Source: Malaciobacter marinus
Lineage (GTDB): Bacteria; Campylobacterota; Campylobacteria; Campylobacterales; Arcobacteraceae
Direction: 5' to 3'
Assembly (NCBI RefSeq): GCF_003544855.1
Contig: NZ_CP032101.1
Location: forward strand, 1,302,001 to 1,366,000
Length of the DNA stretch: 64,000 nt
Made by a program: the position numbers and the translations under genes. Positions within the stretch are counted from its first letter, which is position 1; the number at the start of each line of letters is the position of its first letter. The notes beneath the pieces are model-generated. The model had not been told where the DNA came from. It did no database searches and saw only the letters and a program-made list of their open reading frames with translations. Shown here piece after piece: positions 1 through 64,000 of the stretch.

Positions 1-218
1 TGTTTCCACATTTTATATTTATATATAATTGCACATAAATTAAGTGTAATTAAAACTAAAATAGTTTCATACCATATGTGATTGTATATTAAAACTCTAG
101 CCGTAGAAGTTCCATAGTCATTTTCGATAAATGTTGCAACTGCTGCACCAATGGCAAGAATTGCAAATAGTATTAATGTAGTCTTAAAGGAGAATAAGAC
201 ATCTATAACTTTTTTCAA
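1..218 (-). CDS. Cytochrome c biogenesis protein, CcsBA/ResB type, N-terminal fragment (cut by window edge)
   Basis: Only the first 72 codons lie in the window. The start is taken as TTG at 218-216, because a ribosome-binding site (AAAGGA) lies about 7 bases upstream and no in-frame ATG is available. The peptide begins MKKVIDVLFSFKTT and has a first membrane helix (LILFAILAIGAAVATF), then a short segment with IENDYGTSTARVLIYN and a second hydrophobic segment. This arrangement is typical of the start of ResB/CcsB proteins and of the long fused CcsBA haem lyases of Campylobacterota, which move haem across the inner membrane and attach it to apocytochrome c. Whether the CcsA part is fused cannot be seen here. 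Confidence 0.7.
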   Translation of the reverse strand, partial: MKKVIDVLFSFKTTLILFAILAIGAAVATFIENDYGTSTARVLIYNHIWYETILVLITLNLCAIIYKYKMWK

Positions 219-387
219 AGCTAATCCTTTATTTTATAATATCCAAATATTATAGTTAAATTTATGTGAATTTTTTGTGTAGTAGTATATAAACACTAGC
301 AAATTCATAAGTTTGAAGTATAACAAAAATCAATTTTAGTTTTATTAAACAAATATTTATTAAAACAGTTTTTTAACAAATATTTAA

Positions 388-393
388 TATAAT
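388..393 (+). promoter_or_regulatory. -10 box TATAAT of cmoB, placed for a leaderless mRNA
   Basis: A perfect TATAAT ends 6 bases before the cmoB ATG at 400, so transcription should begin at or within a base or two of the start codon. No Shine-Dalgarno sequence fits in between. The same geometry occurs at recR and at the S4-domain gene in this window. Confidence 0.6.
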
Positions 394-399
394 CGCGTT

Positions 400-1314
400 A
401 TGAAATTAGAAGAGTTGAAAAAAGAAAGACAAAAATGTCTTGAATGGAAAAATGTAAAACCTTGGTATGAACAATTAAAACAGATTTATTCAATAAAAAA
501 AGATAATATAAATATTGAAAATAGTGACTGGTTTAGTGTTGGTAAAAAAGAAGATTTAACAAAGGAAGAGTTTGAACTAATTGAAAAAACAGCAAAAACT
601 TTAATCCCTTGGAGAAAAGGACCATTTAAAATTTTTGGTTTAGAAATTGATAGTGAATGGCAAAGTAATATTAAATATAACCTAATAAGACCACACTTTA
701 ATTTAAAAGATAAAGTTGTGGCTGATATTGGTTGTAACAACGGTTATTATATGTTTAGAATGCTTGAAGATAAACCAAAAAGACTAATAGGTTTTGACCC
801 AAGTGCACTAACTATGTTACAGTTTGATTTTATAAACCATTTTGCAAAAACTAATATTATTTATGAAAAACTAGGAGTTGAACATCTTGAGCTTTACAAT
901 CATAAATTCGATTTTATTTTTATGCTAGGAGTTTTATATCATAGAGCTGATCCTGTTGGGTGTTTAAAATCTTTAGCAAAAGGATTAAACAAAAATGGAG
1001 AAGTTTTAATTGATACTTTTATGATTGATGGAGAGCAAGAAGTTGCATTAACTCCCAATAAAAGATATTCAAAAATACCAAATATTTATTTTATACCAAC
1101 AATTTCAGCTTTAAAAAACTGGTTAAGTCGTGCAGGTTTTGAAAATATTGAAATATTAGCTGTTACTACGACTACAAAAGAAGAACAAAGAAAAACACAA
1201 TGGAGTTTTGATCAAAGTTTAGAAGATTTTTTAGATAAAGATGACAAAAACAAAACTGTAGAAGGTTATCCTGCACCTAAAAGAGTATATGTTAAAGCTA
1301 GAAAGAAGAATTAA
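400..1314 (+). CDS. cmoB: tRNA U34 carboxymethyltransferase CmoB
   Basis: 304 residues, a normal length for CmoB. The enzyme transfers a carboxymethyl group from carboxy-S-adenosylmethionine (made by CmoA) to 5-hydroxyuridine at the wobble position of tRNA, giving cmo5U. Visible motifs: WRKGPF near residue 72, the Rossmann nucleotide loop DIGCNNGYYMFRM near 109, LGVLYHRADP near 176, and the family-specific TTTTKEEQRKTQW near 257. The gene is monocistronic. Its 3' end overlaps the convergent GGDEF gene by 4 bases. A TATAAT box lies 6 bases before the start codon, so the mRNA is probably leaderless. No cmoA is present in the window. Confidence 0.93.
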   Translation: MKLEELKKERQKCLEWKNVKPWYEQLKQIYSIKKDNINIENSDWFSVGKKEDLTKEEFELIEKTAKTLIPWRKGPFKIFGLEIDSEWQSNIKYNLIRPHFNLKDKVVADIGCNNGYYMFRMLEDKPKRLIGFDPSALTMLQFDFINHFAKTNIIYEKLGVEHLELYNHKFDFIFMLGVLYHRADPVGCLKSLAKGLNKNGEVLIDTFMIDGEQEVALTPNKRYSKIPNIYFIPTISALKNWLSRAGFENIEILAVTTTTKEEQRKTQWSFDQSLEDFLDKDDKNKTVEGYPAPKRVYVKARKKN

Positions 1315-2285
1315 AAAAGATCTATAGTATCTTCTTCTTTCATATCATTGAAATTAAAAACCTGACTTCTACCTTTGTTTTTTGCTTCATATAGTGCAAT
1401 ATCTGCATTTTTTATGGTTGTATCAATTGATTTTTCATCACTGTATGTATAAACATCATATCCAATACAAGCCGTCTTTTTTAATACTTGCTCAGGAATT
1501 AATGAAACTTTAATCTCAACTTTTGAAAAGTCTTCAATTATTTTATTTGCAATATTAATAATATCATGTTCGTTTGAAGAACTTAAAACAGAGATTAAAA
1601 ACTCATCTCCTGTAAGTCTTGCTACCATATCAAACTCTGAAATATTTGCATGAATAACTTTTGCAAGTTCAACTAAAACTCTATCTCCAATATCATAATC
1701 AAACTCATCAATTACAGCCTTGAAGTGATCAATACCAACCATTAAAAAGTAAATTTGTTTATACTCTTTTCCTGATAATAAAATTTGTTTATTCAAGTTT
1801 TCTACTAAATAATGTCTATTAAAAACATTAGTTACTGAATCTAATGATTGTGATTCTATAAAGTTCTTTTTAATTATACCATTTTGAATAATTGGTGAAA
1901 TTTGGAAAAAAGCTGATTCAATAATATTGTAATTTTTATTTATTAAGTCAAAATGTGCCTTAGAAGTAGCACAAAATGATACAATTGCATTTAAGTTTGT
2001 ATGGGTATTTATAATAAAAAAGAATGATAAACTATCATCTAAGAAAAATTGATCTCCATGTATTAAAATATCTTCTCTATTGTTTTTTTCAATATCAAAT
2101 AAAGCAATACTTACATTATCTATTTTAAAAGTTACATTTAACCAATTGAAAATATCTCCTGACATTTGTTTTATATCTGAAGCAAATTGTAATTGGTCAT
2201 ACAGAGTAAATATGTCTTCTAAAGCCTTATAGTCACTTTCATTAGTGCCAGCTGATTTTATTAAATTTAATATATTGTGTCTCAA
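1311..2285 (-). CDS. GGDEF-domain protein with degenerate TGDEF signature
   Basis: 324 residues. The N-terminal half (about 1-155) has no recognisable motif but is predicted globular, probably a sensory domain of GAF size. The C-terminal half (about 160-310) is a GGDEF domain: core FKAVIDEFDYDIGDRVLVELA and signature RLTGDEF near residue 225. The first Gly of GGDEF is replaced by Thr, so diguanylate cyclase activity is uncertain and a binding or regulatory role is possible. The start is TTG at 2285, chosen because AGGA lies 7 bases upstream; the upstream GGDEF gene's stop codon runs into this ribosome-binding site. It is co-directional with and clearly paralogous to that gene, and both proteins end in IDLF. 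It probably forms an operon with it and the metallo-hydrolase gene. Confidence 0.85.
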   Translation of the reverse strand: MRHNILNLIKSAGTNESDYKALEDIFTLYDQLQFASDIKQMSGDIFNWLNVTFKIDNVSIALFDIEKNNREDILIHGDQFFLDDSLSFFFIINTHTNLNAIVSFCATSKAHFDLINKNYNIIESAFFQISPIIQNGIIKKNFIESQSLDSVTNVFNRHYLVENLNKQILLSGKEYKQIYFLMVGIDHFKAVIDEFDYDIGDRVLVELAKVIHANISEFDMVARLTGDEFLISVLSSSNEHDIINIANKIIEDFSKVEIKVSLIPEQVLKKTACIGYDVYTYSDEKSIDTTIKNADIALYEAKNKGRSQVFNFNDMKEEDTIDLF

Positions 2286-2294
2286 ATTAATATC

Positions 2295-3257
2295 CTAAAA
2301 TAGATCTATTGTATGCATTTGACTATCATTATAGACAAAAAACTCATTTCTTCCTTTATTTTTTGCTTCATATAAAGCATTATCAGAGCTATTTAATATC
2401 TCTTCAATTGTTTTTGCGTTATCAGGAAATAAAGAAATACCAATGCAAATTGTCTTTAATAAAGTTTGACCTGTTTTCTCATTTACTAAAATCTCCTTTT
2501 TACTAAAAGATTCAATTATTTTTTTTGCAATCATTATTGCATTTTCTTGACTTCTTACGTTTTGTAATACTACTAAAAACTCATCTCCATCAATTCTTGC
2601 TACAATATCAGAACTTCTTACTGTATCTTTTAGTAACTCTGCTAAAGTTATTAATACATTATCTCCAATATTATAATCAAATTCATCAATCACAGCTTTA
2701 AATTTATCAATACCAATCTTTAAAAAACCAATCTTTTTATTTTCTCTTTTTGAAAGAGAAATTACCATTTCTAAGTAGTTTTCTAAATACTTTCTATTAT
2801 AAAGTCCAGTAATTTGATCCTTTAGTGAAAGCTCTTTTATGCACTCTTCTAAATACTTATTATAAAGAGTTTGAGAGATAATGTCAAATGTAGTAACTAA
2901 AGCGTCATTATTTATCTCTAAATTATGATAGTGTTGTTCGTCATTACAATATATTTCATAAGTTATTATTACATTTTGACTTAAATTAATTAAATATGTA
3001 AGCTTAAAGTCTGGATTAAAAGTACCATTTTTTGTTTCAAAAATAATTTCATTATAATTATTAATAGAATCTTTAAATAAAATTTTTAAATTTTTCACAT
3101 TGTGGCTATTGCTTAGTGATATAGCAAGATATCTTAATGAGTCGACAAAAAGTTTTACAATTTTTTTATCTTCATTAATTGTAAATTCAGCATGCTCAAT
3201 ATTTTTTTGTTGGTCTTCTAAAATTTGTCGGAATGAGTTTACCATTATATTACTCAT
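2295..3257 (-). CDS. GGDEF-domain protein (probable diguanylate cyclase), DGDEF signature
   Basis: 320 residues. No membrane segment is seen. Residues about 1-150 are an unrecognised N-terminal domain; about 155-310 are a GGDEF domain with FKAVIDEFDYNIGDNVL and signature ARIDGDEFLVVL near 222. DGDEF differs from GGDEF only at the first residue, a change also seen in some active cyclases, so c-di-GMP synthesis is possible but not certain. It is a tandem paralogue of the downstream gene, sharing the domain plan and the C-terminal IDLF. The 9-base gap between them and the 10-base gap to the upstream hydrolase gene suggest one transcript of three genes. Confidence 0.87.
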   Translation of the reverse strand: MSNIMVNSFRQILEDQQKNIEHAEFTINEDKKIVKLFVDSLRYLAISLSNSHNVKNLKILFKDSINNYNEIIFETKNGTFNPDFKLTYLINLSQNVIITYEIYCNDEQHYHNLEINNDALVTTFDIISQTLYNKYLEECIKELSLKDQITGLYNRKYLENYLEMVISLSKRENKKIGFLKIGIDKFKAVIDEFDYNIGDNVLITLAELLKDTVRSSDIVARIDGDEFLVVLQNVRSQENAIMIAKKIIESFSKKEILVNEKTGQTLLKTICIGISLFPDNAKTIEEILNSSDNALYEAKNKGRNEFFVYNDSQMHTIDLF

Positions 3258-3267
3258 AAATACCCTT

Positions 3268-3861
3268 TTATAGATAATTTAACCACGTTTTTAACGAATC
3301 TTTTTCTTGAAATAATGTTGTTTTTGGTCCATGTCCTGGATGAATTCTAATATTTCTATCCCATTCTAAAATTTTATTTATACTTTTTTTCATATCTTGT
3401 GGACTTGAAAAAGGAAAGTCACATCTTCCAATTGTGTTATTGAAAATAAAATCTCCTGAAAAAAGGTTATCTTCAATTTCAATTGCTGAACATCCAGGTG
3501 TATGACCTGGGAAATGATGAAATTTAACTTTTATTCCTTCAAATTCAAACTCTTGATCAGGTTCTACTAAAACATCTGCACATGAGGGAGTCATCCCTAA
3601 AGCATATGGATCTTTTTCTAACATAAAATTATCATCTTTAGGACAATAAATTTTTATATTTAAATCATCACTTAACTCTTTATTTGACCAAACATGATCA
3701 AAATGACCATGAGTATTTAAAATAGCAATTGGGTTTTTTACATGATATTTTACCCATGCTGTTGCATTAACTCCTGGATCAATGATTAATTCTTTGTTAT
3801 CAATTATAATAATATAACAGTTAGTCTGATAATCACCCATTGGTTGTTTAAGTATTTCCAT
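3268..3861 (-). CDS. Metallo-beta-lactamase-fold hydrolase (glyoxalase II-like)
   Basis: 197 residues, a single-domain metallo-beta-lactamase fold. The binuclear metal signature is THGHFDHVWS (HxHxDH) near residue 70, with PGHTPGC near 135 and SGDFIFNN near 155 providing further ligands, and a final HPGHGPKT near 178. Short proteins of this type are often annotated as hydroxyacylglutathione hydrolases. They hydrolyse thioesters such as lactoylglutathione, but substrate cannot be read from the sequence and the C-terminal glutathione-binding domain of true GloB is absent. It is first in a probable operon with two GGDEF genes. Confidence 0.85.
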   Translation of the reverse strand: MEILKQPMGDYQTNCYIIIIDNKELIIDPGVNATAWVKYHVKNPIAILNTHGHFDHVWSNKELSDDLNIKIYCPKDDNFMLEKDPYALGMTPSCADVLVEPDQEFEFEGIKVKFHHFPGHTPGCSAIEIEDNLFSGDFIFNNTIGRCDFPFSSPQDMKKSINKILEWDRNIRIHPGHGPKTTLFQEKDSLKTWLNYL

Positions 3862-3937
3862 TATTTTAAACCTTACTTAGATAGAATTCATTAATTTTTT
3901 ATAATATATATACATTATAGCAATACAGAGGTAAAAA

Positions 3938-4756
3938 ATGGATTATTTTAAAAGCTTAGAAGAGGTATTCGTTGAAAAAAAACCAAATAAAAAATTTGAA
4001 TTATTCCAAAAGTTTTATGAAAGTTTTAAAGTGTCACAATTTTCTTTTAAAAATGATAATGAAGCTTGCGAGATAATTAAGCCTTCTTATGAGAATTTTT
4101 TGAAAATTGTTCCTGCAAAAGATATAAAAATAAGAAAATATTTTGATACAAAAGAAGGAAAAATATCACTTCTTCATACTATTGCACATATAGAGTATAG
4201 TGCAATAGATTTAGCATTAGATGCAGCTTTAAGATTTGAGAATTTACCAAGAGAATATTATGAAGATTGGTTAGAAGTTGCAGAAGATGAGATAAGACAC
4301 TTTAAAATGATTGAGAGTCTTTTACATGAACTAGATGCAAAGTATGGTGATTTAGAAGTTCATACAAATCTTTTTGAAGCAATGAAAATTACTCAAACTT
4401 TATTAAGTAGAATGGCTGTTGTTCCAAGATACTTAGAAGCAAATGGCTTAGAACAAAATCCAAAAATAATGGAAAAATTAAAATCAAATCCTGATGAATT
4501 TAATAAAAAAATACTCTTAGCTTTAGACACTATTTTAAATGAAGAGATTGATCATGTAACCAAGGGTGATAAGTGGTTTAAATATGAATGTAAAAGATTG
4601 AATTTAGCCCCAGAAAAAACTTATTTTAAAATTTTAGAAGAAGTATACCCTGGAAGTACAAGTAAAAAATATATTATTAATTTTGAAGCAAGAAAACAAG
4701 CAGGTTTCTCATGTGAAGAGTTAAAGTTTTTATCAAAAAAAAGTGATTGTAAATGA
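3938..4756 (+). CDS. Ferritin-like DUF455 family protein
   Basis: 272 residues. A helical protein with the ferritin-like di-metal signature of the DUF455 family: HIEYSAIDLALDAALRF near 85, EVAEDEIRHFKM near 115 and NEEIDHVTKGDKWF near 205, i.e. repeated E/H helices of the ExxH type. DUF455 proteins are predicted di-iron oxygenases or oxidases related to the tRNA-modifying MiaE group; a substrate is not established. Its ATG is preceded by AGAGG. It converges on trpB with a hairpin between the two stop codons. Confidence 0.8.
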   Translation: MDYFKSLEEVFVEKKPNKKFELFQKFYESFKVSQFSFKNDNEACEIIKPSYENFLKIVPAKDIKIRKYFDTKEGKISLLHTIAHIEYSAIDLALDAALRFENLPREYYEDWLEVAEDEIRHFKMIESLLHELDAKYGDLEVHTNLFEAMKITQTLLSRMAVVPRYLEANGLEQNPKIMEKLKSNPDEFNKKILLALDTILNEEIDHVTKGDKWFKYECKRLNLAPEKTYFKILEEVYPGSTSKKYIINFEARKQAGFSCEELKFLSKKSDCK

Positions 4757-4788
4757 TAAGTTTTAAAAGAAAATTCTTTTAAAACTTA
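4757..4788. terminator. Hairpin between convergent DUF455 and trpB genes
   Basis: A perfect 13-bp inverted repeat (TAAGTTTTAAAAG and its complement) with a 6-base loop begins right after the DUF455 stop codon and includes the trpB stop codon and its last codons. The A/T-rich arms give a T-run in both directions, so it can serve both genes. Confidence 0.65.
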
Positions 4789-5996
4789 CTATTTGGAATA
4801 GGGTGGTTTTTTATAACAAAATCTATATCCTTATCCCCTCTACCACTTAAATTTATAAGTATTGTTTCATCTTTTGCTAAAGTTTTAGCTAGTTTCATTG
4901 CAAAACCAACTGCATGAGCTGATTCAAGCGCAGGAATGATACCTTCTAATTGAGATAATTTATAAAATGCATCAACTGCTTCTTTATCATCACATAAACC
5001 TACTTTTGTTCTACCTTGTGTTTTTAAAAAAGCGTGTTCAGGGCCAACTGATGGATAATCAATACCACTTCCTATTGAATAAACTGGTGCAGGTTCACCC
5101 ATTTTATCTTTTAACATAATTGAGTTAAATCCATGCATTATACCTTCTTCCCCATAAGTTAATGAAGCAGAGTGTTCACCAATTACATTGCCTTTTCCCA
5201 TAGGCTCTACTCCATATAACTCTACATTATCTTCATCAATAAATCCTGAAAAAATTCCCATTGCATTACTTCCTCCACCAACACATGCTACAACATTATT
5301 AGGTAGATTAGTCTCATGTTCTAAAAACTGCTCTTTTGCTTCAAGTCCAATAATACTTTGAAAATCTCTTACCATCATAGGAAAAGGATGTGGCCCTACG
5401 ACAGAGCCAATACAATAAATTGAATTATCTGTATCATTTAAATATGCTTCAAATGCTGAATCAACTGCTTCTTTTAAAGTTTTTAATCCATGTGTTGCAG
5501 GGATAATATTTGCACCTAAAATTTTCATTCTAACGACATTTGGATACTCTTTTTCTATATCAACTTCACCCATATGTATTTCACACTCTAAGCCAAAATA
5601 AGCAGCTGCAGTAGCTAATGCAACACCATGTTGTCCCGCTCCTGTTTCAGCAATAACCTTTTTTTTACCTAAATGTTTTGCTAAAATAACTTCTGCCATG
5701 CAGTGGTTTAATTTATGGGCTCCTGTATGATTTAAATCTTCCCTTTTTAAATATATTTTTGCTCCATTACAATAATTAGTTAAATTTTTTGCAAAGCTTA
5801 TAGGAGTAGGTCTTCCTTGATAATGTTTTCTTACATATTTTAAATCTTCAATAAATTTATCTGAATTTTTTATCTCTTCATAGGCTTTTATAATCTCTAA
5901 AAAAGGTTTTTCAAGTTGTGGAGGTATAAACGAACCTCCAAATTTTCCAAAATATCCATTTTCATCTGGATATGATTTTAAATACGGTTTTTGCAT
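4779..5996 (-). CDS. trpB: Tryptophan synthase beta chain (stand-alone, divergent TrpB)
   Basis: 405 residues, a normal TrpB length. TrpB condenses indole with serine using pyridoxal phosphate. Key motifs: [15 protein letters not shown] near residue 88 with the PLP lysine, AETGAGQHG near 115 with the catalytic Glu, [10 protein letters not shown] for phosphate binding near 235, and NLSGRGDKD near 385. The region after the PLP lysine reads [10 protein letters not shown], where typical TrpB has a glutamine and small residues (HKxNxxxGQ), and [13 protein letters not shown] replaces the usual MGxxDxxRQxxNV. No trpA, trpC or trpF is adjacent; the only other trp gene in the window is trpD at 29.9 kb. 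It could be the main TrpB or a second, indole-salvage copy. Confidence 0.85.
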
Positions 5997-6149
5997 ATAT
6001 GTTTTCCTTTTGAATAAATAGCATTTTTAAAAGTATTATATTTAAAAATTTGTTATAAGCTAGTTATAGGACTTGTCTTTATAAAATATGATGATTTTTT
6101 AAAGTAAAACTAAATAAAATAATTCTATAGTTTTTTAAAAAGATGAAAA

Positions 6150-6671
6150 ATGAATAAAAAAATAGTTTTAGTAGTTGGTGCTAGCGGAGTTGGTAAAGAT
6201 ACTTTATTAAATGAATTGAAAAAAATATTAGATGCAAACTTTATAAAAAGGTATATAACAAGAATACCAGATATTAATGAAACAAACTATTATCTTTCAA
6301 AAGAAGCTTTTATTATATTAAAACAAAACTCTTTTTTTATATCATCTTGGAGTGCTCATGGAAATTTCTATGGAATTTCTAAAAACTGTATTAAAGATGA
6401 TAGTATTAATATAATTTCTATTTCAAGAGCAGTAATTCAAGAATTTGAAAAAGAGTTTGAAAATGTTTTTACTATAAATATAGTTTTAGATAAAGATACT
6501 TTAAAGAAAAGATTAATTAAAAGAAATAGAGAAACATTAACACAAATAGAAAATAGATTAAATAGAACTTATACTAAAATAGAAGCTAAAAATTTATTGG
6601 AATTTTGTAATGATAAGAGTATAAATGAATCAGCAAAAAAGTTAAAAGAGTTAATAATAAGTTTAAAGTAA
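6150..6671 (+). CDS. phnN: PhnN-like ribose 1,5-bisphosphate phosphokinase
   Basis: 173 residues, P-loop kinase of the guanylate-kinase type. Motifs: GASGVGKDTLL (Walker A) at residues 10-20, KRYITR near 38, and the SWSAHGNFYG segment near 68, which matches the SWHANGLYYG segment of PhnN and separates it from guanylate kinases. PhnN phosphorylates ribose 1,5-bisphosphate to PRPP in phosphonate breakdown. No phosphonate lyase genes are nearby, so the role may be a general PRPP side route or nucleotide salvage. A short hairpin (AGTTAG, 3-base loop) just after the stop is too weak to call a terminator. The gene is single, between trpB and the convergent dnaJ. Confidence 0.72.
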   Translation: MNKKIVLVVGASGVGKDTLLNELKKILDANFIKRYITRIPDINETNYYLSKEAFIILKQNSFFISSWSAHGNFYGISKNCIKDDSINIISISRAVIQEFEKEFENVFTINIVLDKDTLKKRLIKRNRETLTQIENRLNRTYTKIEAKNLLEFCNDKSINESAKKLKELIISLK

Positions 6672-6701
6672 TAAAGCAAGGGAGTTAGTCCCTAACTTTA
6701 A

Positions 6702-7829
6702 TTAAAACCATTTTTTAACTTTATCAAACATACTTTCAAAGCTTGATTCATGTGGTTTACTCTCTATTCCAAAACTCTCTTGAAGTTTAGTTAATAGTTC
6801 TTTTTGTTCTGCATTTAATGATTTTGGGTAAGTTATTTTAATTTGAACAATTAAATCACCTTTTCCATATCCTTGTACAGACTTTACACCTTCACCTCTA
6901 AATTTAAATTGTTCTTTATCTTTAGTTCCAGCAGGAATCTCTAAGTCAACTTCACCTCTTAAACTAGGTATTTTAATATTCCCACCAAGGGCAACTTGAG
7001 TAAAGAATAATGGAACTTCAATATAAATATCATCTCCATTTCTAATAAAATGAGAATCCTCTTTTACAGAAATTTGAATATATAAATCACCTCTTGTTCC
7101 ATCAGGTGCAATATTCCCTCTGTTTGAAACTCTAATTCTATTTCCATCATTAATACCCTCAGGGATACTTACTTCAAAACTATCTTCTTTTTCATGATAT
7201 CCTGTACCACTACATTTTTTACAGTTTTGAGCTTTTGATTCTCCTGTTCCTTGACAATGCGGACAAGTTTGTGCAAAAGTCATAAATCCTTGTCTTATGT
7301 GTACTTGGCCTTGACCTTGACAAGTAGAACAAGTAGATAATTTTCCATCTTTTGCTCCTGTCCCTTTACAAGTATCGCAAGCATCTTTGTATTTATAAGT
7401 TACATCTTTTGTTACACCAAAGATAGCTTCATTGAATTCAACTTCAACTTCAATACCAATATCCAAATTGTAATTGTATGATTTTCTTTGTCTTCTTCCA
7501 CCACCAAAATCAGCTCCACCAAATGCAGAGCCAAACATCTCTTCAAAAATTGAACTTAAGTCATCAAATCCTGCACTTGAGAATCCTCCACCTTGGCCAT
7601 GTCCTTCAAGGCCAGCTTTACCATATCTATCATAAATAGCTCTTTTTTCATCATCACTTAAAACTTGATAAGCTTCATTAGCAGCTTTAAATCTATCTTC
7701 TGCTTCTGAGTCATCAGGGTTTTTGTCAGGGTGATACTTCATCGCCATTTTTCTGTAGGCTTTTTTTATTGTACTTTTATCAGCATTTTTGCTAATTTCT
7801 AATACTTCATAATAATCTAATTCAGTCAA
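6702..7829 (-). CDS. dnaJ: Chaperone protein DnaJ
   Basis: 375 residues, full-length type I DnaJ, the Hsp40 partner that delivers substrates to DnaK and stimulates its ATPase. Order of domains: J-domain (residues 1-70) with KYHPDKNPD around the HPD motif; Gly/Phe-rich linker (about 75-110); zinc domain with four CxxCxGxG repeats ([32 protein letters not shown]) between about 150 and 210; then the beta-sandwich client-binding domain. It is divergent from recR with 71 bases between the start codons. In C. jejuni, as I recall, dnaJ and recR flank the racRS two-component genes; here they are direct neighbours. No CIRCE-like inverted repeat was seen upstream. Confidence 0.95.
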
Positions 7830-7887
7830 TATTAGTACTCCTAACTTAATTTTACGCGATTTTAACTAAATTATGATAAATCTTTGA

Positions 7888-7893
7888 TATAAT
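7888..7893 (+). promoter_or_regulatory. -10 box TATAAT of recR, placed for a leaderless mRNA
   Basis: TATAAT ends 7 bases before the recR ATG at 7901, with CCGCCTT between. Transcription from it would begin at about the start codon, leaving no room for a ribosome-binding site. From memory, recR is one of the genes reported leaderless in the Helicobacter pylori primary transcriptome. Confidence 0.6.
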
Positions 7894-7900
7894 CCGCCTT

Positions 7901-8473
7901 ATGAAAAAAGGATTAGAAAAATTTTATGAATTAGTTGAGGCTTTTGAGTCTCTTCCTACTATTGGAAAAAAATCAGCTTTAAGATTAGCTTATCATATAG
8001 TAATGAATGATAACTATTGTGGTATAAAATTAGCTCATAGCATTGAAAATGCTATAAAGAATATAACTAAATGTACAAGATGTGGTTCTATGAGTGAACA
8101 TGAAATTTGTGAGTTTTGTTTAGATGATAGTAGAAATGAAAAAATTCTTTGTATAGTTCAAAGTGCAAAAGATATTTTTATAATCGAAGAGTCTAAAAAA
8201 TTTGATGGATTATATTTTGTAATTGAAGATTTAGATGAACAAAGTATTGATAAATTAATAGATTTAGTAAGAGAAAATAGAGTAAGTGATATACTTTTTG
8301 CTATTACTCCATCACTTGCAAATGATGCTTTTATACTATTTATTGAAGATAAATTAAAAAATTTCGATATTAATTTTATGAAAATCGCACAAGGTGTACC
8401 AACAGGTGTTAGTTTAGAAAATGTTGATTTAATTTCTCTTTCAAAAGCAATTGAGAGTAAAGTTGTTATTTAA
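7901..8473 (+). CDS. recR: Recombination mediator protein RecR
   Basis: 190 residues, normal for RecR, which acts with RecO (and RecF where present) to load RecA on gapped DNA. N-terminal helix-hairpin-helix FESLPTIGKKSALRLAYHI (about 14-32), zinc finger with CTRCGSMSEHEICEFC (about 57-72), then a Toprim domain with VQSAKDIFIIEE and the family C-terminal segment RVSDILFAITP and AQGVPTGVSLENVD. Possibly leaderless. No co-directional gene follows; the next gene converges on it. Confidence 0.94.
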   Translation: MKKGLEKFYELVEAFESLPTIGKKSALRLAYHIVMNDNYCGIKLAHSIENAIKNITKCTRCGSMSEHEICEFCLDDSRNEKILCIVQSAKDIFIIEESKKFDGLYFVIEDLDEQSIDKLIDLVRENRVSDILFAITPSLANDAFILFIEDKLKNFDINFMKIAQGVPTGVSLENVDLISLSKAIESKVVI

Positions 8474-8577
8474 ACTAGATTATTTATTGGGAATATATAA
8501 CTCTTTATTATAAAATAGTTCACTCTATCTTTTATAATATAAAACTATATGCTCATAAGTGTAAAACATTGTTAAAA

Positions 8578-8610
8578 AAATAGTAGAATAGTTATACTAC
8601 TCTACTATTT
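8578..8610 (-). terminator. Intrinsic terminator of the Old Yellow Enzyme operon
   Basis: Ten-base inverted arms (AAATAGTAGA / TCTACTATTT) with a 13-base loop lie 5 bases beyond the stop of the minus-strand gene. On the minus strand the hairpin is followed by a run of Ts. Confidence 0.6.
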
Positions 8611-8615
8611 AATAA

Positions 8616-9716
8616 TTAATCTTTGTACGAAGAATAATCACTATAACCATACTCATCTCTACCACCAAAAAGAGTATGTGAATCTTTGATTTCAGATAAT
8701 GGGTAATTATTTTCTAGTCTACTAACTAAATCAGGATTTGGAATAAAATATCTTCCAAAACCAACTAAGTCAACTAAATCTTTTTTTATTACATCATTAG
8801 CTCTTTGTAAAGTATAACCACCTGTTGCAATTATTGTATTTTTAAAAGTTTTTCTAAGTTCATTTCTAAAACTTTCAGGAATCTTTGGTGCATCATCCCA
8901 ATCAGCTTCACATAGGTGAATATACAAAATATCTAATTTATTTAACTCTTTTGCTGCTAACATAAAAGTATCTAACATCTCAGGATCATCCATATCCTTA
9001 AACTTAATAAATGGAGACAATCTTACACCTGTTTTTTCAGAACCTATTTTTGCAATTACTGCTTTTGTTATTTCAAGCAATAGATTTATTCTATTTTCTT
9101 TACTTCCACCATATTTATCATCTCTAATATTTGAGTTACTTCTTAGAAATTGATCAATTAAATATCCATTCGCACCATGAATTTCAACACCATCAAAACC
9201 TGCTTCAATTGCATTTTCTGCTGCAGTTGTAAACTCTTCAATTACTTGAGATATATCTTCTGTAGTCATTTCTCTTGGTTGCTCAACTGGTATCATTGTT
9301 GCATCTTTACTTTCAGGTGTATCAAATATATATACTTGTGTATCTTTTGCTATTAGTGGTGATGGACCAATTGGTTGCAGTTTATTTACTTTTGAACTTG
9401 AAACTCTTCCTACATGCCAAAGTTGTAAAATAATCTTTCCACCCTTATCATGCACAGCTTTAGTTACTTTTTTCCAACCTTCAATTTGCTCTTTTGTATA
9501 AATACCTGGAGTATCTGCATAACCTTGTCCTTGCTTAGATATTTGTGTTGCCTCAGTTATAATAATACCTGCACTTGCTCTTTGAGCATAGTAGTTTGCA
9601 TTCATTTGTGTTGGAACTTCACCTTTAGCACTTCTTGATCTTGTCATTGGTGCCATTAAAACTCTATTTTTTAAATGAATATTATTCATTTTGTATGATT
9701 CGAAAATATTTTTCAT
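8616..9716 (-). CDS. Old Yellow Enzyme family flavin reductase (NemA-like alkene reductase)
   Basis: 366 residues, a full single-domain FMN barrel. Motifs: NRVLMAPMTRSRS near 18-30, HVGRVSS near 100, HGANGYLIDQFL near 179 (the HxxN substrate pair), SNIRDDKYGGS near 196 and VGFGRYFIPNPDLV near 325. Enzymes of this group use NAD(P)H to reduce activated C=C bonds of quinones, N-ethylmaleimide and other electrophiles. It is the last gene of a co-directional group: nitroreductase, MRJP-like protein, this gene, with gaps of 9 and 28 bases. The group is divergent from an HxlR regulator, which suggests induction by electrophiles. Confidence 0.88.
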   Translation of the reverse strand: MKNIFESYKMNNIHLKNRVLMAPMTRSRSAKGEVPTQMNANYYAQRASAGIIITEATQISKQGQGYADTPGIYTKEQIEGWKKVTKAVHDKGGKIILQLWHVGRVSSSKVNKLQPIGPSPLIAKDTQVYIFDTPESKDATMIPVEQPREMTTEDISQVIEEFTTAAENAIEAGFDGVEIHGANGYLIDQFLRSNSNIRDDKYGGSKENRINLLLEITKAVIAKIGSEKTGVRLSPFIKFKDMDDPEMLDTFMLAAKELNKLDILYIHLCEADWDDAPKIPESFRNELRKTFKNTIIATGGYTLQRANDVIKKDLVDLVGFGRYFIPNPDLVSRLENNYPLSEIKDSHTLFGGRDEYGYSDYSSYKD

Positions 9717-9744
9717 AATTTATCCCTTTAGATATTTATTTTAA

Positions 9745-10734
9745 TTAGTCTTCCAATTTAGTTTTAACTATTAAGTATGGAGAAACACCTTCTTCTTTTT
9801 TATTATTTAAAGCTGCCGTTTTATCAAGTTGATTAACAGTTGCATAAACATATCCATCATTTGCAATGGCTAAACCATCAGGCCATGTTTGATTTTCTGG
9901 TAATTTAGCGATTATTTTATAAGTATTTTTATTTGATACCCCAATTGCTTGTTTTTCGATATCAGTTATATATACATTTTGATTTTTATCAACAGCAATT
10001 CCATCACTATATGATTTTGGTGCATATTCTTTGATATTTTTTATTACATTTTTTTCACTATCAAAACTATTTGCAGGAATTCTATATATTTTCTTACCAT
10101 GAATTGCTCCATAATAGACCCAATTAAATTCAGGATCGATTGCTATTGGATTTAATGCAAAACCACCATCAAAATCAGGCATCATAGATTTATGACCTTG
10201 AGCAAATCTTTTTGAAAGACCTGTTTTTATATTAACAACTACAAATGCAGGTTCAGGTTTACTTTTTAAATCACCTTGAGTCATATCTGCAATAATTGCT
10301 CTATTTCTTTTCTCATCTAAAACAAAGTCTTGTAAAAAACTAGCTTTTGTAAGAACATTAGAAGGGATTTTAATAATATTTTTTAATTTATTTTTCATTG
10401 TATCCCATATTATAAACTGTTTTTTTCCTAAATCTAATACCCAAAGATTACCTTTACTATCTACTTTTACAGCAATAGTTGCACCAATAATTGAGTTGTT
10501 TCCCAATGAATATTCTTTATTTGGATATACATTTTTACTTCCCATTGCACTTAATTCAATTAATTTAATAGTAGGATTAATCAAAGGATGCATAGATACA
10601 AAAATTCTACCTTCTTTTGATATAGTTAAATTTGCAGGTCTTTCATCAAAAGTTGCAACAGTTTTTACTACATCAACACTATTAGAAAAGAGTGCTGATA
10701 CTAATATTATTGATGTTAATAATACTTTTTTCAT
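9745..10734 (-). CDS. Secreted yellow/MRJP-like (SMP-30-type beta-propeller) protein
   Basis: 329 residues. A signal peptide is visible (MKKVLLTSIILVSALFS), so the mature protein should be periplasmic. The rest looks like a beta-propeller of the major royal jelly/yellow protein group: LWVLDLGKKQFIIWD near 97, NPIAIDPEFNWVYYGAIHG near 195, SDGIAVDKNQNVYITDIEK near 243 and WPDGLAIANDGYVYATVNQLDK near 285. Bacterial members are often named L-dopachrome tautomerase-related or gluconolactonase-like; the activity here is unknown. It lies between a nitroreductase and an Old Yellow Enzyme gene, which supports a role with quinones or other reactive cyclic compounds. Confidence 0.75.
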   Translation of the reverse strand: MKKVLLTSIILVSALFSNSVDVVKTVATFDERPANLTISKEGRIFVSMHPLINPTIKLIELSAMGSKNVYPNKEYSLGNNSIIGATIAVKVDSKGNLWVLDLGKKQFIIWDTMKNKLKNIIKIPSNVLTKASFLQDFVLDEKRNRAIIADMTQGDLKSKPEPAFVVVNIKTGLSKRFAQGHKSMMPDFDGGFALNPIAIDPEFNWVYYGAIHGKKIYRIPANSFDSEKNVIKNIKEYAPKSYSDGIAVDKNQNVYITDIEKQAIGVSNKNTYKIIAKLPENQTWPDGLAIANDGYVYATVNQLDKTAALNNKKEEGVSPYLIVKTKLED

Positions 10735-10743
10735 TGATTTTCC

Positions 10744-11403
10744 TTAGTTATACCATTTTGATATATTATTAATATTTTGTCTAGTTTTTTCCCTTGGATT
10801 CTCTTTTCTATATCCAAAAGCAAGCATACAAGACACACCAAATTCTTGGGAATTAATATTTAAATCTTCTTCTAAGAAAATTCTCATTTTTTCCATATCA
10901 AAACCTTCAATAGGACATGAATCAACACCAATGTAAGCAGCAGCTGTCATCATATTTCCTAAGGCAATATATGTTTGTTTTGTTGCCCAGTCAAATATTG
11001 CTCTGTCATTGTTAAATAAATCAAAATCGCTTTTTTGAAATTTTTCATAAAAACCACCTTTTAACTCAATGATATTTTCAGGTAAATTTTGAATATCTTT
11101 CATCATATATGAAATATATTCACTGTCATAAATCATCGAATTTCTTTTTCTTGAAAGAATAATTACAAAATGACTACAAGTTGGTAATTGACTTTTGCCA
11201 CCCCATGTAAATTCTTTTAATTTTTCTCTTAAATTTTTATTTTGAACAACTAAAAACTGCCAAGGTTCAAAACCAAATGAACTAGGACTTAATCTTCCTG
11301 TTTCTAATATGTACTCAAAATCCTCATCTGGAATTTTTTTATCTTCATCAAATACTTTACAAGCATGTCTGAATTTCATTGCATTTAAAAAACTCTCTTT
11401 CAT
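10744..11403 (-). CDS. Nitroreductase family flavoprotein (NfsB-like)
   Basis: 219 residues. The N-terminus carries the family pattern FRHACKVFDEDKKIPDED, then ILETGRLSPSSFGFEPWQFL (FMN binding, about 30-50), and near the C-terminus DSCPIEGFDMEKM and LAFGYRKENPREKTR. Such enzymes reduce nitroaromatics, quinones or flavins with NAD(P)H. It is the first gene of the three-gene operon read from the intergenic region shared with hxlR. The Pro-Ser-Ser-Phe-Gly-Phe-Glu-Pro segment fits the subgroup usually annotated as NAD(P)H-dependent oxidoreductase. Confidence 0.87.
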   Translation of the reverse strand: MKESFLNAMKFRHACKVFDEDKKIPDEDFEYILETGRLSPSSFGFEPWQFLVVQNKNLREKLKEFTWGGKSQLPTCSHFVIILSRKRNSMIYDSEYISYMMKDIQNLPENIIELKGGFYEKFQKSDFDLFNNDRAIFDWATKQTYIALGNMMTAAAYIGVDSCPIEGFDMEKMRIFLEEDLNINSQEFGVSCMLAFGYRKENPREKTRQNINNISKWYN

Positions 11404-11435
11404 TCTTTTACTCCTAAAAACTTTTATTACTGAGA

Positions 11436-11513
11436 ATTATAGACTTTATAAACTTAAATGTATCTTACTTTACTTTAGGTAAGTAATGGAATTAAATATA
11501 TTTATGGTATAAT
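11436..11513. promoter_or_regulatory. Divergent promoter region with candidate HxlR-type operator
   Basis: Between the nitroreductase (starts 11403, minus) and hxlR (starts 11537, plus) there is a TATAAT on the minus strand at 11441-11436 and one on the plus strand at 11508-11513. Between them lies a perfect inverted repeat TTACTT (11465-11470), 10 bases, AAGTAA (11481-11486). The half-sites resemble the TACT...AGTA operators of YodB-type HxlR repressors. A protein bound there would cover the -35 region of both promoters. That the HxlR protein binds here is inference. Confidence 0.5.
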
Positions 11514-11536
11514 AATTTTACAAAAGGATTAATTTT

Positions 11537-11926
11537 ATGTATATAGTAAATAATAAAGAATATAGCTGTTCAGTGGCAGTAACTTTAGATATTTTTAATG
11601 ATAGATGGAAATTGTCTATTATATGGCACTTATTAGAAAAAGATAAAAGATTTAAAGACTTGCATGAGAGTATTCCAGAGATTACTCAAAAGACATTAAC
11701 AGTAAAACTAAAAGAGTTAGAAGAAAAGAATATAATAAATAGAGAAGTTTTTCCAGAAGTTCCTCCCAAAGTTGTATATTCATTAACATCAGCAGGAAAA
11801 AAATTAAGACCTGTATTAAAAGAGATGTATGAATGGGGAATTTCTTATGCCCAAGAGCATGGAAAGATTACAGAAGACGAAGCTTGTTGTGAAGTAGCCA
11901 TTTCAGAAAAAATTGGTTTTAAATAA
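11537..11926 (+). CDS. HxlR-family winged-helix transcriptional regulator
   Basis: 129 residues, normal for the family. Visible are the N-terminal Cys at residue 11 (EYSCSVAVTLD), the conserved DRWKLSIIWHLL near 21-32, the recognition helix region ITQKTLTVKLKELEEKNII near 53 and the beta-wing PPKVVYSLTSAGKKL near 78. HxlR regulators such as YodB and HypR sense quinones or disulfide stress through an N-terminal Cys and repress oxidoreductase genes beside them. The Cys at 11 and a CC pair near 119 could do this here. The divergent nitroreductase operon is the obvious target. Confidence 0.87.
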   Translation: MYIVNNKEYSCSVAVTLDIFNDRWKLSIIWHLLEKDKRFKDLHESIPEITQKTLTVKLKELEEKNIINREVFPEVPPKVVYSLTSAGKKLRPVLKEMYEWGISYAQEHGKITEDEACCEVAISEKIGFK

Positions 11927-12064
11927 TAATAGTTAATTTTAATATAAGAAGAATTTTTGTTGGATATATTTAAAATATCTTCACAAGATTCTTCAATATT
12001 TTAAAATAAAAGTGAAAGTCAAACTATTTTGTATTTAAAAATAGAAAAATGATATTAAAAAATT

Positions 12065-12463
12065 TTACTCTTCATTTTTCCATTTTGCATAAAGTTCTTG
12101 AGCAGATTTAATTTCAGCTTCAGAAGCTCTTCTTCTGCATGATAAATATCCCTTTGAACCATCGCAACTCTCAAATGGATATATTGTGGCAAATACCCAA
12201 TAATACCCTCCTGTTTTTGTCGCATTTTTTACATATCCTGTCCAAATATCTCCTCTTTGTATAGTCTCCCACAAACTTTTAAATGCTTTTCTTGGCATAT
12301 CTTTATGTCTTACCATATTATGTGGTTGTCCCATCAATTCTTCCAAGCTATACTCTGCTATTTTACAAAAATCGTCATTTGCAAATGATATTATACCTTT
12401 TTCATTTGTTTCACTTACTAAAAATGCATATTCATCTAGTACTGTTTCTTGTCCTGCTGCCAT
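12065..12463 (-). CDS. PAS-domain protein, CetB-like energy-taxis sensor
   Basis: 132 residues: essentially one PAS domain and a short helix. The Aer-type core is FANDDFCKIAEYSLEELMG near 27-45, then GQPHNMVRHKDMPRKAFKSL near 45 and WTGYVKNATKTGGYYWVFAT near 73, the pattern of FAD-binding Aer PAS domains. It follows the MCP gene by 11 bases on the same strand. In C. jejuni the energy-taxis receptor is split into CetA (membrane MCP) and CetB (PAS protein) encoded side by side in this order, so this is most likely the redox sensor that docks onto the neighbouring receptor. Confidence 0.8.
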   Translation of the reverse strand: MAAGQETVLDEYAFLVSETNEKGIISFANDDFCKIAEYSLEELMGQPHNMVRHKDMPRKAFKSLWETIQRGDIWTGYVKNATKTGGYYWVFATIYPFESCDGSKGYLSCRRRASEAEIKSAQELYAKWKNEE

Positions 12464-12474
12464 ATTTAGCTCCG

Positions 12475-13893
12475 TTAAAATTGTTTACTTTTGGCATCAT
12501 TTACTAACTCTTTTGCCATTTTTGATACATCTGATGCTATATTTGATATTTGTGTTGCTTCACTTGCATTCTCTTGTGTTACTCTATCTAGCATTGTTAT
12601 TGTATCATTTATCTGTTCGATTCCTGTCATTTGCTCTTTTGAGGCTGCACTTACATTTTCTATTATATGTATTGTTTCATTGATATGGTTATTTAACTCT
12701 TCATAACCTTTTATCATATCATCTGATATTACTTTTCCCTCACTTGCTTTACTTGTCGCATCCTCTACTAAATCTTTTATCTCTTTTGCAGCTTGGGCAC
12801 TTCTATTTGCTAAGTTTCGCACTTCTCCTGCTACTACTGCAAAGCCTTTTCCAGCTTCACCAGCAGTTGCTGCTTCTACTGCTGCATTTAATGAAAGTAT
12901 ATTTGTTTGGAATGCTATTTGATCAATTACACTTATTGCTTCATTTATTGAACTTACTTGAGTATTAATTTCATCCATTGATCCAGCTGTTTTACTTGCT
13001 AAATCTCTTCCTTTTGTTACTGAACCTCTTACAGTTGAGCTTAGCTCTCCCATCTTATTTGCATTATCTGCATTATTTCTTGTTATTGATGTAATCTCTT
13101 CTACTGCTGCTGCTGTTTGTTCTAAACTTGCTGCTTGTTCATTGGCTTTTGCTGCTAAGTTATTCATTGAACCTCTCATTGTATCTGAGTTTCTTTCTAG
13201 CATTGTTCCATTTGATAGATTTGTTTTTGCTGTTGTTGTTAATGCTTCTCCTAAGGCATTTACTCCTTTCATTACTGACAACATTCTTTCTTTTAATTTT
13301 GGTGATATTAATATTTGTTTTGTATAGTCATCATTTGAGTATGATTCTAGTGTATTTTCCAACTCTTTCATATTATCTTCTTGTGTATCAAGCATTTTAT
13401 TGATTGTTTTTTTTAGAGTCATAATCATTGGATTTTCAGTACTAGAATTAATTCTACATCTAAAAATACCTTGTTCTACTTTATTCATAACAAGTACTAT
13501 TTCTCCTAATACTCGCATATCATCTTTTCTTATTTTATCAAATGAGTCAAAATATTCATTGAAGCTTTCAAGAATTTGACCTATTTCATCTTTCTTTATA
13601 TATTCTGCTCTTCGTATTTTATTAGATTTCATAAAGGCATATTGCATAAAATCATCAAGATATTCTCTTAGTCTATCTATCCCTCCAACAATTCTTTTCA
13701 TAGCCGCAAAATTTGTATAAGCTACAATAATACCAAAAAGGATATTTATTGACAAAATTGCAATTATATCAGAAGCTGACACTATTGCAGTAATACTTAT
13801 AATTGCAAATGCAATTTGCGTAACAATCATATTTAGAAGTATTTTATACTTAGTGTGTATATTTTTAAACATTGTACTAACCTTTGTTATCAT
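12475..13893 (-). CDS. Methyl-accepting chemotaxis protein, CetA-like
   Basis: 472 residues. Two closely spaced membrane segments (about 17-40 and 45-65) with almost no periplasmic loop, then HAMP-like helical regions (about 65-200), then the MCP signalling domain. The hairpin tip reads [20 protein letters not shown] followed by [15 protein letters not shown] (about 318-355). The lack of a periplasmic sensor domain means it must take its signal from elsewhere, and the PAS protein encoded 11 bases downstream is the likely source, as in CetA/CetB of C. jejuni. No CheB/CheR-type C-terminal pentapeptide is seen (it ends in NDAKSKQF). Long leucine-rich open frames on the opposite strand are artefacts of this repetitive sequence. 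Confidence 0.88.
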
Positions 13894-13964
13894 TAAAAGT
13901 AAATTCTAATGAAATTATTCTTAATTATATATGAATATTTATATTATTTTGCTAATATTATTTC

Positions 13965-14135
13965 ATGGAAGAAAGAATCGTATGTCAAAAGTGTCTTTAT
14001 TATTATGTTACATGGGAAAAAGAGCGACCTCATGGATGTAAGGCTTATGGTTTTAAGTCTCAATTAATTCCTTCTATTGTTGTAAAAAATAGTAGTGGAA
14101 AACCTTGCTCATTTTATAATCCAAAACAAAGATAA
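13965..14135 (+). CDS. Small conserved Cys-rich protein, 56 aa
   Basis: ATG at 13965, 56 codons. The peptide begins MEERIVCQKCLYYYVTWEKE and continues RPHGCKAYGFKSQLIPS, VVKNSSGKPCSFYNPK. Four Cys (7, 10, 25, 48) with the CxxC, HGC and PC spacing suggest a bound metal or Fe-S cluster. I recall similar short uncharacterised proteins in other bacteria, so it is likely a real gene. No function is known to me. It lies alone between the CetA-like gene (divergent) and a sensor kinase, with the sensor gene 42 bases downstream on the same strand. Confidence 0.65.
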   Translation: MEERIVCQKCLYYYVTWEKERPHGCKAYGFKSQLIPSIVVKNSSGKPCSFYNPKQR

Positions 14136-14177
14136 CTAATAGTAAAATATCTCTTAATCATTTAAATTAGGGTAATA

Positions 14178-15677
14178 ATGACATTAAACAATTATGTTGA
14201 TCAACTCAAACAAAATAAAAAAACTATAATAAAATATTGGTTATCAAATAAAAGAGTAGTTGAAATTTTAGACTCTTATAAACTTGATAAAATTACATTT
14301 GTAAAAAAATATGCAAGTTTTGTAATTGATTATTATATTGACGTTATTGATGATAAAAAAGAGATTGGTGATTGCCCTGTAATAAATGATTTATTAGATT
14401 ATTTGAAGTCAAAAGATCTAAGTAGTGATGAGCTTTTTATAATATGCTCTGGTTTTAAAATTGCACTAGTTAAAAATATTTATGATTTAAAAATAGATTC
14501 TTTTGAAGTTATATCTGAAGTTGATTATATTTTTGAAAGAAACTTTGCTGCAGTTCTTAATAAATATTCAAAAACTGTTAAAGATGTTGAAAATAAATTA
14601 AGAAAAACTGTTGCAATAGTTAATAAATATGTGATTATGTCTAAAACTGATAAAAAAGGAATCATTAAAGAAGTTTCTGATGCTTTTTGTGATATTTCTG
14701 GTTTTAGTAGAGATGAACTTATTGGACAATCCCATAATATTGTAAGACACCCAGATACAAATCAATATGTTTTTAAAAATCTTTGGGAAACTATTCTTGA
14801 TAAGAAAGTTTGGCAAGGTGAAATTAAAAATCAAAAAAAGAGTGGACATGCATATTGGGTTTATGCAACTATTGAACCAAGTTTTAATACAAAGGGAGAA
14901 ATTACTGGTTTTTATGCGATAAGACAAGATATTACCTCTAAAAAAGAAGTAGAGGAACAACAAAATATTTTAGTAGAGCAATCAAAATCAGCAGCAATGG
15001 GTGAGATGATTTCAATGATTGCCCACCAATGGAGACAACCACTTCAAGCTGTATCAATATTGATTCAAAAACTTCCTTTAATGAAGATGATTGAAGGTGA
15101 AATAAGCGATGAGATATTAAATCAAGTTGTTGAAGATATAGGAAACCAACTTGAATACATGTCTAAAACGATTGATGACTTTAGAGATTTTTTTAAACCA
15201 GATAAAGAAAAAGAAGAGATAAAATTAAGTAGATTAATTGAAAAAGCAATTGATTTTTTAGCTTATATGCTAAAAGTTGATACAATAAAATTAAATAAAT
15301 ACGCAATTGATGATTGTATAGTTAAAGTGCATATAAATGAAGTAGTGCAAGTATTAATAAATATAATTAAAAATGCAAGAGATATTATGGTTGAGAAAAA
15401 TGATGGTATGCAAAAAGAACAAAGAGAACTAAGTATAAAATATTATAAAAATGAGGATTTTGCAATTATTGAAGTAGAAGATAACGCAGGAGGAATTCCT
15501 CAAAATATTATAAATAGAATTTTTGAACCATATTTTTCAACTAAAAAAAATAAAAATGGTACAGGATTAGGTCTTTATATGAGTAGGACAATAATTGAAC
15601 AACATAGTAATGGTCGATTAAGTGCATCTAACTCAGGTAAAGGGGCAATATTTAAAATAGAATTACCAATAAATTAG
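14178..15677 (+). CDS. PAS-containing sensor histidine kinase
   Basis: 499 residues, no membrane segment, so probably cytoplasmic. Residues about 1-140 form a helical domain that resembles RsbR-type N-terminal domains in size and composition (tentative). A PAS domain follows (about 150-255) with GQSHNIVRHPDTNQYVFKNL, the same Aer-like module as in the CetB-like protein. The kinase core has the H-box MISMIAHQWRQPL (His283), N-box NIIKNARD, and ATP motifs VEDNAGGIP and GTGLGLYMSR. No partner regulator is adjacent. It is followed 10 bases later by the dUTPase gene. Confidence 0.88.
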   Translation: MTLNNYVDQLKQNKKTIIKYWLSNKRVVEILDSYKLDKITFVKKYASFVIDYYIDVIDDKKEIGDCPVINDLLDYLKSKDLSSDELFIICSGFKIALVKNIYDLKIDSFEVISEVDYIFERNFAAVLNKYSKTVKDVENKLRKTVAIVNKYVIMSKTDKKGIIKEVSDAFCDISGFSRDELIGQSHNIVRHPDTNQYVFKNLWETILDKKVWQGEIKNQKKSGHAYWVYATIEPSFNTKGEITGFYAIRQDITSKKEVEEQQNILVEQSKSAAMGEMISMIAHQWRQPLQAVSILIQKLPLMKMIEGEISDEILNQVVEDIGNQLEYMSKTIDDFRDFFKPDKEKEEIKLSRLIEKAIDFLAYMLKVDTIKLNKYAIDDCIVKVHINEVVQVLINIIKNARDIMVEKNDGMQKEQRELSIKYYKNEDFAIIEVEDNAGGIPQNIINRIFEPYFSTKKNKNGTGLGLYMSRTIIEQHSNGRLSASNSGKGAIFKIELPIN

Positions 15678-15687
15678 GAGAATAAAT

Positions 15688-16611
15688 TTGTTATATGAAG
15701 ATTTAAAAATAGTTACAAAGTCATTAGGATTTTTAACAATAGAAGATTTCGCAAAATATATTGGTGTTACACCAAAAGATATTTTAAAATGGGAAGAAAA
15801 AGATGAAGTACCATATACAATTTCACTTATTATTCATCTTTTAAAAGGTGAAAAATCTTTACCAAACAATAGTACTTTAGATAATTTAGTTGAAGAGTGT
15901 TTACCTTTGGCAACACTTTTAGAAGAAGCTTCTTCTTTCCCTCATAAGCTTGAAGAGATGTTTTTATTACAAAAAGAGTTAAATGACTCAACTAATGGTA
16001 AAAATTGGGAACTTGGTGTAAATAAGTTTGATAAAGATATTAACTGGCTAAGATGTATACATATGGAAGTTGCAGAGTTAATTGATTCAACTCCATGGAA
16101 ACATTGGAAAAATATTAACTCACAACCTGATATGAAGAATATTCATGTTGAGTTAGTAGATATTTGGCATTTTTTAATGTCTTATATTTTACAAGAAACA
16201 AATGTTCCAAAAGCTGTATCTTTAGTTAATACTCATTGTATTTATGAAGCAAATGAACAAATTGATGTAAAAGCTATGGTAAAAGAAGCTGAGAAGTTAG
16301 GTTATATTGCTTTAGCAATTCAAACAAATAATATGCCATCATTTAGTGGAATTGAAAGATTTATTGATCAATTTTTTAGATGTTGTAAAATTTCTGGATT
16401 ATCTTTTACATGGCTACAAAAACTATATATTGGTAAAAATTGTTTAAATAAATTTAGACAAGATAATGGTTATAAAGAAGGAACTTATAAAAAAACATGG
16501 AATGGTAAAGAAGATAATGTAATTATGGTTGATATTCTTGATTCTATGGAAAATGTAAGTTTTGATGAGTTATATAACAAACTTAAGGATTTCTATAATA
16601 GTTTAGCTTAA
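15688..16611 (+). CDS. Dimeric dUTPase with N-terminal helix-turn-helix-like extension
   Basis: 307 residues. Start is TTG at 15688, with AGGAG 7 bases upstream. Residues about 85-300 are an all-helical dimeric dUTPase of the Campylobacter/Leishmania type: MFLLQKELNDSTNGKNWELG, then HMEVAELIDSTPWKHWK and HVELVDIWHFLMSYI with the Glu/Glu/Asp metal ligands, and later LYIGKNCLNKFRQDNGYKEG. It hydrolyses dUTP to dUMP, limiting uracil in DNA and feeding dTMP synthesis. Residues 1-75 (LTIEDFAKYIGVTPKDILKW) look like a MerR/Xre-type helix-turn-helix, an extension I do not know from the usual dUTPase of about 230 residues. It is co-transcribed with the kinase upstream (gap 10). Confidence 0.85.
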   Translation: MLYEDLKIVTKSLGFLTIEDFAKYIGVTPKDILKWEEKDEVPYTISLIIHLLKGEKSLPNNSTLDNLVEECLPLATLLEEASSFPHKLEEMFLLQKELNDSTNGKNWELGVNKFDKDINWLRCIHMEVAELIDSTPWKHWKNINSQPDMKNIHVELVDIWHFLMSYILQETNVPKAVSLVNTHCIYEANEQIDVKAMVKEAEKLGYIALAIQTNNMPSFSGIERFIDQFFRCCKISGLSFTWLQKLYIGKNCLNKFRQDNGYKEGTYKKTWNGKEDNVIMVDILDSMENVSFDELYNKLKDFYNSLA

Positions 16612-16650
16612 AATATTATTTGATTACACATATCGCTTAAAGGGGCTTTT

Positions 16651-18189
16651 ATGAAACAAAATATTGATAAAATTGAACTTACTTTTTTACAAAAAGAGGA
16701 TCATTTAGCCATTTGTGAATTAATGAAAGATGAATATAAACATCTTAAAGATTCTACTTGGGAGTATGAAGAGTTAAGTGCTTTACTTGATAAGTTTCCA
16801 AAAGGTCAAGTGGGAATAAAAATAGATGGAGAATTAGCTGGGTTTGCACTTAGTATTATAGTTGATTATTCACTTTTTGATGATAATCATAACTATAAAG
16901 AAATTACAGCTGATTATACTTTTGATACACATGACCCATTAGGCGATATGCTTTATGGTGTAGATATTTTTATTAGCAAAAAATATAGAGGTTTAAGACT
17001 TGGTAGAAGATTATATGATTATAGAAAAGAGTTGTGTGAAGATTTAAATTTAAAAGGCATAATATTTGGAGGTAGATTACCAAATTATGGAAAATATGCA
17101 CAAAAATTAACTCCTAAAGAGTATATTCAAAAGGTTAAATATAAAAAAATAAATGATCCAGTTCTTAATTTTCAGTTATCAAATGATTTTTATGTAAAAA
17201 GAGTTTTAAAAAACTATCTTGAAGGTGATGTTGAAAGTCAAGAATATGCAGCATTATTAGCTTGGAACAATATTTATTATACAAAATTAAAAAAGAAACC
17301 TTTAACACAAAAATCAATTGTAAGATTGGGTTTAGTACAATGGCAAGTTAGACCTTACAAAAATATAGAAGAAGTTTTAGAACAAGCAGAATATTTTATT
17401 AAAGCTGTTTCAAACTATAGAAGTGATTTTGCACTTTTTCCTGAGTTTTTCAATGCTCCTTTAATGGCTAAATATAATCATTTAAATGAAGCTGATGCAA
17501 TAAGAGAATTGGCTAAATATACACATACATTTAAAGAAGAGTTTTCAAAACTTGCAATAAGTTATAATATTAATATTATAACTGGAAGTATGCCTGAACT
17601 AGTAAATGGGCATTTATATAATGTTGGTTTTTTATGTAAGCGTGATGGTACTATTGAAAAGTATGCAAAAAATCATGTGACTCCTGATGAAAAGAAAATT
17701 TGGGGATTAAATGGTTCTAATGAAATTAGAACATTTAATACAGATTGTGGGAAAATAGGTGTTTTAATTTGCTATGATTCAGAGTTTCCTGAATTAAGTA
17801 GAATTTTGGCAAATGAGGGGATGCAAATTCTTTTTGTGCCATTTTTAACTGATACTCAAAATGGTTATTCAAGAGTGAGACTTTGTTCTCAAGCAAGAGC
17901 TATTGAAAATGAGTGTTATGTAGCAATAGCTGGATGTGTTGGAAACTTACCAAAAGTTCATAATATGGATATTCAATATGCTCAGTCAGCTGTTTTTACT
18001 CCATGTGATTTTGCATTTTCTATTAATGGTGTTAAAGCTGAATCAACTCCTAATACTGAAATGATTTTAGTGGCTGATGTTGATTTAGACTTATTAAAAG
18101 AGTTGCATAGTTTTGGTAGTGTAAATAATTTAAAAGATAGACGTTTAGATATTTATGATATAAAAAGAACTAATAATTTAAATGAATGA
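16651..18189 (+). CDS. GNAT acetyltransferase-nitrilase (carbon-nitrogen hydrolase) fusion
   Basis: 512 residues. Residues about 5-165 are a GNAT domain (acetyl-CoA loop KYRGLRLGRRLYDYR near 111). Residues about 225-505 are a carbon-nitrogen hydrolase with the catalytic triad visible: Glu in LFPEFFNAP near 270, Lys in AKNHVTPDEK near 343, Cys in GVLICYDSEFPEL near 375. The same fusion is known from many bacteria, but its substrate is not established; amide or N-acyl hydrolysis linked to acyl transfer is a reasonable guess. It is downstream of the dUTPase gene (39-base gap) and overlaps the GGDEF gene by 8 bases. Confidence 0.86.
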   Translation: MKQNIDKIELTFLQKEDHLAICELMKDEYKHLKDSTWEYEELSALLDKFPKGQVGIKIDGELAGFALSIIVDYSLFDDNHNYKEITADYTFDTHDPLGDMLYGVDIFISKKYRGLRLGRRLYDYRKELCEDLNLKGIIFGGRLPNYGKYAQKLTPKEYIQKVKYKKINDPVLNFQLSNDFYVKRVLKNYLEGDVESQEYAALLAWNNIYYTKLKKKPLTQKSIVRLGLVQWQVRPYKNIEEVLEQAEYFIKAVSNYRSDFALFPEFFNAPLMAKYNHLNEADAIRELAKYTHTFKEEFSKLAISYNINIITGSMPELVNGHLYNVGFLCKRDGTIEKYAKNHVTPDEKKIWGLNGSNEIRTFNTDCGKIGVLICYDSEFPELSRILANEGMQILFVPFLTDTQNGYSRVRLCSQARAIENECYVAIAGCVGNLPKVHNMDIQYAQSAVFTPCDFAFSINGVKAESTPNTEMILVADVDLDLLKELHSFGSVNNLKDRRLDIYDIKRTNNLNE

Positions 18190-19021
18190 AGAACAAACAC
18201 AAGTATCAGATACTATTGATATAAAAAATTCACAGTTATATATTTCTGATATTGAAAAACTAATAAAAAATAGACAGAATTTTAAATATTATTATGAAAT
18301 ATATAATGATGAGTTATACTCACTTATTTTATTAACCTTAAGCCATAAATCTTTTAATAAAAAAGAAGCAAAACAATTTTGTAAAGAGATATTTAAACAT
18401 AAATTTTTTTTAGAAAAGAGACTACATAGAGATGGTGGAGTTTGTTTGGCTACTTTAGATTATTTATATAATATAAAAAATGAAATTTACAAACCAACAA
18501 TAATGGAAGAAAAGAAAAGTGATTTTTTAACTGATTCTTCAACAAAAGATGGTTTAACAAATCTTTATTTAAGAGATATTTTTGATGTTTTTCTTAAAAA
18601 AGAGATAGATTTAGCTAAAAGAAAAAATACTATTATAACTTTAGCACTAATTGATATTGATGATTTTAAAAAAGTAAATGATAATTTTGGACATCAAAAA
18701 GGTGATGAAGTATTATCAAAAATTGGAAAGATATTAAATGATTCAATAAGACAAATGGATTTTGCTGCTAGATATGGAGGAGAAGAGTTAAGTATAGTTA
18801 TGCCTAACACAAAATTAGAACAAGGTTATAAAATAGCAAATAGAGTTAGAAAAAAAATAGAAAATCTAAAGTTTGATGGTTTTTCTATAACTGTTAGTAT
18901 AGGACTTAGTCAAACAAGTGATAAAATATTAGATTCAGAAAAAATAGTTTCTTGTGCTGATAAAGCACTTTATCTTGCAAAAGAAAAAGGTAAAAATCAA
19001 GTAGTTAAATTCAAATTTTGA
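18182..19021 (+). CDS. Diguanylate cyclase (GGEEL)
   Basis: 279 residues. N-terminal 110 residues are a helical region without a recognised motif. The GGDEF domain (about 120-275) has LTNLYLRDIFD, DIDDFKKVNDNFGHQKGDEV and the signature ARYGGEELSIVMP near 200, a normal active form. It has no membrane segment. The start overlaps the end of the GNAT-nitrilase gene by 8 bases, so translation is probably coupled. Its 3' end overlaps the convergent kinase gene by 11 bases. Confidence 0.9.
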   Translation: MNEEQTQVSDTIDIKNSQLYISDIEKLIKNRQNFKYYYEIYNDELYSLILLTLSHKSFNKKEAKQFCKEIFKHKFFLEKRLHRDGGVCLATLDYLYNIKNEIYKPTIMEEKKSDFLTDSSTKDGLTNLYLRDIFDVFLKKEIDLAKRKNTIITLALIDIDDFKKVNDNFGHQKGDEVLSKIGKILNDSIRQMDFAARYGGEELSIVMPNTKLEQGYKIANRVRKKIENLKFDGFSITVSIGLSQTSDKILDSEKIVSCADKALYLAKEKGKNQVVKFKF

Positions 19022-20066
19022 TATCAATACTAAAGCAAGCGCCTTGTGATGTATTTTTAACATCAATTGTTCCACTAAAATGTTTTTCAAGAATAACCTT
19101 ACACATATAAAGACCTAATCCTGTTCCATTTTTCTCATGTTTTGTAGAAAAATAAGGATCAAAAACTCTATTTATAATATCTTGTGGTATGCCTTTTGCA
19201 TTGTCACTTACTTTGATTCTCAAATAATTCTCACTTTTAACAAAACTTATATCTATCTTTCCTTTTTTAATTTCTCTTTCAGTTATTGCATCAATGCTGT
19301 TATTTATTAGATTTAAAATAATTTGAATATACTCATTTTTATAAGTATATATTTTTTCAATATCTATTTTATTTATTTCTAAATTTATATTTGTAATTTC
19401 TAAACTAGGTTGAATAAGCTCTTTTGCCTGTATAGTTGTTTTAATAATATCTATATACTCTTTTTGTTTATCATCTTTGAAAAAATTTGCAAAATCATCA
19501 ATTGTTTTTGACATATATTTTAAATAGCCTTGCACACTTAAAACATCTTTTATTAAATCTTCATTTTTTATTACACTATTTTTTTTTGTTTTAAATCTAA
19601 GTTTAGCCATAATTGAACCAACAGAAGCTAAAGGTTGTCTCCATTGGTGGGCAATCATAGAAATCATTTCTCCTAAGCTTGCAAGTTTTGATTGTCTAAA
19701 AAGTAAATTCTCATTCTCTTTTATCTCTCTTAAATCAATTAAAGAAACTATTTTATATTTTTCACCACTTAATTTTATATCACTTATTTTGATTATTGCT
19801 GGGATTAAAACTCCATTATTTGAAACTAGAGTGACTTCTTGAAATAGATGTCTATTAAATTCTAAAAATTTCTGTGTTGTTGATGGAATCAATACACCTG
19901 TTGCTAAATTGCCTATTAATTCATCTTTTGTTTTATACTCCAAAATTTGAACTAATGCATCATTTGCATTTACAATAAATCCTTGTTTAATTATTAAAAT
20001 ACCTTCAATAGTTGAGTTTAATATTGTATTTATATTTTCTGAGTCATTATCTATTTGTTTTTTCAT
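19011..20066 (-). CDS. PAS sensor histidine kinase
   Basis: 351 residues, cytoplasmic. A PAS domain (about 10-120; FIVNANDALVQILEYKTKDE) is followed by the kinase core: H-box MISMIAHQWRQPLASVGS near 135, N-box LNLINNSID, VSDNAKGIPQDII and HEKNGTGLGLYMCK. Its start codon is 85 bases from that of the OmpR-type regulator on the opposite strand. That divergent arrangement makes the regulator, and the receiver-only protein after it, likely phosphotransfer partners, though this is inference. Confidence 0.88.
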   Translation of the reverse strand: MKKQIDNDSENINTILNSTIEGILIIKQGFIVNANDALVQILEYKTKDELIGNLATGVLIPSTTQKFLEFNRHLFQEVTLVSNNGVLIPAIIKISDIKLSGEKYKIVSLIDLREIKENENLLFRQSKLASLGEMISMIAHQWRQPLASVGSIMAKLRFKTKKNSVIKNEDLIKDVLSVQGYLKYMSKTIDDFANFFKDDKQKEYIDIIKTTIQAKELIQPSLEITNINLEINKIDIEKIYTYKNEYIQIILNLINNSIDAITEREIKKGKIDISFVKSENYLRIKVSDNAKGIPQDIINRVFDPYFSTKHEKNGTGLGLYMCKVILEKHFSGTIDVKNTSQGACFSIDIKI

Positions 20067-20151
20067 GTAAATTCCAAAATTAATTAAACTTATAAGCAGT
20101 TTTAGTATTGTATAATTTTTATTCTTATTTACTATTGATATGGGAGGGCTT

Positions 20152-20907
20152 ATGATTGACTATGTGTTACTTGAAGAGTATTGTCAAAATATATCTATAC
20201 TTTTTATAGAAGATGATGAGTCTATAAAAAAAGAAACAACTGAGCTTTTAAAGGAGATTTTTACTTGTGTCGATGTTGCAAGTAATGGAGAAGAGGGCTT
20301 AGACAAATATAAAGAGTATTTTAATATAAATCAAAAACATTATGATATTGTATTAAGTGATATAAAAATGCCCAAAATCGATGGTTTAGAACTTACAAAA
20401 CTTATATATAAAGAAAATCCTGACCAAAAAATCATAGTTTTATCAGCACATAGTGAAACAAAATATCTTTTGGAATTTGTTAATATTGGAATTTCTTACT
20501 TTCTAGTTAAACCTTTAGATTATGATGAGTTTATTACTGTAATATTTAATATTACAAAAGAAATACATGATCAAAATGAGTTACGAAATAATTTTAAAGC
20601 TGAAAAAATAGTGTTAAATAATATTTTAATTTGGGATAAACAAACTAAACAATTATTAAGAAATAATCAAGCAATAAAATTAACAAAAAAAGAGTTTTTA
20701 TTAATTGAGTTACTTTTAAAAACAATTGAAAAAACCCATCCTGTTGAAGAAATAATAGCAATATTATGGGAAGGTGATTATGAGTCAAGTGCAGATATAA
20801 CAAACCTAAAAAATATCGTTTCAAGATTAAGAAAAAAAGTTCCAGAATTAGATATTGAAAATGTTTATGGTTTTGGATATAAAATAAATATTAGATATTT
20901 TGAATAA
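20152..20907 (+). CDS. OmpR-type response regulator
   Basis: Start taken at ATG 20152 (MIDYVLLEEY), not the ATG at 20140, because GGGAGG (20142-20147) is the ribosome-binding site of the later one. 251 residues. The receiver (about 1-125) keeps the acidic pair in ILFIEDDES, the phospho-acceptor Asp in IVLSDIKMPKIDG and the Lys in FLVKPLDYDE. The C-terminal winged helix (about 150-250) has LTKKEFLLIELLL and VYGFGYKINI. A TATAAT at 20111-20116 is a plausible promoter. It is divergent from a histidine kinase and followed by a receiver-only protein 53 bases on. Confidence 0.9.
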   Translation: MIDYVLLEEYCQNISILFIEDDESIKKETTELLKEIFTCVDVASNGEEGLDKYKEYFNINQKHYDIVLSDIKMPKIDGLELTKLIYKENPDQKIIVLSAHSETKYLLEFVNIGISYFLVKPLDYDEFITVIFNITKEIHDQNELRNNFKAEKIVLNNILIWDKQTKQLLRNNQAIKLTKKEFLLIELLLKTIEKTHPVEEIIAILWEGDYESSADITNLKNIVSRLRKKVPELDIENVYGFGYKINIRYFE

Positions 20908-20960
20908 TTAACACTTTTATAATACTATTTATAAGTATAATTTTCTTATAGGAGATTATT

Positions 20961-21542
20961 ATGAAAAAGCTAGAAAATAGTAGTTTTAATATTAACTTCA
21001 TCGAAGAGTTGACTGTTTTATATGTTGAAGATGATTCTGTTATAAGAAAAAACCTTCTAAGTTGCTTTGAACCTCTTTTTAAAAAAACATATGTTGCTGT
21101 AGATGGTAAAGATGGTTTTGAAAAGTTTAAAAAACATAAAGAGAAAATTGATATAGTAATCACTGATATTAATATGCCAAATATTGATGGAATAGAAATG
21201 ATTAAATTAATCAAAAATATCAATCCAAAAGTTGCTTGTCTTATTACAACAGCATATTCAGATAAACAGTATTTACTTGATTCTATTAATTATGGAGTAA
21301 ATCACTATATTTTAAAACCTTTTAAAATAGATACTTTGTTAAAAGAAGTAGAGAAGTCTTATTTGTCAACTTATTATGTAAAAGAGTTGTCTCAAAGAAA
21401 TAGAGAAATAGAGCAATTATCTAAAATTTTTAATTCTAATATTGAGCCTTTAGAGTTAAAAGAACTAGAAAAAGAAGATAAAGATTATAAAACAAAACTT
21501 ACCCTTTTTAGTGAAATAATACAGATGTTAGATAGAAGATAA
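20961..21542 (+). CDS. Receiver-domain protein (single-domain response regulator)
   Basis: 193 residues. A complete receiver (about 15-130) with VLYVEDDSVI, IVITDINMPNIDG and YILKPFKID is followed by a helical tail (about 135-193) rich in Glu and Lys, with no DNA-binding or enzymatic domain recognised. It is preceded by AGGAGATT. It probably works as a phosphate sink, or passes a signal by protein contact within the kinase/regulator group at 19-21.5 kb. A hairpin with 8-bp arms (21531-21538 / 21547-21554) spans its stop codon and may end transcription. Confidence 0.87.
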   Translation: MKKLENSSFNINFIEELTVLYVEDDSVIRKNLLSCFEPLFKKTYVAVDGKDGFEKFKKHKEKIDIVITDINMPNIDGIEMIKLIKNINPKVACLITTAYSDKQYLLDSINYGVNHYILKPFKIDTLLKEVEKSYLSTYYVKELSQRNREIEQLSKIFNSNIEPLELKELEKEDKDYKTKLTLFSEIIQMLDRR

Positions 21543-21559
21543 AACTCTTCTATCCTAAT

Positions 21560-22060
21560 CTAAGAATAATCGTTTTTATAATCTACATAATGTCCTGCAT
21601 GTTTTATAAGACCTTCTACATCTTCTTGTTTAAGCTCTTTTACTACTTTTGCTGGACTTCCTAAGATTAAACTTCTTGGTGGAAACTTTTTCCCTTGAGT
21701 TACAAGTGAATTTGCTCCTACTATTGAACCCTCACCAATTACTGCATTATCTAATATTGTAGCACTCATACCAATTAAACAGTTATCTTCAATAGTACAG
21801 CCATGAAGCATAACTTTATGTCCGATTGTAACATTATTTCCAATAATAGTTTGAGTATTTGTATCTGTGTGTATCATTGATAAATCTTGTATATTTGTTT
21901 TTTTACCAATTCTTATTTTATTTACATCTGCTCTTAACACGCATCCAAACCATACAGATGAGTTTTTACCTATTTTTATGTCTCCTATTAAATCTGCACT
22001 TGGAGCAATCCATGCTTTATTATGAATTCTTGGATAAAATTCTTTAAACTTTAAAATCAT
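21560..22060 (-). CDS. Gamma-carbonic-anhydrase-like hexapeptide-repeat protein
   Basis: 166 residues, a left-handed beta-helix of hexapeptide repeats (about 15-140). The three zinc His of gamma carbonic anhydrases are seen in LSMIHTDTN, TIGHKVMLHGC. Proteins of this YrdA/PaaY size are usually annotated as gamma carbonic anhydrase family; activity varies and may need oxidation. The gene is 61 bases downstream of the M14 carboxypeptidase gene and in the same direction, so it may be the last member of that operon. Confidence 0.85.
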   Translation of the reverse strand: MILKFKEFYPRIHNKAWIAPSADLIGDIKIGKNSSVWFGCVLRADVNKIRIGKKTNIQDLSMIHTDTNTQTIIGNNVTIGHKVMLHGCTIEDNCLIGMSATILDNAVIGEGSIVGANSLVTQGKKFPPRSLILGSPAKVVKELKQEDVEGLIKHAGHYVDYKNDYS

Positions 22061-22121
22061 TTCTCTCCCCTTTAATTTAAAAGTAAAATATTATATCCTC
22101 AAAAAATAAAAAATGCAAATA

Positions 22122-24710
22122 TTAAATTTGTGCTTTATACTCTAAAATAACGGGCTTAGAATAGTTTGGTACATCATCATATGTAAATATTGCAAGATAT
22201 TTATTTTTATCTAATGCTCCAAAATCATCATATGTGTAGTTGTCTTTTCCTGCATAAAGTTTTTGTCCATCTTGTGAACTTAAAGGTTTTCTAAAAGGGT
22301 TTTTAATTACTTTTACTCCAACAAAATCTTCATCTTTTGGATTTTGCCATGAGATTCTAATCTTCCCATTTTCTAGCTCAAATTTGGCATTTGTTACTTG
22401 TGGTAATGCAAATCTTCTTTTAGAAATATATTCTATAATTAGTTTTGCACTAAGCTTACTATCTTTTACTTCCCAAAATACTTTTTTATTTTTTATAGCT
22501 TTTTTAGAAGAAGTGGGTTTTAATGCAAGTAAAATATCAGTTTTATCTTTTAGTTTTTCATTTAATTCTATTTTTGCAAAAGAATCAAAAACAAAATATT
22601 GAGTTTGATTATTTTTTAAATCATTTGCACTTATATCATATCCTATATTTTGAATTATTTTTCTATTTTCAAAATCTTTATGATTTCTTTTGATATTATT
22701 ATCAACAAACTCTAAATGGAATCTAATGTCATCTTTTAAATAAGTTTTTGTAGAGTTTAATTCTACATAAGCATTAGTAATTATAGTATATTCATAAGAG
22801 GGCAATGATGATAAATTAAACTCTAATGCACTATATATCTTTTTCCCACTTTCATCAAAACCAGAACTTATCTCATCTTTAACAACTTTATTTTTACTAA
22901 TTGTATGTATTGATTTTGCATATAAACTTACTATTGTTGGTTCAATAGTATAAGTTAATTCTAATCTTGGTCTATAAGTTAATCCAAAACCAAATTTTCC
23001 ATAACCAATATCCCATTGCATCATTTGAGATTTTCTGCCTACTTTTAATTCTTTTGGTCCCTCAACTCTTAATATAACTTTTTCTTTTTCTATTTGTTTT
23101 GTAAGTACAGAAGCTTGCATTCCTGAAAAATCCCATTTTCTCCATATTCCTTGTGTTAATTGATCACTTTTTGTTGGTTGACCAATATAACTAATTATTT
23201 TTGCATTATCTACCTCATCAAAATCAGTAATATCACTTATTGAATCTTGTTCAACTATTCCTACATTCCATTCTCCGAATTTTTCTATTGTAGTTGAAAC
23301 TCTATTTATGGGATATAAATTTAAACAAGCAGATTTAATAACAGCATTTTTTGGAATAGTTTTTAAGTCAATACTAATAATAGAATAAGAAACTCCCTTG
23401 TTTTCATCTACTCCAACAAATAAAGAATTTACACCAAAATGTTTATGATTATTATTTAGATTTTCAGCTATATATCCTGTTTGATTTGCATTTGCATAGT
23501 AAGTTCTAGAGTATTCATCATATTCAACATTGGTTCTTATTTTTATTTGAGCAGCAAAAGGTGATTTTAATCTCTTTTTTTTGTTTATAGCTCTTATATT
23601 AAAGTAGTAGTTTGTATTTGATTGAAGATTAATATCAGTAAATTCTAAAGCTTGAGTTCTAGCAATAAGATTTGTTTCTTTACAATAAAGTTTATCTCTT
23701 TTACTTCTATATATTTCAAAAGAGATATCCTTTGATGTTTTTGCTTCCCATTTTAATTTTACATGGTTTGAACCAATACTTTCAACTTCAAAATTCTCAA
23801 CTTTTTTAACTGGATTTTCTTTACTATAATTTGGAACTTCTTTTATTGCTTCAATAAGTGCTGGAATATGCTCTCTTATATGCTCATTCATATCATCTAA
23901 ATAATCACTTATATTTCTAGTTCCTACTTCTACAACAGTAGCTAAAATACCTTTTGAATAATAAAACTCTCTACCACTTCCACCAATTAGATTTGCTGGA
24001 GGTTTCCCTTGATGAATACCATATTCTCTATCTGATATTTTTTTTATTTTATCTGCCATATTTGCACAAAGTGTATTTAAATCAGTTGTATCAATATTAT
24101 CTTCATGTCTAAAATCATGGGCAGGGAAAAATACATTTCCTTGGCTATGATAATCTAATGCAATTGTAATATTTGGGTGATTTTGAATAAACTTTTTCAA
24201 TGCATTTGTTTCAGGCTCACTAAAAGGTTCAGGTCCAGAATATATATTTGAAGAGCTTAGAGTTGATTTAGTAAAACCAACACTAAAATTTCTATTTAAA
24301 TCAACGCCATAAGTTCCATCCATATTTACTCTTCTGTTTTTTCTCCAAAAACTAAAATGTGTTTGTGAGTAAACAAAACCATCAGGATTTGCACAAGGAA
24401 CCATATAAACTGTTGCTTTATCTAAAAATGCTTCTAAAGTTGGGTCGATACTTATATTATCTAAAATATAAATAGCAAATTCTATACTTAATTCATGCCC
24501 AATCCACTCTCTTGCATGAATTGTTCCTGTATAAAAAAGAGCAGGTTTCAAATGAGCTTCTTTTATATTAGAAGATAAAGTAATTAAATATATATCTCTT
24601 TGTTCCCAAGTTTTACCAATAGATTCAAGTTTAAAATTTTCAGGATACTCTTTTTTTAAACTTTTAAAAATTTGTGTTGATTCTTCATACGTTCTATAGA
24701 GCTTTTTCAT
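22122..24710 (-). CDS. Large M14 zinc carboxypeptidase with fibronectin-III and beta-rich C-terminal domains
   Basis: 862 residues. Residues about 1-300 are a carboxypeptidase-A-type M14 domain: zinc ligands in TIHAREWIG (His65, Glu68) and LDYHSQGN near 182, substrate contacts RRVNMDGTYGVDLNRNF, and catalytic Glu in TVVEVGTRN. A fibronectin type III domain follows (about 310-400), then two beta-rich DNRLRE-like regions (about 400-560 and 600-745), then a second fibronectin-like domain to the end. No signal peptide is visible at the chosen start, which is unusual for such adhesion-type domains. The ATG directly follows the stop codon of the ATP-grasp gene upstream. It is the fourth gene of the peptidase/ligase operon. 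Confidence 0.82.
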   Translation of the reverse strand: MKKLYRTYEESTQIFKSLKKEYPENFKLESIGKTWEQRDIYLITLSSNIKEAHLKPALFYTGTIHAREWIGHELSIEFAIYILDNISIDPTLEAFLDKATVYMVPCANPDGFVYSQTHFSFWRKNRRVNMDGTYGVDLNRNFSVGFTKSTLSSSNIYSGPEPFSEPETNALKKFIQNHPNITIALDYHSQGNVFFPAHDFRHEDNIDTTDLNTLCANMADKIKKISDREYGIHQGKPPANLIGGSGREFYYSKGILATVVEVGTRNISDYLDDMNEHIREHIPALIEAIKEVPNYSKENPVKKVENFEVESIGSNHVKLKWEAKTSKDISFEIYRSKRDKLYCKETNLIARTQALEFTDINLQSNTNYYFNIRAINKKKRLKSPFAAQIKIRTNVEYDEYSRTYYANANQTGYIAENLNNNHKHFGVNSLFVGVDENKGVSYSIISIDLKTIPKNAVIKSACLNLYPINRVSTTIEKFGEWNVGIVEQDSISDITDFDEVDNAKIISYIGQPTKSDQLTQGIWRKWDFSGMQASVLTKQIEKEKVILRVEGPKELKVGRKSQMMQWDIGYGKFGFGLTYRPRLELTYTIEPTIVSLYAKSIHTISKNKVVKDEISSGFDESGKKIYSALEFNLSSLPSYEYTIITNAYVELNSTKTYLKDDIRFHLEFVDNNIKRNHKDFENRKIIQNIGYDISANDLKNNQTQYFVFDSFAKIELNEKLKDKTDILLALKPTSSKKAIKNKKVFWEVKDSKLSAKLIIEYISKRRFALPQVTNAKFELENGKIRISWQNPKDEDFVGVKVIKNPFRKPLSSQDGQKLYAGKDNYTYDDFGALDKNKYLAIFTYDDVPNYSKPVILEYKAQI

Positions 24711-26207
24711 TTAAACTCCTATTTTAAATCTTGATTTCAATTGTTTAAGTTTATTTTTGCCTATTCCTTCAATCTGCTCTAAATCTTCAATAGATTTAAA
24801 ACCATTTAATTGTTTTTTATATTTTATTATAAGTTTTGCAAGTTTTTTACCTATTCCTTTTATTTTAATAAGTTCATACTCTTCTACACTATTTATATCA
24901 ACTCTCATATCATCTAAGTTTTTATCCCAGCACTTTAACATTTGTTCATCAATTGACTCAAGTTCTAACAAATCAGTTGAATCTGTAATTATATTTTCTT
25001 GAATATACTCATGTATCTCTACAGCAAGTTCTTCTTGCATTGCATATAGAGTCATTATGTCTGTTAAAGAAGCACTATTTAAGTTTAATTTTTTTAATTC
25101 AAACTCAGCTTTTTCTTTATCTTTGTCAAAATATTTTTTTATTTTATTTATATTCATTGGCTTAGGAAAATCACTGTCATCACTTTTATATACTTCTTGC
25201 ATATCAAAGCCAATATTTACATCATTCAAATAGCACTCACCATCAAAACTAGGTTTATATTTAGAAAAACCAATATGCCTTAATGTTCTAAGCAAATTTG
25301 AGTCTATCTTACCAAGTTCTTCCCATGAAAATAAAGGTACATGTGGCATTTTAAATTTGCCTTTTGAAAAATCCCACATCAAGTATTGCCCAATCCAATC
25401 TCTTATATAAGGAAAAGCTGCAAATGCCGTAGCACATTCTAAAATATAAGCTTTGCCTGTATCTTTACAAATAGCAATATCACAAGCCCAATATTCAGCC
25501 TTTGCCGCTTTACTTGATTGAACTGCTAATTCTAATGCATTCACAGGAATATTATTATAAGACATTGAACCCCCTTGTGAGGTATTTGTAATCCACTCAT
25601 TTTTTCCAGCATATCTCCAAAAAGCACAAATAGGTTTATGTCCTATTAACATAACTCTAATATCCCCACTATCTTTTAATTTAATTGCATCTTGGGTATA
25701 AACTGGATTATATTTTTTCTTTTTCAATAACTCTTTAGCATCTTTAAAACTATTTACCTTATGTACATAATAACCTCCATAGTTTGAAGGTCCATAACTT
25801 CTTTTGATTATTTGAGGATATTTAGCTTTTTGTTCTAAGTATTTAACTGCTTTTTGATTATCATAAAATATTTTTGTTTTTGGAATATTGAGTTTATGTT
25901 TTTTACAAAAGAGAGTTACATTCTCTTTTGATTTATTAGAAAATTGTGATTGTAATGATGGCACAAATCTAACATGAGGTAACTCTTTTGAAATTTCTAC
26001 AAAAGTATCATATGCAGTTGCAGGAATATTACCAATTAAGATATCTATTTTTTTTCTTTTTATCTCTTTTATAAACCTTTTTTTATCATCTTTCCAATGA
26101 TAAACAAGTTCTTCAATCTTATTTGGCCATCCTTTAAAGTTAGAATGATCAAAAAATCTCAATACATAGTCAAGATATAAAAATCCTAGTTTTGGTAGCT
26201 TTTTCAT
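24711..26207 (-). CDS. ATP-grasp protein with C-terminal ComEA-like helix-hairpin-helix units
   Basis: 498 residues. An ATP-grasp domain (about 90-285) is read from KYPQIIKRSYGPSNYGGYYV, TQDAIKLKDSGDIRVMLIGH and FWRYAGKNEWITNTSQGGS, a RimK-like layout. The metal-binding end reads YILECATAF where active ligases have E-x-N, so the Asn is missing. From about 370 there are two ComEA-like units: NLNSASLTDIMTL...DLLELESIDEQMLKCW and INSVEEYELIKIKGIGKKLA...DLEQIEGIGKNKLKQL. Such units normally bind DNA or mediate contacts; their fusion to an ATP-grasp is unfamiliar to me. It overlaps the upstream ATP-grasp gene by 4 bases (ATGA). Confidence 0.75.
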   Translation of the reverse strand: MKKLPKLGFLYLDYVLRFFDHSNFKGWPNKIEELVYHWKDDKKRFIKEIKRKKIDILIGNIPATAYDTFVEISKELPHVRFVPSLQSQFSNKSKENVTLFCKKHKLNIPKTKIFYDNQKAVKYLEQKAKYPQIIKRSYGPSNYGGYYVHKVNSFKDAKELLKKKKYNPVYTQDAIKLKDSGDIRVMLIGHKPICAFWRYAGKNEWITNTSQGGSMSYNNIPVNALELAVQSSKAAKAEYWACDIAICKDTGKAYILECATAFAAFPYIRDWIGQYLMWDFSKGKFKMPHVPLFSWEELGKIDSNLLRTLRHIGFSKYKPSFDGECYLNDVNIGFDMQEVYKSDDSDFPKPMNINKIKKYFDKDKEKAEFELKKLNLNSASLTDIMTLYAMQEELAVEIHEYIQENIITDSTDLLELESIDEQMLKCWDKNLDDMRVDINSVEEYELIKIKGIGKKLAKLIIKYKKQLNGFKSIEDLEQIEGIGKNKLKQLKSRFKIGV

Positions 26208-27121
26208 CTATTACCTCTCTTTTTAAATGTTTTTTTATTAATTAAATCAACTATCATGTCTATTTTTCTGTCATTATAATCAATACCAATTTTTTCTTGT
26301 TCTGGTGTTGCAAAAGCAGGAATTCCATTTACTTCTAAAACGATATACTCTTTTTTCTTTTTGTCATAAATAATATCAATTCCAGCAATTTCAAGATTTG
26401 TTATTTTTGCAGCTTTTTTTGCTAAATCTATTATTTGTTCATTTGGCTCTCTTTTAAAAACAGTACCTCCACTAGTAACATTTGTTCTCCAATCTTTTTT
26501 ACTTGCTTTCCTACCATAACATCCAACAAACTCGCCATTTACAATATCTACTCTATAATCTGTATTATCATAATCTATGAATTTTTCTACATAAAAATAT
26601 CTAACATTTATTTGATTCAAAAAAGGAAGTAGCATATTTAAGGCTTCTTCATTTTCAATTTTTGTAAGTCCAACTCCACCCCAACCATCAGTTGGTTTAT
26701 AAACCATCTTAGACCATTTTTTCATTATTTCTTCTAAGTGATGGGTGTCATTTCTATGACAAAGTTTATAATCTGCTGTTGATATATTGTTATTTCTTAA
26801 TAAAAAAGAAGTTTGAAACTTATCTTCTGTTAGTTCAAAAGCATCAAAGTTATTTATCATTGGAATTGCTCTATTTAATGCTTTATATAAGTACATTTGA
26901 TATTGTGTTTGTTCGCTTGCATTATATGAAAAAAACAGATCAAGTTTATCTAGCTTCAAATCTTTATATAGTATATGACCATTTTTTGCAATAGCATTTC
27001 TAAGATTAATATCTGTGATTACATCTATATCTCTTTCATTTAGTTTTTTAATCATTTTTTTTTGGATTACATCTCCACCACTATTTTGGTATAACCATAT
27101 ACCAATTTTACGCTTTGCCAT
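26204..27121 (-). CDS. RimK-like ATP-grasp ligase
   Basis: 305 residues. N-terminal pre-grasp domain (about 1-95; IGIWLYQNSGGDVIQKK), then ATP-grasp with MVYKPTDGWGGVGLTKI near 140, VRYFYVEKFIDYDNTDYRVD near 174, NVTSGGTVFKR near 215 and the metal-binding end EYIVLEVNGIPAF near 265 with E-x-N intact. RimK-type enzymes ligate amino acids, often glutamate, to a carboxylate through an acyl phosphate; the acceptor is unknown here. The gene starts 14 bases before the M20 peptidase gene ends and overlaps the next ATP-grasp gene by 4, so the four genes are translationally coupled. Confidence 0.82.
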   Translation of the reverse strand: MAKRKIGIWLYQNSGGDVIQKKMIKKLNERDIDVITDINLRNAIAKNGHILYKDLKLDKLDLFFSYNASEQTQYQMYLYKALNRAIPMINNFDAFELTEDKFQTSFLLRNNNISTADYKLCHRNDTHHLEEIMKKWSKMVYKPTDGWGGVGLTKIENEEALNMLLPFLNQINVRYFYVEKFIDYDNTDYRVDIVNGEFVGCYGRKASKKDWRTNVTSGGTVFKREPNEQIIDLAKKAAKITNLEIAGIDIIYDKKKKEYIVLEVNGIPAFATPEQEKIGIDYNDRKIDMIVDLINKKTFKKRGNR

Positions 27122-28220
27122 TATTTCTCTCCATATTTTGATAGTGTAAAAGTATTTTAGTCATTAAGTCAATTCTTTTTTTAAAACTTGATTTTAAAGC
27201 TTTTTCATTTATTGTGTGGTCATATAAACCATATGGTCCTAAACCATCAAGTGTTGTAACCTTACAACTTGAAAATATATTTGCATCGCTTACTCCACCT
27301 CTGTGTTCTGTTAAGATTTTTGTATTACTTATTATTTCTAATTGATTAATTAGTTCATGTTGTTTTTCATTTTCTTGCATTACTTCTCTTTGGATTAAAC
27401 CTTCAAGCTTAGATTTAGTTCCTTTTACATATGAAGTATTTGTTATATTTTTAAGTTCTTTTAGTACTCTTTGCTTTTCATTAATAGTTTTAAAACGAAC
27501 TTCTAATAAAAGAGTAGCTTTACTAGAGATTATATTTGCTCCAATTCCACCTTCAAACTTTCCAACATTGACTGTTGTTCCAAGCTCTAGATTTGTTAAG
27601 CTTACAAGTTTTTGTAGTTTATATGAAGCTTCAAGATTAGCATCAATGCCATTTTCATAAGAGGTACCTGCATGGGAAGCTTTTCCTTGACAAGTTATTG
27701 TAAAAGTTCCAACACCTTTTCTAGATGTTACAACTTCAAGATTTTTCCCAGCAGCTTCAAAATCAAAACATATATCATAATCTTTTGCAATTTTTGCACT
27801 AATTAACTTAGAATCATCGCTGCCTGATTCTTCATCGCTTACTAAAAAAAAGTCAATATTAAAGATTTTATTATTTTGTTTATAAATATTTCTAAGAGCT
27901 TGTAATGCAACAATATTTCCACCTTTCATATCACAAACGCCTGGACCATAAACCCACGTTTTATCCTCTTTAAAGCCTTCAAAACTATTTGGAGGAAAAA
28001 CTGTATCATTATGCCCTAAAAGTAAGATTTTAATTCCATCTTTTTTACTAGTGGTAAAAAGTGCATGATTTCCTATATGTTCTTTTTTAAAAAGTTTTGT
28101 ATTAAAACCTAGTTCTTCAAGCCAAAGTTGCATATGTGTTGTTACATTATCAACACCTTGTTTATTTTTTGTATAAGAGTTTATATCTACTATTGTTTTT
28201 AAATCATTAAAATAGTGCAT
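27108..28220 (-). CDS. M20-family metallopeptidase (glutamate carboxypeptidase-like)
   Basis: 370 residues, the co-catalytic zinc peptidase fold. Motifs in order: LLLGHNDTVFPP near 69, VCDMKGGNIVAL near 97, VSDEESGSDDS near 130 with the Glu pair, DFEAAGKNLEVVTSRKGVG near 157, SHAGTSYENG near 180 and HRGGVSDANIFSS near 318. The layout is closest to carboxypeptidase G2, which removes C-terminal glutamate. It is the first gene of a coupled operon with two ATP-grasp ligases and an M14 carboxypeptidase. Its start codon is preceded by a leader hairpin that includes the putative ribosome-binding site. Confidence 0.85.
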   Translation of the reverse strand: MHYFNDLKTIVDINSYTKNKQGVDNVTTHMQLWLEELGFNTKLFKKEHIGNHALFTTSKKDGIKILLLGHNDTVFPPNSFEGFKEDKTWVYGPGVCDMKGGNIVALQALRNIYKQNNKIFNIDFFLVSDEESGSDDSKLISAKIAKDYDICFDFEAAGKNLEVVTSRKGVGTFTITCQGKASHAGTSYENGIDANLEASYKLQKLVSLTNLELGTTVNVGKFEGGIGANIISSKATLLLEVRFKTINEKQRVLKELKNITNTSYVKGTKSKLEGLIQREVMQENEKQHELINQLEIISNTKILTEHRGGVSDANIFSSCKVTTLDGLGPYGLYDHTINEKALKSSFKKRIDLMTKILLHYQNMERNNGKA

Positions 28221-28225
28221 GCTTA

Positions 28226-28290
28226 CTTCTTATTTTTAGGATAAGAAGAATTTTAATCAAGAATAGTTACATTTTAACTACAATATTATA
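28226..28290 (-). promoter_or_regulatory. Promoter and leader hairpin of the peptidase/ATP-grasp operon
   Basis: On the minus strand a TATAAT (28290-28285) is followed by a leader of about 60 bases. Its last part folds into an 8-bp hairpin, CTTCTTAT / ATAAGAAG (28248-28241 with 28233-28226, 7-base loop), ending 5 bases before the M20 start codon. The 3' arm contains the only purine-rich sequence at ribosome-binding-site distance (AAGAAG), so the hairpin could hide it. A regulatory effect is inferred. Confidence 0.45.
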
Positions 28291-28321
28291 TTTGTATTAT
28301 TATTTGTGTGAGTTTATGTAG

Positions 28322-28349
28322 AAAAAAGCAGAGATTTCTCTGCTTTTTT
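28322..28349 (-). terminator. Intrinsic terminator of argG
   Basis: A perfect 12-bp stem (AAAAAAGCAGAG / CTCTGCTTTTTT) with a 4-base loop starts 2 bases after the argG stop on the minus strand, with T-runs on either strand. Confidence 0.85.
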
Positions 28350-28351
28350 AT

Positions 28352-29590
28352 TTATTTATTTTGAGTTTGTCCAGCTATTATAAATCTTAATGCATTTAAT
28401 TTAATAAAGCCTTCTGCATCTTTTTGATTATAAACTTCATCTTCTTCAAATGTAGAGTGAGCTTCTGAGAATAGTGATTTTTCTGATTCTCTTCCAACTA
28501 CTACAACATTTCCTTTATAAAGTTTTAGTTTTACTGTTCCTTCTACTTTTTTCTGTGTTTCATCAATTGATGCTTGAAGCATTTGTCTTTCAGGAGAGAA
28601 CCAATATCCATTATAGATAAGTTTTGCATATTTTGGCATTAATTCATCTTTTAAATGTGCTGCTTCTCTATCTAAAGTAATTGATTCAATTGCTCTATGG
28701 GCTTTTAGCATAATTGTTCCACCTGGAGTTTCATAGCAACCTCTTGCTTTCATACCAACATATCTATTCTCTACAATATCAATTCTTCCAATACCATGTT
28801 TATTTCCATAGTCATTTAGTTTTTTTAGAAGTGTTGCAGGTGATAACTCCTCACCATTAATTGCATATGGATCTCCATTTTTGTATGAGATTGTAATATA
28901 TTCAGCTTCATTTGGAGCCTCTTCTAAAGAGTTTGTCCATAACCACATATTTTCATCTGGTTGTTTTGCTGGATCTTCTAAAACTAATCCCTCATATGAA
29001 ATATGTAAAAGATTCGCATCCATTGAATATGGACTTACAGCAGGATTTCCATTTTCATCAAAATGCTTTTTATCAATATTAATTCCATTTTTTTTAGCAT
29101 AAGCTAAAAGTTTTTCTCTTGAATTTAAATCCCATTCTCTCCAAGGTGCAATTACTGTAATTTCTGAATTAAGTCCTAAATAACCAAGCTCAAATCTTAC
29201 TTGATCATTTCCTTTTCCAGTTGCACCATGAGAAACAGCATCTGCACCCATTTTTTCTGCAATTTCAATCTGTTTTTTAGAAATCAAAGGTCTTGCAATA
29301 GATGTTCCTAATAGGTATTCACCCTCATATATTGCATTTGCTCTAAACATTGGAAATACATAATCTTTTACAAACTCTTCTTTTATATCTAAAATAAAAA
29401 TATTTTCTGGTTTAATTCCCATATCTAAAGCTTTTTGTCTTGCAGGTTCTACTTCTTCTCCTTGACCTAAGTCAGCAGTAAAAGTAATAACTTCTGCATT
29501 GTATTCATCTTGAAGCCACTTTAAAATGATTGACGTGTCTAAACCTCCACTGTAAGCTAAAACAACTTTTTTTACTTCTTTTTTATTCAT
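28352..29590 (-). CDS. argG: Argininosuccinate synthase
   Basis: 412 residues, full length. It joins citrulline and aspartate with ATP, the step before ArgH in arginine synthesis. The N-type ATP pyrophosphatase loop is [12 protein letters not shown] at residues 12-23, followed by [13 protein letters not shown] near 38, [18 protein letters not shown] near 118 and [19 protein letters not shown] near 270. Divergent from the S4-domain gene, as I recall it being in C. jejuni. argF, an earlier step of the pathway, lies at 46.6 kb. Confidence 0.96.
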
Positions 29591-29644
29591 AACGTCTCCA
29601 TAAAATATAAATGTTAATTTGGATATATTTTATCTAAAATTAGC

Positions 29645-29650
29645 TATAAT
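29645..29650 (+). promoter_or_regulatory. -10 box TATAAT of the S4-domain gene, placed for a leaderless mRNA
   Basis: TATAAT ends 7 bases before the ATG at 29658. The start of transcription should be at the start codon. This also argues against the longer reading frame that opens at 29619, because its start would lie upstream of the promoter. Confidence 0.6.
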
Positions 29651-29657
29651 CCCTATT

Positions 29658-29915
29658 ATGAGATGTGATAAATTTTTAAATGCAGTAAATATAACAAAAA
29701 GAAGAGCAGTTGCCGAAGATATGCTAGCTTGTAAGGTAGTATATATAAATGATGTAGCTGCTAAAAAAGCCAAAGAAGTAAAAGTTGGAGATATTATAGA
29801 AATAAAATATCTTGAAAGAAGTGATAAATTTAAGGTCTTACAAATTCCTACTACAAAATCAACTCCAAAATCTAAAATGGATGAATACGTAGAAAAACTA
29901 AGTGATGAAGGATAG
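29658..29915 (+). CDS. S4-domain RNA-binding protein (RqcP/Hsp15-like)
   Basis: Start taken at ATG 29658 (MRCDKFLNAVNITKRRAVAE), the normal beginning of the S4 fold, giving 85 residues. An upstream ATG at 29619 would lie before the promoter. The S4 motif covers residues 1-60 (RAVAEDMLACKVVYINDVAA, then KEVKVGDIIEI). Small proteins of this kind bind stalled large ribosomal subunits (Hsp15, RqcP). First gene of the run trpD, tsaE, lptB; the gap to trpD is 2 bases. Confidence 0.85.
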   Translation: MRCDKFLNAVNITKRRAVAEDMLACKVVYINDVAAKKAKEVKVGDIIEIKYLERSDKFKVLQIPTTKSTPKSKMDEYVEKLSDEG

Positions 29916-29917
29916 CA

Positions 29918-30901
29918 ATGTTTAATGTAGCAAAATTGAAGTTTGATGATATATTTGAAAATAGGTTGCTTGAAGATGAAGTACGTGATTATTTAATAGA
30001 ACTTTATGAAAGAGGGGAAACAGTTGAAGAAATAGCAGGTGCAGTAAGTGCTATGAGAGATCACTTGATTGCTTTACCTGCAAATAAAGCTTTGCGCGAA
30101 AAAGCTATTGATATAGTTGGAACAGGTGGAGATAAAAGTTTTAGTTTTAATATTTCAAGTACGACATCAATTCTTTTATGTGCAAGCGGTTCTTATGTAG
30201 CAAAACATGGTAATAGAAGTGTTACAAGTAAATCAGGAAGTTCAGATATGCTAGAGGCTTTAGGGTTTAACTTAGATTTGAGTTTAGAAGATAGTGCAAA
30301 GATGTTTGAAGATACAGGTTTTGTTTTTATGCATGCAGCAAATCATCACCCAGCTATGAAATATGTTACACCAATTAGAAAATCAATTAATCATAGAACA
30401 ATTTTTAATTTAATAGGTCCTTTATCTAATCCTGCTTTTGTAAAAAAACAATTACTTGGTGTGTTTCCTAAAGAGTTAATTGGGAAAATTACAGAGGCTT
30501 TAAACATATTAGAAACACAAAAAGCAATGGTAGTTAGCTCAAATGATGGAATGGATGAAATATCAATTTCTGATATAAGTTTTGCAAATTTACTTGAAAA
30601 TAAAAAAATTAGTGAATTTATAATTGATCCTCAAGAATTAGGTTTTAATCTTGCACCAAAAGAATCGATTGTTGGAGGAGATGCAAAGGAAAATGCAGTT
30701 ATTACAAAAGGTATTTTATCAAATGAAATAAAAGATTCAAGACTTGATATTGTTTTATTAAATTCAGCCGCAGCTTTAATTATAGATGATAAAGCAAGAG
30801 ATATGAAAGAAGGAATTGAAATAGCAAGAAGTACTATTGAAAGTGGTAAAGCAAAAGAAAAATTAGAGCAATTAATTAAAGTATCAAATGCTTTAGCATA
30901 A
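29918..30901 (+). CDS. trpD: Anthranilate phosphoribosyltransferase
   Basis: 327 residues. It joins anthranilate and PRPP, the second step of tryptophan synthesis from chorismate. Motifs: DIVGTGGDKSFSFNIS near 67, the PRPP-binding KHGNRSVTSKSGSSDMLEAL near 93, and HPAMKYVTPIRKSINHRTIF near 145 followed by NLIGPLSNP. It is placed in a run of unrelated housekeeping genes, 2 bases after the S4 gene and 9 before tsaE, away from any other trp gene, so tryptophan genes are dispersed in this genome. Confidence 0.94.
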   Translation: MFNVAKLKFDDIFENRLLEDEVRDYLIELYERGETVEEIAGAVSAMRDHLIALPANKALREKAIDIVGTGGDKSFSFNISSTTSILLCASGSYVAKHGNRSVTSKSGSSDMLEALGFNLDLSLEDSAKMFEDTGFVFMHAANHHPAMKYVTPIRKSINHRTIFNLIGPLSNPAFVKKQLLGVFPKELIGKITEALNILETQKAMVVSSNDGMDEISISDISFANLLENKKISEFIIDPQELGFNLAPKESIVGGDAKENAVITKGILSNEIKDSRLDIVLLNSAAALIIDDKARDMKEGIEIARSTIESGKAKEKLEQLIKVSNALA

Positions 30902-30910
30902 GGGAAAAAC

Positions 30911-31330
30911 TTGCAAGAAAAACTAGATTTAAATTTAGAACAATTAGAAAAAATAGTAGAACTAGTAGATAAATATATTAAACAAAAGGGTGATTGTGTT
31001 ATTTTATTGCAAGGTGATTTAGCTAGTGGAAAAACAACATTAGTAAAAAACTATGTAAAAAGTAAATCAATTGAAGATGTGGTTACTTCTCCCACATTTT
31101 CTATTCAAACTATTTACTCAAATAATATTTATCACTATGATGTATATAATAAAGGTTTAGAAGAGTTTATATCTTTGGGACTTTTAGAGGAGTTTGAAAA
31201 AGAAGGAATTCATTTTGTAGAGTGGGGCGATGAAAGACTTGAAGAGTTACTTCATTCATATGGTTTTAATGTAATTACCATAAAAATAGAGAAAAAAGAG
31301 AATAAAAGGCAATATACAATAAATGCATAA
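30911..31330 (+). CDS. tsaE: tRNA threonylcarbamoyladenosine biosynthesis ATPase TsaE
   Basis: 139 residues. It is the ATPase that works with TsaB and TsaD to form t6A37 in tRNAs reading ANN codons. Start is TTG at 30911 with AAGGGA upstream. Motifs: LLQGDLASGKTTLVKNYV (Walker A, near 34), VTSPTFSIQTIYSNNIYHYD near 58 and FVEWGDERLEELL near 102. It overlaps lptB by 8 bases. Confidence 0.92.
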   Translation: MQEKLDLNLEQLEKIVELVDKYIKQKGDCVILLQGDLASGKTTLVKNYVKSKSIEDVVTSPTFSIQTIYSNNIYHYDVYNKGLEEFISLGLLEEFEKEGIHFVEWGDERLEELLHSYGFNVITIKIEKKENKRQYTINA

Positions 31331-32045
31331 ACTACAAATAAAAGATATAACAAAAAAAATAAAAAAAACACAAATATTACATGGTATTTCATTAGATATT
31401 AAAAGTGGTGAGATAGTAGGTTTATTAGGACCAAATGGTGCAGGAAAAACTACAACTTTTTATACTGTATGTGGTCTTGTTAAACCAACAAGTGGAGAAG
31501 TTTTTTTTGATGGGATGAATATTACAAATCTTCCTTTACATGAAAGAGCTTTAAAAGGAATAGGTTATTTACCTCAAGAATCTTCTATTTTTAAAGATTT
31601 AAGTGTAGAAGATAATCTTTTTTTAGCCGCTGAAGTTGTAACAAGTGATAAAAGTGAACAACATAAAAGAGTTGAAGAACTACTTGAAGTTTTTAATATT
31701 GAACCAATTAGAAAAAGAAAAGGTATCTCTTTATCAGGGGGAGAAAGAAGAAGAACTGAAATTGCAAGAGCACTTGTTTCTAAACCAAAATTTTTGCTTT
31801 TAGATGAACCTTTTGCTGGAGTTGATCCAATTGCTGTTAAAGATATTCAAGAGATTATTCATCAACTTACATTAATAGGAATTGGAGTTTTAATAACTGA
31901 TCACAATGTAAGAGAGACATTACATATCTGTCATAGAGCATATGTAATGAAAAGTGGTAGTTTATTAGCTTCTGGTAAAAGTGAAGATATAAAAAGTGAT
32001 GGAAGTGTTAGACAACACTACTTAGGAGAAGATTTTAACTTCTAA
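31323..32045 (+). CDS. lptB: LPS export ABC transporter ATP-binding protein LptB
   Basis: 240 residues, cytoplasmic ATPase of the LptB2FG complex that extracts lipopolysaccharide from the inner membrane. Walker A GLLGPNGAGKTTTFYTVCG (near 34), Q-loop YLPQESSIFKDLSVEDNL, signature SLSGGERRRTEIARALVS (near 138), Walker B FLLLDEPFAGVDPIAV, and switch His in LITDHNVRETL. It starts inside the end of tsaE. In many Campylobacterota rpoN follows this gene; here the next gene is a convergent regulator. Confidence 0.93.
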   Translation: MHKLQIKDITKKIKKTQILHGISLDIKSGEIVGLLGPNGAGKTTTFYTVCGLVKPTSGEVFFDGMNITNLPLHERALKGIGYLPQESSIFKDLSVEDNLFLAAEVVTSDKSEQHKRVEELLEVFNIEPIRKRKGISLSGGERRRTEIARALVSKPKFLLLDEPFAGVDPIAVKDIQEIIHQLTLIGIGVLITDHNVRETLHICHRAYVMKSGSLLASGKSEDIKSDGSVRQHYLGEDFNF

Positions 32046-32052
32046 GTAGTGT
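32015..32052. terminator. Inverted repeat across the convergent ends of lptB and the GGDEF regulator
   Basis: ACACTACTTAG (32015-32025) and its exact complement (32042-32052) form an 11-bp stem around a 16-base loop that spans both stop codons. It lacks a clear T-run, so its role as a two-way terminator is only likely. Confidence 0.45.
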
Positions 32053-33364
32053 AAGAAACAACTCTATTTCTTCCTTCTTTTTTTGCTTTATACAATGCAA
32101 TATCTGCTTTTTTTATAAACTCTTCTTCAATATCACCTTCAAAAAGTGTAGTTACTCCAAAACTAGCTGTTATCTGTTTTGGGATTTTTTTTGATTTAAA
32201 CTCTTGTATTGCAATTCTTATCTTTTCAGCTACTTTCATAGCCCCATCAATATTTGTTTCAGGAAGTAAAACTAAAAATTCTTCTCCTCCCCACCTAACA
32301 ACAGTATCATGCTCTCTTACACTTCTTGTTACAACTTCAGCTATAAATTTTAAGACTTCATCTCCCATATTATGGCCAAATTCATCATTGAATTTTTTAA
32401 AATTATCTATATCAAAAAGAATTAAAGATAAATCATTTTGATATCTTTTATCTCTTCTTATCTCTTTCCCAAAAATTTCATGAAACTTTTGTCTATTAAA
32501 AAGTCCTGTTAGCAAATCATGACTTGCTTGATACTCTAAAAGATTTGATTTCTCTTTTAGTTCTGTAATATCAGTTAATGAAATAACAAAGTGTTGTCCT
32601 TGTTCATAATCATCAATATTAACAGTAAATACTCTATCTTTACCATCTTTATTAGTTATTTTTACTACTCTATCAACTTCATTTAAATTTTGTAAATACT
32701 CAATCCAATTTTTATCACTATTTTTTAAAGTTTCAAGACTAAAAAAACCTCTTTCATTCTTAAATAATTTTGATACACATGATACATTATTTAGAAATTC
32801 CTCTAATGAATTAGTTCCAAAAAATTCTAAAAATTTCTTATTTACATTTGTAATTATATTTGAACTATTAACAAATATTATATTATCTTGAGCATCCAAA
32901 ATTGATTTTATTTTTTGTATTCCTTCTTCAACTTTTTCTTCCAAAGATAAGTTTACTTCTTCTAATTGTTTTCTTAAAAAGACTGGTTCAACAGCTTTTA
33001 TCATACTTTCTATTAATTGATATAAGTCTATAGGTTTCATAGCATATGCACTAACACCCACATCAATTGCTTTTTTCAAAAAGTTTGGATCATTATGTGC
33101 ACTTGTAATAACAATTGGTATTGCTGGATTTATTTGTTTTATTTGTGCACACATTTCTAAGCCACCCATTTTAGGCATATTTATATCTGTAACAATTAAA
33201 TCAACATCTAGATGTTCATTGAATTTTTCTAATCCTTCTTTCCCATCAGCTGCAATTATTATCTCTTTTACTATTGCTTTAATTGTTTTTCCCGTAAATT
33301 CTCTTACATCATTTTCATCTTCAACATATAAAACTTTTATATTTTTTAATATTTCTTTATTCAT
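32042..33364 (-). CDS. Response regulator with PAS and GGDEF domains (diguanylate cyclase)
   Basis: 440 residues. Receiver (about 8-125) with VLYVEDENDVREF, LIVTDINMPKMGG and AYAMKPIDLYQ; a coiled linker; a PAS-like region (about 155-265; IIFVNSSNIITNVNKKFLEF); and a GGDEF domain (about 280-440) with FDIDNFKKFNDEFGHNMGDE and active signature RWGGEEFLVLLPETN. Phosphorylation should control c-di-GMP synthesis. Its start overlaps the end of the GGDEF-EAL gene by 8 bases, suggesting that the synthesising and degrading proteins are made together. Confidence 0.9.
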   Translation of the reverse strand: MNKEILKNIKVLYVEDENDVREFTGKTIKAIVKEIIIAADGKEGLEKFNEHLDVDLIVTDINMPKMGGLEMCAQIKQINPAIPIVITSAHNDPNFLKKAIDVGVSAYAMKPIDLYQLIESMIKAVEPVFLRKQLEEVNLSLEEKVEEGIQKIKSILDAQDNIIFVNSSNIITNVNKKFLEFFGTNSLEEFLNNVSCVSKLFKNERGFFSLETLKNSDKNWIEYLQNLNEVDRVVKITNKDGKDRVFTVNIDDYEQGQHFVISLTDITELKEKSNLLEYQASHDLLTGLFNRQKFHEIFGKEIRRDKRYQNDLSLILFDIDNFKKFNDEFGHNMGDEVLKFIAEVVTRSVREHDTVVRWGGEEFLVLLPETNIDGAMKVAEKIRIAIQEFKSKKIPKQITASFGVTTLFEGDIEEEFIKKADIALYKAKKEGRNRVVSYTT

Positions 33365-35339
33365 CCCTAGCCTTAGTTGAGTTATTTATTTCTGGATTTT
33401 CTTTTGGAGGAGAAAAATAGTAACCTTGAGAGTAGTCTGCTCCTAAATCTTTTACTGTATTAAAAATATCTTCATTTTCAACATACTCTGCAATAGTTTT
33501 TAATCCTAGATTTTTTGCAAACTCTATTATTGTTTTTGTTATTTTGTAAGAGTTTTTATCAATTACTACATTTTTAATAATAGAAGCATCAATTTTTAAA
33601 TAATCAACATTCATCTTTAAAATATGCTCAAAGTTTGAATACCCAGATCCAAAATCATCAATAGCAACTTTACACCCTAAGCTTTTAATTTCATCAATAA
33701 AATTTATTAATATATTGTAATTTTTTACACTTTCATCTTCTAAAATTTCAAAAACAACTTTATCTTTTATATTATATTTTTTCATTTTTTTTCTTACAAA
33801 ATTTAAAAAATCTGGATCTTCGATATCTTCATATGATATATTAATAGAGAATTCATAATCTAATTTATCAAATTTTTTAAAAGCTTTTTCAATAACTATT
33901 TTTGTTATTTTAGTATATTGATTTGATTTTTTTGAAACTTCTAAAAAGAAAAAAGGAGATATTACTTTATCTTCATCAATCATTCTTACTAAACACTCAT
34001 ACTTGTCTATTTCTAGAGTTTTATTATTGATTAATGGTTGATAATAAACAATAATTTGGTCTTTACTTAAAGCATTTTTTAATTTTTTTGTCCATTTCAT
34101 ATTGTTTTCATACTCTTGTAAATTATCTAATTTATCATAAAATACTAAGTAGTCTTTATTGTCTTTTTTTGCTGCTTGAAGTGCCAAATCTGCTGTAATT
34201 AACTTATTGTTTTTTGTAGAAAATGATATACCAGCTTTAACCCGAGTATCGATTTCATATTGTTCATAAGTAAATACTTCTTTATAGATTTTAGTAATAA
34301 TAGTTTTAATTACAGTTAAGAAGTCATTCTTTTCTACTTCTTCTGCTATTACGCAATAAGTATCAGATGGAAACTTATAAAGCTTAATACCATTATGGTT
34401 TTTTATTATATTCTCCATAATATTAGCAACTTGAATTAAAACCCAGTCACCAACTTTATTTCCAAAAAAATCATTTATTTCTTTAAAAGAGTTTATATCA
34501 ATAATTGCTAAAGAGTTAATATTGATTTTTTCATGTTGTAGTTGATCAATTAGTTTTGCTCTATTTGGTTTTTTTGTAAGATTGTCTGTATATAAAAGAT
34601 TAATGAGCTCTTGTTTATACTCGATTTCATGAGTAATGTCATCTAAAAAAATAAGATGGTTTTTATTTTGTTTTAGATAATTAGATTGAATCTTATAAAT
34701 ATATTTTTTATCTTCTATATTTATTAATACTTTTAAATCATCTTCTTTTTTTAAGTATTTTAGCCAATCAATATTTTTTTCACCAAATAAATAACCTTCT
34801 TTTTTTTCAAATACATCAGAGACTTGTTTGTATTTTTTATTTAATTCACTTAATTTTTTTAACTTCAAGACTTTTAAAAAGTTTTTATTTGCAAAAAGAA
34901 ATTTTTTACCATCTGTTAAAAATATAGGTGTTGCAATATTATTTAATATAGTAGAAGAAACTTCTTTTTGTTTTAGAAGTTCTTTTTCTTTTTCTCTAAT
35001 TTTTACATAATGATTTATTTTAAATACTAGTTTATTAAAAAATAGTGGTTTGTAAATAAAGTCAAAAACATCAATACTATAAGCTAAATCAAGATTTTGA
35101 GTATTATCTATGATAAATATAACATCTATATCATTACTTAAACACTCTTTTGCAATTTTTATAGAGTTTTGTATATTTATATCAATAATTAATAAATTTA
35201 ATTCAAGTTTTTTAGATAAAATCTCTTTTTCATTAGCAGTAAAATGCATATTTATATTTGAGAGTTCATTTATAGTTTTTTCTTTTAGTTGTATATTTTG
35301 TATTATTTCACTATCTGCAATTAGAACATCAAAGTGCAT
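33357..35339 (-). CDS. Receiver-like, PAS, GGDEF (degenerate) and EAL protein, probable c-di-GMP phosphodiesterase
   Basis: 660 residues. The N-terminal 110 residues resemble a receiver (DVLIADSE, LLIDINIQNS, FIYKPLFFNKL). A PAS-like region follows (about 125-235), then a GGDEF domain (about 245-390) whose signature reads YKFPSDTYCVI instead of GGDEF, so it cannot be a normal cyclase. The EAL domain (about 400-640) has YECLVRM in place of EALVR, EFSINISYEDIED, VAIDDFGSGYSNF and YLKIDASIIKNVV. The metal-binding Glu and DDFG residues are present, so hydrolysis of c-di-GMP is likely. Translationally coupled to the following regulator-GGDEF gene. Confidence 0.85.
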   Translation of the reverse strand: MHFDVLIADSEIIQNIQLKEKTINELSNINMHFTANEKEILSKKLELNLLIIDINIQNSIKIAKECLSNDIDVIFIIDNTQNLDLAYSIDVFDFIYKPLFFNKLVFKINHYVKIREKEKELLKQKEVSSTILNNIATPIFLTDGKKFLFANKNFLKVLKLKKLSELNKKYKQVSDVFEKKEGYLFGEKNIDWLKYLKKEDDLKVLINIEDKKYIYKIQSNYLKQNKNHLIFLDDITHEIEYKQELINLLYTDNLTKKPNRAKLIDQLQHEKININSLAIIDINSFKEINDFFGNKVGDWVLIQVANIMENIIKNHNGIKLYKFPSDTYCVIAEEVEKNDFLTVIKTIITKIYKEVFTYEQYEIDTRVKAGISFSTKNNKLITADLALQAAKKDNKDYLVFYDKLDNLQEYENNMKWTKKLKNALSKDQIIVYYQPLINNKTLEIDKYECLVRMIDEDKVISPFFFLEVSKKSNQYTKITKIVIEKAFKKFDKLDYEFSINISYEDIEDPDFLNFVRKKMKKYNIKDKVVFEILEDESVKNYNILINFIDEIKSLGCKVAIDDFGSGYSNFEHILKMNVDYLKIDASIIKNVVIDKNSYKITKTIIEFAKNLGLKTIAEYVENEDIFNTVKDLGADYSQGYYFSPPKENPEINNSTKARDE

Positions 35340-35448
35340 TAAGTACCTTATATTTAAATTATTATATATTATTATATGAAAATAGTCTTTAAAGTTATAT
35401 TATCTATATTTTATGCAAGTTTACTTATTTATTTTAGGTAAATTTAAA

Positions 35449-35482
35449 TCAAAAAATAAGCCATTTTAGACTTATTTTTTGA
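35449..35482 (-). terminator. Terminator of kdsB
   Basis: TCAAAAAATAAG (35449-35460) and its exact complement (35471-35482) form a 12-bp stem with a 10-base loop. The distal arm on the minus strand holds the stop codon of kdsB, and the A/T tract gives a T-run. Confidence 0.6.
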
Positions 35483-36197
35483 AGATTTTAAGAGCATTTT
35501 CTAAATCCTCTTGAGTATCAATTCCAAATGATTTAGAGTTTACTTCAACCATCGCAATTGAATATCCATTATCAATGGCTCTTAATTGTTCTAGCTTTTC
35601 TATTTTTTCTAATTTTGAAGGTTTTAAAGAACAAAAATCATTTAAGCTTTTTTTTGTAAATCCATAAATCCCTAAATGTCCGCTGTAACTAGAGTTTTCA
35701 TAGTGATCTCTGTGATATGGAACTTTTGCTCTTGAAAAATATATAGCATTACTATTTTCATCAAGTATAACTTTTACATGATTAGGATCATCAGCTAAAT
35801 CTGATGTTATCTTTTTATAACAACTAACAATCATTGTATTTTCATTATTCTTTTTTACTTCTTTTACTCTATTTATTACAGATTTAACTACTTCAGGCTC
35901 TATAAAAGGTTCATCTGCTTGTACATTTATGATGATTTCATCATCTGGTAAATCAAGTTTATTTACAGCTTCATTTATTCTATCTGTTCCACTTTGATGA
36001 ACGTTTGATGTAAGTACAGCTTCATATCCATGTATTTTTGCTAAATCTAAAACTTCTAAGGAGTCCGTTGCAATTACTACTTTATCTAGTGCACTAACTT
36101 GCATAGCTGTTTTTATTACCATTGGTAAACCTAATATATCCACTAATATTTTATTTTCAAATCTACTTGAATTTAATCTTGCTGGAATAACTATCAT
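35472..36197 (-). CDS. kdsB: 3-deoxy-manno-octulosonate cytidylyltransferase
   Basis: 241 residues. It activates Kdo with CTP to CMP-Kdo for the inner core of LPS. The nucleotidyltransferase motif IVIPARLNSSRFENKIL is at residues 2-18, then SGTDRINEAVNKL near 70, NVQADEPFIEPEV near 91, YSGHLGIYGFTKKSL near 168 and LEQLRAIDNGYSI near 200. It follows a histidine kinase gene by 10 bases on the same strand, an unusual pairing. LptB at 31.3 kb serves the same pathway. Confidence 0.94.
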   Translation of the reverse strand: MIVIPARLNSSRFENKILVDILGLPMVIKTAMQVSALDKVVIATDSLEVLDLAKIHGYEAVLTSNVHQSGTDRINEAVNKLDLPDDEIIINVQADEPFIEPEVVKSVINRVKEVKKNNENTMIVSCYKKITSDLADDPNHVKVILDENSNAIYFSRAKVPYHRDHYENSSYSGHLGIYGFTKKSLNDFCSLKPSKLEKIEKLEQLRAIDNGYSIAMVEVNSKSFGIDTQEDLENALKIFKK

Positions 36198-36207
36198 TTT
36201 TCTTCCT

Positions 36208-37677
36208 TTAAATTGGCAGTGCTATTTTAAATGTAGCACCACTATTATGGTTTGTTACACTAATTTCACCCATTAAATGCATTTCTGTGATTATTTTACA
36301 TGTATATAATCCTAATCCTACACCATGTTTTGAGTTTTTTGTTGAGAAATAAGGTTCAAAAATTTTATCAATTATATCTTCATCAATTCCACCTGCATTA
36401 TCACTTATCTCAAAGAATATTGTATTATTTAAACAATAACAAGTTAGTTTTATTACACCATTTTTAATTTTTTTTCTAAATATTGCTTCTTTTGCATTTA
36501 CTAAAATATTTACTAAAATAGTTGTAAGTTCACTTTTATAACTATTAAAAGCAGGGATATCAGTTACATCTTTTATAAAATCTATATCTTTTGACTCTGG
36601 ATCTTTTTTGAAAATCTCTACAGCTTTTAAAATAACATCTTTTGCTATAACTTTCTCTTTCTCACTTTTTAATTGTACAAAACTTTGAAACTCTTCAATA
36701 GTATCTGATAACTTTTGTGCATCATCTTTTATCTCTTTTAAGCTTTGTGAAAACACCTCTTTATTTGAATCAAGTCCCATTGTTAAATCAAGTTCAAGTT
36801 TTTGAGCTCTAATTGATATTATATTTAAAGGTTGTCTCCATTCATGGGAAAGCATTTGCAAAGTTTCTGTCATTATTGCTAGTTTTGATTGTTGAACTAA
36901 TAAGTTGTCTTTTTGAAGCACTTCTTGTTGCAAAGACTTTGTTTCTACATTAAGATTAATCTCATTTGTAATATCAAACATAAGTGAAGTATAACCTGTG
37001 ATATCACCATATTTATTATAAGTAGGCTTTACTTTTGTATCAATCCAAAAAATTATTCCATTTTTTCTTTTAGCTTTGATTTTCCCATTCCACTCTTTTG
37101 CATTTTTGATATGATTTAAAATCTCACTAAAGACCTTGTCATCTTCGTCAACTGATTTTATAATAGTATGGTGCTTATTTAATAGTTCATTCTCTTCATA
37201 ACCACTAAGAGTACGAAAAGCTTGACTAGTTTGGGTTATAAGTCCATCTATATTTACATGAGTTGAAGCCACATAACTATCTAAAATTTGATCATCAGAA
37301 ATCTCTTTTGTTATATCTTTTGTATTAATTACAAAAAGTTTTTTATTTAGCATAGTTGATAATGTTATTCTTAAGTAAACTTTTTGATTATCTTTTCTAA
37401 TACAAACAATATTTATATCTGATTCATATCTATTTTTTAAATTTTTTTTCATTAATTCAATAAATGATTTTTTATAATCTTCTTGTATAAATGATATAAA
37501 ATTTTTGTTTTTTAATTCTTCTTTTGAAAAACCCAAAATAGGAACGAATGCATTATTGTAATATATAAACTTCCCAGTAAAATCAATAATTCCTATTCCA
37601 TCCCAAGAATTATTTATTATCTCTTTTAGTTCATCATTACTTCTTTTGAGTTTAGTAAGAGTGTACTCTTCTGACAT
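36208..37677 (-). CDS. Multi-PAS sensor histidine kinase
   Basis: 489 residues, cytoplasmic. Two PAS domains (about 10-130, DGIGIIDFTGKFIYYNNAFV; and about 135-250, WNGKIKAKRKNGIIFWIDTK) precede the kinase core: H-box TLQMLSHEWRQPLNIISI near 277, N-box ILVNAKEAIF, ISDNAGGIDEDII and KHGVGLGLYTCKI. It differs from the other kinases here in having HEW instead of HQW. No regulator gene is adjacent, so the partner is unknown. It is cotranscribed with kdsB and divergent from polA. Confidence 0.88.
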   Translation of the reverse strand: MSEEYTLTKLKRSNDELKEIINNSWDGIGIIDFTGKFIYYNNAFVPILGFSKEELKNKNFISFIQEDYKKSFIELMKKNLKNRYESDINIVCIRKDNQKVYLRITLSTMLNKKLFVINTKDITKEISDDQILDSYVASTHVNIDGLITQTSQAFRTLSGYEENELLNKHHTIIKSVDEDDKVFSEILNHIKNAKEWNGKIKAKRKNGIIFWIDTKVKPTYNKYGDITGYTSLMFDITNEINLNVETKSLQQEVLQKDNLLVQQSKLAIMTETLQMLSHEWRQPLNIISIRAQKLELDLTMGLDSNKEVFSQSLKEIKDDAQKLSDTIEEFQSFVQLKSEKEKVIAKDVILKAVEIFKKDPESKDIDFIKDVTDIPAFNSYKSELTTILVNILVNAKEAIFRKKIKNGVIKLTCYCLNNTIFFEISDNAGGIDEDIIDKIFEPYFSTKNSKHGVGLGLYTCKIITEMHLMGEISVTNHNSGATFKIALPI

Positions 37678-37742
37678 ATAAAACCTTATTTTTAGTATTG
37701 ATATTATATTATAAAAACTTTAAAAATTTATAAGTAGGTAAT

Positions 37743-40424
37743 ATGAAGAAAACAATAACAGTTATAGATACATTCGGATTTTTATTTAGAAGTTATTATG
37801 CACTTCCTCCTTTAAAATCAAAAGAGGGATTTCCAACTGGCTTATTAACAGGTTTTATGAATTTTATTTCAAATATTGGAAAAGATTTTCAAACTGATTA
37901 TTTAGTATTTGCATTAGATTCTAAAGGCGATACTTTTAGAAATGAAATTTATAGTCAATATAAAGCACATAGACCAGATGTGCCAGAAGATCTTTTAACA
38001 CAACTACCTGTTGCAATTGATTGGATAGAGAAAATGGGCTTTCAAACAGCTTCAAGAGTTGGATTTGAAGCAGATGATATTATAGCTTCAATAGCCCATG
38101 ATGCAAAAAGAAAAGATTTAGAAGTAAGAATAGTAAGTCATGATAAAGATTTATATCAATTAATTGATGATGATACAATTTATTTATTCGATCCAATAAA
38201 AAAAGTAATAATCAATGAAGATAAATGTACAGAAAAATATGGAGTAACACCTAAACAATTCACTGATTATCAAGCACTTTTAGGTGATAGTGCAGATAAT
38301 GTACCTGGAGTTAAAGGTGTGGGAGCAAAAACTGCACAAGCATTAATTAGCCAGTTTAGTACAATAGAAAATATTTATGAAAATTTAGAAAGTATAGAAA
38401 AACCAAGATGGAAAAATCTTTTAGAAGCAAGTAAAGAGATGGCATTTATTTCAAAAGAGTTAGTTACTTTAAAAGTAGATTGTCATGTACTTGATGAAAT
38501 AGATAAATTTACTCTTCCAAAAGAAAACCCAATTTTAAAAATTGCAGATACCTTGCTTGAATATGATTTAAACAGAATTATTGAAAGAGTTAATAAAGAT
38601 GGCTTAAACTATAAAACAAAAATTCCTAAAAAAGAAGAAGTTTTTTTATTTGATTCTATTTTACTTGATACTAAAGACAAATTATTTGATGTTTTAAACT
38701 CAATTGATAAAAATTGTATAGTTGCTTTTGATACTGAAACAACGAGTTTAGATACAAAAGATGCAAAAATAGTAGGCTTCTCTTTTAGTTTTGAAGAAAA
38801 CAAAGGATATTATGTTCCAATAGGGCATTTTTATCTAGGAGTTCCTGATCAAATAGGCTTAGATGATGCAAAAAAGGCATTAGAAAAACTAAATGAATTT
38901 AAACTTGTAGCACAAAACTTTAAATATGATTATGAAATAATAAAAACAAACTTTAATTTAGAAATGAATTTGTATGCTGATACGATGATAATGTCTTGGC
39001 TTTTAAATCCAAGTTCAAAATTAGGACTTGATGCTAAAGCAAAAGAGTATTTTGACCATACAATGTTAGCTTTTAAAGAGCTTGTTAAAAAAGGAGAAAA
39101 CTTTTCTAGTGTTGAAGTTGAAAAAGCTTGTTTATATGCTAGTGAAGATGCTGTTATTACTTTAAAATTATTTTATAAGTTAAAAGAAGAATTTAAAGCT
39201 TCAAATTTAGAATATCTATTTGAACTAGGGCAGACTTTAGAGTTTGAATTTACTAAAGTATTAGCATACATGCAAGAAAATGGTATAAAAATTGATATTA
39301 AAATACTTGAAGAGTTAAAAGAAAAAAGTTTAAAACATCTAGGTGAACTAACTAATAATATTTATGAGTTAGCAGGTAGTGAATTTAATATAAACTCTCC
39401 AAAGCAATTAGGAGAAGTACTATTTGATAAATTAGGTTTAACTGCTTCAAAAAAGACTAAAAGTGGATATAGTACGAATGAAATGGTTTTACAAAAACTT
39501 CATGATGAACATAAAATAATTCCTTTACTTTTAGATTATAGAGAATCTCATAAGTTGCAGTCAACATATATTGAGCCACTATTAAAGCTTGCAAAACAAA
39601 GAGATAATAATAGAGTTTATACTTCATTTTTACAAACTGGAACGGCAACAGGAAGATTAAGTAGTAAAAATCCTAATTTACAAAATATTCCAGTAAAAAG
39701 TGAAGCTGGAGCATTAATAAGAAGTGCATTCATACCAAAAGAAGGTTATTCTCTTGTAGGAATAGATTATTCTCAAATTGAATTACGATTACTAGCACAT
39801 TTTAGTGAAGATGAAGCTTTACTAGAAGCTTTTAATAGTAATTTAGATATTCATAAACAAACTGCAATAAAGATTTTTGGAGAAGAAGAAGCAAGTTCAA
39901 AAAGATCAATAGCTAAATCTATAAACTTTGGACTTATTTATGGAATGGGTAGTAGAAAACTTGCTGATACATTAGGAATTAAAACAGCAGAAGCAAAAAG
40001 TTATATAGAGTCTTATTTTCAAGCTTTTAAAAGTGTAAAGGATTATTTAAAATCAATTGAAGATACGATTTTAGAAACTGAATATATAGAGACATTACTT
40101 AAAAGAAGAAGAGTATTTGATTTTAATAGTGCAAATGGAATGCAAAAGGCTGCATTTTTAAGAGAGGGTGTTAACACAAAATTTCAAGGAAGTGCTGCTG
40201 ATTTAATTAAACTTTCTATGCTGAAAATTTGGGAAAAGTATAAGAATAATGATGATATAAAAATGCTTCTACAAATTCATGATGAATTAATTTTTGAAAT
40301 AAAAAATGATAAAATTGAAGAAATATTAGAAGATTTGGTAAACATAATGGAAAATATAGTTAAATTAAAAGTTCCATTGAAAGTGTCAAAAAATATCGGT
40401 AAAAGTTGGCAAGAGTTAAAATAA
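37743..40424 (+). CDS. polA: DNA polymerase I
   Basis: 893 residues, full three-domain PolA for Okazaki fragment processing and repair. The 5'-3' exonuclease (about 1-290) has GFEADDIIASIAH, VSHDKDLYQLI and ALLGDSADNVPGVKGVGAKT. The 3'-5' exonuclease (about 305-490) keeps its metal ligands: FDTETTSLD, AQNFKYDYEII and YASEDAVITLKL, so proofreading is probably active, unlike in many other PolA proteins. The polymerase has TGRLSSKNPNLQNIPVKSE, motif A VGIDYSQIELRLLAH near 680, the O helix KRSIAKSINFGLIYGMG and motif C LLQIHDELIFEI near 855. Single gene, divergent from the kinase. Confidence 0.96.
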   Translation: MKKTITVIDTFGFLFRSYYALPPLKSKEGFPTGLLTGFMNFISNIGKDFQTDYLVFALDSKGDTFRNEIYSQYKAHRPDVPEDLLTQLPVAIDWIEKMGFQTASRVGFEADDIIASIAHDAKRKDLEVRIVSHDKDLYQLIDDDTIYLFDPIKKVIINEDKCTEKYGVTPKQFTDYQALLGDSADNVPGVKGVGAKTAQALISQFSTIENIYENLESIEKPRWKNLLEASKEMAFISKELVTLKVDCHVLDEIDKFTLPKENPILKIADTLLEYDLNRIIERVNKDGLNYKTKIPKKEEVFLFDSILLDTKDKLFDVLNSIDKNCIVAFDTETTSLDTKDAKIVGFSFSFEENKGYYVPIGHFYLGVPDQIGLDDAKKALEKLNEFKLVAQNFKYDYEIIKTNFNLEMNLYADTMIMSWLLNPSSKLGLDAKAKEYFDHTMLAFKELVKKGENFSSVEVEKACLYASEDAVITLKLFYKLKEEFKASNLEYLFELGQTLEFEFTKVLAYMQENGIKIDIKILEELKEKSLKHLGELTNNIYELAGSEFNINSPKQLGEVLFDKLGLTASKKTKSGYSTNEMVLQKLHDEHKIIPLLLDYRESHKLQSTYIEPLLKLAKQRDNNRVYTSFLQTGTATGRLSSKNPNLQNIPVKSEAGALIRSAFIPKEGYSLVGIDYSQIELRLLAHFSEDEALLEAFNSNLDIHKQTAIKIFGEEEASSKRSIAKSINFGLIYGMGSRKLADTLGIKTAEAKSYIESYFQAFKSVKDYLKSIEDTILETEYIETLLKRRRVFDFNSANGMQKAAFLREGVNTKFQGSAADLIKLSMLKIWEKYKNNDDIKMLLQIHDELIFEIKNDKIEEILEDLVNIMENIVKLKVPLKVSKNIGKSWQELK

Positions 40425-40468
40425 TAAAGAAAAATGTAAATTTTATTTATTTATAAATAATTTTTCTT

Positions 40469-40497
40469 TGACAAATGTAATAAAATTTGCTATTATT
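40469..40497 (+). promoter_or_regulatory. Consensus-like promoter TTGACA-N17-TATTAT
   Basis: TTGACA at 40469-40474 and TATTAT at 40492-40497 with exactly 17 bases between, 31 bases before the start of the response regulator at 40529. A complete -35 box is rare among the AT-rich upstream regions here. A loose 10-bp hairpin (40427-40436 with 40461-40470) just upstream may end polA transcription. Confidence 0.75.
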
Positions 40498-40528
40498 TTA
40501 AATAAAAATTAATATCAAAGAGTTAAAG

Positions 40529-41230
40529 ATGTTAAAAACTGAAAAAAATATAAGAAAATTATACAATGCAAAACTACTTATTATAAGTAATGATGACAAT
40601 GTTAAAGTAACTATTGAAAATGAATTTGATGATTACTTTAAAGAATTAAAATTGGTTAATGGTTCACTAGAAGCTCTTGAATTAGCTGTTTCAAATAGTT
40701 ATGATTTAGTAATAATTGATACAAATATAAAAGATTATTCATTTGATGAAATTTGTACTGAAATATCTAATAAAGCTTCAAATTTACCAAAAATTATAAT
40801 TTCTGATGAAGAAAATAATGATGATATTGTTACTGCAATAAATTGTAGTGCATATACTTTTATATCAAAACCTTTAAGAGTAAAAGATGTAAAACTTGCA
40901 ATTATTATGTGCTTAAATCAAACTAAAAGAGGTGACAAAATAGAGTTCCAAAATGGAATCTATTTTGATGAGTATAGAGATCAATTCTTTAAACCAGGTG
41001 GAGTACTAATAGACTTTACAAGATTAGAAAAATCATTCTTAAAATTACTTATTGAAAAAAGAGGTGAGATTACTGATTATGATACTATAAAAGATGTAGT
41101 ATGGAAAGGTAAAAATATGTCTATTTATACAATGAGAAATATAGTAAATAAAATAAGACAAAAAACTTATTATGAAATAATCAGAAACCATTCTAACAAA
41201 GGTTATGTTTTAGAGGAGAATCAAAAGTAA
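40529..41230 (+). CDS. OmpR-like response regulator
   Basis: 233 residues. Receiver (about 12-130) with LLIISNDDNV, phospho-acceptor Asp in LVIIDTNIKDYSF and Lys in AYTFISKPLRV. The C-terminal winged helix (about 140-233) has FTRLEKSFLKLLIEKRGE and NIVNKIRQKTYYEI, ending NHSNKGYVLEENQK, in the style of transcriptional-regulator C-terminal domains. It heads a run of four genes (small protein, zinc-finger protein, receiver-PAS-coiled-coil protein) with short gaps or overlaps, under a strong promoter. No kinase is in the run. Confidence 0.88.
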   Translation: MLKTEKNIRKLYNAKLLIISNDDNVKVTIENEFDDYFKELKLVNGSLEALELAVSNSYDLVIIDTNIKDYSFDEICTEISNKASNLPKIIISDEENNDDIVTAINCSAYTFISKPLRVKDVKLAIIMCLNQTKRGDKIEFQNGIYFDEYRDQFFKPGGVLIDFTRLEKSFLKLLIEKRGEITDYDTIKDVVWKGKNMSIYTMRNIVNKIRQKTYYEIIRNHSNKGYVLEENQK

Positions 41231-41245
41231 TTTTGAGTAAAATAT

Positions 41246-41437
41246 ATGGAAGAAAAAATACTTTCAAAAGAAGAACTAATTAAACTTTTCCAGGAAGAAA
41301 AAATAATTGATACTGGAAAAGGCTGGTTAATGGACAACAAAGAAGTTGAAATAATAGCTCTTCATGATGTAGATCCAAAATTCCTTCAAGATGTAACAAA
41401 TGCAAAACTTTATAAATTAATTATTAAAGGAAATTGA
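41246..41437 (+). CDS. Small uncharacterised protein, 63 aa
   Basis: 63 residues, acidic N-terminus (MEEKILSKEELIKLFQEEKI), then TGKGWLMDNKEVEIIALHDV and a final LYKLIIKGN. It has no membrane segment or known motif. The gene lies 15 bases after the regulator gene, and its stop codon TGA overlaps the ATG of the zinc-finger gene (TGATG), so it is expressed in the same run and probably real. Confidence 0.6.
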   Translation: MEEKILSKEELIKLFQEEKIIDTGKGWLMDNKEVEIIALHDVDPKFLQDVTNAKLYKLIIKGN

Positions 41438-41697
41438 TGTCACACTGTCCATTTTGTAAGAAGAAAATTGCTATGAGTAAAGCTTTTTGCTCTAGAAATT
41501 GCAAAGAAAATTACTTTCAGCTTATTTCTATACAAGTGCCAAAACCCTTTTTAAAGAGAATCTTTGTTTTTTGTAGTCATGAAGAAAGAGAAAAAGAGAT
41601 TGAAAAGTTTGCTAATAGACATGGTTGGAGACTAGACCTTCTTAAGAATAAAATTGATGAATTAGCAATAGATTATGGCTATAGAAAAGAAAATTGA
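41437..41697 (+). CDS. Small zinc-finger-like protein, 86 aa
   Basis: Start taken at ATG 41437 (MSHCPFCKKKIAMSKAFCSR), since the alternative TTG one codon earlier has no advantage and the TGATG overlap with the previous gene is typical of coupling. Cys pairs CPFC and CSRNC, with 11 residues between, form a likely treble-clef or ribbon zinc site. The remainder (EREKEIEKFANRHGW) is helical. Function unknown. It overlaps the next gene by 23 bases. Confidence 0.68.
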   Translation: MSHCPFCKKKIAMSKAFCSRNCKENYFQLISIQVPKPFLKRIFVFCSHEEREKEIEKFANRHGWRLDLLKNKIDELAIDYGYRKEN

Positions 41698-42979
41698 AGA
41701 CTCTTTGGAGTTGGAATTATTAAAAGAAAGTACTCTTTTATTTGTAGAACATAATCAAGAAATACTTAATGAAGTCTCACTATTTTTTAAAACATATTTT
41801 AAAGAGGTTTTAACATCTTCAAGTAAACAAGGTGCATTAGAACTTTATAATAAAGAAAAAACAAAAATCGATATTATTTTAACTGATTTGGATCTTCCTA
41901 ATCAAGATGGTTTAGAATTCCTAACTAATATTAGAGCCATCTCTTCTGATATTCCTATTGTATTAAGTACTAAAAACTCTAATACAGAAGTTTTAGAAAA
42001 AGTGATATGTTTAAAAATATCAAATTATATATTAAAACCCATAAAGAATATAACTACTATAAAAATTTTAAATCAAATAATTGAAGAAAACTACAATAAA
42101 AAACTTATATTAGTTCAAAAAAGAGAATTAGAATTATATAAAGATATTTTAGATAAAGAAAATTTGGTTAGTGAAACAGATCCTGATGGAATAATCACTT
42201 ATGCAAATGATATTTTTTGTGAAGTATCTGGTTATACAAAAGAAGAACTTTTAGGACAACCACATAATATAGTAAGACATCCTGATAATTCTTCAAAAAT
42301 CTTTAAAAATCTTTGGGATACTATAAAAGCAGGAAAAGTTTGGAAAAGTAAAATAAAAAATAAAGCTAAAGATGGTAGTTCATATTATGTTAAAGCTACT
42401 ATTTTCCCTATTTTAGATGAAGCTGGAAATATAAAAAAATATGTTTCAAGCAGATTTTTAGTAACACAAGATGAAGAAGAAAAACAGACTTTAAAAAGAT
42501 ATATTTTACAACAAAAAAGTCAAAAAGTTAAATTTGAACAAGAGTTGGAAAATAGATACAACGATATGTTAAAAGAGGCTTTAGAAGCAAAAGAGATGAG
42601 TATAACATCATTTGTAAGTGAACTACAAAGGGAGATTAAAACGCTGCGTTCTAGAATAAATGATGATAAGGGTAGAATCTTAAATTTAGAACATAAAGTT
42701 TCTGATGCAAATAAAAAAGCTGAAAAAGATCATGATGACTTCTTAGAAAAATTATCAAAAATGCGAGATACTACAAGGTTTAGCTATGAAAGATATGAAA
42801 GATTTAAAAAACTAAATGAAAGTTTAAAAGAGAAGTTAGCTAAAGCTCAAGAATCAATAAAAGTATATCAAGAATACATTGAAGAGTATAGACATAAAAT
42901 TGATGATTTAAATGATGTTATTAAGTCTTACGAAGATGACAAGAAGAAAGAAGAAGAAAAAAAAGCTTCTAAGAAATAA
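41675..42979 (+). CDS. Receiver-PAS-coiled-coil signalling protein
   Basis: 434 residues. Receiver (about 15-135) with STLLFVEHNQEI, phospho-acceptor Asp in IILTDLDLPNQDG and Lys in NYILKPIKN; its acidic pocket is Glu-His rather than two acidic residues. An Aer-like PAS follows (about 160-270) with GQPHNIVRHPDNSSKIFKNL. Residues about 280-434 are a long charged coiled coil and there is no output enzyme or DNA-binding domain, so output is probably by protein contact. The start is uncertain: no good ribosome-binding site precedes ATG 41675; a TTG at 41702 is an alternative. Its end overlaps the convergent lgt by 11 bases. Confidence 0.8.
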   Translation: MAIEKKIEDSLELELLKESTLLFVEHNQEILNEVSLFFKTYFKEVLTSSSKQGALELYNKEKTKIDIILTDLDLPNQDGLEFLTNIRAISSDIPIVLSTKNSNTEVLEKVICLKISNYILKPIKNITTIKILNQIIEENYNKKLILVQKRELELYKDILDKENLVSETDPDGIITYANDIFCEVSGYTKEELLGQPHNIVRHPDNSSKIFKNLWDTIKAGKVWKSKIKNKAKDGSSYYVKATIFPILDEAGNIKKYVSSRFLVTQDEEEKQTLKRYILQQKSQKVKFEQELENRYNDMLKEALEAKEMSITSFVSELQREIKTLRSRINDDKGRILNLEHKVSDANKKAEKDHDDFLEKLSKMRDTTRFSYERYERFKKLNESLKEKLAKAQESIKVYQEYIEEYRHKIDDLNDVIKSYEDDKKKEEEKKASKK

Positions 42980-43787
42980 GCTTATTTTTCTTTTTTAAAA
43001 AATATATAATCATACAAAGTAGGGCAAAAAAACCAGACTGAAGCATACCCATTGTTAGCCAGTTACTATATAAAAAACCTAATTGTATATCTGGTTGTCT
43101 GAATACTTCTGCAATTATTCTTGCAAGTGAGTATAAAATCCCATAAAGCAAGGCTAATTGTCCGTCAAATGATTTATATTTTCTAACACTTACTAATATT
43201 ATAAAAATTACAATACCCTCTAAAATTGCTTCATATAGTTGTGAAGGATGTCTTAATATCCCATCAACATAAATCGCCCAAGGAACATCAGTAGTTCTTC
43301 CTACTAGTTCTTGATTAAAGAAATTTCCTATTCTTCCAAAGACATATCCTGCTGAAACTCCAAGTACTGCAATATCAGCTAAGAAGAAAAAAGATACTTT
43401 ATTTTTTTTGCAAAAAAGGTATGAAGCTAAAATAAAACCAATAACTGCACCATGATAACTCATTCCTGAAATACCTGTGAATTCACCATTTATAAATGGA
43501 TTAAATATTTGCCAAGGGTGAGTTAAATAGTATGTAGTATTTGGATCATAAAAAATTATATATCCTAATCTAGCCCCTAATATTACACCTATTTCAGCCC
43601 ACCAAATATAAGAATCAAATATATCTTGATTTATTTGTATTTTATCATGATTTATAAACCATTTTGCAACTACTATAGCACTTAATAAAGCTAATGCATA
43701 CATTATTCCATACCAATGTACAGAAATGTCACCTATGCTAAATGCAATAGGTTCAAAATTAGAATAAATATTTTGCCATTGTTCCAT
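42969..43787 (-). CDS. lgt: Prolipoprotein diacylglyceryl transferase
   Basis: 272 residues, multi-pass inner membrane enzyme that attaches diacylglycerol to the lipobox Cys of pre-lipoproteins. Motifs: WYGIMYALALLSAIVVAKW near 25, GISGMSYHGAVIGFILASYL near 98 (catalytic His region), the Lgt signature GRIGNFFNQELVGRTTD near 150, and RHPSQLYEAILEG near 180. About seven hydrophobic helices are visible. It follows the Fe-S protein gene by 3 bases. The small lipoproteins at 52.8 and 60.3 kb are potential substrates. Confidence 0.95.
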   Translation of the reverse strand: MEQWQNIYSNFEPIAFSIGDISVHWYGIMYALALLSAIVVAKWFINHDKIQINQDIFDSYIWWAEIGVILGARLGYIIFYDPNTTYYLTHPWQIFNPFINGEFTGISGMSYHGAVIGFILASYLFCKKNKVSFFFLADIAVLGVSAGYVFGRIGNFFNQELVGRTTDVPWAIYVDGILRHPSQLYEAILEGIVIFIILVSVRKYKSFDGQLALLYGILYSLARIIAEVFRQPDIQLGFLYSNWLTMGMLQSGFFALLCMIIYFLKKKNKLIS

Positions 43788-43790
43788 AAA

Positions 43791-45083
43791 TTAATCTAGT
43801 GCCTCAGCTATTAATTCAATTGGATTCTTAAATTCAACTTCATCAACTTTTCCTAAATGTAAAGCATTTGTAAGTTGCATTCTACATGCAGAACACTCTG
43901 CACTTACTATTTGAGCTTGTGTCTCTTTTATCATTGCAGCTTTTGGAAGGCCAGCAGCTTTTGCAAACTCATACTTTTCTGTTTGCATAGTTACCCCACC
44001 AAATCCACAGCATCTATTTGAATCGCTCATTTCTTTAAGTTGGTAATTTTTTGAAAGTAAATTTCTTGGCTCTTTCCATACTCCTTGCATCTTTTTAGCA
44101 TGACAAGGATCATGATAAGTAACAAGCTTATCAAACTGTTTATTTGAATTTTGAAGTAATTCATTTAGTTTTGTATTGTTTTCAAGCCATTTTGTTGCCA
44201 TATATACTTTTTTTGCAATTTTTTTTGCTCTTTCTTTCCATTGGGGTTGATTATGTAAATAGTGTTCCCAATCTTGGTTTATCATTGCACTACATGTAGC
44301 TTCTGGAATAACTATTGCATCAACTTCATCAATCCATGTTTCAAAATATTCAATATTTTTCTTTACAAGATAATCTACCGTATCAAAATCACCAGTAAAA
44401 TAAGCAGGTGCTCCACAGCAAAGTTGTTTTTTAGGTATAAAAATATCTAAATCAAGCTTTTGCAATATTTTAACTAAAGAATCCCCCGTGTTTGTATAAG
44501 TATAGTTACTCATACATCCAATAAAGATTGCAACTCTATTCTTTTTGCCTTCTTCATCTTTTTTATTTTTTGCATAGATATTTTCTGGATATTTTTTCAA
44601 AAAACTCTTACTATCTGCAAAAGGTAAGGCTCTATCTTTTTTTACAATAGGTAGAGAGAATCTAGGAAGTGCTGATTGTTTTTTTTCATCAAGTTTTAAT
44701 GCACATGTTTGAAACATCCATCCAAGTTTAGAAAGAAAGTCCATAGTTTTTCTATGTCTTAAAAGAAAGAAAAATAGTTTTTTGTACCATGTAATACCAT
44801 ATTTTTTTGCAATATCACTTCTTACTTGTTCTATTATCATATCTGTTGGAAGATCATTTGGACAAACCTCAACACAGTTAGTACATAAAAAACAACTTTC
44901 AAATATATCTTTTGCAGTTTTATCTAGTTCTAACTCATCTCTTTTGTAAGCACCTAATAAATCAATAAAACCTCTAGGGCTAGTAGTTTCATCTTGGTTG
45001 ATATTAAAAATTGTACATACAGGTTTACATTTACCACATTTTACGCAATCATCACTTATTGTTGTATAATCAAATTTATTCAC
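43791..45083 (-). CDS. Fe-S oxidoreductase subunit of the GlcF/GlpC (CCG-domain) type
   Basis: 430 residues. Two 4Fe-4S ferredoxin motifs near the N-terminus (CVKCGKCKPVC at about 12 and CFLCTNCVEVC at about 64), then two CCG-type domains with CCGAPAYFTGD near 208 and CCGFGGVTMQT near 357, each with an upstream Cys. Such proteins pass electrons from a flavin dehydrogenase (glycolate, lactate, glycerol-3-phosphate) or couple to heterodisulfide chemistry. No dehydrogenase subunit is adjacent. A ferredoxin-type oxidoreductase occupies the same place beside hemN in C. jejuni as I recall. It is cotranscribed with lgt. Confidence 0.83.
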   Translation of the reverse strand: MNKFDYTTISDDCVKCGKCKPVCTIFNINQDETTSPRGFIDLLGAYKRDELELDKTAKDIFESCFLCTNCVEVCPNDLPTDMIIEQVRSDIAKKYGITWYKKLFFFLLRHRKTMDFLSKLGWMFQTCALKLDEKKQSALPRFSLPIVKKDRALPFADSKSFLKKYPENIYAKNKKDEEGKKNRVAIFIGCMSNYTYTNTGDSLVKILQKLDLDIFIPKKQLCCGAPAYFTGDFDTVDYLVKKNIEYFETWIDEVDAIVIPEATCSAMINQDWEHYLHNQPQWKERAKKIAKKVYMATKWLENNTKLNELLQNSNKQFDKLVTYHDPCHAKKMQGVWKEPRNLLSKNYQLKEMSDSNRCCGFGGVTMQTEKYEFAKAAGLPKAAMIKETQAQIVSAECSACRMQLTNALHLGKVDEVEFKNPIELIAEALD

Positions 45084-45200
45084 TTTTTATAAACCTTTTA
45101 TTTTAAAAAATTATTATTATATAAAAGAGATTAATATACTAAAAAAAATGTTAATATTTGATGAATTAAGGATTAAGTATAACTTTGAAATTTAGATTTC

Positions 45201-45221
45201 TAAGACTATTAAATAGTCTTA
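45201..45221 (-). terminator. Palindrome at the end of hemN
   Basis: TAAGACTATT / AATAGTCTTA inverted arms (extended outwards with one bulge by TCT/AGA sequences) overlap the hemN stop. No clear T-run follows, so the terminator call is weak. Confidence 0.4.
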
Positions 45222-46576
45222 GAAAATCTTCTTTTGTTTTCAGGTATTTTTTTAAGGTATGCATCAAATGGCATACAAATATTTCTAATAAGCATTGTTC
45301 CTGTAGGAGATACTTGAATCTTCTCATCATTTATAGATAGAAGTTCTGCTTGAATAAACTCTTCAAGTTGAGGAAGGTCATTTTTAAAATACTCTTTAAA
45401 GTCAATATTGAATTTTTTTTCAACTCTTGGAATATTTAAAGAGAAATTACTCATTATTTCCATAATTACAAACTGTCTAATTTCATCATCTTTACTTAAT
45501 TTATATCCTTTAAATGTAGGTAAAATTCCTTCATCCAAAGCTTGCTCATATGATTTTAAATCCTTGTAATTTTGTGCATAATAATCAACACCATTACCAA
45601 TAGATGTAAGACCAATTCCTATTAAATCAGCTCCACCTTTAGTTGTATAGCCTTGGAAATTTCTATGTAATTCACCTTTTTGTATTGCTTTAAAAAGTTC
45701 ATCTTCTGGTTTTGCAAAGTGATCCATTCCTACCATTTTGTATCCATTATTTGTAAAAAAGTCAATTGTATCTTTTAAAATAACTAACTTTTCACTTGCA
45801 GGTGCAAATGTAGATTCATCAAATTTTCTCATAGTTTTCATAAGCCAAGGAACATGAGCATAATTAAATACTGCTAATCTATCAGGATTTAATTTTATTA
45901 CTTGTTCAATAGTATTATGAAATGATTTAGCAGTTTGATGTGGAAGACCATAAATTAAATCAATATTTATTGATTTAATTCCTGCATCTCTTGCTATTTT
46001 CATTACTTCTTGTGTAGTTTCATATGGTTGAATCCTATGAATTGTTTTTTGTACTTGAGGGTCAATATCTTGAACTCCAAAGCTTAACCTATTAAATCCA
46101 CCATCTTTTAATATATCCATATGCTCTTTTGTAAAAAATCTTGGATCAACTTCACATGAAATTTCTGCATTATCACTAAAATTTGTAAAAGTTTGTTTTA
46201 GCATAGAGATAACTTCTCTTAATTGTTCAGGAGAGAAAAATGTAGGAGTTCCCCCTCCAAAGTGCATTTGTGTTACAACTCTTGAAGTATTTAAATGTTT
46301 TTTTAATATTTCAAGTTCTTTTTTAAGATATTGAATATATCTTACTTTTTTATCCTCTTTAGATGTAAAAATTACATTACATCCACAAAAATAACAGGCA
46401 CTTCTACAAAAAGGAAGATGTATATATAAAGATAAGTTTCTATTATCATCTTGGTTTTTGTAAAACTCTATTAAATCTTTATGAGTAAACTCTTCACTGA
46501 ATTCTGGTGCCGTTGGATATGAAGTATATCTTGGTCCAGGTCTTGAATACTTTTCAAATTTTTTAAAATCTATCAT
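45209..46576 (-). CDS. hemN: Oxygen-independent coproporphyrinogen III oxidase
   Basis: 455 residues, full-length HemN, a radical SAM enzyme that decarboxylates coproporphyrinogen III in haem synthesis without oxygen. The N-terminal GPRYTSYPTAPEF near 14 and the cluster motif FCRSACYFCGCNVI (CxxxCxxC) near 56 are both diagnostic. Further motifs are MHFGGGTPTFFS near 104 and GIKSINIDLIYGLPHQT near 195. It is 1 base downstream of argF on the same strand. HemB, an early step of the same pathway, is at 54.2 kb. Confidence 0.95.
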   Translation of the reverse strand: MIDFKKFEKYSRPGPRYTSYPTAPEFSEEFTHKDLIEFYKNQDDNRNLSLYIHLPFCRSACYFCGCNVIFTSKEDKKVRYIQYLKKELEILKKHLNTSRVVTQMHFGGGTPTFFSPEQLREVISMLKQTFTNFSDNAEISCEVDPRFFTKEHMDILKDGGFNRLSFGVQDIDPQVQKTIHRIQPYETTQEVMKIARDAGIKSINIDLIYGLPHQTAKSFHNTIEQVIKLNPDRLAVFNYAHVPWLMKTMRKFDESTFAPASEKLVILKDTIDFFTNNGYKMVGMDHFAKPEDELFKAIQKGELHRNFQGYTTKGGADLIGIGLTSIGNGVDYYAQNYKDLKSYEQALDEGILPTFKGYKLSKDDEIRQFVIMEIMSNFSLNIPRVEKKFNIDFKEYFKNDLPQLEEFIQAELLSINDEKIQVSPTGTMLIRNICMPFDAYLKKIPENKRRFSKTI

Positions 46577-46577
46577 A

Positions 46578-47504
46578 TTATTTATCTCTTTGTTTGTCTA
46601 GCCAAACCATTACACCTTTTTGTGCATGTAGTCTGTTTTCTGCTTCTTGGAAAATTAGACTTTGTGGTCCTTCAATTACCTCTTGACTTACTTCATAATC
46701 TCTATAAGCTGGTAAACAGTGAAGGAATATTGCTTTTTTATGGGCTAAGTTCATCATATTATCATCTACAATATATCCATCAAAATCTTTAACTCTTTTC
46801 TCTTTTTCGTCCTCTTGTCCCATTGATACCCAAGTATCAGTAGTAACAACAGTTGAACCTTTTACTGCTTCTTTTGGATCATTTGAAATAACTATTTTTG
46901 CACCAGAATTTTTAGCTTCATTTAAAGCATTTTTCAAAATTGTATCATCTACTTCATAATCCTTTGGTGTTGCAATTCTTAATTCAAAACCTAATTTAGC
47001 AGCCATATTTAACCATGAATGAGCCATATTATTACCATCACCAATATACGCAACAATCAAATCTTTATCTAAACCTGCTTCTTGTATAGTCATATAATCA
47101 GCCATTAATTGAACAGGATGAAATTCATTTGTTAATCCATTAATTACAGGAACTTTAGAATATTTTGCAAACTCTTCTAATTTGCTTTGTTCAAATGTTC
47201 TAATCATAACCATATCTACCATTCTTGAAATAACTCTACTAGTATCACTCATAGGTTCACCTCTACCTAATTGAATATCATTTGATGATAAAAATAGACC
47301 AATTCCACCTAATTGATAAATACCTGTTTCAAAACTAACTCTTGTTCTTGTACTACTTTTTTCAAAAATCATTCCAAGAGTTTGTTTTGGCATATAATCT
47401 TTAAAAACTCTATTTTTTGTTTCTTTTTTTATTTTTTTTGCAAGATTAAGAATCTCTAGAATTTCTTCTTTTGTATAATCTGTTAATGTTAAAAAATGTC
47501 TCAT
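46578..47504 (-). CDS. argF: Ornithine carbamoyltransferase
   Basis: 308 residues. It forms citrulline from ornithine and carbamoyl phosphate. Carbamoyl phosphate loop [20 protein letters not shown] near 48 and the ornithine-specific [12 protein letters not shown] near 262, with [19 protein letters not shown] near 125. It shares a transcript with hemN (gap 1 base), while the product feeds ArgG encoded at 28.4 kb. Confidence 0.95.
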
Positions 47505-47642
47505 ACTATTTACCTTTTATATTGTAAAGCGATTATTATATATAAGTTGTCTTTATTTGTTTCTTAATTAAATTTTTATATTAAATTCTTTTAGTAAAAA
47601 GCTTCTGCTAAAGCACTATAAAAACGCTACAGAGCCCTTAAA

Positions 47643-47670
47643 ATAACATTTTAGTGACTTTTTATGTTAT
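47643..47670. promoter_or_regulatory. Inverted repeat upstream of nrdD (candidate operator)
   Basis: ATAACAT (47643-47649) and ATGTTAT (47664-47670) are separated by 14 bases in the 212-base region between argF and nrdD, about 50 bases before the nrdD start. It might be a binding site for an anaerobic or NrdR-like regulator, but it matches no consensus known to me. Confidence 0.3.
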
Positions 47671-47722
47671 CGCTATTTAAGAGATACTGTCTTAAAATTT
47701 CACATATTCAAAAGGAATGGAA

Positions 47723-49846
47723 ATGATAAAAGAAGTACTAAAAAGAAATGGAACAACCAAAGAGTTTCAAAGTTTTAAAATTGAAGATGTAATAAAAAAA
47801 GCTTTTAAAAGCGTAAATACAAAATATGATAAAACAATTTTCTTTAATGTATTGGAACTTTTAGAACAAAAAAGAGTAATTGCAGTTGAAGATATACAAG
47901 ATTTTATTGAAAAAGAGTTATATAAAGCAAGATATTTTGAAGTAATGAAATCTTTCATGCTTTATAGACATATGCATAAAATGCAAAGAGAACATGTATT
48001 AGGATTAGACAAAGATACGACTTATATTAATTGTACACAAACGATTCAAGAGTATATTAATAAAACGGATTGGAGAATTAATGCTAACTCAAATACTGGT
48101 TATTCTCATGCAGGTTTAATTAATAATAGTGCAGGAAAAGTAATTGCAAATTATTGGTTGGATAAAATTTACTCAAAAGAAGAGGGCTATGCCCATAGAA
48201 ATGCTGATTATCATATTCATGATTTGGATTGTTTAAGTGGATATTGTGCAGGTTGGAGTCTAAGAGTATTATTAGATGAAGGTTTTAATGGCGTAAGAGG
48301 AAGAGTTGAAAGTTGTGCTCCTAATCATTTTAGAGAAGCATTAGGCCAAATGGCAAATTTTTTAGGTATATTACAAAGTGAATGGGCTGGAGCTCAAGCT
48401 TTCTCTTCTTTTGATACTTATTTAGCTCCATATGTTTTTAAAGATAAATTATCTTATTTAGAAGTGAAGAAAAATATTAGAAGTTTTATTTATAATCTTA
48501 ATGTTCCTGCACGTTGGGGACAAAGTCCTTTTACAAATGTTACTATTGATTGGACAGTGCCAGAGGACTTAAAAGATCAAATACCAACAAAAAGACAAGA
48601 ACATTTATTTAATGATTTTCATGATGATGAATTATTTGAGATTATTAAAGAAAAAGGATATTTAAGTTTCAAAGATTTAACTTATAAAGATTTTCAAAAA
48701 CAGATGAATATGATAAATAAAGCTTTTTATGAAGTAATGACAGAGGGTGATAAAACAGGTCAACCTTTTACTTTCCCAATCCCTACAGTAAATATTACAG
48801 AAGATTTTGATTGGTATGGAGAAAATACAGATATTTTATTTGAAAATAGTGCAAAAATTGGTTCATCATATTTTCAAAACTTTATAGGAAGTCAATATAT
48901 AAAAGATGAAAATGGAAATTTAATTCCAAATGAAAAAGCTTATAAGCCAGGGCATGTAAGAAGCATGTGTTGTAGGTTGCAACTGGATTTAAGAGAACTT
49001 CTTAAAAGAGGTGGAGGTCTTTTTGGTAGTGCAGAAATGACTGGAAGTATCGGTGTTGTTACAATTAATATGGCAAGACTTGGATATATTTTCAAAAATG
49101 ATAAAACTGCATTATTTGAAAGACTTGACGAATTAATGTTACTTGCAAAATCGACTTTAGAGAAAAAAAGAGAGTTTATTCAAACACTTTATGATAGAGG
49201 ATTATTTCCATATACAAAAAGATATTTGCATCATTTTAATAATCATTTTTCAACTATAGGTATTAATGGTATAAATGAAATGATTAAGAACTTCTTTGAT
49301 TTAAAAGAAGATATATCAACTAATGTGGGAATAGAGTTTTCACATGAGATACTAGATCATATGAGAGAAAGAATGGTTGAGTTTCAAGAAGAGACTGGAA
49401 ATTTGTATAACCTTGAAGCAACACCAGCAGAAGGAACAACTTACCGATTTGCAAAAGAAGATAAAAAAAGATTTAAAGATATTGTACAAGCTGGATTTGA
49501 TAAAAATATATATTATACAAACTCATCTCAGCTTCCAGCAGACTTTACAGATGATATTTACGAAGCATTAGATTTACAAGATGACTTGCAAGGTAAATAT
49601 ACAGGAGGAACGGTACTTCATTTATATATGAGAGAAAGAGTAAGTTCAACAGAAGCTTGTAGAAAATTGATTAAAAGTGTAATTTCAAATTATACTTTAC
49701 CTTATATTACAGTTACTCCACTTTTCTCTATTTGTCCTACTCATGGATATATAAGTGGAGAGTTTGAATATTGTCCAAAATGTGATGAAGAAATTTTAAA
49801 AAAGGAGTTAGAAGAATGGAAAGTTACAAAATACCAAAACACTTAG
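47723..49846 (+). CDS. nrdD: Anaerobic ribonucleoside-triphosphate reductase NrdD lacking its glycyl-radical segment
   Basis: Start taken at ATG 47723 (MIKEVLKRNGTTKEF) because AAAGGA lies 6 bases upstream; the ATG at 47717 is too close to it. 707 residues. ATP-cone (about 1-90), then the catalytic barrel with active-site Cys in SGYCAGWSLRVLLDEGFNG near 173 and RSMCCRLQLDLREL near 414, and the zinc site SICPTHGYISGE / EYCPKC near 675. The frame then stops after KVTKYQNT, so the glycyl-radical motif expected at the C-terminus is absent. That motif lies in the overlapping -1 frame (49816-49977). A frameshift at A AAA AAG would give a 753-residue protein of usual class III length. nrdG, the activase, follows. 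Confidence 0.93.
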   Translation: MIKEVLKRNGTTKEFQSFKIEDVIKKAFKSVNTKYDKTIFFNVLELLEQKRVIAVEDIQDFIEKELYKARYFEVMKSFMLYRHMHKMQREHVLGLDKDTTYINCTQTIQEYINKTDWRINANSNTGYSHAGLINNSAGKVIANYWLDKIYSKEEGYAHRNADYHIHDLDCLSGYCAGWSLRVLLDEGFNGVRGRVESCAPNHFREALGQMANFLGILQSEWAGAQAFSSFDTYLAPYVFKDKLSYLEVKKNIRSFIYNLNVPARWGQSPFTNVTIDWTVPEDLKDQIPTKRQEHLFNDFHDDELFEIIKEKGYLSFKDLTYKDFQKQMNMINKAFYEVMTEGDKTGQPFTFPIPTVNITEDFDWYGENTDILFENSAKIGSSYFQNFIGSQYIKDENGNLIPNEKAYKPGHVRSMCCRLQLDLRELLKRGGGLFGSAEMTGSIGVVTINMARLGYIFKNDKTALFERLDELMLLAKSTLEKKREFIQTLYDRGLFPYTKRYLHHFNNHFSTIGINGINEMIKNFFDLKEDISTNVGIEFSHEILDHMRERMVEFQEETGNLYNLEATPAEGTTYRFAKEDKKRFKDIVQAGFDKNIYYTNSSQLPADFTDDIYEALDLQDDLQGKYTGGTVLHLYMRERVSSTEACRKLIKSVISNYTLPYITVTPLFSICPTHGYISGEFEYCPKCDEEILKKELEEWKVTKYQNT
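49798..49804 (+). promoter_or_regulatory. Candidate -1 frameshift heptamer A AAA AAG in nrdD
   Basis: Reading the NrdD frame, codons TTA AAA AAG contain the heptamer A AAA AAG in the phase needed for tandem tRNA slippage; the same heptamer drives the E. coli dnaX frameshift. After a -1 shift the next codons are GGA GTT AGA AGA ATG GAA, which run straight into the glycyl-radical frame. The -1 frame is open from 49789 to 49977. The heptamer also overlaps AAGGAG, which is 8 bases before the ATG at 49816, so it may only be a ribosome-binding site. Confidence 0.5.
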
Positions 49847-49977
49847 AAAGTGAAAGAACAAAATGTGTAGTTTATACTAGAGTTATGGGTTATCATAGAC
49901 CAGTTGAAAGTTTTAATATAGGGAAAAAAGGTGAACATAAACAAAGAGTTAAATTTATCGAAAAAAATAATATATGA
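49816..49977 (+). CDS. Detached glycyl-radical domain of NrdD (53 aa)
   Basis: 53 codons from ATG 49816 (MESYKIPKHLESERTKCVVY), preceded by AAGGAG 8 bases upstream. The core TRVMGYHRPVESFNIGKKGE followed by HKQRVKF is the C-terminal glycyl-radical loop of class III ribonucleotide reductases, with the radical Gly in VMGY. It overlaps the end of nrdD in the -1 frame and its own end overlaps the start of nrdG by 47 bases. Two readings are possible: a separately translated radical subunit (compare the spare radical domain YfiD of pyruvate formate-lyase) or the C-terminus of a frameshifted NrdD. A genuine frameshift mutation or sequencing error is a third. Confidence 0.8.
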   Translation: MESYKIPKHLESERTKCVVYTRVMGYHRPVESFNIGKKGEHKQRVKFIEKNNI

Positions 49978-50629
49978 TATTACTCGATTTACAACTTTAG
50001 ACTATAAAGATAATTTATCTTGTATTGTATGGTTTATATCATGCAATATGAGATGTCAATATTGTTATAATAGTAATATTGTTTTGTCAAAAGAAGGAAA
50101 TTATGAAATTAAAGATTTATTTACTTTTTTAGAAAAAAGAGTAGGGCTTTTAGATGCTGTTGTATTAAGTGGTGGTGAAGCTACAATGCATAATTTAGAA
50201 CCAATTTGTAAGAAAATTAAAGCAATGGGATTTAAAATAAAGCTTGATACTAATGGATTAAATACAAAATTAATAAAAACTTTGATTGATGAAAAATATA
50301 TTGATTATATTGCTTTAGACTTTAAAGCTACAAAAGATAAATTTGAAGAGATAACTAAAACAAATCAATATAATAAATTTCTTGATACATTAAATTTTTT
50401 GATTGATAAAAACTTTGATTTTGAAGTAAGAACAACTTTACATGAAGAGTTATTAAATGAAAATGATATAAATAAAATAGTTGATACCTTAGTAAGCAAA
50501 GGCTACAAAAATAGCCTTTATATACAAAATTTTTTAAATGTAGAAAATTTTGCTAATCTTAAAGAATCTAAAAAAGTTTTAAATAAAGATTTATTAAGTA
50601 ATAAATTAAATATTATCTGGAGAAATTAA
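49931..50629 (+). CDS. nrdG: Anaerobic ribonucleotide reductase activating protein NrdG
   Basis: 232 residues, radical SAM activase that generates the glycyl radical on NrdD. Cluster motif SCNMRCQYCYNSN (CxxxCxxC) near 41 and AVVLSGGEATMHN near 75, with KLDTNGLNTKLIKTL near 103. Start is GTG at 49931, preceded by AAAAAGG, and it lies inside the glycyl-radical gene (overlap 47 bases), so the three frames are tightly coupled. The 3' end overlaps the convergent regulator by 24 bases. At 232 residues it belongs to the longer pyruvate formate-lyase activase-like forms. Confidence 0.9.
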   Translation: MNINKELNLSKKIIYDITRFTTLDYKDNLSCIVWFISCNMRCQYCYNSNIVLSKEGNYEIKDLFTFLEKRVGLLDAVVLSGGEATMHNLEPICKKIKAMGFKIKLDTNGLNTKLIKTLIDEKYIDYIALDFKATKDKFEEITKTNQYNKFLDTLNFLIDKNFDFEVRTTLHEELLNENDINKIVDTLVSKGYKNSLYIQNFLNVENFANLKESKKVLNKDLLSNKLNIIWRN

Positions 50630-51292
50630 ATATCCTTGTCCTGAAATATTTTTGATTAAAGTTTTAGAGGTTTTTGCTCTAATTCTTTTTATAAAAGTTC
50701 TTAATCTTTCATCTGTAGCCTCTTCTCTTTCCCATAAGGTTTTTTTGATTTTTTCAACTGAAACACTATTTGGATGGCTTTTAATTAATAAGTATAAAAA
50801 ATCTTTTTCTCTTTTAGTCAAATTTATGATTTTATCATTTTTATCAAATAAATTGTTTTTGTTTCTATCAAAATACAAATCTTCAGAAAGTTTAAATACC
50901 TTTTTTTTATCAAGTTTAGTAGCTAAGGATATAAGATAATCTAAAACTTCATCTGGATCAAATGGTTTTATAAAATATTTTGTAATCCCAATATCAATCG
51001 CATTTAAAAGTTTCTCTTTTTCTGAAAATGCACTTAGTACAATTACTGGAATAGAATCATCTATTTGTTTTATTTTTTCAGTCATAGCTAATCCATCAAG
51101 TTTGGGCATCATAATATCTGTGATAATTATATCAGGCTTTATAATTTTCATTTTTTCTAAGCCTTCTTGCCCATTTTTTGCTAAAGTGAAGCTAAAAAAA
51201 TAATCTCCTATGGCATCTTTTAGTAATTTTGCAATGTTTACTTCATCCTCTACTAGTAAAACTTTGAACTCTTTTAGTACATTCTTTGGCAC
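50606..51292 (-). CDS. OmpR-family response regulator
   Basis: 228 residues. Receiver (about 8-125) with VLLVEDEVNIAKLL, phospho-acceptor Asp in IIITDIMMPKLDG and Lys in KYFIKPFDPDEV; winged-helix DNA-binding domain (about 140-228) with LTKREKDFLYLLI, LRTFIKRIRAKTSK and ISGQGYLISPD. No kinase gene is adjacent. It converges on nrdG with a 24-base overlap. Confidence 0.9.
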   Translation of the reverse strand: MPKNVLKEFKVLLVEDEVNIAKLLKDAIGDYFFSFTLAKNGQEGLEKMKIIKPDIIITDIMMPKLDGLAMTEKIKQIDDSIPVIVLSAFSEKEKLLNAIDIGITKYFIKPFDPDEVLDYLISLATKLDKKKVFKLSEDLYFDRNKNNLFDKNDKIINLTKREKDFLYLLIKSHPNSVSVEKIKKTLWEREEATDERLRTFIKRIRAKTSKTLIKNISGQGYLISPDNI

Positions 51293-51457
51293 AGATATCT
51301 CCTAGGTTAATTAGTAATTAAATTAAAATTATAGAATTTTTTTTTAAAAGTTAGGTAAAAGCAAAATAATAAGTATAAATTATATTAAAAAATTGCTATA
51401 AAATGGAGGCTAAAATGAATTAAGGAAACTTTTATATTATAATTATAGAAAAAAGAA

Positions 51458-51463
51458 TATAAT
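51458..51463 (+). promoter_or_regulatory. -10 box TATAAT of the gshB-like gene
   Basis: TATAAT at 51458-51463 sits 30 bases before ATG 51494. An in-frame ATG directly after it (51464) would be upstream of the transcript start, which supports 51494 as the true start. A second TATAAT lies at 51438-51443. Confidence 0.5.
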
Positions 51464-51493
51464 ATGATATTAATTTTACATAAAGAGGATAAT

Positions 51494-52525
51494 ATGCACG
51501 TAGGTTTTATTATTGAACATTGGGATAATATTGAACCTTTAAAAAGTTCTACGTTACTAATCATAAAAGAGTGCCTCAAAAGAGGTCATAAGGTTTCAGT
51601 GCTTTATACAAATAATTTAACAGTAAGAAATAATATAGTTCATGGTTTTATACAAACAATCATAGATATACCAAAGATACCAGAAAATATTGTCTCTTTT
51701 TATAAAAAAGTTGAATTTGAAAAAAAGCTAACAGCTTTGCATGCTTTTGATTGTATTATGTTAAGAAAAGACCCACCTATTAATCCATTGGTTTTAAATT
51801 TTTTAGATGCAATTAAAGATGAGACAGTTATTATAAATGATGTAGATGGTATAAGAAAAGCAAATAATAAATTATATACAACAACTTTTCATGATCCAAA
51901 TAATACTTTTTTACCAGTAACTCATGTTTCTGGAAGTAAAAAATATATAAATAAAATCATTGAAGAATCACCTGATGAAAAGTTTATTTTAAAACCATTA
52001 GATGGTTCAGGTGGAAGAGGTGTGATTGTATTAGAAAAAAATGCAAAGTCAAATATAAATTCATTATTAGACTTTTATATAGATAAATCAGGTGACAAAT
52101 ATGTTATTTTACAAGAGTATATAAAAGGAGCTGAAAATGGTGATGTTCGAGTTTTGATGCTAAATGGAAAATTTATTGGAGCATATAATAGAAAACCAGC
52201 CGATGGAGAAATAAGAGCTAATATACAAGCTGGAGGAAGTGCGCATAAATATGAGCTAACAGATAGTCAAAAAAAAGTTTGTAGAAAAGTTGGAACAAGC
52301 TTACTTGCAGATGGACTGTTTTTTGTAGGCTTAGATATGATTGGGGATAAGATATTAGAAGTAAATGTTTTAAATCCTGGAGGAATAACAAATATTAATA
52401 AACTAAATAAATTAAAACTACATCAAAATGTAGTTGACTTTTTAGAAGAAAAAGTTGATGAAAAAATTGAGAAGAGGGCAGAATTAGAGTATTTACTTAA
52501 GAGACTTAATGAATTAAGAGAGTAA
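51494..52525 (+). CDS. gshB: ATP-grasp ligase of the glutathione synthetase (GshB) type
   Basis: Start taken at ATG 51494 (MHVGFIIEHWDNIEP), with AAGAGG 6 bases upstream. 343 residues. Motifs follow GshB: IMLRKDPPINPLVLNFLDAI near 96 (RxDPP), NDVDGIRKANNKLY near 126, the ATP-binding KPLDGSGGRGVIVLE near 170, EYIKGAENGDVRVLMLNG near 210, ANIQAGGSAHKYELT near 240 and the E-x-N metal site KILEVNVLNPGGI near 288. It would add glycine to gamma-glutamylcysteine; no gshA is in the window. Followed 6 bases later by a small helical protein. Confidence 0.82.
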   Translation: MHVGFIIEHWDNIEPLKSSTLLIIKECLKRGHKVSVLYTNNLTVRNNIVHGFIQTIIDIPKIPENIVSFYKKVEFEKKLTALHAFDCIMLRKDPPINPLVLNFLDAIKDETVIINDVDGIRKANNKLYTTTFHDPNNTFLPVTHVSGSKKYINKIIEESPDEKFILKPLDGSGGRGVIVLEKNAKSNINSLLDFYIDKSGDKYVILQEYIKGAENGDVRVLMLNGKFIGAYNRKPADGEIRANIQAGGSAHKYELTDSQKKVCRKVGTSLLADGLFFVGLDMIGDKILEVNVLNPGGITNINKLNKLKLHQNVVDFLEEKVDEKIEKRAELEYLLKRLNELRE

Positions 52526-52531
52526 TTTATT

Positions 52532-52747
52532 ATGAATGCACAAGATACTCAAAAATTTATTGAAATAGCTTCTGGTGTTGCAGAAGTTATAAAATCAATA
52601 AAAAATGAAAGAAACTATGAAAAAGCAGCACAAATATTAATTGAAAAAGATATCTCAATTTCTGAATTAGTTCGAAGGACATTAAGACTTTCAATTATAG
52701 ATTTAGCAAAATTAAGTGATATTGTAATAAACCTTAGAAAAAAGTAA
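52532..52747 (+). CDS. Small uncharacterised helical protein, 71 aa
   Basis: 71 residues, predicted all helical, no Cys: MNAQDTQKFIEIASGVAEVI and later ISELVRRTLRLSIIDLAKLS. No known motif is recognised. It lies 6 bases after the gshB-like gene and is ended by a good terminator, so it is the last gene of that transcript. Confidence 0.6.
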   Translation: MNAQDTQKFIEIASGVAEVIKSIKNERNYEKAAQILIEKDISISELVRRTLRLSIIDLAKLSDIVINLRKK

Positions 52748-52768
52748 GATTTTAAATCTTACTTTTTT
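52742..52768. terminator. Intrinsic terminator shared by convergent small genes
   Basis: AAGTAAGATTT (52742-52752) and its exact complement (52754-52764) form an 11-bp stem followed by TTTT on the plus strand and T-rich sequence on the minus strand. It contains the stop codons of both flanking genes. Confidence 0.75.
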
Positions 52769-52938
52769 ACACAAATAGTTCTTAGTTCATATTTTCCTGT
52801 TCTATAATTTAATACTTTCTCTTTTTTATATCCATAACCTTTTTTTATGCAATCGTCTTTTTTAAATTTTGATATATCTTGACTACAACCTACAAAAATA
52901 AATAAACTCATTAAAAATAACAAAACTGTAGTTTTCAT
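52759..52938 (-). CDS. Small putative lipoprotein, 59 aa
   Basis: Start taken at ATG 52938-52936 (MKTTVLLFLMSLFIFVGCSQ), which has a perfect AAGGAGG ribosome-binding site 6 bases upstream; a longer frame to 52983 is unlikely. The N-terminus is a lipoprotein signal peptide with VGC as lipobox end, then CSQDISKFKKDDCIKKGYGY and two further Cys. Substrate for Lgt. Function unknown. It converges on the 71-aa gene. Confidence 0.72.
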   Translation of the reverse strand: MKTTVLLFLMSLFIFVGCSQDISKFKKDDCIKKGYGYKKEKVLNYRTGKYELRTICVKK

Positions 52939-53010
52939 TACAGCCTCCTTGTATAGTCTAATTTTACTATTATAAGGTAGCATGAAAGTGTCAATAATAA
53001 ATAAATAATT

Positions 53011-54225
53011 TTAAAGTGGAATATTAATTGTAAATATAAGTCCTTTATTACTATTTTTCGCAAACATTGTTCCATTTAAACTTTTTTCAATTATAAGTTT
53101 AGACATAAAAAGACCAAGTCCTGTTCCATTACTTTGATGTTTTGTTGTAAAATAAGGTTCAAATATTTTATCTAAAGTATTTTCATCAACTCCTCTTGCA
53201 TTGTCACTAAATGTAACTTGTGCAAATTCTTGTGACTCAATAGTGACTTGCTTGATACTTATGATTATCTCTTTATTTTCAATATTTTTTTTATTAAATG
53301 CATGTGCAGAATTTTGTAAAAAGTTAATAATAACTTGAGAAAATTCATTTGATACGCCAAAAACTTCTAAATCAATATACTCTTTTTTTATATTGATATT
53401 TTCCTTTTGAATAAGTTTTCTTGTTATATTTAAACTTTCATCAATTGAATTTTTTAAATTAAATTTTTCTTTTTCTTTGTTTGGATTAAAAAAATTCGAA
53501 AAATCATCTATAGTTTGAGACATATTTGAAATAATCTCTTTGCTATCTTTGTAGTATTTTTCAAGTTCATCAAACTCTTGATTAGAAGCAGATTTTTTTA
53601 CATTAAATAGAGCAAGATTTAATTCAGTTAAAGGTTGTCTCCACTGATGAGCAATATTTGCTAGCATTTGTCCTAAACTCGCCATTCTTGATTGCCAAAA
53701 AAGAATTTTTTGCTTTTGTTTATTTTTTTCAATTTCGTTTTTTACTCTTTGTTCTAATGTTTGATTTAGTTCTTTTAATTGTTTTGTTTGTTCTTGAACT
53801 CTCATCTCCAAAGTTTTATTTAAAAGTTTTAACTCTTTATCTTTTTTTTCTAAGTTTTTCTTTAATTCAACTTCTTGTGTTACATCATAACGAATTGCAA
53901 TAAACTCTTTGATATTTCCATCTTTATCAAGAATAGGAGTGATAGTAGTATTTAAGTAAACACTTCTTCCTTCTTTGGTTAAGTTTTTAACTGTAGATTT
54001 ATAAGTTTTTTTATTAAATTTTATTGTTTCCCAAAGGTTTTTAAAGTGTTCACTAGGAATATCAGGGTGTCTTACAATATTGTGATTTTTCCCTAATAAT
54101 TCCTTTTTTGAGTAGCCAAATATATTACAAAACTCATCATTTACAAAAGTAATTATTCCATCAATATCTGTTTTTGATACAATATTACTATTTTCTATTG
54201 CTTCTTGATAAGTATTTTTAGGCAT
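53011..54225 (-). CDS. PAS sensor histidine kinase
   Basis: 404 residues, no membrane segment. An Aer-like PAS (about 8-118) has KNHNIVRHPDIPSEHFKNL; then a coiled coil (about 120-180; LNQTLEQRVKNEIEKNKQ) and the kinase core with H-box QMLANIAHQWRQPLTEL near 192, N-box FLQNSAHAFN, VTFSDNARGVDENT and QSNGTGLGLFMSK. It begins 1 base after the stop of hemB on the same strand, so it is co-expressed with a haem-pathway enzyme. No regulator gene is adjacent. Confidence 0.88.
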   Translation of the reverse strand: MPKNTYQEAIENSNIVSKTDIDGIITFVNDEFCNIFGYSKKELLGKNHNIVRHPDIPSEHFKNLWETIKFNKKTYKSTVKNLTKEGRSVYLNTTITPILDKDGNIKEFIAIRYDVTQEVELKKNLEKKDKELKLLNKTLEMRVQEQTKQLKELNQTLEQRVKNEIEKNKQKQKILFWQSRMASLGQMLANIAHQWRQPLTELNLALFNVKKSASNQEFDELEKYYKDSKEIISNMSQTIDDFSNFFNPNKEKEKFNLKNSIDESLNITRKLIQKENINIKKEYIDLEVFGVSNEFSQVIINFLQNSAHAFNKKNIENKEIIISIKQVTIESQEFAQVTFSDNARGVDENTLDKIFEPYFTTKHQSNGTGLGLFMSKLIIEKSLNGTMFAKNSNKGLIFTINIPL

Positions 54226-54226
54226 T

Positions 54227-55201
54227 TTAATTCTTATTTAAAAATTCACAAGCCTCTTTTGCATGATAAGTAATTATCATATTAGCACCTGCTCTTTTAA
54301 AGCCTATTAATGTTTCAATCATTACTTTTTCATAATCAACTAGACCAGCATTTCCCGCATGCTTAAGCATAGCGTACTCTCCACTTACATTATATGCGCA
54401 AAGTGGAAGGTTTGAGCTATTTCTTATATCTCTTATTACATCCATAAAAGCAAGAGCTGGTTTAACCATTAAAATATCTGCACCTTGTTTTTCATCTTCA
54501 AGTGATTCCTCAATAGCTTCTAATCTATTTGCAGAGTTCATTTGATATGTTCTTCTATCTCCAAAAGAAGGAGTTGATTCAGCAACATCTCTAAAAGGTC
54601 CATAGTATGCACTTGCAAATTTAGTTGAATATGCCATTATTGGAAGATTTTCAAAACCATTTGAGTCTAATGTTGTTCTTAAAACTTCAATAATACCATC
54701 CATCATACCACTTGGCGCAATCATATCTGCACCTGCTTTTGCATGAACTAAAGCTTGTTGTGCAGAAAGTTCTAATGTTTTATCATTATCAACTGTTTTT
54801 GTTTTTGGATCAAGTATTCCACAATGTCCATGATCAGTGTATTCACAAAAGCATAAATCAGTAGCAATGAACATATCTGGAACTTTTTGTTTAATAGCTT
54901 TGATTGTTCTTGCAATAATACTCTCTTCACAAAGACATTCGCTTCCTACTGAGTCTTTAACATCAGGAATACCAAATAACATAATTGATTTTAATCCAAT
55001 AGAATAGATATACTCACACTCTTTAATTATTTCATCAATACTCATTTGAAATACACCTGGCATTGATTCAACTTCTTTTTTTATATTTGAACCCTCTTTT
55101 ACAAAAAGGGGATACATAAAGTCATTTTTAGAAAGTGTTGTTTCTTGTAGCATATTTCTTAAATTTTCATTTATTCTTGTTCTTCTAAATCTTTTAAACA
55201 T
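54227..55201 (-). CDS. hemB: Porphobilinogen synthase (delta-aminolevulinate dehydratase)
   Basis: 324 residues. It condenses two 5-aminolevulinate molecules to porphobilinogen. N-terminal RFRRTRINENLRNMLQET, the metal-binding segment CFCEYTDHGHCGILDPKTKT near 118, and active-site lysine regions PIMAYSTKFASAYYGPFRDV near 193 and DILMVKPALAFMDVIRDI near 245. The cysteines of the segment near 118 indicate the zinc-binding type. Divergent from ribA; a histidine kinase gene follows directly. Confidence 0.95.
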   Translation of the reverse strand: MFKRFRRTRINENLRNMLQETTLSKNDFMYPLFVKEGSNIKKEVESMPGVFQMSIDEIIKECEYIYSIGLKSIMLFGIPDVKDSVGSECLCEESIIARTIKAIKQKVPDMFIATDLCFCEYTDHGHCGILDPKTKTVDNDKTLELSAQQALVHAKAGADMIAPSGMMDGIIEVLRTTLDSNGFENLPIMAYSTKFASAYYGPFRDVAESTPSFGDRRTYQMNSANRLEAIEESLEDEKQGADILMVKPALAFMDVIRDIRNSSNLPLCAYNVSGEYAMLKHAGNAGLVDYEKVMIETLIGFKRAGANMIITYHAKEACEFLNKN

Positions 55202-55322
55202 TTTGTACCTTTAATTTTACCAAAATAAAAAAGAATTTAAATTATTTTTTACAAAAGGTTCTTTTTTAATTTGGTATTTGTTATAATTTTGGTTATTTTA
55301 TCACTATAAGGTTTAAAGGCGA

Positions 55323-55898
55323 ATGAATATACAACAATCAAATATTGCTAACCTACCTACAAAATATGGAAAATTTAGAATAAAAGCTTATAAAGATAAT
55401 AATCAAGAGCATTTAGCCATTATGTCATTAGATTTTGAACAAATAGAAGTTCCTTATGTAAGAATTCATTCTGAATGTCTTACAGGCGATACATTAGGAA
55501 GTTTAAAATGTGATTGTCAAAATCAGCTTGAATTGGCACTAAAGTTCATATCAAAAGAGGGTGGTTTGATAATATATCACCGGCAAGAAGGAAGAAATAT
55601 AGGTTTATTAAATAAGGTTAATGCCTATGCTTTGCAAGATCAAGGAAGAAATACTATTGAAGCAAACTTGGAACTTGGATTTAAAGAAGATGAAAGAGAT
55701 TATAAAGTTATAAAATATATTTTTGATGATTTAAAGATAAACAAATTAAAATTAATTACAAATAATCCTAAAAAAATCGATTATGTAAAATCTTTAAATG
55801 TTGAATTAATAGAAAGAATTCCTTCAATTACAAAAGTAAATAAGTATAATAAATACTATTTAAATACAAAAAAAGATAAAATGGGGCACCTTTTATAA
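55323..55898 (+). CDS. ribA: GTP cyclohydrolase II
   Basis: 191 residues. First committed step of riboflavin synthesis from GTP. Zinc cysteines and loop in ECLTGDTLGSLKCDCQNQLE near 49-68, the nucleophile region YHRQEGRNIGLLNKV near 88, and the C-terminal LITNNPKKIDYVKSL near 147. All catalytic residues seem present, in contrast to the RibA-like half of the ribBA gene at 61.3 kb. Divergent from hemB and 1 base before rsmG. RBS AAAGGCG lies just ahead of the ATG. Confidence 0.93.
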   Translation: MNIQQSNIANLPTKYGKFRIKAYKDNNQEHLAIMSLDFEQIEVPYVRIHSECLTGDTLGSLKCDCQNQLELALKFISKEGGLIIYHRQEGRNIGLLNKVNAYALQDQGRNTIEANLELGFKEDERDYKVIKYIFDDLKINKLKLITNNPKKIDYVKSLNVELIERIPSITKVNKYNKYYLNTKKDKMGHLL

Positions 55899-55899
55899 G

Positions 55900-56484
55900 A
55901 TGAATAATTTAAAAAATAGTTTAAAAAGTAATAATTTAGAATTTGATGATAAGTTTTATGAAAGATGCAATGAGTTTATTAAACTTCTTCAAAAGTGGGG
56001 TAAGGTCCATAATCTTAGTGGAAGTTTACATGAAAATGATATAATCGAAAATATAGTTGATTCTGTATATCCTTTATCTTTTATTAATAATTTTGAAAGT
56101 TTTGCTGATATTGGGACTGGGGCAGGGTATCCTGGTCTTTTACTTGCAATTTCAAAACCAAATATCAAATGTTACTTAATAGAACCAAGGATAAAAAGAG
56201 TTGCTTTTTTAAATTTTGTTAAAAATAGTTTAGGTTTACAAAATGTTGAAGTTATTTGTAAAAGAGTAGAAGAAGTAAAAGATATTAAAGTTGATTTAAT
56301 AACATCTAGAGCTGTAACTAATACAAGTTTATTGTTAGATTTAACAATAAATATCTCTAAAGATAATTGTAGTTTTCTTTTTTATAAAGGTAGCATGTTA
56401 GAAGATGAGATAAAAAAAGCAAAATTAGATAATTGTACAATAATAAGTAGAAAAGAAAGAAATTATTTGTATTTGCAAAAATAA
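55900..56484 (+). CDS. rsmG: 16S rRNA m7G527 methyltransferase RsmG
   Basis: 194 residues. It methylates G527 of 16S rRNA. Motifs: LLQKWGKVHNLSGSLHEND near 29, ENIVDSVYPL near 50 and the SAM loop FADIGTGAGYPGLLLAI near 68, then EPRIKRVAFLNFV and ITSRAVTN. It follows ribA by 1 base and precedes two small genes of the same direction. Confidence 0.93.
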   Translation: MNNLKNSLKSNNLEFDDKFYERCNEFIKLLQKWGKVHNLSGSLHENDIIENIVDSVYPLSFINNFESFADIGTGAGYPGLLLAISKPNIKCYLIEPRIKRVAFLNFVKNSLGLQNVEVICKRVEEVKDIKVDLITSRAVTNTSLLLDLTINISKDNCSFLFYKGSMLEDEIKKAKLDNCTIISRKERNYLYLQK

Positions 56485-56504
56485 TTAATATATGAAGGTA
56501 AATA

Positions 56505-56723
56505 ATGATATTTAAAATATTAGCAGTTGTAATAGTTTTATTTTTAGTTTATATAATCTTTTTTAAAAAAGATAGAGAAGGTGTTATAAAAACTAACAAA
56601 AAAAAAGAAAATATTGAAGATGTTATGGTTGAGTGCCCAAGTTGTGGAACTTATGTTTCTAAAAAAGAGGGTATTTTAAGTAATGGAAAATATTTTTGTT
56701 CAAAAGAGTGCTTAAATAGTTAA
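56505..56723 (+). CDS. Small membrane-anchored zinc-ribbon protein (PP0621-like)
   Basis: 72 residues. One N-terminal membrane helix (ILAVVIVLFLVYIIFF) then a short linker and a Cys4 ribbon: VECPSCGTYVSKKE and GKYFCSKECLN. Proteins of this plan are annotated PP0621 family; role unknown. It is 20 bases after rsmG in the same run. Confidence 0.7.
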   Translation: MIFKILAVVIVLFLVYIIFFKKDREGVIKTNKKKENIEDVMVECPSCGTYVSKKEGILSNGKYFCSKECLNS

Positions 56724-56733
56724 GGAAAATATA

Positions 56734-57105
56734 ATGATATTAATAGGCGATAAAAATATCCCATATGAAACATTGACAAAAGTTTCTACAATCGAAGAAT
56801 TAGCGAAAACTAAAGCAAATACAATGGTAGTTTTTGAATATATACAAAGTTTAGTTGATTATTGTTTTAAAAATAATTTATCATATGGTGTTATTATAAA
56901 AGATTTAAAAGAAGCTATTTATTCAAATGCCTTAGAAGCAAAATATATAATTTGTGATAAACAATTAGCTCAAAGTATTCAAAATACAGCAGATAATTAT
57001 ATGTTTGATTCAAAAGTTTTAGCAATAATTGAATCAAATGAAGAGTTTGAAGATATAACAAAACAACAAATTGATGGGGTTATTTATAATTATTTATTAA
57101 AATAA
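56734..57105 (+). CDS. Uncharacterised protein, 123 aa
   Basis: 123 residues, no membrane segment. It begins MILIGDKNIPYETLTKVSTI; alternating strands and helices (TMVVFEYIQSLVDYCFKNN, YGVIIKDLKEAIYSNAL, AKYIICDKQLAQSIQNTAD) suggest a Rossmann-like or PIN-like small fold. I recall similar short unnamed proteins beside housekeeping genes in Campylobacterota but no function. 10 bases after the zinc-ribbon gene. Confidence 0.65.
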   Translation: MILIGDKNIPYETLTKVSTIEELAKTKANTMVVFEYIQSLVDYCFKNNLSYGVIIKDLKEAIYSNALEAKYIICDKQLAQSIQNTADNYMFDSKVLAIIESNEEFEDITKQQIDGVIYNYLLK

Positions 57106-57215
57106 ATAATCATTAAATTGAAAAAAATATTACTTCATTAATTTACTTAAGAATAAGTCAGCTTTAGATAAAATATCTACTTTTTAGAAATAAATATATT
57201 AAAGATAGGACTATT

Positions 57216-57365
57216 GTGAAAGAGATATTAGATATTATTGTTTTATTGTTATTTGTATTTATGTTAGCAATGTTTATAATAGGCTTCAATAAACAACAAA
57301 TCAAAAAACACAAAAATAAACTCGAGGAAAAAGAGAAAAGAAAGAAGGACAAGATAGATGAATAA
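57216..57365 (+). CDS. Small single-pass membrane protein overlapping glyS, 49 aa
   Basis: Start is GTG at 57216, with AGATAGGA 5 bases upstream; 49 codons. The product has a membrane helix (ILDIIVLLLFVFMLAMFIIG) and then a very basic/acidic charged tail (KKHKNKLEEKEKRKKDKIDE). The stop overlaps the glyS start by 8 bases, so its translation may be coupled to glyS. No homologue is recognised. Confidence 0.6.
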   Translation: MKEILDIIVLLLFVFMLAMFIIGFNKQQIKKHKNKLEEKEKRKKDKIDE

Positions 57366-59373
57366 ACCATTATTGATTGAGATTGGTGTTGAAGAATTAC
57401 CAGCAATTCCATTTTTAAAAGAGTTAGCAAACATTGAAAAAAAATGGAGTGATATATTAGAAAAAAACAAATTATTATGTGGTTTTGATTTCTTTTATAC
57501 ACCAAGAAGATTGGTTTTATGGCACAGAGAGTTTCCTGTTTCTCAAGCTAATAGCGTGGTAGAACAGTTTGGTGCACCTATTAAAATTGCTTATAAAGAT
57601 AATAAACCAACAAATGCAGCAATTGGCTTTGCTAAAAAGTGTGGTGTAGAAGTTGAAGATTTAGAGCAAATTGATAAAGGAAAAGGACCTGTTTTATATT
57701 TCAAACAAGAAGTAATAGGAAAGCAAAGCACTACTTTATTAAATGAAATGGTAAATGAATTTATTAACTCTTTAAATTTTGGTAAATCAATGAGATGGGG
57801 AAGTAGAACTGATAGTTTTATTAGACCTATTAGAAGCTTATCTATTCTTTTAGAAAATGAAATAGTTGAAGCAGAGTTATTTGGAGTAAAATCATCTAAT
57901 TTTTCATTTGCCCATAGAATGGTTTCATATGAGCCATTTACATATGATTTTGCAGGAGATTATTTTTGTAAATTAGATAAAAATGGAGTTATTTTATATC
58001 CAGATGAAAGAAGAAAAATAATTTTAGAGCAAATGAAAGAGATAGAAGTTTCAAATGATGTGAAAATTGATATTGATGCAGATTTATTAGAAGAAATTGT
58101 TGCAATTACTGAATATCCCACAGCACTTATTGGAAAATTCGATAAAGAGTTTTTAGAACTGCCTGAAGAAGTTATTGTTACATCTATGAAAGAACATCAA
58201 AGATATTTTGCAGTTTATAAAAATGGAGAATTATCAAATAATTTCATTGTAGTATCAAACTCAAAAACAGATGATTTTAGTGCAATTATTGCTGGAAATG
58301 AAAAAGTATTAAGACCAAGATTATCGGATGCTATGTTTTTTTATAAAAATGATATTTCAAATGGTTTAAATAATGAGGGATTGAAAAATCTTGTTTTTGT
58401 TGAAGGTCTTGGATCTATGTATCAAAAATGCGAAAGAGAAGCAAAAATAGCTTCATATCTTGCAAATAAATTTGATGAAACAAATAAAGAACTACTTCAA
58501 AAAGCAGTTATGTTAAGCAAAGCTGATTTAATGTCTGAAATGGTTTATGAATTTACAGAATTACAGGGACTAATGGGATATTATTATACAAAAATTGCAA
58601 ATGAAGATGATTTAGTTTGTATGGCATTAAAAGAGCAATATTTGCCAGATGGAGAAGACTCAAACCTGCCATCAAGTAAATTTTCTGCAATTGTTGCATT
58701 ATCATACAAGCTTGATAACTTAATGGGCCTATTTAGCGTAGGTAAAATTCCAACTGGTTCAAAAGACCCATTTGGATTAAGACGTGCAGCTGCTGGTATA
58801 GTAAAAATTGCAATGGAACATAAACTAGCAATAAATTTAGATGAAATTATAACAGATTTATCAAGTAGTTATAAAGGCTTAGATAAATCACAACTTTTAG
58901 ATTTTTTTAACGAAAGATTATTTAAAATTTTTGAAGTAAATCCATCTGTTTTAAAAGCTGTTTTAGGAAGTGGTGAAAAAAATGTGTATGAAATATCTTT
59001 AAAACTTTGTGCTTTAAATCCAATTGTTCAAAGTGATGATTTTAAAGAGATATCTACAACATTTAAAAGAGTTGCTAATATAATAAAAGATATGGATATA
59101 GACAAAACATTAGAAGTAAAAGATTCTTTATTAGAAGATAATGAAGAAAAAGAATTATATGAAGCATATAAAGCAGTAAGTTCAAAACAATTTGATGATT
59201 ATGAAATTCAATTGGATGAATTATTTGGTTTAAAAACACAATTAGATAATTTCTTTGATAATGTATTTGTAAATCATGAAGATGAAGCTATAAAAACAAA
59301 TAGAAAAAACTTAATTGCTTTAGTATATCAAGCTTTTAAAAATATTGCTGATATTAAAGAGATTACTATATAA
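57358..59373 (+). CDS. glyS: Glycyl-tRNA synthetase beta subunit
   Basis: 671 residues, normal for the beta subunit of the alpha2beta2 bacterial enzyme that charges tRNA-Gly. Motifs: LLIEIGVEELPAIPF at the N-terminus, SMRWGSRTDSFIRPIRSLSI near 141, TSMKEHQRYFAVYKNG near 278 and the KLDNLMGLFSVGKIPTGSKD segment near 450 with the RRAAAGI that follows. glyQ is not in the window. A hairpin after the stop is the likely terminator. Confidence 0.95.
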   Translation: MNKPLLIEIGVEELPAIPFLKELANIEKKWSDILEKNKLLCGFDFFYTPRRLVLWHREFPVSQANSVVEQFGAPIKIAYKDNKPTNAAIGFAKKCGVEVEDLEQIDKGKGPVLYFKQEVIGKQSTTLLNEMVNEFINSLNFGKSMRWGSRTDSFIRPIRSLSILLENEIVEAELFGVKSSNFSFAHRMVSYEPFTYDFAGDYFCKLDKNGVILYPDERRKIILEQMKEIEVSNDVKIDIDADLLEEIVAITEYPTALIGKFDKEFLELPEEVIVTSMKEHQRYFAVYKNGELSNNFIVVSNSKTDDFSAIIAGNEKVLRPRLSDAMFFYKNDISNGLNNEGLKNLVFVEGLGSMYQKCEREAKIASYLANKFDETNKELLQKAVMLSKADLMSEMVYEFTELQGLMGYYYTKIANEDDLVCMALKEQYLPDGEDSNLPSSKFSAIVALSYKLDNLMGLFSVGKIPTGSKDPFGLRRAAAGIVKIAMEHKLAINLDEIITDLSSSYKGLDKSQLLDFFNERLFKIFEVNPSVLKAVLGSGEKNVYEISLKLCALNPIVQSDDFKEISTTFKRVANIIKDMDIDKTLEVKDSLLEDNEEKELYEAYKAVSSKQFDDYEIQLDELFGLKTQLDNFFDNVFVNHEDEAIKTNRKNLIALVYQAFKNIADIKEITI

Positions 59374-59383
59374 TCTAAATACA

Positions 59384-59412
59384 ATACAAATCTCCAAAAT
59401 GGGGATTTGTAT
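59384..59412 (+). terminator. Hairpin downstream of glyS
   Basis: ATACAAATCTCC (59384-59395) pairs with GGGGATTTGTAT (59401-59412; one G-T wobble) around a 5-base loop, 11 bases after the glyS stop. No T-run follows. Confidence 0.5.
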
Positions 59413-59488
59413 ACTCTACACTTAAAATTTTCAAAAAAGTATTTAAGAATAATTGATTCATTAAATAGAGAATAAGATTCTATTTATA

Positions 59489-60121
59489 CTATTCTGTAAT
59501 AAGTTTATAAACATCACTCTTTTCTATATTTAATTCATTTGCTATATCTTTTATTTTAATATTTGAATTAATATTATTTATACCTTTTGATTTTAAAGCT
59601 TTTAATGCATACTCTAAGTTTATATTTCCCATATCACTTAACTCTTGTAAAGTTTTTCTTCCTAATCTTTGAGGTGGTGGTTTAATAGCTATAACTTCAA
59701 CATTAGTATTGTTATTAGAAGATGTTTTTGTAATATTTTCACTCCAACTACTTTTAAAAGTTTCTCCTAAATCTAGAAATCCTTTAAAAGGTTGAATATG
59801 TGTTAATGTACCAATAACAAAAAATGCATTTAATATAAAAGCTATTAGAAACTCTTTTTTAGTAAAAGATATTTTTTTAGTAGAGTCTTTTAAATAATTA
59901 ACAATAGGTTTCCAGTTATAATAAATATGCAATATTCCAAAAAATAATAATGTAATCATGGAAGTATTATGTAATTCTTGATATTGTACTTTATCCAGAC
60001 CAAAAAGATGCCAGTCTAACCACCTTGAAACTCTACCATGAGGTGCAACAAATAAAATAATACCTGTATAACTCATTATTAAAAATGAAAAACCTAAACT
60101 TAATGATGTTATTTTTCTCAT
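59489..60121 (-). CDS. DUF4405-type membrane protein
   Basis: 210 residues. Three hydrophobic helices in the N-terminal half (ITSLSLGFSFLIMSYTGIIL; TSMITLLFFGILHIYYNW; FLIAFILNAFFVIGTLTHI) with His in LDWHLFGLD, ELHNTSMI and LHIYYN that could bind haem, as in cytochrome b561-like DUF4405 proteins. The C-terminal part, after a periplasmic or linker region, has LGRKTLQELSDMGNINLEYA and KDIANELNIEKSDVYKLI, a segment also found at the end of other DUF4405 members. Possibly a quinone/haem-linked electron carrier; partner unknown. Confidence 0.7.
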   Translation of the reverse strand: MRKITSLSLGFSFLIMSYTGIILFVAPHGRVSRWLDWHLFGLDKVQYQELHNTSMITLLFFGILHIYYNWKPIVNYLKDSTKKISFTKKEFLIAFILNAFFVIGTLTHIQPFKGFLDLGETFKSSWSENITKTSSNNNTNVEVIAIKPPPQRLGRKTLQELSDMGNINLEYALKALKSKGINNINSNIKIKDIANELNIEKSDVYKLITE

Positions 60122-60308
60122 GATTATAATCCTTATTATAAATCAATTCTTAGATAATAATTATATCACCTATTTACTAAATAGATATAATATATGCTTG
60201 GATATAAGATGAAATCCTTACTTATTTTACAATACTCTAAGGAGTGAAAAACTACACTATTATTATCATTTAAAGTTTATAAAACAAACAAATAAATAAA
60301 GGACTAAA

Positions 60309-60473
60309 ATGAAGAATTTATTTTTATTAATAATACTTATTTTTACTTTCAATGGATGTGCTACTTGGAAGGGTATTAAAAAAGATAGTAATGATGCTTG
60401 GAAAGCAACTAAAGATGGAAGTTCAAAAATCTACAAAGAGACAAAAGAAACAATTCATAAAGCTACAGAGTAG
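60309..60473 (+). CDS. Small entericidin-like lipoprotein, 54 aa
   Basis: ATG at 60309, 54 codons. Signal peptide MKNLFLLIILIFTFNGC with the lipobox Cys at 17, followed by ATWKGIKKDSNDAWKATKDG and SSKIYKETKETIHKATE, an amphipathic helical tail with a weak repeat (DAWKAT / IYKET / IHKAT). The plan resembles entericidin and similar tiny envelope lipoproteins. Matured by Lgt if expressed. It has an AAAGGA ribosome-binding site. Confidence 0.65.
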   Translation: MKNLFLLIILIFTFNGCATWKGIKKDSNDAWKATKDGSSKIYKETKETIHKATE

Positions 60474-60487
60474 TTTAATTTAATAAA

Positions 60488-60667
60488 ATTTCATCAAAGG
60501 AACAAAAATTATTATTGTAGGTTTATTGTTGAATGATTACAATTTATAAAGGAGAACAATGTTCCTATGATGAAATAATTGATAAGATAAAATTTAATAT
60601 GAATAATTGTTTGAATTTAAATGTATAATATATAATTGTATGAATATTTAGATGAAATTTTATCTTA
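60488..60667. repeat. Intergenic element with two interleaved inverted repeats
   Basis: In the 231-base gap before the tRNA cluster, 60488-60504 and 60560-60576 are inverted copies matching at 16 of 17 bases. 60583-60595 and 60655-60667 are a perfect 13-base inverted pair. A 31-codon frame (60533-60628, [20 protein letters not shown]) lies across them but has no ribosome-binding site. It could be a structured RNA or a decayed mobile or duplicated sequence; I cannot tell which. Confidence 0.4.
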
Positions 60668-60704
60668 CCATTGCAGAAAATATAACAATTTACTACTATA
60701 AAAG

Positions 60705-60779
60705 TGGATGGGGTAGTAGGATTCGAACCTACGAATGACGGCACCAAAAGCCGTTGCCTTACCACTTGGCGATACCCCA
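60705..60779 (-). tRNA. tRNA-Gln (anticodon TTG), copy 1
   Basis: 75 bases including encoded CCA. TGGGGTA/TACCCCA acceptor arm, anticodon loop TTTTGGT with TTG, T-loop TTCGAAT. Identical to the copy at 61151-61225. Last gene of the five-tRNA operon. Confidence 0.95.
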
Positions 60780-60786
60780 ATAATAA

Positions 60787-60863
60787 TGGAGCTGGTGATA
60801 GGATTTGAACCTACGACCTGCTGATTACAAATCAGCTGCTCTAGCCAACTGAGCTACACCAGC
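60787..60863 (-). tRNA. tRNA-Thr (anticodon TGT)
   Basis: 77 bases with CCA. Acceptor GCTGGTG/CACCAGC, anticodon stem GCTGA/TCAGC around loop TTTGTAA, T-arm TAGGTTCAAATCCTA. Confidence 0.95.
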
Positions 60864-60971
60864 AAAATAATAATTTTAATATGTCTTAAAATTATAGGCG
60901 GAATTATATTGAATTATAATTAAAATAAACTTAAAAAATAAACTTTTAATGATGAATTTTAAATTTTAATA

Positions 60972-61048
60972 TGGTGTCAAGAGAGAGACTTGAACTCTCG
61001 ACCTCCGGCTTATGAGACCAGCGCTCTAGCCAGCTGAGCTACCTTGAC
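60972..61048 (-). tRNA. tRNA-Met, elongator type (anticodon CAT)
   Basis: 77 bases with CCA. Acceptor GTCAAGG/TCTTGAC (one G-T pair), anticodon loop CTCATAA, T-arm GAGAGTTCAAGTCTCTC. It lacks the three GC pairs of an initiator. An Ile2 (lysidine) tRNA also has CAT and cannot be fully excluded by eye. Confidence 0.85.
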
Positions 61049-61064
61049 ATATTAAAATTTTGAT

Positions 61065-61141
<77 letters not shown>

Positions 61142-61150
61142 TCTTTTAAG

Positions 61151-61225
61151 TGGATGGGGTAGTAGGATTCGAACCTACGAATGACGGCACCAAAAGCCGT
61201 TGCCTTACCACTTGGCGATACCCCA
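61151..61225 (-). tRNA. tRNA-Gln (anticodon TTG), copy 2
   Basis: 75 bases, identical to 60705-60779. First gene of the operon, 9 bases downstream of the predicted transcription start. Confidence 0.95.
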
Positions 61226-61240
61226 AATTTAAGTCTCGAA

Positions 61241-61269
61241 ATTATAGTCAAAAAAAAATAAATTGTCAA
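61241..61269 (-). promoter_or_regulatory. Consensus promoter of the tRNA operon
   Basis: On the minus strand, TTGACA (61269-61264), 17 bases, TATAAT (61246-61241): a perfect sigma-70 match. The start site should fall near 61234, just before the first tRNA at 61225. Confidence 0.9.
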
Positions 61270-61299
61270 GTATTTTATAATTTTTTTTGGATTTTTTGA

Positions 61300-61305
61300 T
61301 ATAAT
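61300..61305 (+). promoter_or_regulatory. -10 box of ribBA
   Basis: TATAAT preceded by a T-rich stretch (TTTTTTGA) and no clear -35 box, 31 bases before the ribBA ATG. Back-to-back with the tRNA promoter. No room for an FMN riboswitch. Confidence 0.6.
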
Positions 61306-61336
61306 ATTGAAGAAATTAAATAAAAAAAGAGTTATT

Positions 61337-62368
61337 ATGTCAGCTATAAAAAGAGTAAAAGAAGCAATTGAAGAAATAAAAAAAGGAAATATGGTCATCA
61401 TGTTAGATGATGAGGATAGAGAGAATGAAGGTGATTTAGTTTATGCAGCAGCTTTAAGTACAGCAGATAAAGTAAACTTTATGGCATCAAATGCAAAGGG
61501 TTTAATTTGTGTATCTGTTACAAAAGAAACAGCAAATAAATTAGATTTAAATCCAATGGTTGAATCAAATACTTCATCTTATGAAACTGCATTTACAGTT
61601 TCAGTTGATGCAGTTGATGCAGCAACTGGTATTAGTGCAGGAGAAAGAGATGATACTATTAAAATTTTAGCTAACCCTGTATCAAAACCACAAGAACTTG
61701 TGCGACCTGGACATATTTTTCCATTAATCGCAAAAGATGGTGGAGTTTTAGTTAGAACTGGGCATACAGAAGGAAGTGTAGATTTATGTAAACTTGCAGG
61801 TTTAAATGGTGAAGCTGTTATTTGTGAAATAATGAAAGATGATGGAACAATGGCAAGAAGAGATGATTTAGATATTTTTGCACAAAAACACAAGTTAAAA
61901 CAAATTTATATTTCAGATTTAGTAGAGTATAGATTATCTCATGAAAAACTAGTAGAAGAAACATCAAGTAATGAAGTGGACTTTTTTGGTTCAAAAGCAA
62001 TAAAAAAAGAGTTTAAAGATCATTTAGGAAATATTCATACAGCAATAATTTTTAAAGAATTAAATGACATATCACATGTAAAGTTTCATACAATTATCCC
62101 AGATATTGAACTATTCTTAAATGGTGAAAAAGTACATTCATTATTAAAAACAATTAATTTCTTACAAGCAAAAGGTGGAATACTTATCTTTTTAAGTGAT
62201 AAAAGAACAAATAAAGAATCACAAAAAGATTATGGTATTGGGGCACAAATTTTAAATAGTTTAAATATCAAAAAAATAAAACTTATGACAAGTGGAGGTA
62301 AACATTCATTTGTTGGGCTTCAAGGGTTTGGATTAGAAATTTGTGAAGAGATACAAATTGAAGGTTAA
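61337..62368 (+). CDS. ribB: 3,4-dihydroxy-2-butanone 4-phosphate synthase with degenerate RibA-like C-terminus (RibBA)
   Basis: Start taken at ATG 61337 (MSAIKRVKEAIEEIKKG), with AAAGAG upstream; 343 residues. RibB (about 1-200): VIMLDDEDRENEGDLVYAA near 22, SAGERDDTIK near 100, RPGHIFPLIAKDGGVLVRTG near 125 and HTEGSVDLCKLAGL. The C-terminal half resembles GTP cyclohydrolase II but lacks the zinc cysteines and the QEGRGIG-type loop, so it should be inactive; ribA at 55.3 kb supplies that activity. It forms the four-carbon precursor of riboflavin from ribulose 5-phosphate. Confidence 0.92.
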   Translation: MSAIKRVKEAIEEIKKGNMVIMLDDEDRENEGDLVYAAALSTADKVNFMASNAKGLICVSVTKETANKLDLNPMVESNTSSYETAFTVSVDAVDAATGISAGERDDTIKILANPVSKPQELVRPGHIFPLIAKDGGVLVRTGHTEGSVDLCKLAGLNGEAVICEIMKDDGTMARRDDLDIFAQKHKLKQIYISDLVEYRLSHEKLVEETSSNEVDFFGSKAIKKEFKDHLGNIHTAIIFKELNDISHVKFHTIIPDIELFLNGEKVHSLLKTINFLQAKGGILIFLSDKRTNKESQKDYGIGAQILNSLNIKKIKLMTSGGKHSFVGLQGFGLEICEEIQIEG

Positions 62369-62393
62369 TTAGAAGCTAATAGCTTTTGAATCT

Positions 62394-62423
62394 AAAAGAA
62401 GTAGTTTTTTAACTACTTCTTTT
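62394..62423. terminator. Bidirectional terminator between ribBA and pckA
   Basis: A perfect 13-bp stem (AAAAGAAGTAGTT / AACTACTTCTTTT) with a TTTT loop, A-run and T-run on its outer sides, between convergent genes. Confidence 0.88.
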
Positions 62424-62438
62424 AATTGTTTGTTCTTA

Positions 62439-64000
62439 TTAAAGTTGTGGACCTGCTGTTGTAAAATCAAATTCACTTTCTAAAGTAAGATATTTTTTAA
62501 AGTTTTCTATATACATTCCTGCAAGTTTTTTTGCAGTTTCATCATATGCTTCTTTATCTTCCCATGTATTTCTTGGATTTAATACTTCTGTATCTACTCC
62601 ACTTAAAGTTTTAGGAATTAATAAATTGAAATATGGAAGCATTTCAAATTCAGAAGAGTTAATTGAACCATCTAAAATCCCATTTATACAAGCTCTTGTA
62701 TTCTTAATACTCATTCTTGAACCAATGCCATAAGGGCCACCAGTCCATCCTGTATTTACTAAAAATACGTTTACATTATGTTTATCAATTTTCTTACCTA
62801 AAAGTTCAGCATATACAGTAGGATTTAATGGTAAAAATGCTTCACCAAAACAAGATGAGAAAGTAGCAACAGGTTCAGTAATACCTCTTTCTGTCCCTGC
62901 TACTTTTGCAGTATAACCACTTAAAAAGTAATACATAGCTTGATCTCTAGTAAGTTTTGAAACAGGAGGTAAAACTCCAAATGCATCAGCACATAAGAAA
63001 ATAATATTTTGTGGATGTCCACCTTTCATATCAGGAGTGTGATTTTCTATATGTTCTAAAGGATAAGAAACTCTAGTATTTTCTGTTTTACTACCATCAG
63101 TATAGTCAACAACACCATTTTCATCATATATTACATTTTCTAAAATCGCACCTTTTTTAATGGCACCAAAAATTTCTGGTTCAGAGCTTTCATCAAGATT
63201 GATTACTTTTGCATAGCAACCACCTTCAAAATTGAAAATTCCATTATCATCCCATCCATGCTCATCATCACCAATTAATGCTCTATTTGGATCAGTAGAT
63301 AATGTAGTTTTTCCAGTTCCTGAAAGACCAAAGAATAGGGCAGTGTCACCATCTTTCCCAATATTTGCAGAACAATGCATTGAAAGTTTACCTTCTAAAG
63401 GAAGCCAATAGTTCATCATTGAGAAAACACCTTTTTTCATCTCACCAGCATACCAAGTACCACCGATAATTGCACAGTTTTCTTCAACATTAAATACTAC
63501 ATAAACTTCTGAGTGTAAGTTATGACTTACATATGATTTATCAATTGTTTTACAAGAGTTATATATTGTAAAATCAGGTTTAAAATTGTCTAATTCTTCT
63601 TTTGTTTGTGGAACAATAAACATATTTTGAATAAAATGAGCTTGCCAAGCAACTTCTGTAATAAATCTAACAGATTTTCTACTATCTAAACTAGCACCAC
63701 AATAAACATCTGTTATGTATAAATCTTTATTACTTAATTGTTTCTTTGAGTTTGTTAATAGGTCTTCATATACATCTTTTGTAACAGCTTGATTTATATC
63801 ACCCCAAGAAATATATTTATTTGAGGGGTCTTGATTTACAAAAAATTTATCTTTAGGGCTTCTTCCCGTAAAGATACCAGTATCAATCATTAGTGCACCA
63901 GTTGATGAAACTTTAGCACCTTCATTGTCAACAGCGTGTTTTATTAGGGTGTCTACATCAAGATTTCTATAAACTTTCCCTACATTTTCAAGTCCAAGTG
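62439..64000 (-). CDS. pckA: Phosphoenolpyruvate carboxykinase (ATP), N-terminus beyond the window
   Basis: 520 codons seen; the reading frame is open to the window edge ([20 protein letters not shown]), so the start lies outside. Motifs: [15 protein letters not shown] near the start of the visible part, [20 protein letters not shown], the kinase-1a loop [11 protein letters not shown], and [11 protein letters not shown] for metal binding, with [11 protein letters not shown] later. It converts oxaloacetate and ATP to phosphoenolpyruvate, the entry to gluconeogenesis. Convergent with ribBA across a strong terminator. Confidence 0.95.

Follow-up and report, generated by a model that had tools for sequence, protein, structure and literature searches.

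The 64-kb stretch of Malaciobacter marinus DNA analyzed here (a Malaciobacter-like member of the Arcobacteraceae; hereafter the window, within which all coordinates are given) very probably encodes a class III ribonucleotide reductase consisting of two polypeptides, NrdD and a separate 53-residue radical protein activated by NrdG. This reading draws on two open reading frames (ORFs), their conservation, a variable frame and position of the smaller gene, an excess of synonymous changes, the existence of natural fusions, and an operon with nrdG. The product is most likely a two-subunit enzyme whose radical subunit may be exchangeable. No description of a separately encoded NrdD radical domain was found in the open-licence literature searched.

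Gene organization of the nrdD region

The features of the region are as follows.

47717-49846, + strand: nrdD, class III ribonucleotide reductase large subunit (ORF of 709 aa; PF13597, PF03477, NF006126)
49733-49783, + strand: zinc ribbon at the NrdD C-terminal end, C673-x2-H676...C686-x2-C689, from alignments
49784-49843, + strand: NrdD tail, D-E-E-[IL]-[IL] and then variable, a predicted helix and candidate docking element
49798-49804, + strand: A AAA AAG heptamer, in phase with the nrdD codons
49802-49807, + strand: AAGGAG, Shine-Dalgarno sequence of the radical subunit gene, 8 bases upstream of its ATG
49816-49977, + strand: stand-alone glycyl-radical domain (GRD) gene, 53 aa, ATG start (ORF, profile match, conservation)
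49816-49854, + strand: N-terminal segment of the radical subunit, candidate docking helix (family pattern [IL]-L-x-x-L; here I6...L10)
49888-49890, + strand: radical glycine codon (Gly25 of the R-V-M-G-Y motif), by homology to the NrdD family C-terminus
49931-50629, + strand: nrdG, radical-SAM activase of the NrdG2 type (TIGR02495, 178.6 bits, cut-off 131.15)

The nrdD product is laid out as an ATP-cone, a barrel with an M-C-C-R finger loop (C418, C419), and a zinc ribbon. Finger loop M417-C418-C419-R420, which includes the cysteine expected to become the thiyl radical, and the zinc ligands C673, H676, C686, and C689 were invariant in 33 aligned sequences, and the zinc-ribbon segment aligns with the zinc region of P. 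copri NrdD. The loop is of the double-cysteine type described in the excerpted text of PMC9669993. A Foldseek search with the AlphaFold2 model of NrdD (mean pLDDT 71.8) returned class III reductases at all of ranks 1-36, with a best E of 6.7e-23. The polypeptide stops after the zinc site C-P-T-H...C-P-K-C, and the radical glycine motif R-V-x-G-Y was not found in its 709-residue ORF.

The motif is carried by the overlapping 53-codon ORF, which contains TRVMGYHRPVESFNIGKKGE and lies in the -1 frame relative to nrdD. Both ORFs are thus as described in the original prediction, and the same holds for the AAGGAG in front of the small gene and for the start of nrdG inside it, the first nrdG start being the GTG at 49931. 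NrdD matched positions 2-529 of the 562 positions of PF13597 (532 bits) and the 53-residue protein positions 532-562 (30.7 bits, cut-off 26.2); since the profile is divided over both ORFs, the match is above chance. The 53-residue protein matched no Pfam family other than NRDD at E 1, and the position of Gly25 was invariant across 66 aligned GRDs. Modeled alone with AlphaFold2, the small protein gave a poor model (mean pLDDT 61.8).

In the proposed mechanism, NrdD would supply the ATP-cone, the substrate barrel with its thiyl cysteine, and the zinc ribbon. The 53-residue protein would be made from an ATG and a Shine-Dalgarno site of its own and would bear the radical glycine, on which NrdG would install the radical; the small protein would dock into the NrdD barrel and hand the radical to the cysteine. 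We infer that this protein is expressed, docks on NrdD, and acts as its radical subunit.

The genome of the window is a single contig of 2.92 Mb, in which no second GRD was matched at E values up to 10. PF01228, the pyruvate formate-lyase-type radical domain that we take to be that of YfiD, had 0 matches in the genome at E 0.01, and a role of the small protein as a YfiD for pyruvate formate-lyase was rejected on this ground. A class I reductase subunit is also encoded, so the class III enzyme is possibly non-essential.

Conservation of the separate radical domain gene

The share of split enzymes was measured in Campylobacterota only, in 397 sampled genomes. A GRD was found in 186 of these, as a stand-alone ORF in 183, and an NrdD body in 188, of which 185 also had a GRD. 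The three NrdD bodies lacking one were found at contig ends (G033 and G359) or belonged to a truncated nrdD with an internal stop (G168), and one draft assembly (G380) contained a GRD and nrdG and no detected nrdD. The split is not confined to this phylum: Bacteroidota and Pseudomonadota have it too, among them Cupriavidus necator H16, where the split enzyme is encoded on pHG1; a study on nrdDG of C. necator was reportedly made by Siedow et al. in 1999.

The window and 29 relatives all have the GRD as a distinct ORF (30 of 30 loci), which excludes an assembly error at the nrdD/GRD junction. The frame of the GRD relative to nrdD varies between loci. Of 76 loci, most have the two genes overlapping or directly adjoining. 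In loci with a wide gap, nrdG does not sit between the two genes: it follows the GRD in the four such loci where nrdG is in view, and 824-853 bases lie in between. In at least six genomes (G125, G253, G212, G236, G392, and G243) nrdD and the GRD are separated by at least 59 kb, and in G125, G253, and G236 the distant GRD adjoins nrdG. A Shine-Dalgarno-like site was seen upstream of 65 of the 78 GRD starts in the named-collection loci, a count biased upward by picking the in-frame ATG with the best site. The 36 GRD core codons showed 142 synonymous versus 24 non-synonymous differences (15 non-independent pairs from six genus members, the last GRD codons overlapping nrdG). An nrdD broken by sequencing error or by mutation, with the small ORF as its remnant, has only the overlap of the two frames in its favor; set against the separate ORF in 30/30 loci and 183/186 genomes and the predominance of synonymous changes in the GRD, such an origin is extremely improbable, the relatives already refuting it.

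The A AAA AAG heptamer

Two outcomes had been envisaged for the window: a programmed -1 frameshift at A AAA AAG, joining the radical domain to NrdD in a 753-residue enzyme, or a radical domain made as a separate subunit. The heptamer does lie in phase with nrdD and the -1 frame is open from 49789, as predicted. Of six genus members read, five (L002-L006) share this phase and one (L007) does not. However, in a junction survey of 100 non-redundant loci showing both genes (106 loci minus six duplicates), the GRD was in the -1 frame in 35 and a slip site leading into it was present in only 5: four within the genus (the window itself and three other members) and a weak AAATTTC site elsewhere. A usable slip site is hence limited to the genus of the window, bar one weak case. 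The GRD frame opened only past the nrdD stop in 20 of the 100 loci, so that no frameshift could join the genes there. Moreover, 15 loci had A AAA AAG in the nrdD phase, and in 10 of them the GRD was in another frame, unreachable by a -1 slip. The heptamer also overlaps the Shine-Dalgarno site and is best read as Lys-Lys codons overlapping that site, not as a conserved slip site. The locus shares an in-phase slippery heptamer with dnaX-type -1 frameshifts, but neither slip site nor frame relation is conserved in relatives. With the unlinked genes as further counterevidence, a frameshifted enzyme is very unlikely. Comparison with related loci thus upheld the separate ORF and went against conservation of heptamer and frame, and the separate subunit is favored by its conservation, the Shine-Dalgarno-like sites, the synonymous excess, and the natural fusions.

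Natural fusions and candidate docking elements

Fused NrdD-GRD proteins were found in three sampled Campylobacterota genomes and among several plasmid-borne enzymes; as natural fusions exist, the separation is not essential. The fusions branch among the split enzymes, and fused and split forms interchange five times on a tree that omits five long rows (three fused, two split viral) of a 51-row first tree with long branches. In eight fused proteins, 8-16 residues lie between the last zinc Cys and R-V-x-G-Y; in split enzymes the median length is 17 residues for the NrdD tail and 21 for the GRD N-terminus. Both free ends have a conserved hydrophobic pattern. The hydrophobic pair of the NrdD tail was present in 76/76 loci, and among 78 loci the N-terminal [IL]-L-x-x-L positions of the GRD carry hydrophobic residues in 92, 80, and 85%. 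Residues 687-708 of NrdD are helical in the AlphaFold2 model, and the D-E-E-[IL]-[IL] tail was not seen in the linkers of the eight fused proteins. The NrdD tail and the GRD N-terminal segment are accordingly described here as candidate docking elements.

Prophage and viral copies and the possible purpose of the split

The glycyl radical is the weak point of anaerobic ribonucleotide reductases, as oxygen cuts the chain at the glycine. If it is indeed held on a 53-residue subunit, oxygen would cost a small part instead of the whole enzyme, an advantage for bacteria living under microaerobic conditions. Prophages, too, contain GRDs that are not fused to NrdD, and some genomes have extra GRDs alongside a single nrdD, in phage-like regions. 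In addition, 121 viral contigs carry a GRD, in most cases without a detected nrdD or nrdG in the vicinity. Among 36 viral records searched over their full length, 2 had an NrdD body, although such records may be fragments. A tblastn search of one GRD against 50,697 phage records gave no match at E 0.01. A second GRD type gave three matches in phage records, two of them within a long nrdD ORF; one of the three, ANMV-1, has no annotated reductase body. GRDs were found beside lysis genes in 10 of 28 loci, a raw count with no background rate.

The viral GRD copies look like spare parts, and prophage and viral copies might, more tentatively, serve the host enzyme as replacement radical subunits. 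They lend indirect support to an exchange after oxygen damage, which is plausible, and the separation may, again with less certainty, allow cheap exchange of oxygen-cleaved radical subunits. The separate subunit could then be mainly a repair device, in which the remnant cut by oxygen at the glycine is released and a new 53-residue copy makes NrdD functional again in the manner of YfiD, and in which viral copies restart host dNTP synthesis when the radical subunit is damaged or limiting. Cleavage of NrdD by oxygen at the glycyl radical (in the excerpt of PMC3019208) agrees with this, as does the account in PMC8683613 of YfiD and a corresponding phage T4 protein, where it is called possible that other glycyl radical enzymes have spare parts as well. 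The extra GRDs in phage-like regions and the viral contigs point the same way, but neutral gene fission also yields separate subunits, the viral records may be incomplete, and adjacency to lysis genes could reflect a hot spot for extra genes. On balance, a repair function is a serious possibility that falls somewhat short of even chances. A little less probable is that the split is neutral gene fission, the pieces always being needed together and their separation having no functional consequence. The close spacing of the genes in most loci and the five swaps on the tree would fit this, whereas the unlinked genes and the viral copies with no detected NrdD suggest an independent life of the small part, and the hydrophobic pattern is conserved on both free ends.

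In its broadest form, the proposal is that class III reductases of Campylobacterota, Bacteroidota, and Pseudomonadota hold the glycyl radical on a dissociable subunit, which bacterial and archaeal viruses carry alone as an interchangeable spare for the host NrdD, activated by host NrdG; outside pyruvate formate-lyase, no earlier glycyl radical enzyme would have such a spare-part system, and we regard the chances of this proposal as even. The split enzymes and viral copies make the proposal of Andorfer et al. directly testable. For practical work, a split nrdD that is cloned without the small downstream ORF, or glycine-mutated in the large ORF, misses the radical site, a caveat that covers most sampled nrdD-bearing Campylobacterota as well as Cupriavidus necator H16.

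Comparison with known systems

The enzyme of the window shares the NRDD family, ATP-cone, barrel, zinc site, and adjoining nrdG with the class III NrdD proteins of P. copri (8P23), T. maritima (4COI), and phage T4 (1H78), but these have the radical glycine in the same chain, whereas it lies here on a separate polypeptide. In P. copri NrdD, the glycine follows just past the zinc site (GRD 676-739, Gly711; excerpt of PMC11226230), and the radical motif of T. maritima NrdD is likewise within the chain. The table of a 2015 review gives the storage radical of class III as a glycine in the enzyme and that of class I as a tyrosine in a separate subunit (PMC4390871, table text).

YfiD/GrcA and phage T4 Y06I are likewise small autonomous radical-glycine proteins, the latter in a phage (PMC8683613, in part). 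However, YfiD has a PFL-type domain and supplements a complete pyruvate formate-lyase with its own glycyl-radical domain, whereas the small protein of the window is of the NRDD type, without a zinc ribbon, and is the only glycine source found in its genome for an NrdD that has none (extra GRD copies occur in other genomes). The split class II NrdJa/NrdJb also has a C-terminal reductase domain on a separate gene (excerpt of PMC5704485), but that enzyme is of a different, B12-dependent class and its separate domain is a cysteine-rich redox domain and not a radical carrier, while the catalytic subunit in the window is NRDD. Fragmentation is shared by phage nrdD genes in pieces, as in phiAS4 and Lactococcus phage 949 (PMC3653736, in part); these are isolated instances, in part containing introns or inteins, whereas the GRD split occurs at one position and is conserved across phyla.

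A separate gene for the radical domain of NrdD

Re-reading of the sequence confirmed the coordinates and reading frames originally assigned to nrdD and to the small gene carrying its glycyl-radical domain (GRD, with the R-V-x-G-Y motif), as well as the start of the activase gene nrdG inside the latter. The features are:

47717-49846, nrdD, 709 aa, ATP-cone and NRDD catalytic domain, with a stop soon after the zinc site
49798-49804, A AAA AAG heptamer, in phase with nrdD
49802-49807, AAGGAG, 8 bases before the ATG of the small GRD ORF
49816-49977, small GRD ORF, 53 residues, -1 frame relative to nrdD, matching NRDD profile positions 532-562 of 562
49931, GTG start of nrdG (NrdG2 type), within the small GRD gene

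One GRD and no PFL-type radical domain were found in the genome, which consists of one contig and also encodes the small subunit of a class I reductase. Malaciobacter halophilus is the closest named relative in the searched collection (94% over the small protein). The finger-loop cysteine motif of NrdD (M417-C418-C419-R420) is invariant, and codon differences in the GRD core, summed over 15 non-independent pairs from six genus members, amount to 142 synonymous versus 24 non-synonymous.

The GRD is not reached by frameshifting

The original prediction considered that -1 slippage at the heptamer might yield a fused enzyme, and suggested comparing heptamer and frame in relatives. In the window and three genus members a slip site does lead into the GRD frame; the only other case among 100 junctions is the weak AAATTTC of one locus (L104). 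These junctions remained from 30 + 80 loci after removal of four with an unreadable nrdD or a cut edge and of six duplicates. An A AAA AAG in the nrdD phase occurs near the end of nrdD in 15 of them, with the GRD frame out of reach of a -1 slip in ten of the 15, and one genus member (L007) lacks the heptamer. The GRD lies in the -1 frame relative to nrdD in 35/100 loci, starts beyond the nrdD stop in 23/100 and has a frame open only beyond that stop in 20/100. Four loci (L016, L023, L120 and L121; L016 and L096 come from the same genome) have a gap of 824-853 bases between the two genes, and nrdG follows the GRD wherever the sequence read includes it. At least six genomes, all from one genus (G125, G253, G212, G236, G392 and G243), have the genes 59 kb or more apart on one contig, the remote GRD adjoining nrdG in G125, G253 and G236. 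As the GRD is its own ORF in all 30 loci comprising the window and 29 relatives, and a usable slip site is present in only five of 100, programmed frameshifting was rejected. The preferred reading of the heptamer is a pair of lysine codons that overlaps the ribosome-binding site. A Shine-Dalgarno-like site precedes the GRD start in 65/78 loci of the named set, the start being taken as whichever in-frame ATG had the best site of this kind.

Distribution of split and fused enzymes

Among 397 Campylobacterota genomes, the GRD is present in 186, the NrdD body in 188 and both in 185. The three genomes with NrdD and no GRD have either contig ends (G033 and G359) or an nrdD that is truncated and interrupted by a stop (G168), and one draft assembly (G380) has a GRD and nrdG with no nrdD found. 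The GRD has an ORF to itself in 183 of the 186 genomes, and in G112, G183 and G283 it belongs to a long nrdD ORF. The fused ORF of G183 (L246, 4120-6801; 893 aa) has about 180 additional residues ahead of the NrdD match. A second nrdD copy in G263 (L248, 3708-5887) spans two overlapping frames and is apparently broken. From the named collection, the best 80 of at least 573 stretches were taken as loci, six of them from Bacteroidota; no fused GRD was found among the 78 with a readable upstream frame. One draft locus (L066, the same as L009) has a stop within nrdD.

The GRD was also matched in 28 plasmid records. Those inspected include annotated split operons in Sulfuricurvum, Bradyrhizobium, Cupriavidus necator H16, Sulfuricystis, Azospira, Shinella and Aquabacterium, and fused genes in Actinomyces oris, Acidiphilium, Acidithiobacillus and Geoalkalibacter. 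In Cereibacter the split was seen by alignment, in C. metallidurans and Paracoccus nrdD ends after the zinc site, and in Thiothrix the small gene is annotated and the nrdD body aligns as two pieces. In Allochromatium vinosum pALVIN01 (L257, 2974-3183) the GRD gene adjoins a CHAP-domain gene, and neither an nrdD body nor nrdG is annotated within 3 kb of it.

Work on the C. necator NrdD reportedly discussed glycine 650. Residue 650 of the pHG1 NrdD is indeed Gly, within CPTHGYLAGEHPFCP of the zinc region; R-V-M-G-Y sits on the separate small gene, not with Gly 650. In this locus (L196) NrdD occupies 765-2795 and the radical-motif ORF 2938-3138, 142 bases downstream.

In the plasmid records the small ORF carries the label 'nrdD anaerobic ribonucleoside-triphosphate reductase'. 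The gene is thus already annotated, yet a functional description of it was not found; the portions available to us of PMC11226230, PMC9669993, PMC9531940, PMC3653736, PMC3019208, PMC4390871, PMC5704485, PMC8683613, PMC11528403, PMC5645315, PMC3322345 and PMC12288474 contained no description of a separately encoded NrdD radical domain.

Additional GRDs in prophages and viruses

Two or three GRDs accompany one nrdD match in several genomes. The extra copies share 69-90% identity with another GRD of the same genome over 40-54 residues (eight pairs), and those inspected adjoin a holin (L229 and L235), an endolysin and Rz-like spanin (L238), a Mu Gam-like gene (L237) or neighbours judged phage-like by eye (L230, L234, L241 and L242).

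Viral contigs were scanned twice, yielding 53 loci in the first set and, in the second, the best 80 of 181; together these lie on at least 121 distinct contigs. Of the 53 first-set loci, two contain an nrdD body and one contains nrdG; a whole-record profile search of 36 of these records detected the NrdD body in two and a weak partial match in a third. With Campylobacterota-type queries, neither an NrdD body nor nrdG was found within 3 kb in any of the 80 second-set loci, where the GRD reading frame is at most 150 aa in 76/80 (maximum 252 aa). Some virus records may be fragmentary. ANMV-1, an archaeal virus of 38 kb with 69 annotated genes and no annotated reductase body, encodes a 144-residue protein combining zinc-ribbon cysteines and the radical loop (L260, 2707-3141; KP703175.1, 25525-25959).

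Neighbours were analyzed for 28 first-set loci, leaving out near-copies, recoded contigs and nrdD-bearing ones, and 42 of 55 neighbours were searched. An immediate neighbour matches PHROGs lysis/lysozyme families in ten (L143, L145, L146, L148, L151, L155, L157, L160, L163 and L168) as a raw count; L148 and L238 represent one prophage. One further locus (L167) adjoins thymidylate synthase. By eye, viral GRDs are Campylobacterota-like, Pseudomonadota-like or of neither type, a variation that may mirror the enzyme of the host. Four viral contigs (L186, L187, L188 and L190) have TGA at the expected conserved glycine of N-x-G-K, which fits decoding of UGA as glycine (table 25). The NrdD ORF of a gut phage (L258, MT835493.1) continues beyond the radical domain into a tail named by eye as thioredoxin-like, and a 59-kb viral contig carries a pair of GRD genes (L273 and L274) separated by about 43 kb.

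Evolution and proposed function

The fused enzymes connect the small protein with NrdD: a single chain there contains both pieces, arranged in the same order. Fused enzymes (n = 8) have 8-16 residues from the last zinc cysteine to R-V-x-G-Y; in split enzymes the large chain extends a median of 17 residues past the zinc cysteine, and the small chain has a median of 21 ahead of R-V-M-G-Y. The end region of the large chain shows D-E-E-[LI]-[LI/V], with the hydrophobic pair in 76/76, and its tail (687-708) is predicted to be helical; the N-terminal end of the small chain follows [IL]-L-x-x-L (hydrophobic in 92, 80 and 85%, n = 78). We propose both free ends as candidate docking helices in place of the covalent link.

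Of 168 loci containing an NrdD body, 163 yielded a usable core; thinning left 51 rows, and five long ones were then dropped to give 46. On the 46-row tree, six fused rows (two near-copies) require five changes, and a single clade of fused rows is rejected (p-AU 1.8e-104). As this tree has no inferred root, the direction of change is not proven, and several separate splits are a possible explanation. An old split followed by several re-fusions fits the 51-row tree, where more distant fused enzymes with long branches fall outside the group.

Most likely, NrdG sets the radical on the small protein, which would take the position of the NrdD C-terminal loop and pass the radical to the finger-loop cysteine. 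Damage by oxygen would then be confined to the small chain, which could be exchanged for a fresh copy; this last step is inferred from two precedents, namely that NrdD is cleaved at the glycyl radical (PMC3019208) and that YfiD serves as a spare part of pyruvate formate-lyase (PMC8683613).
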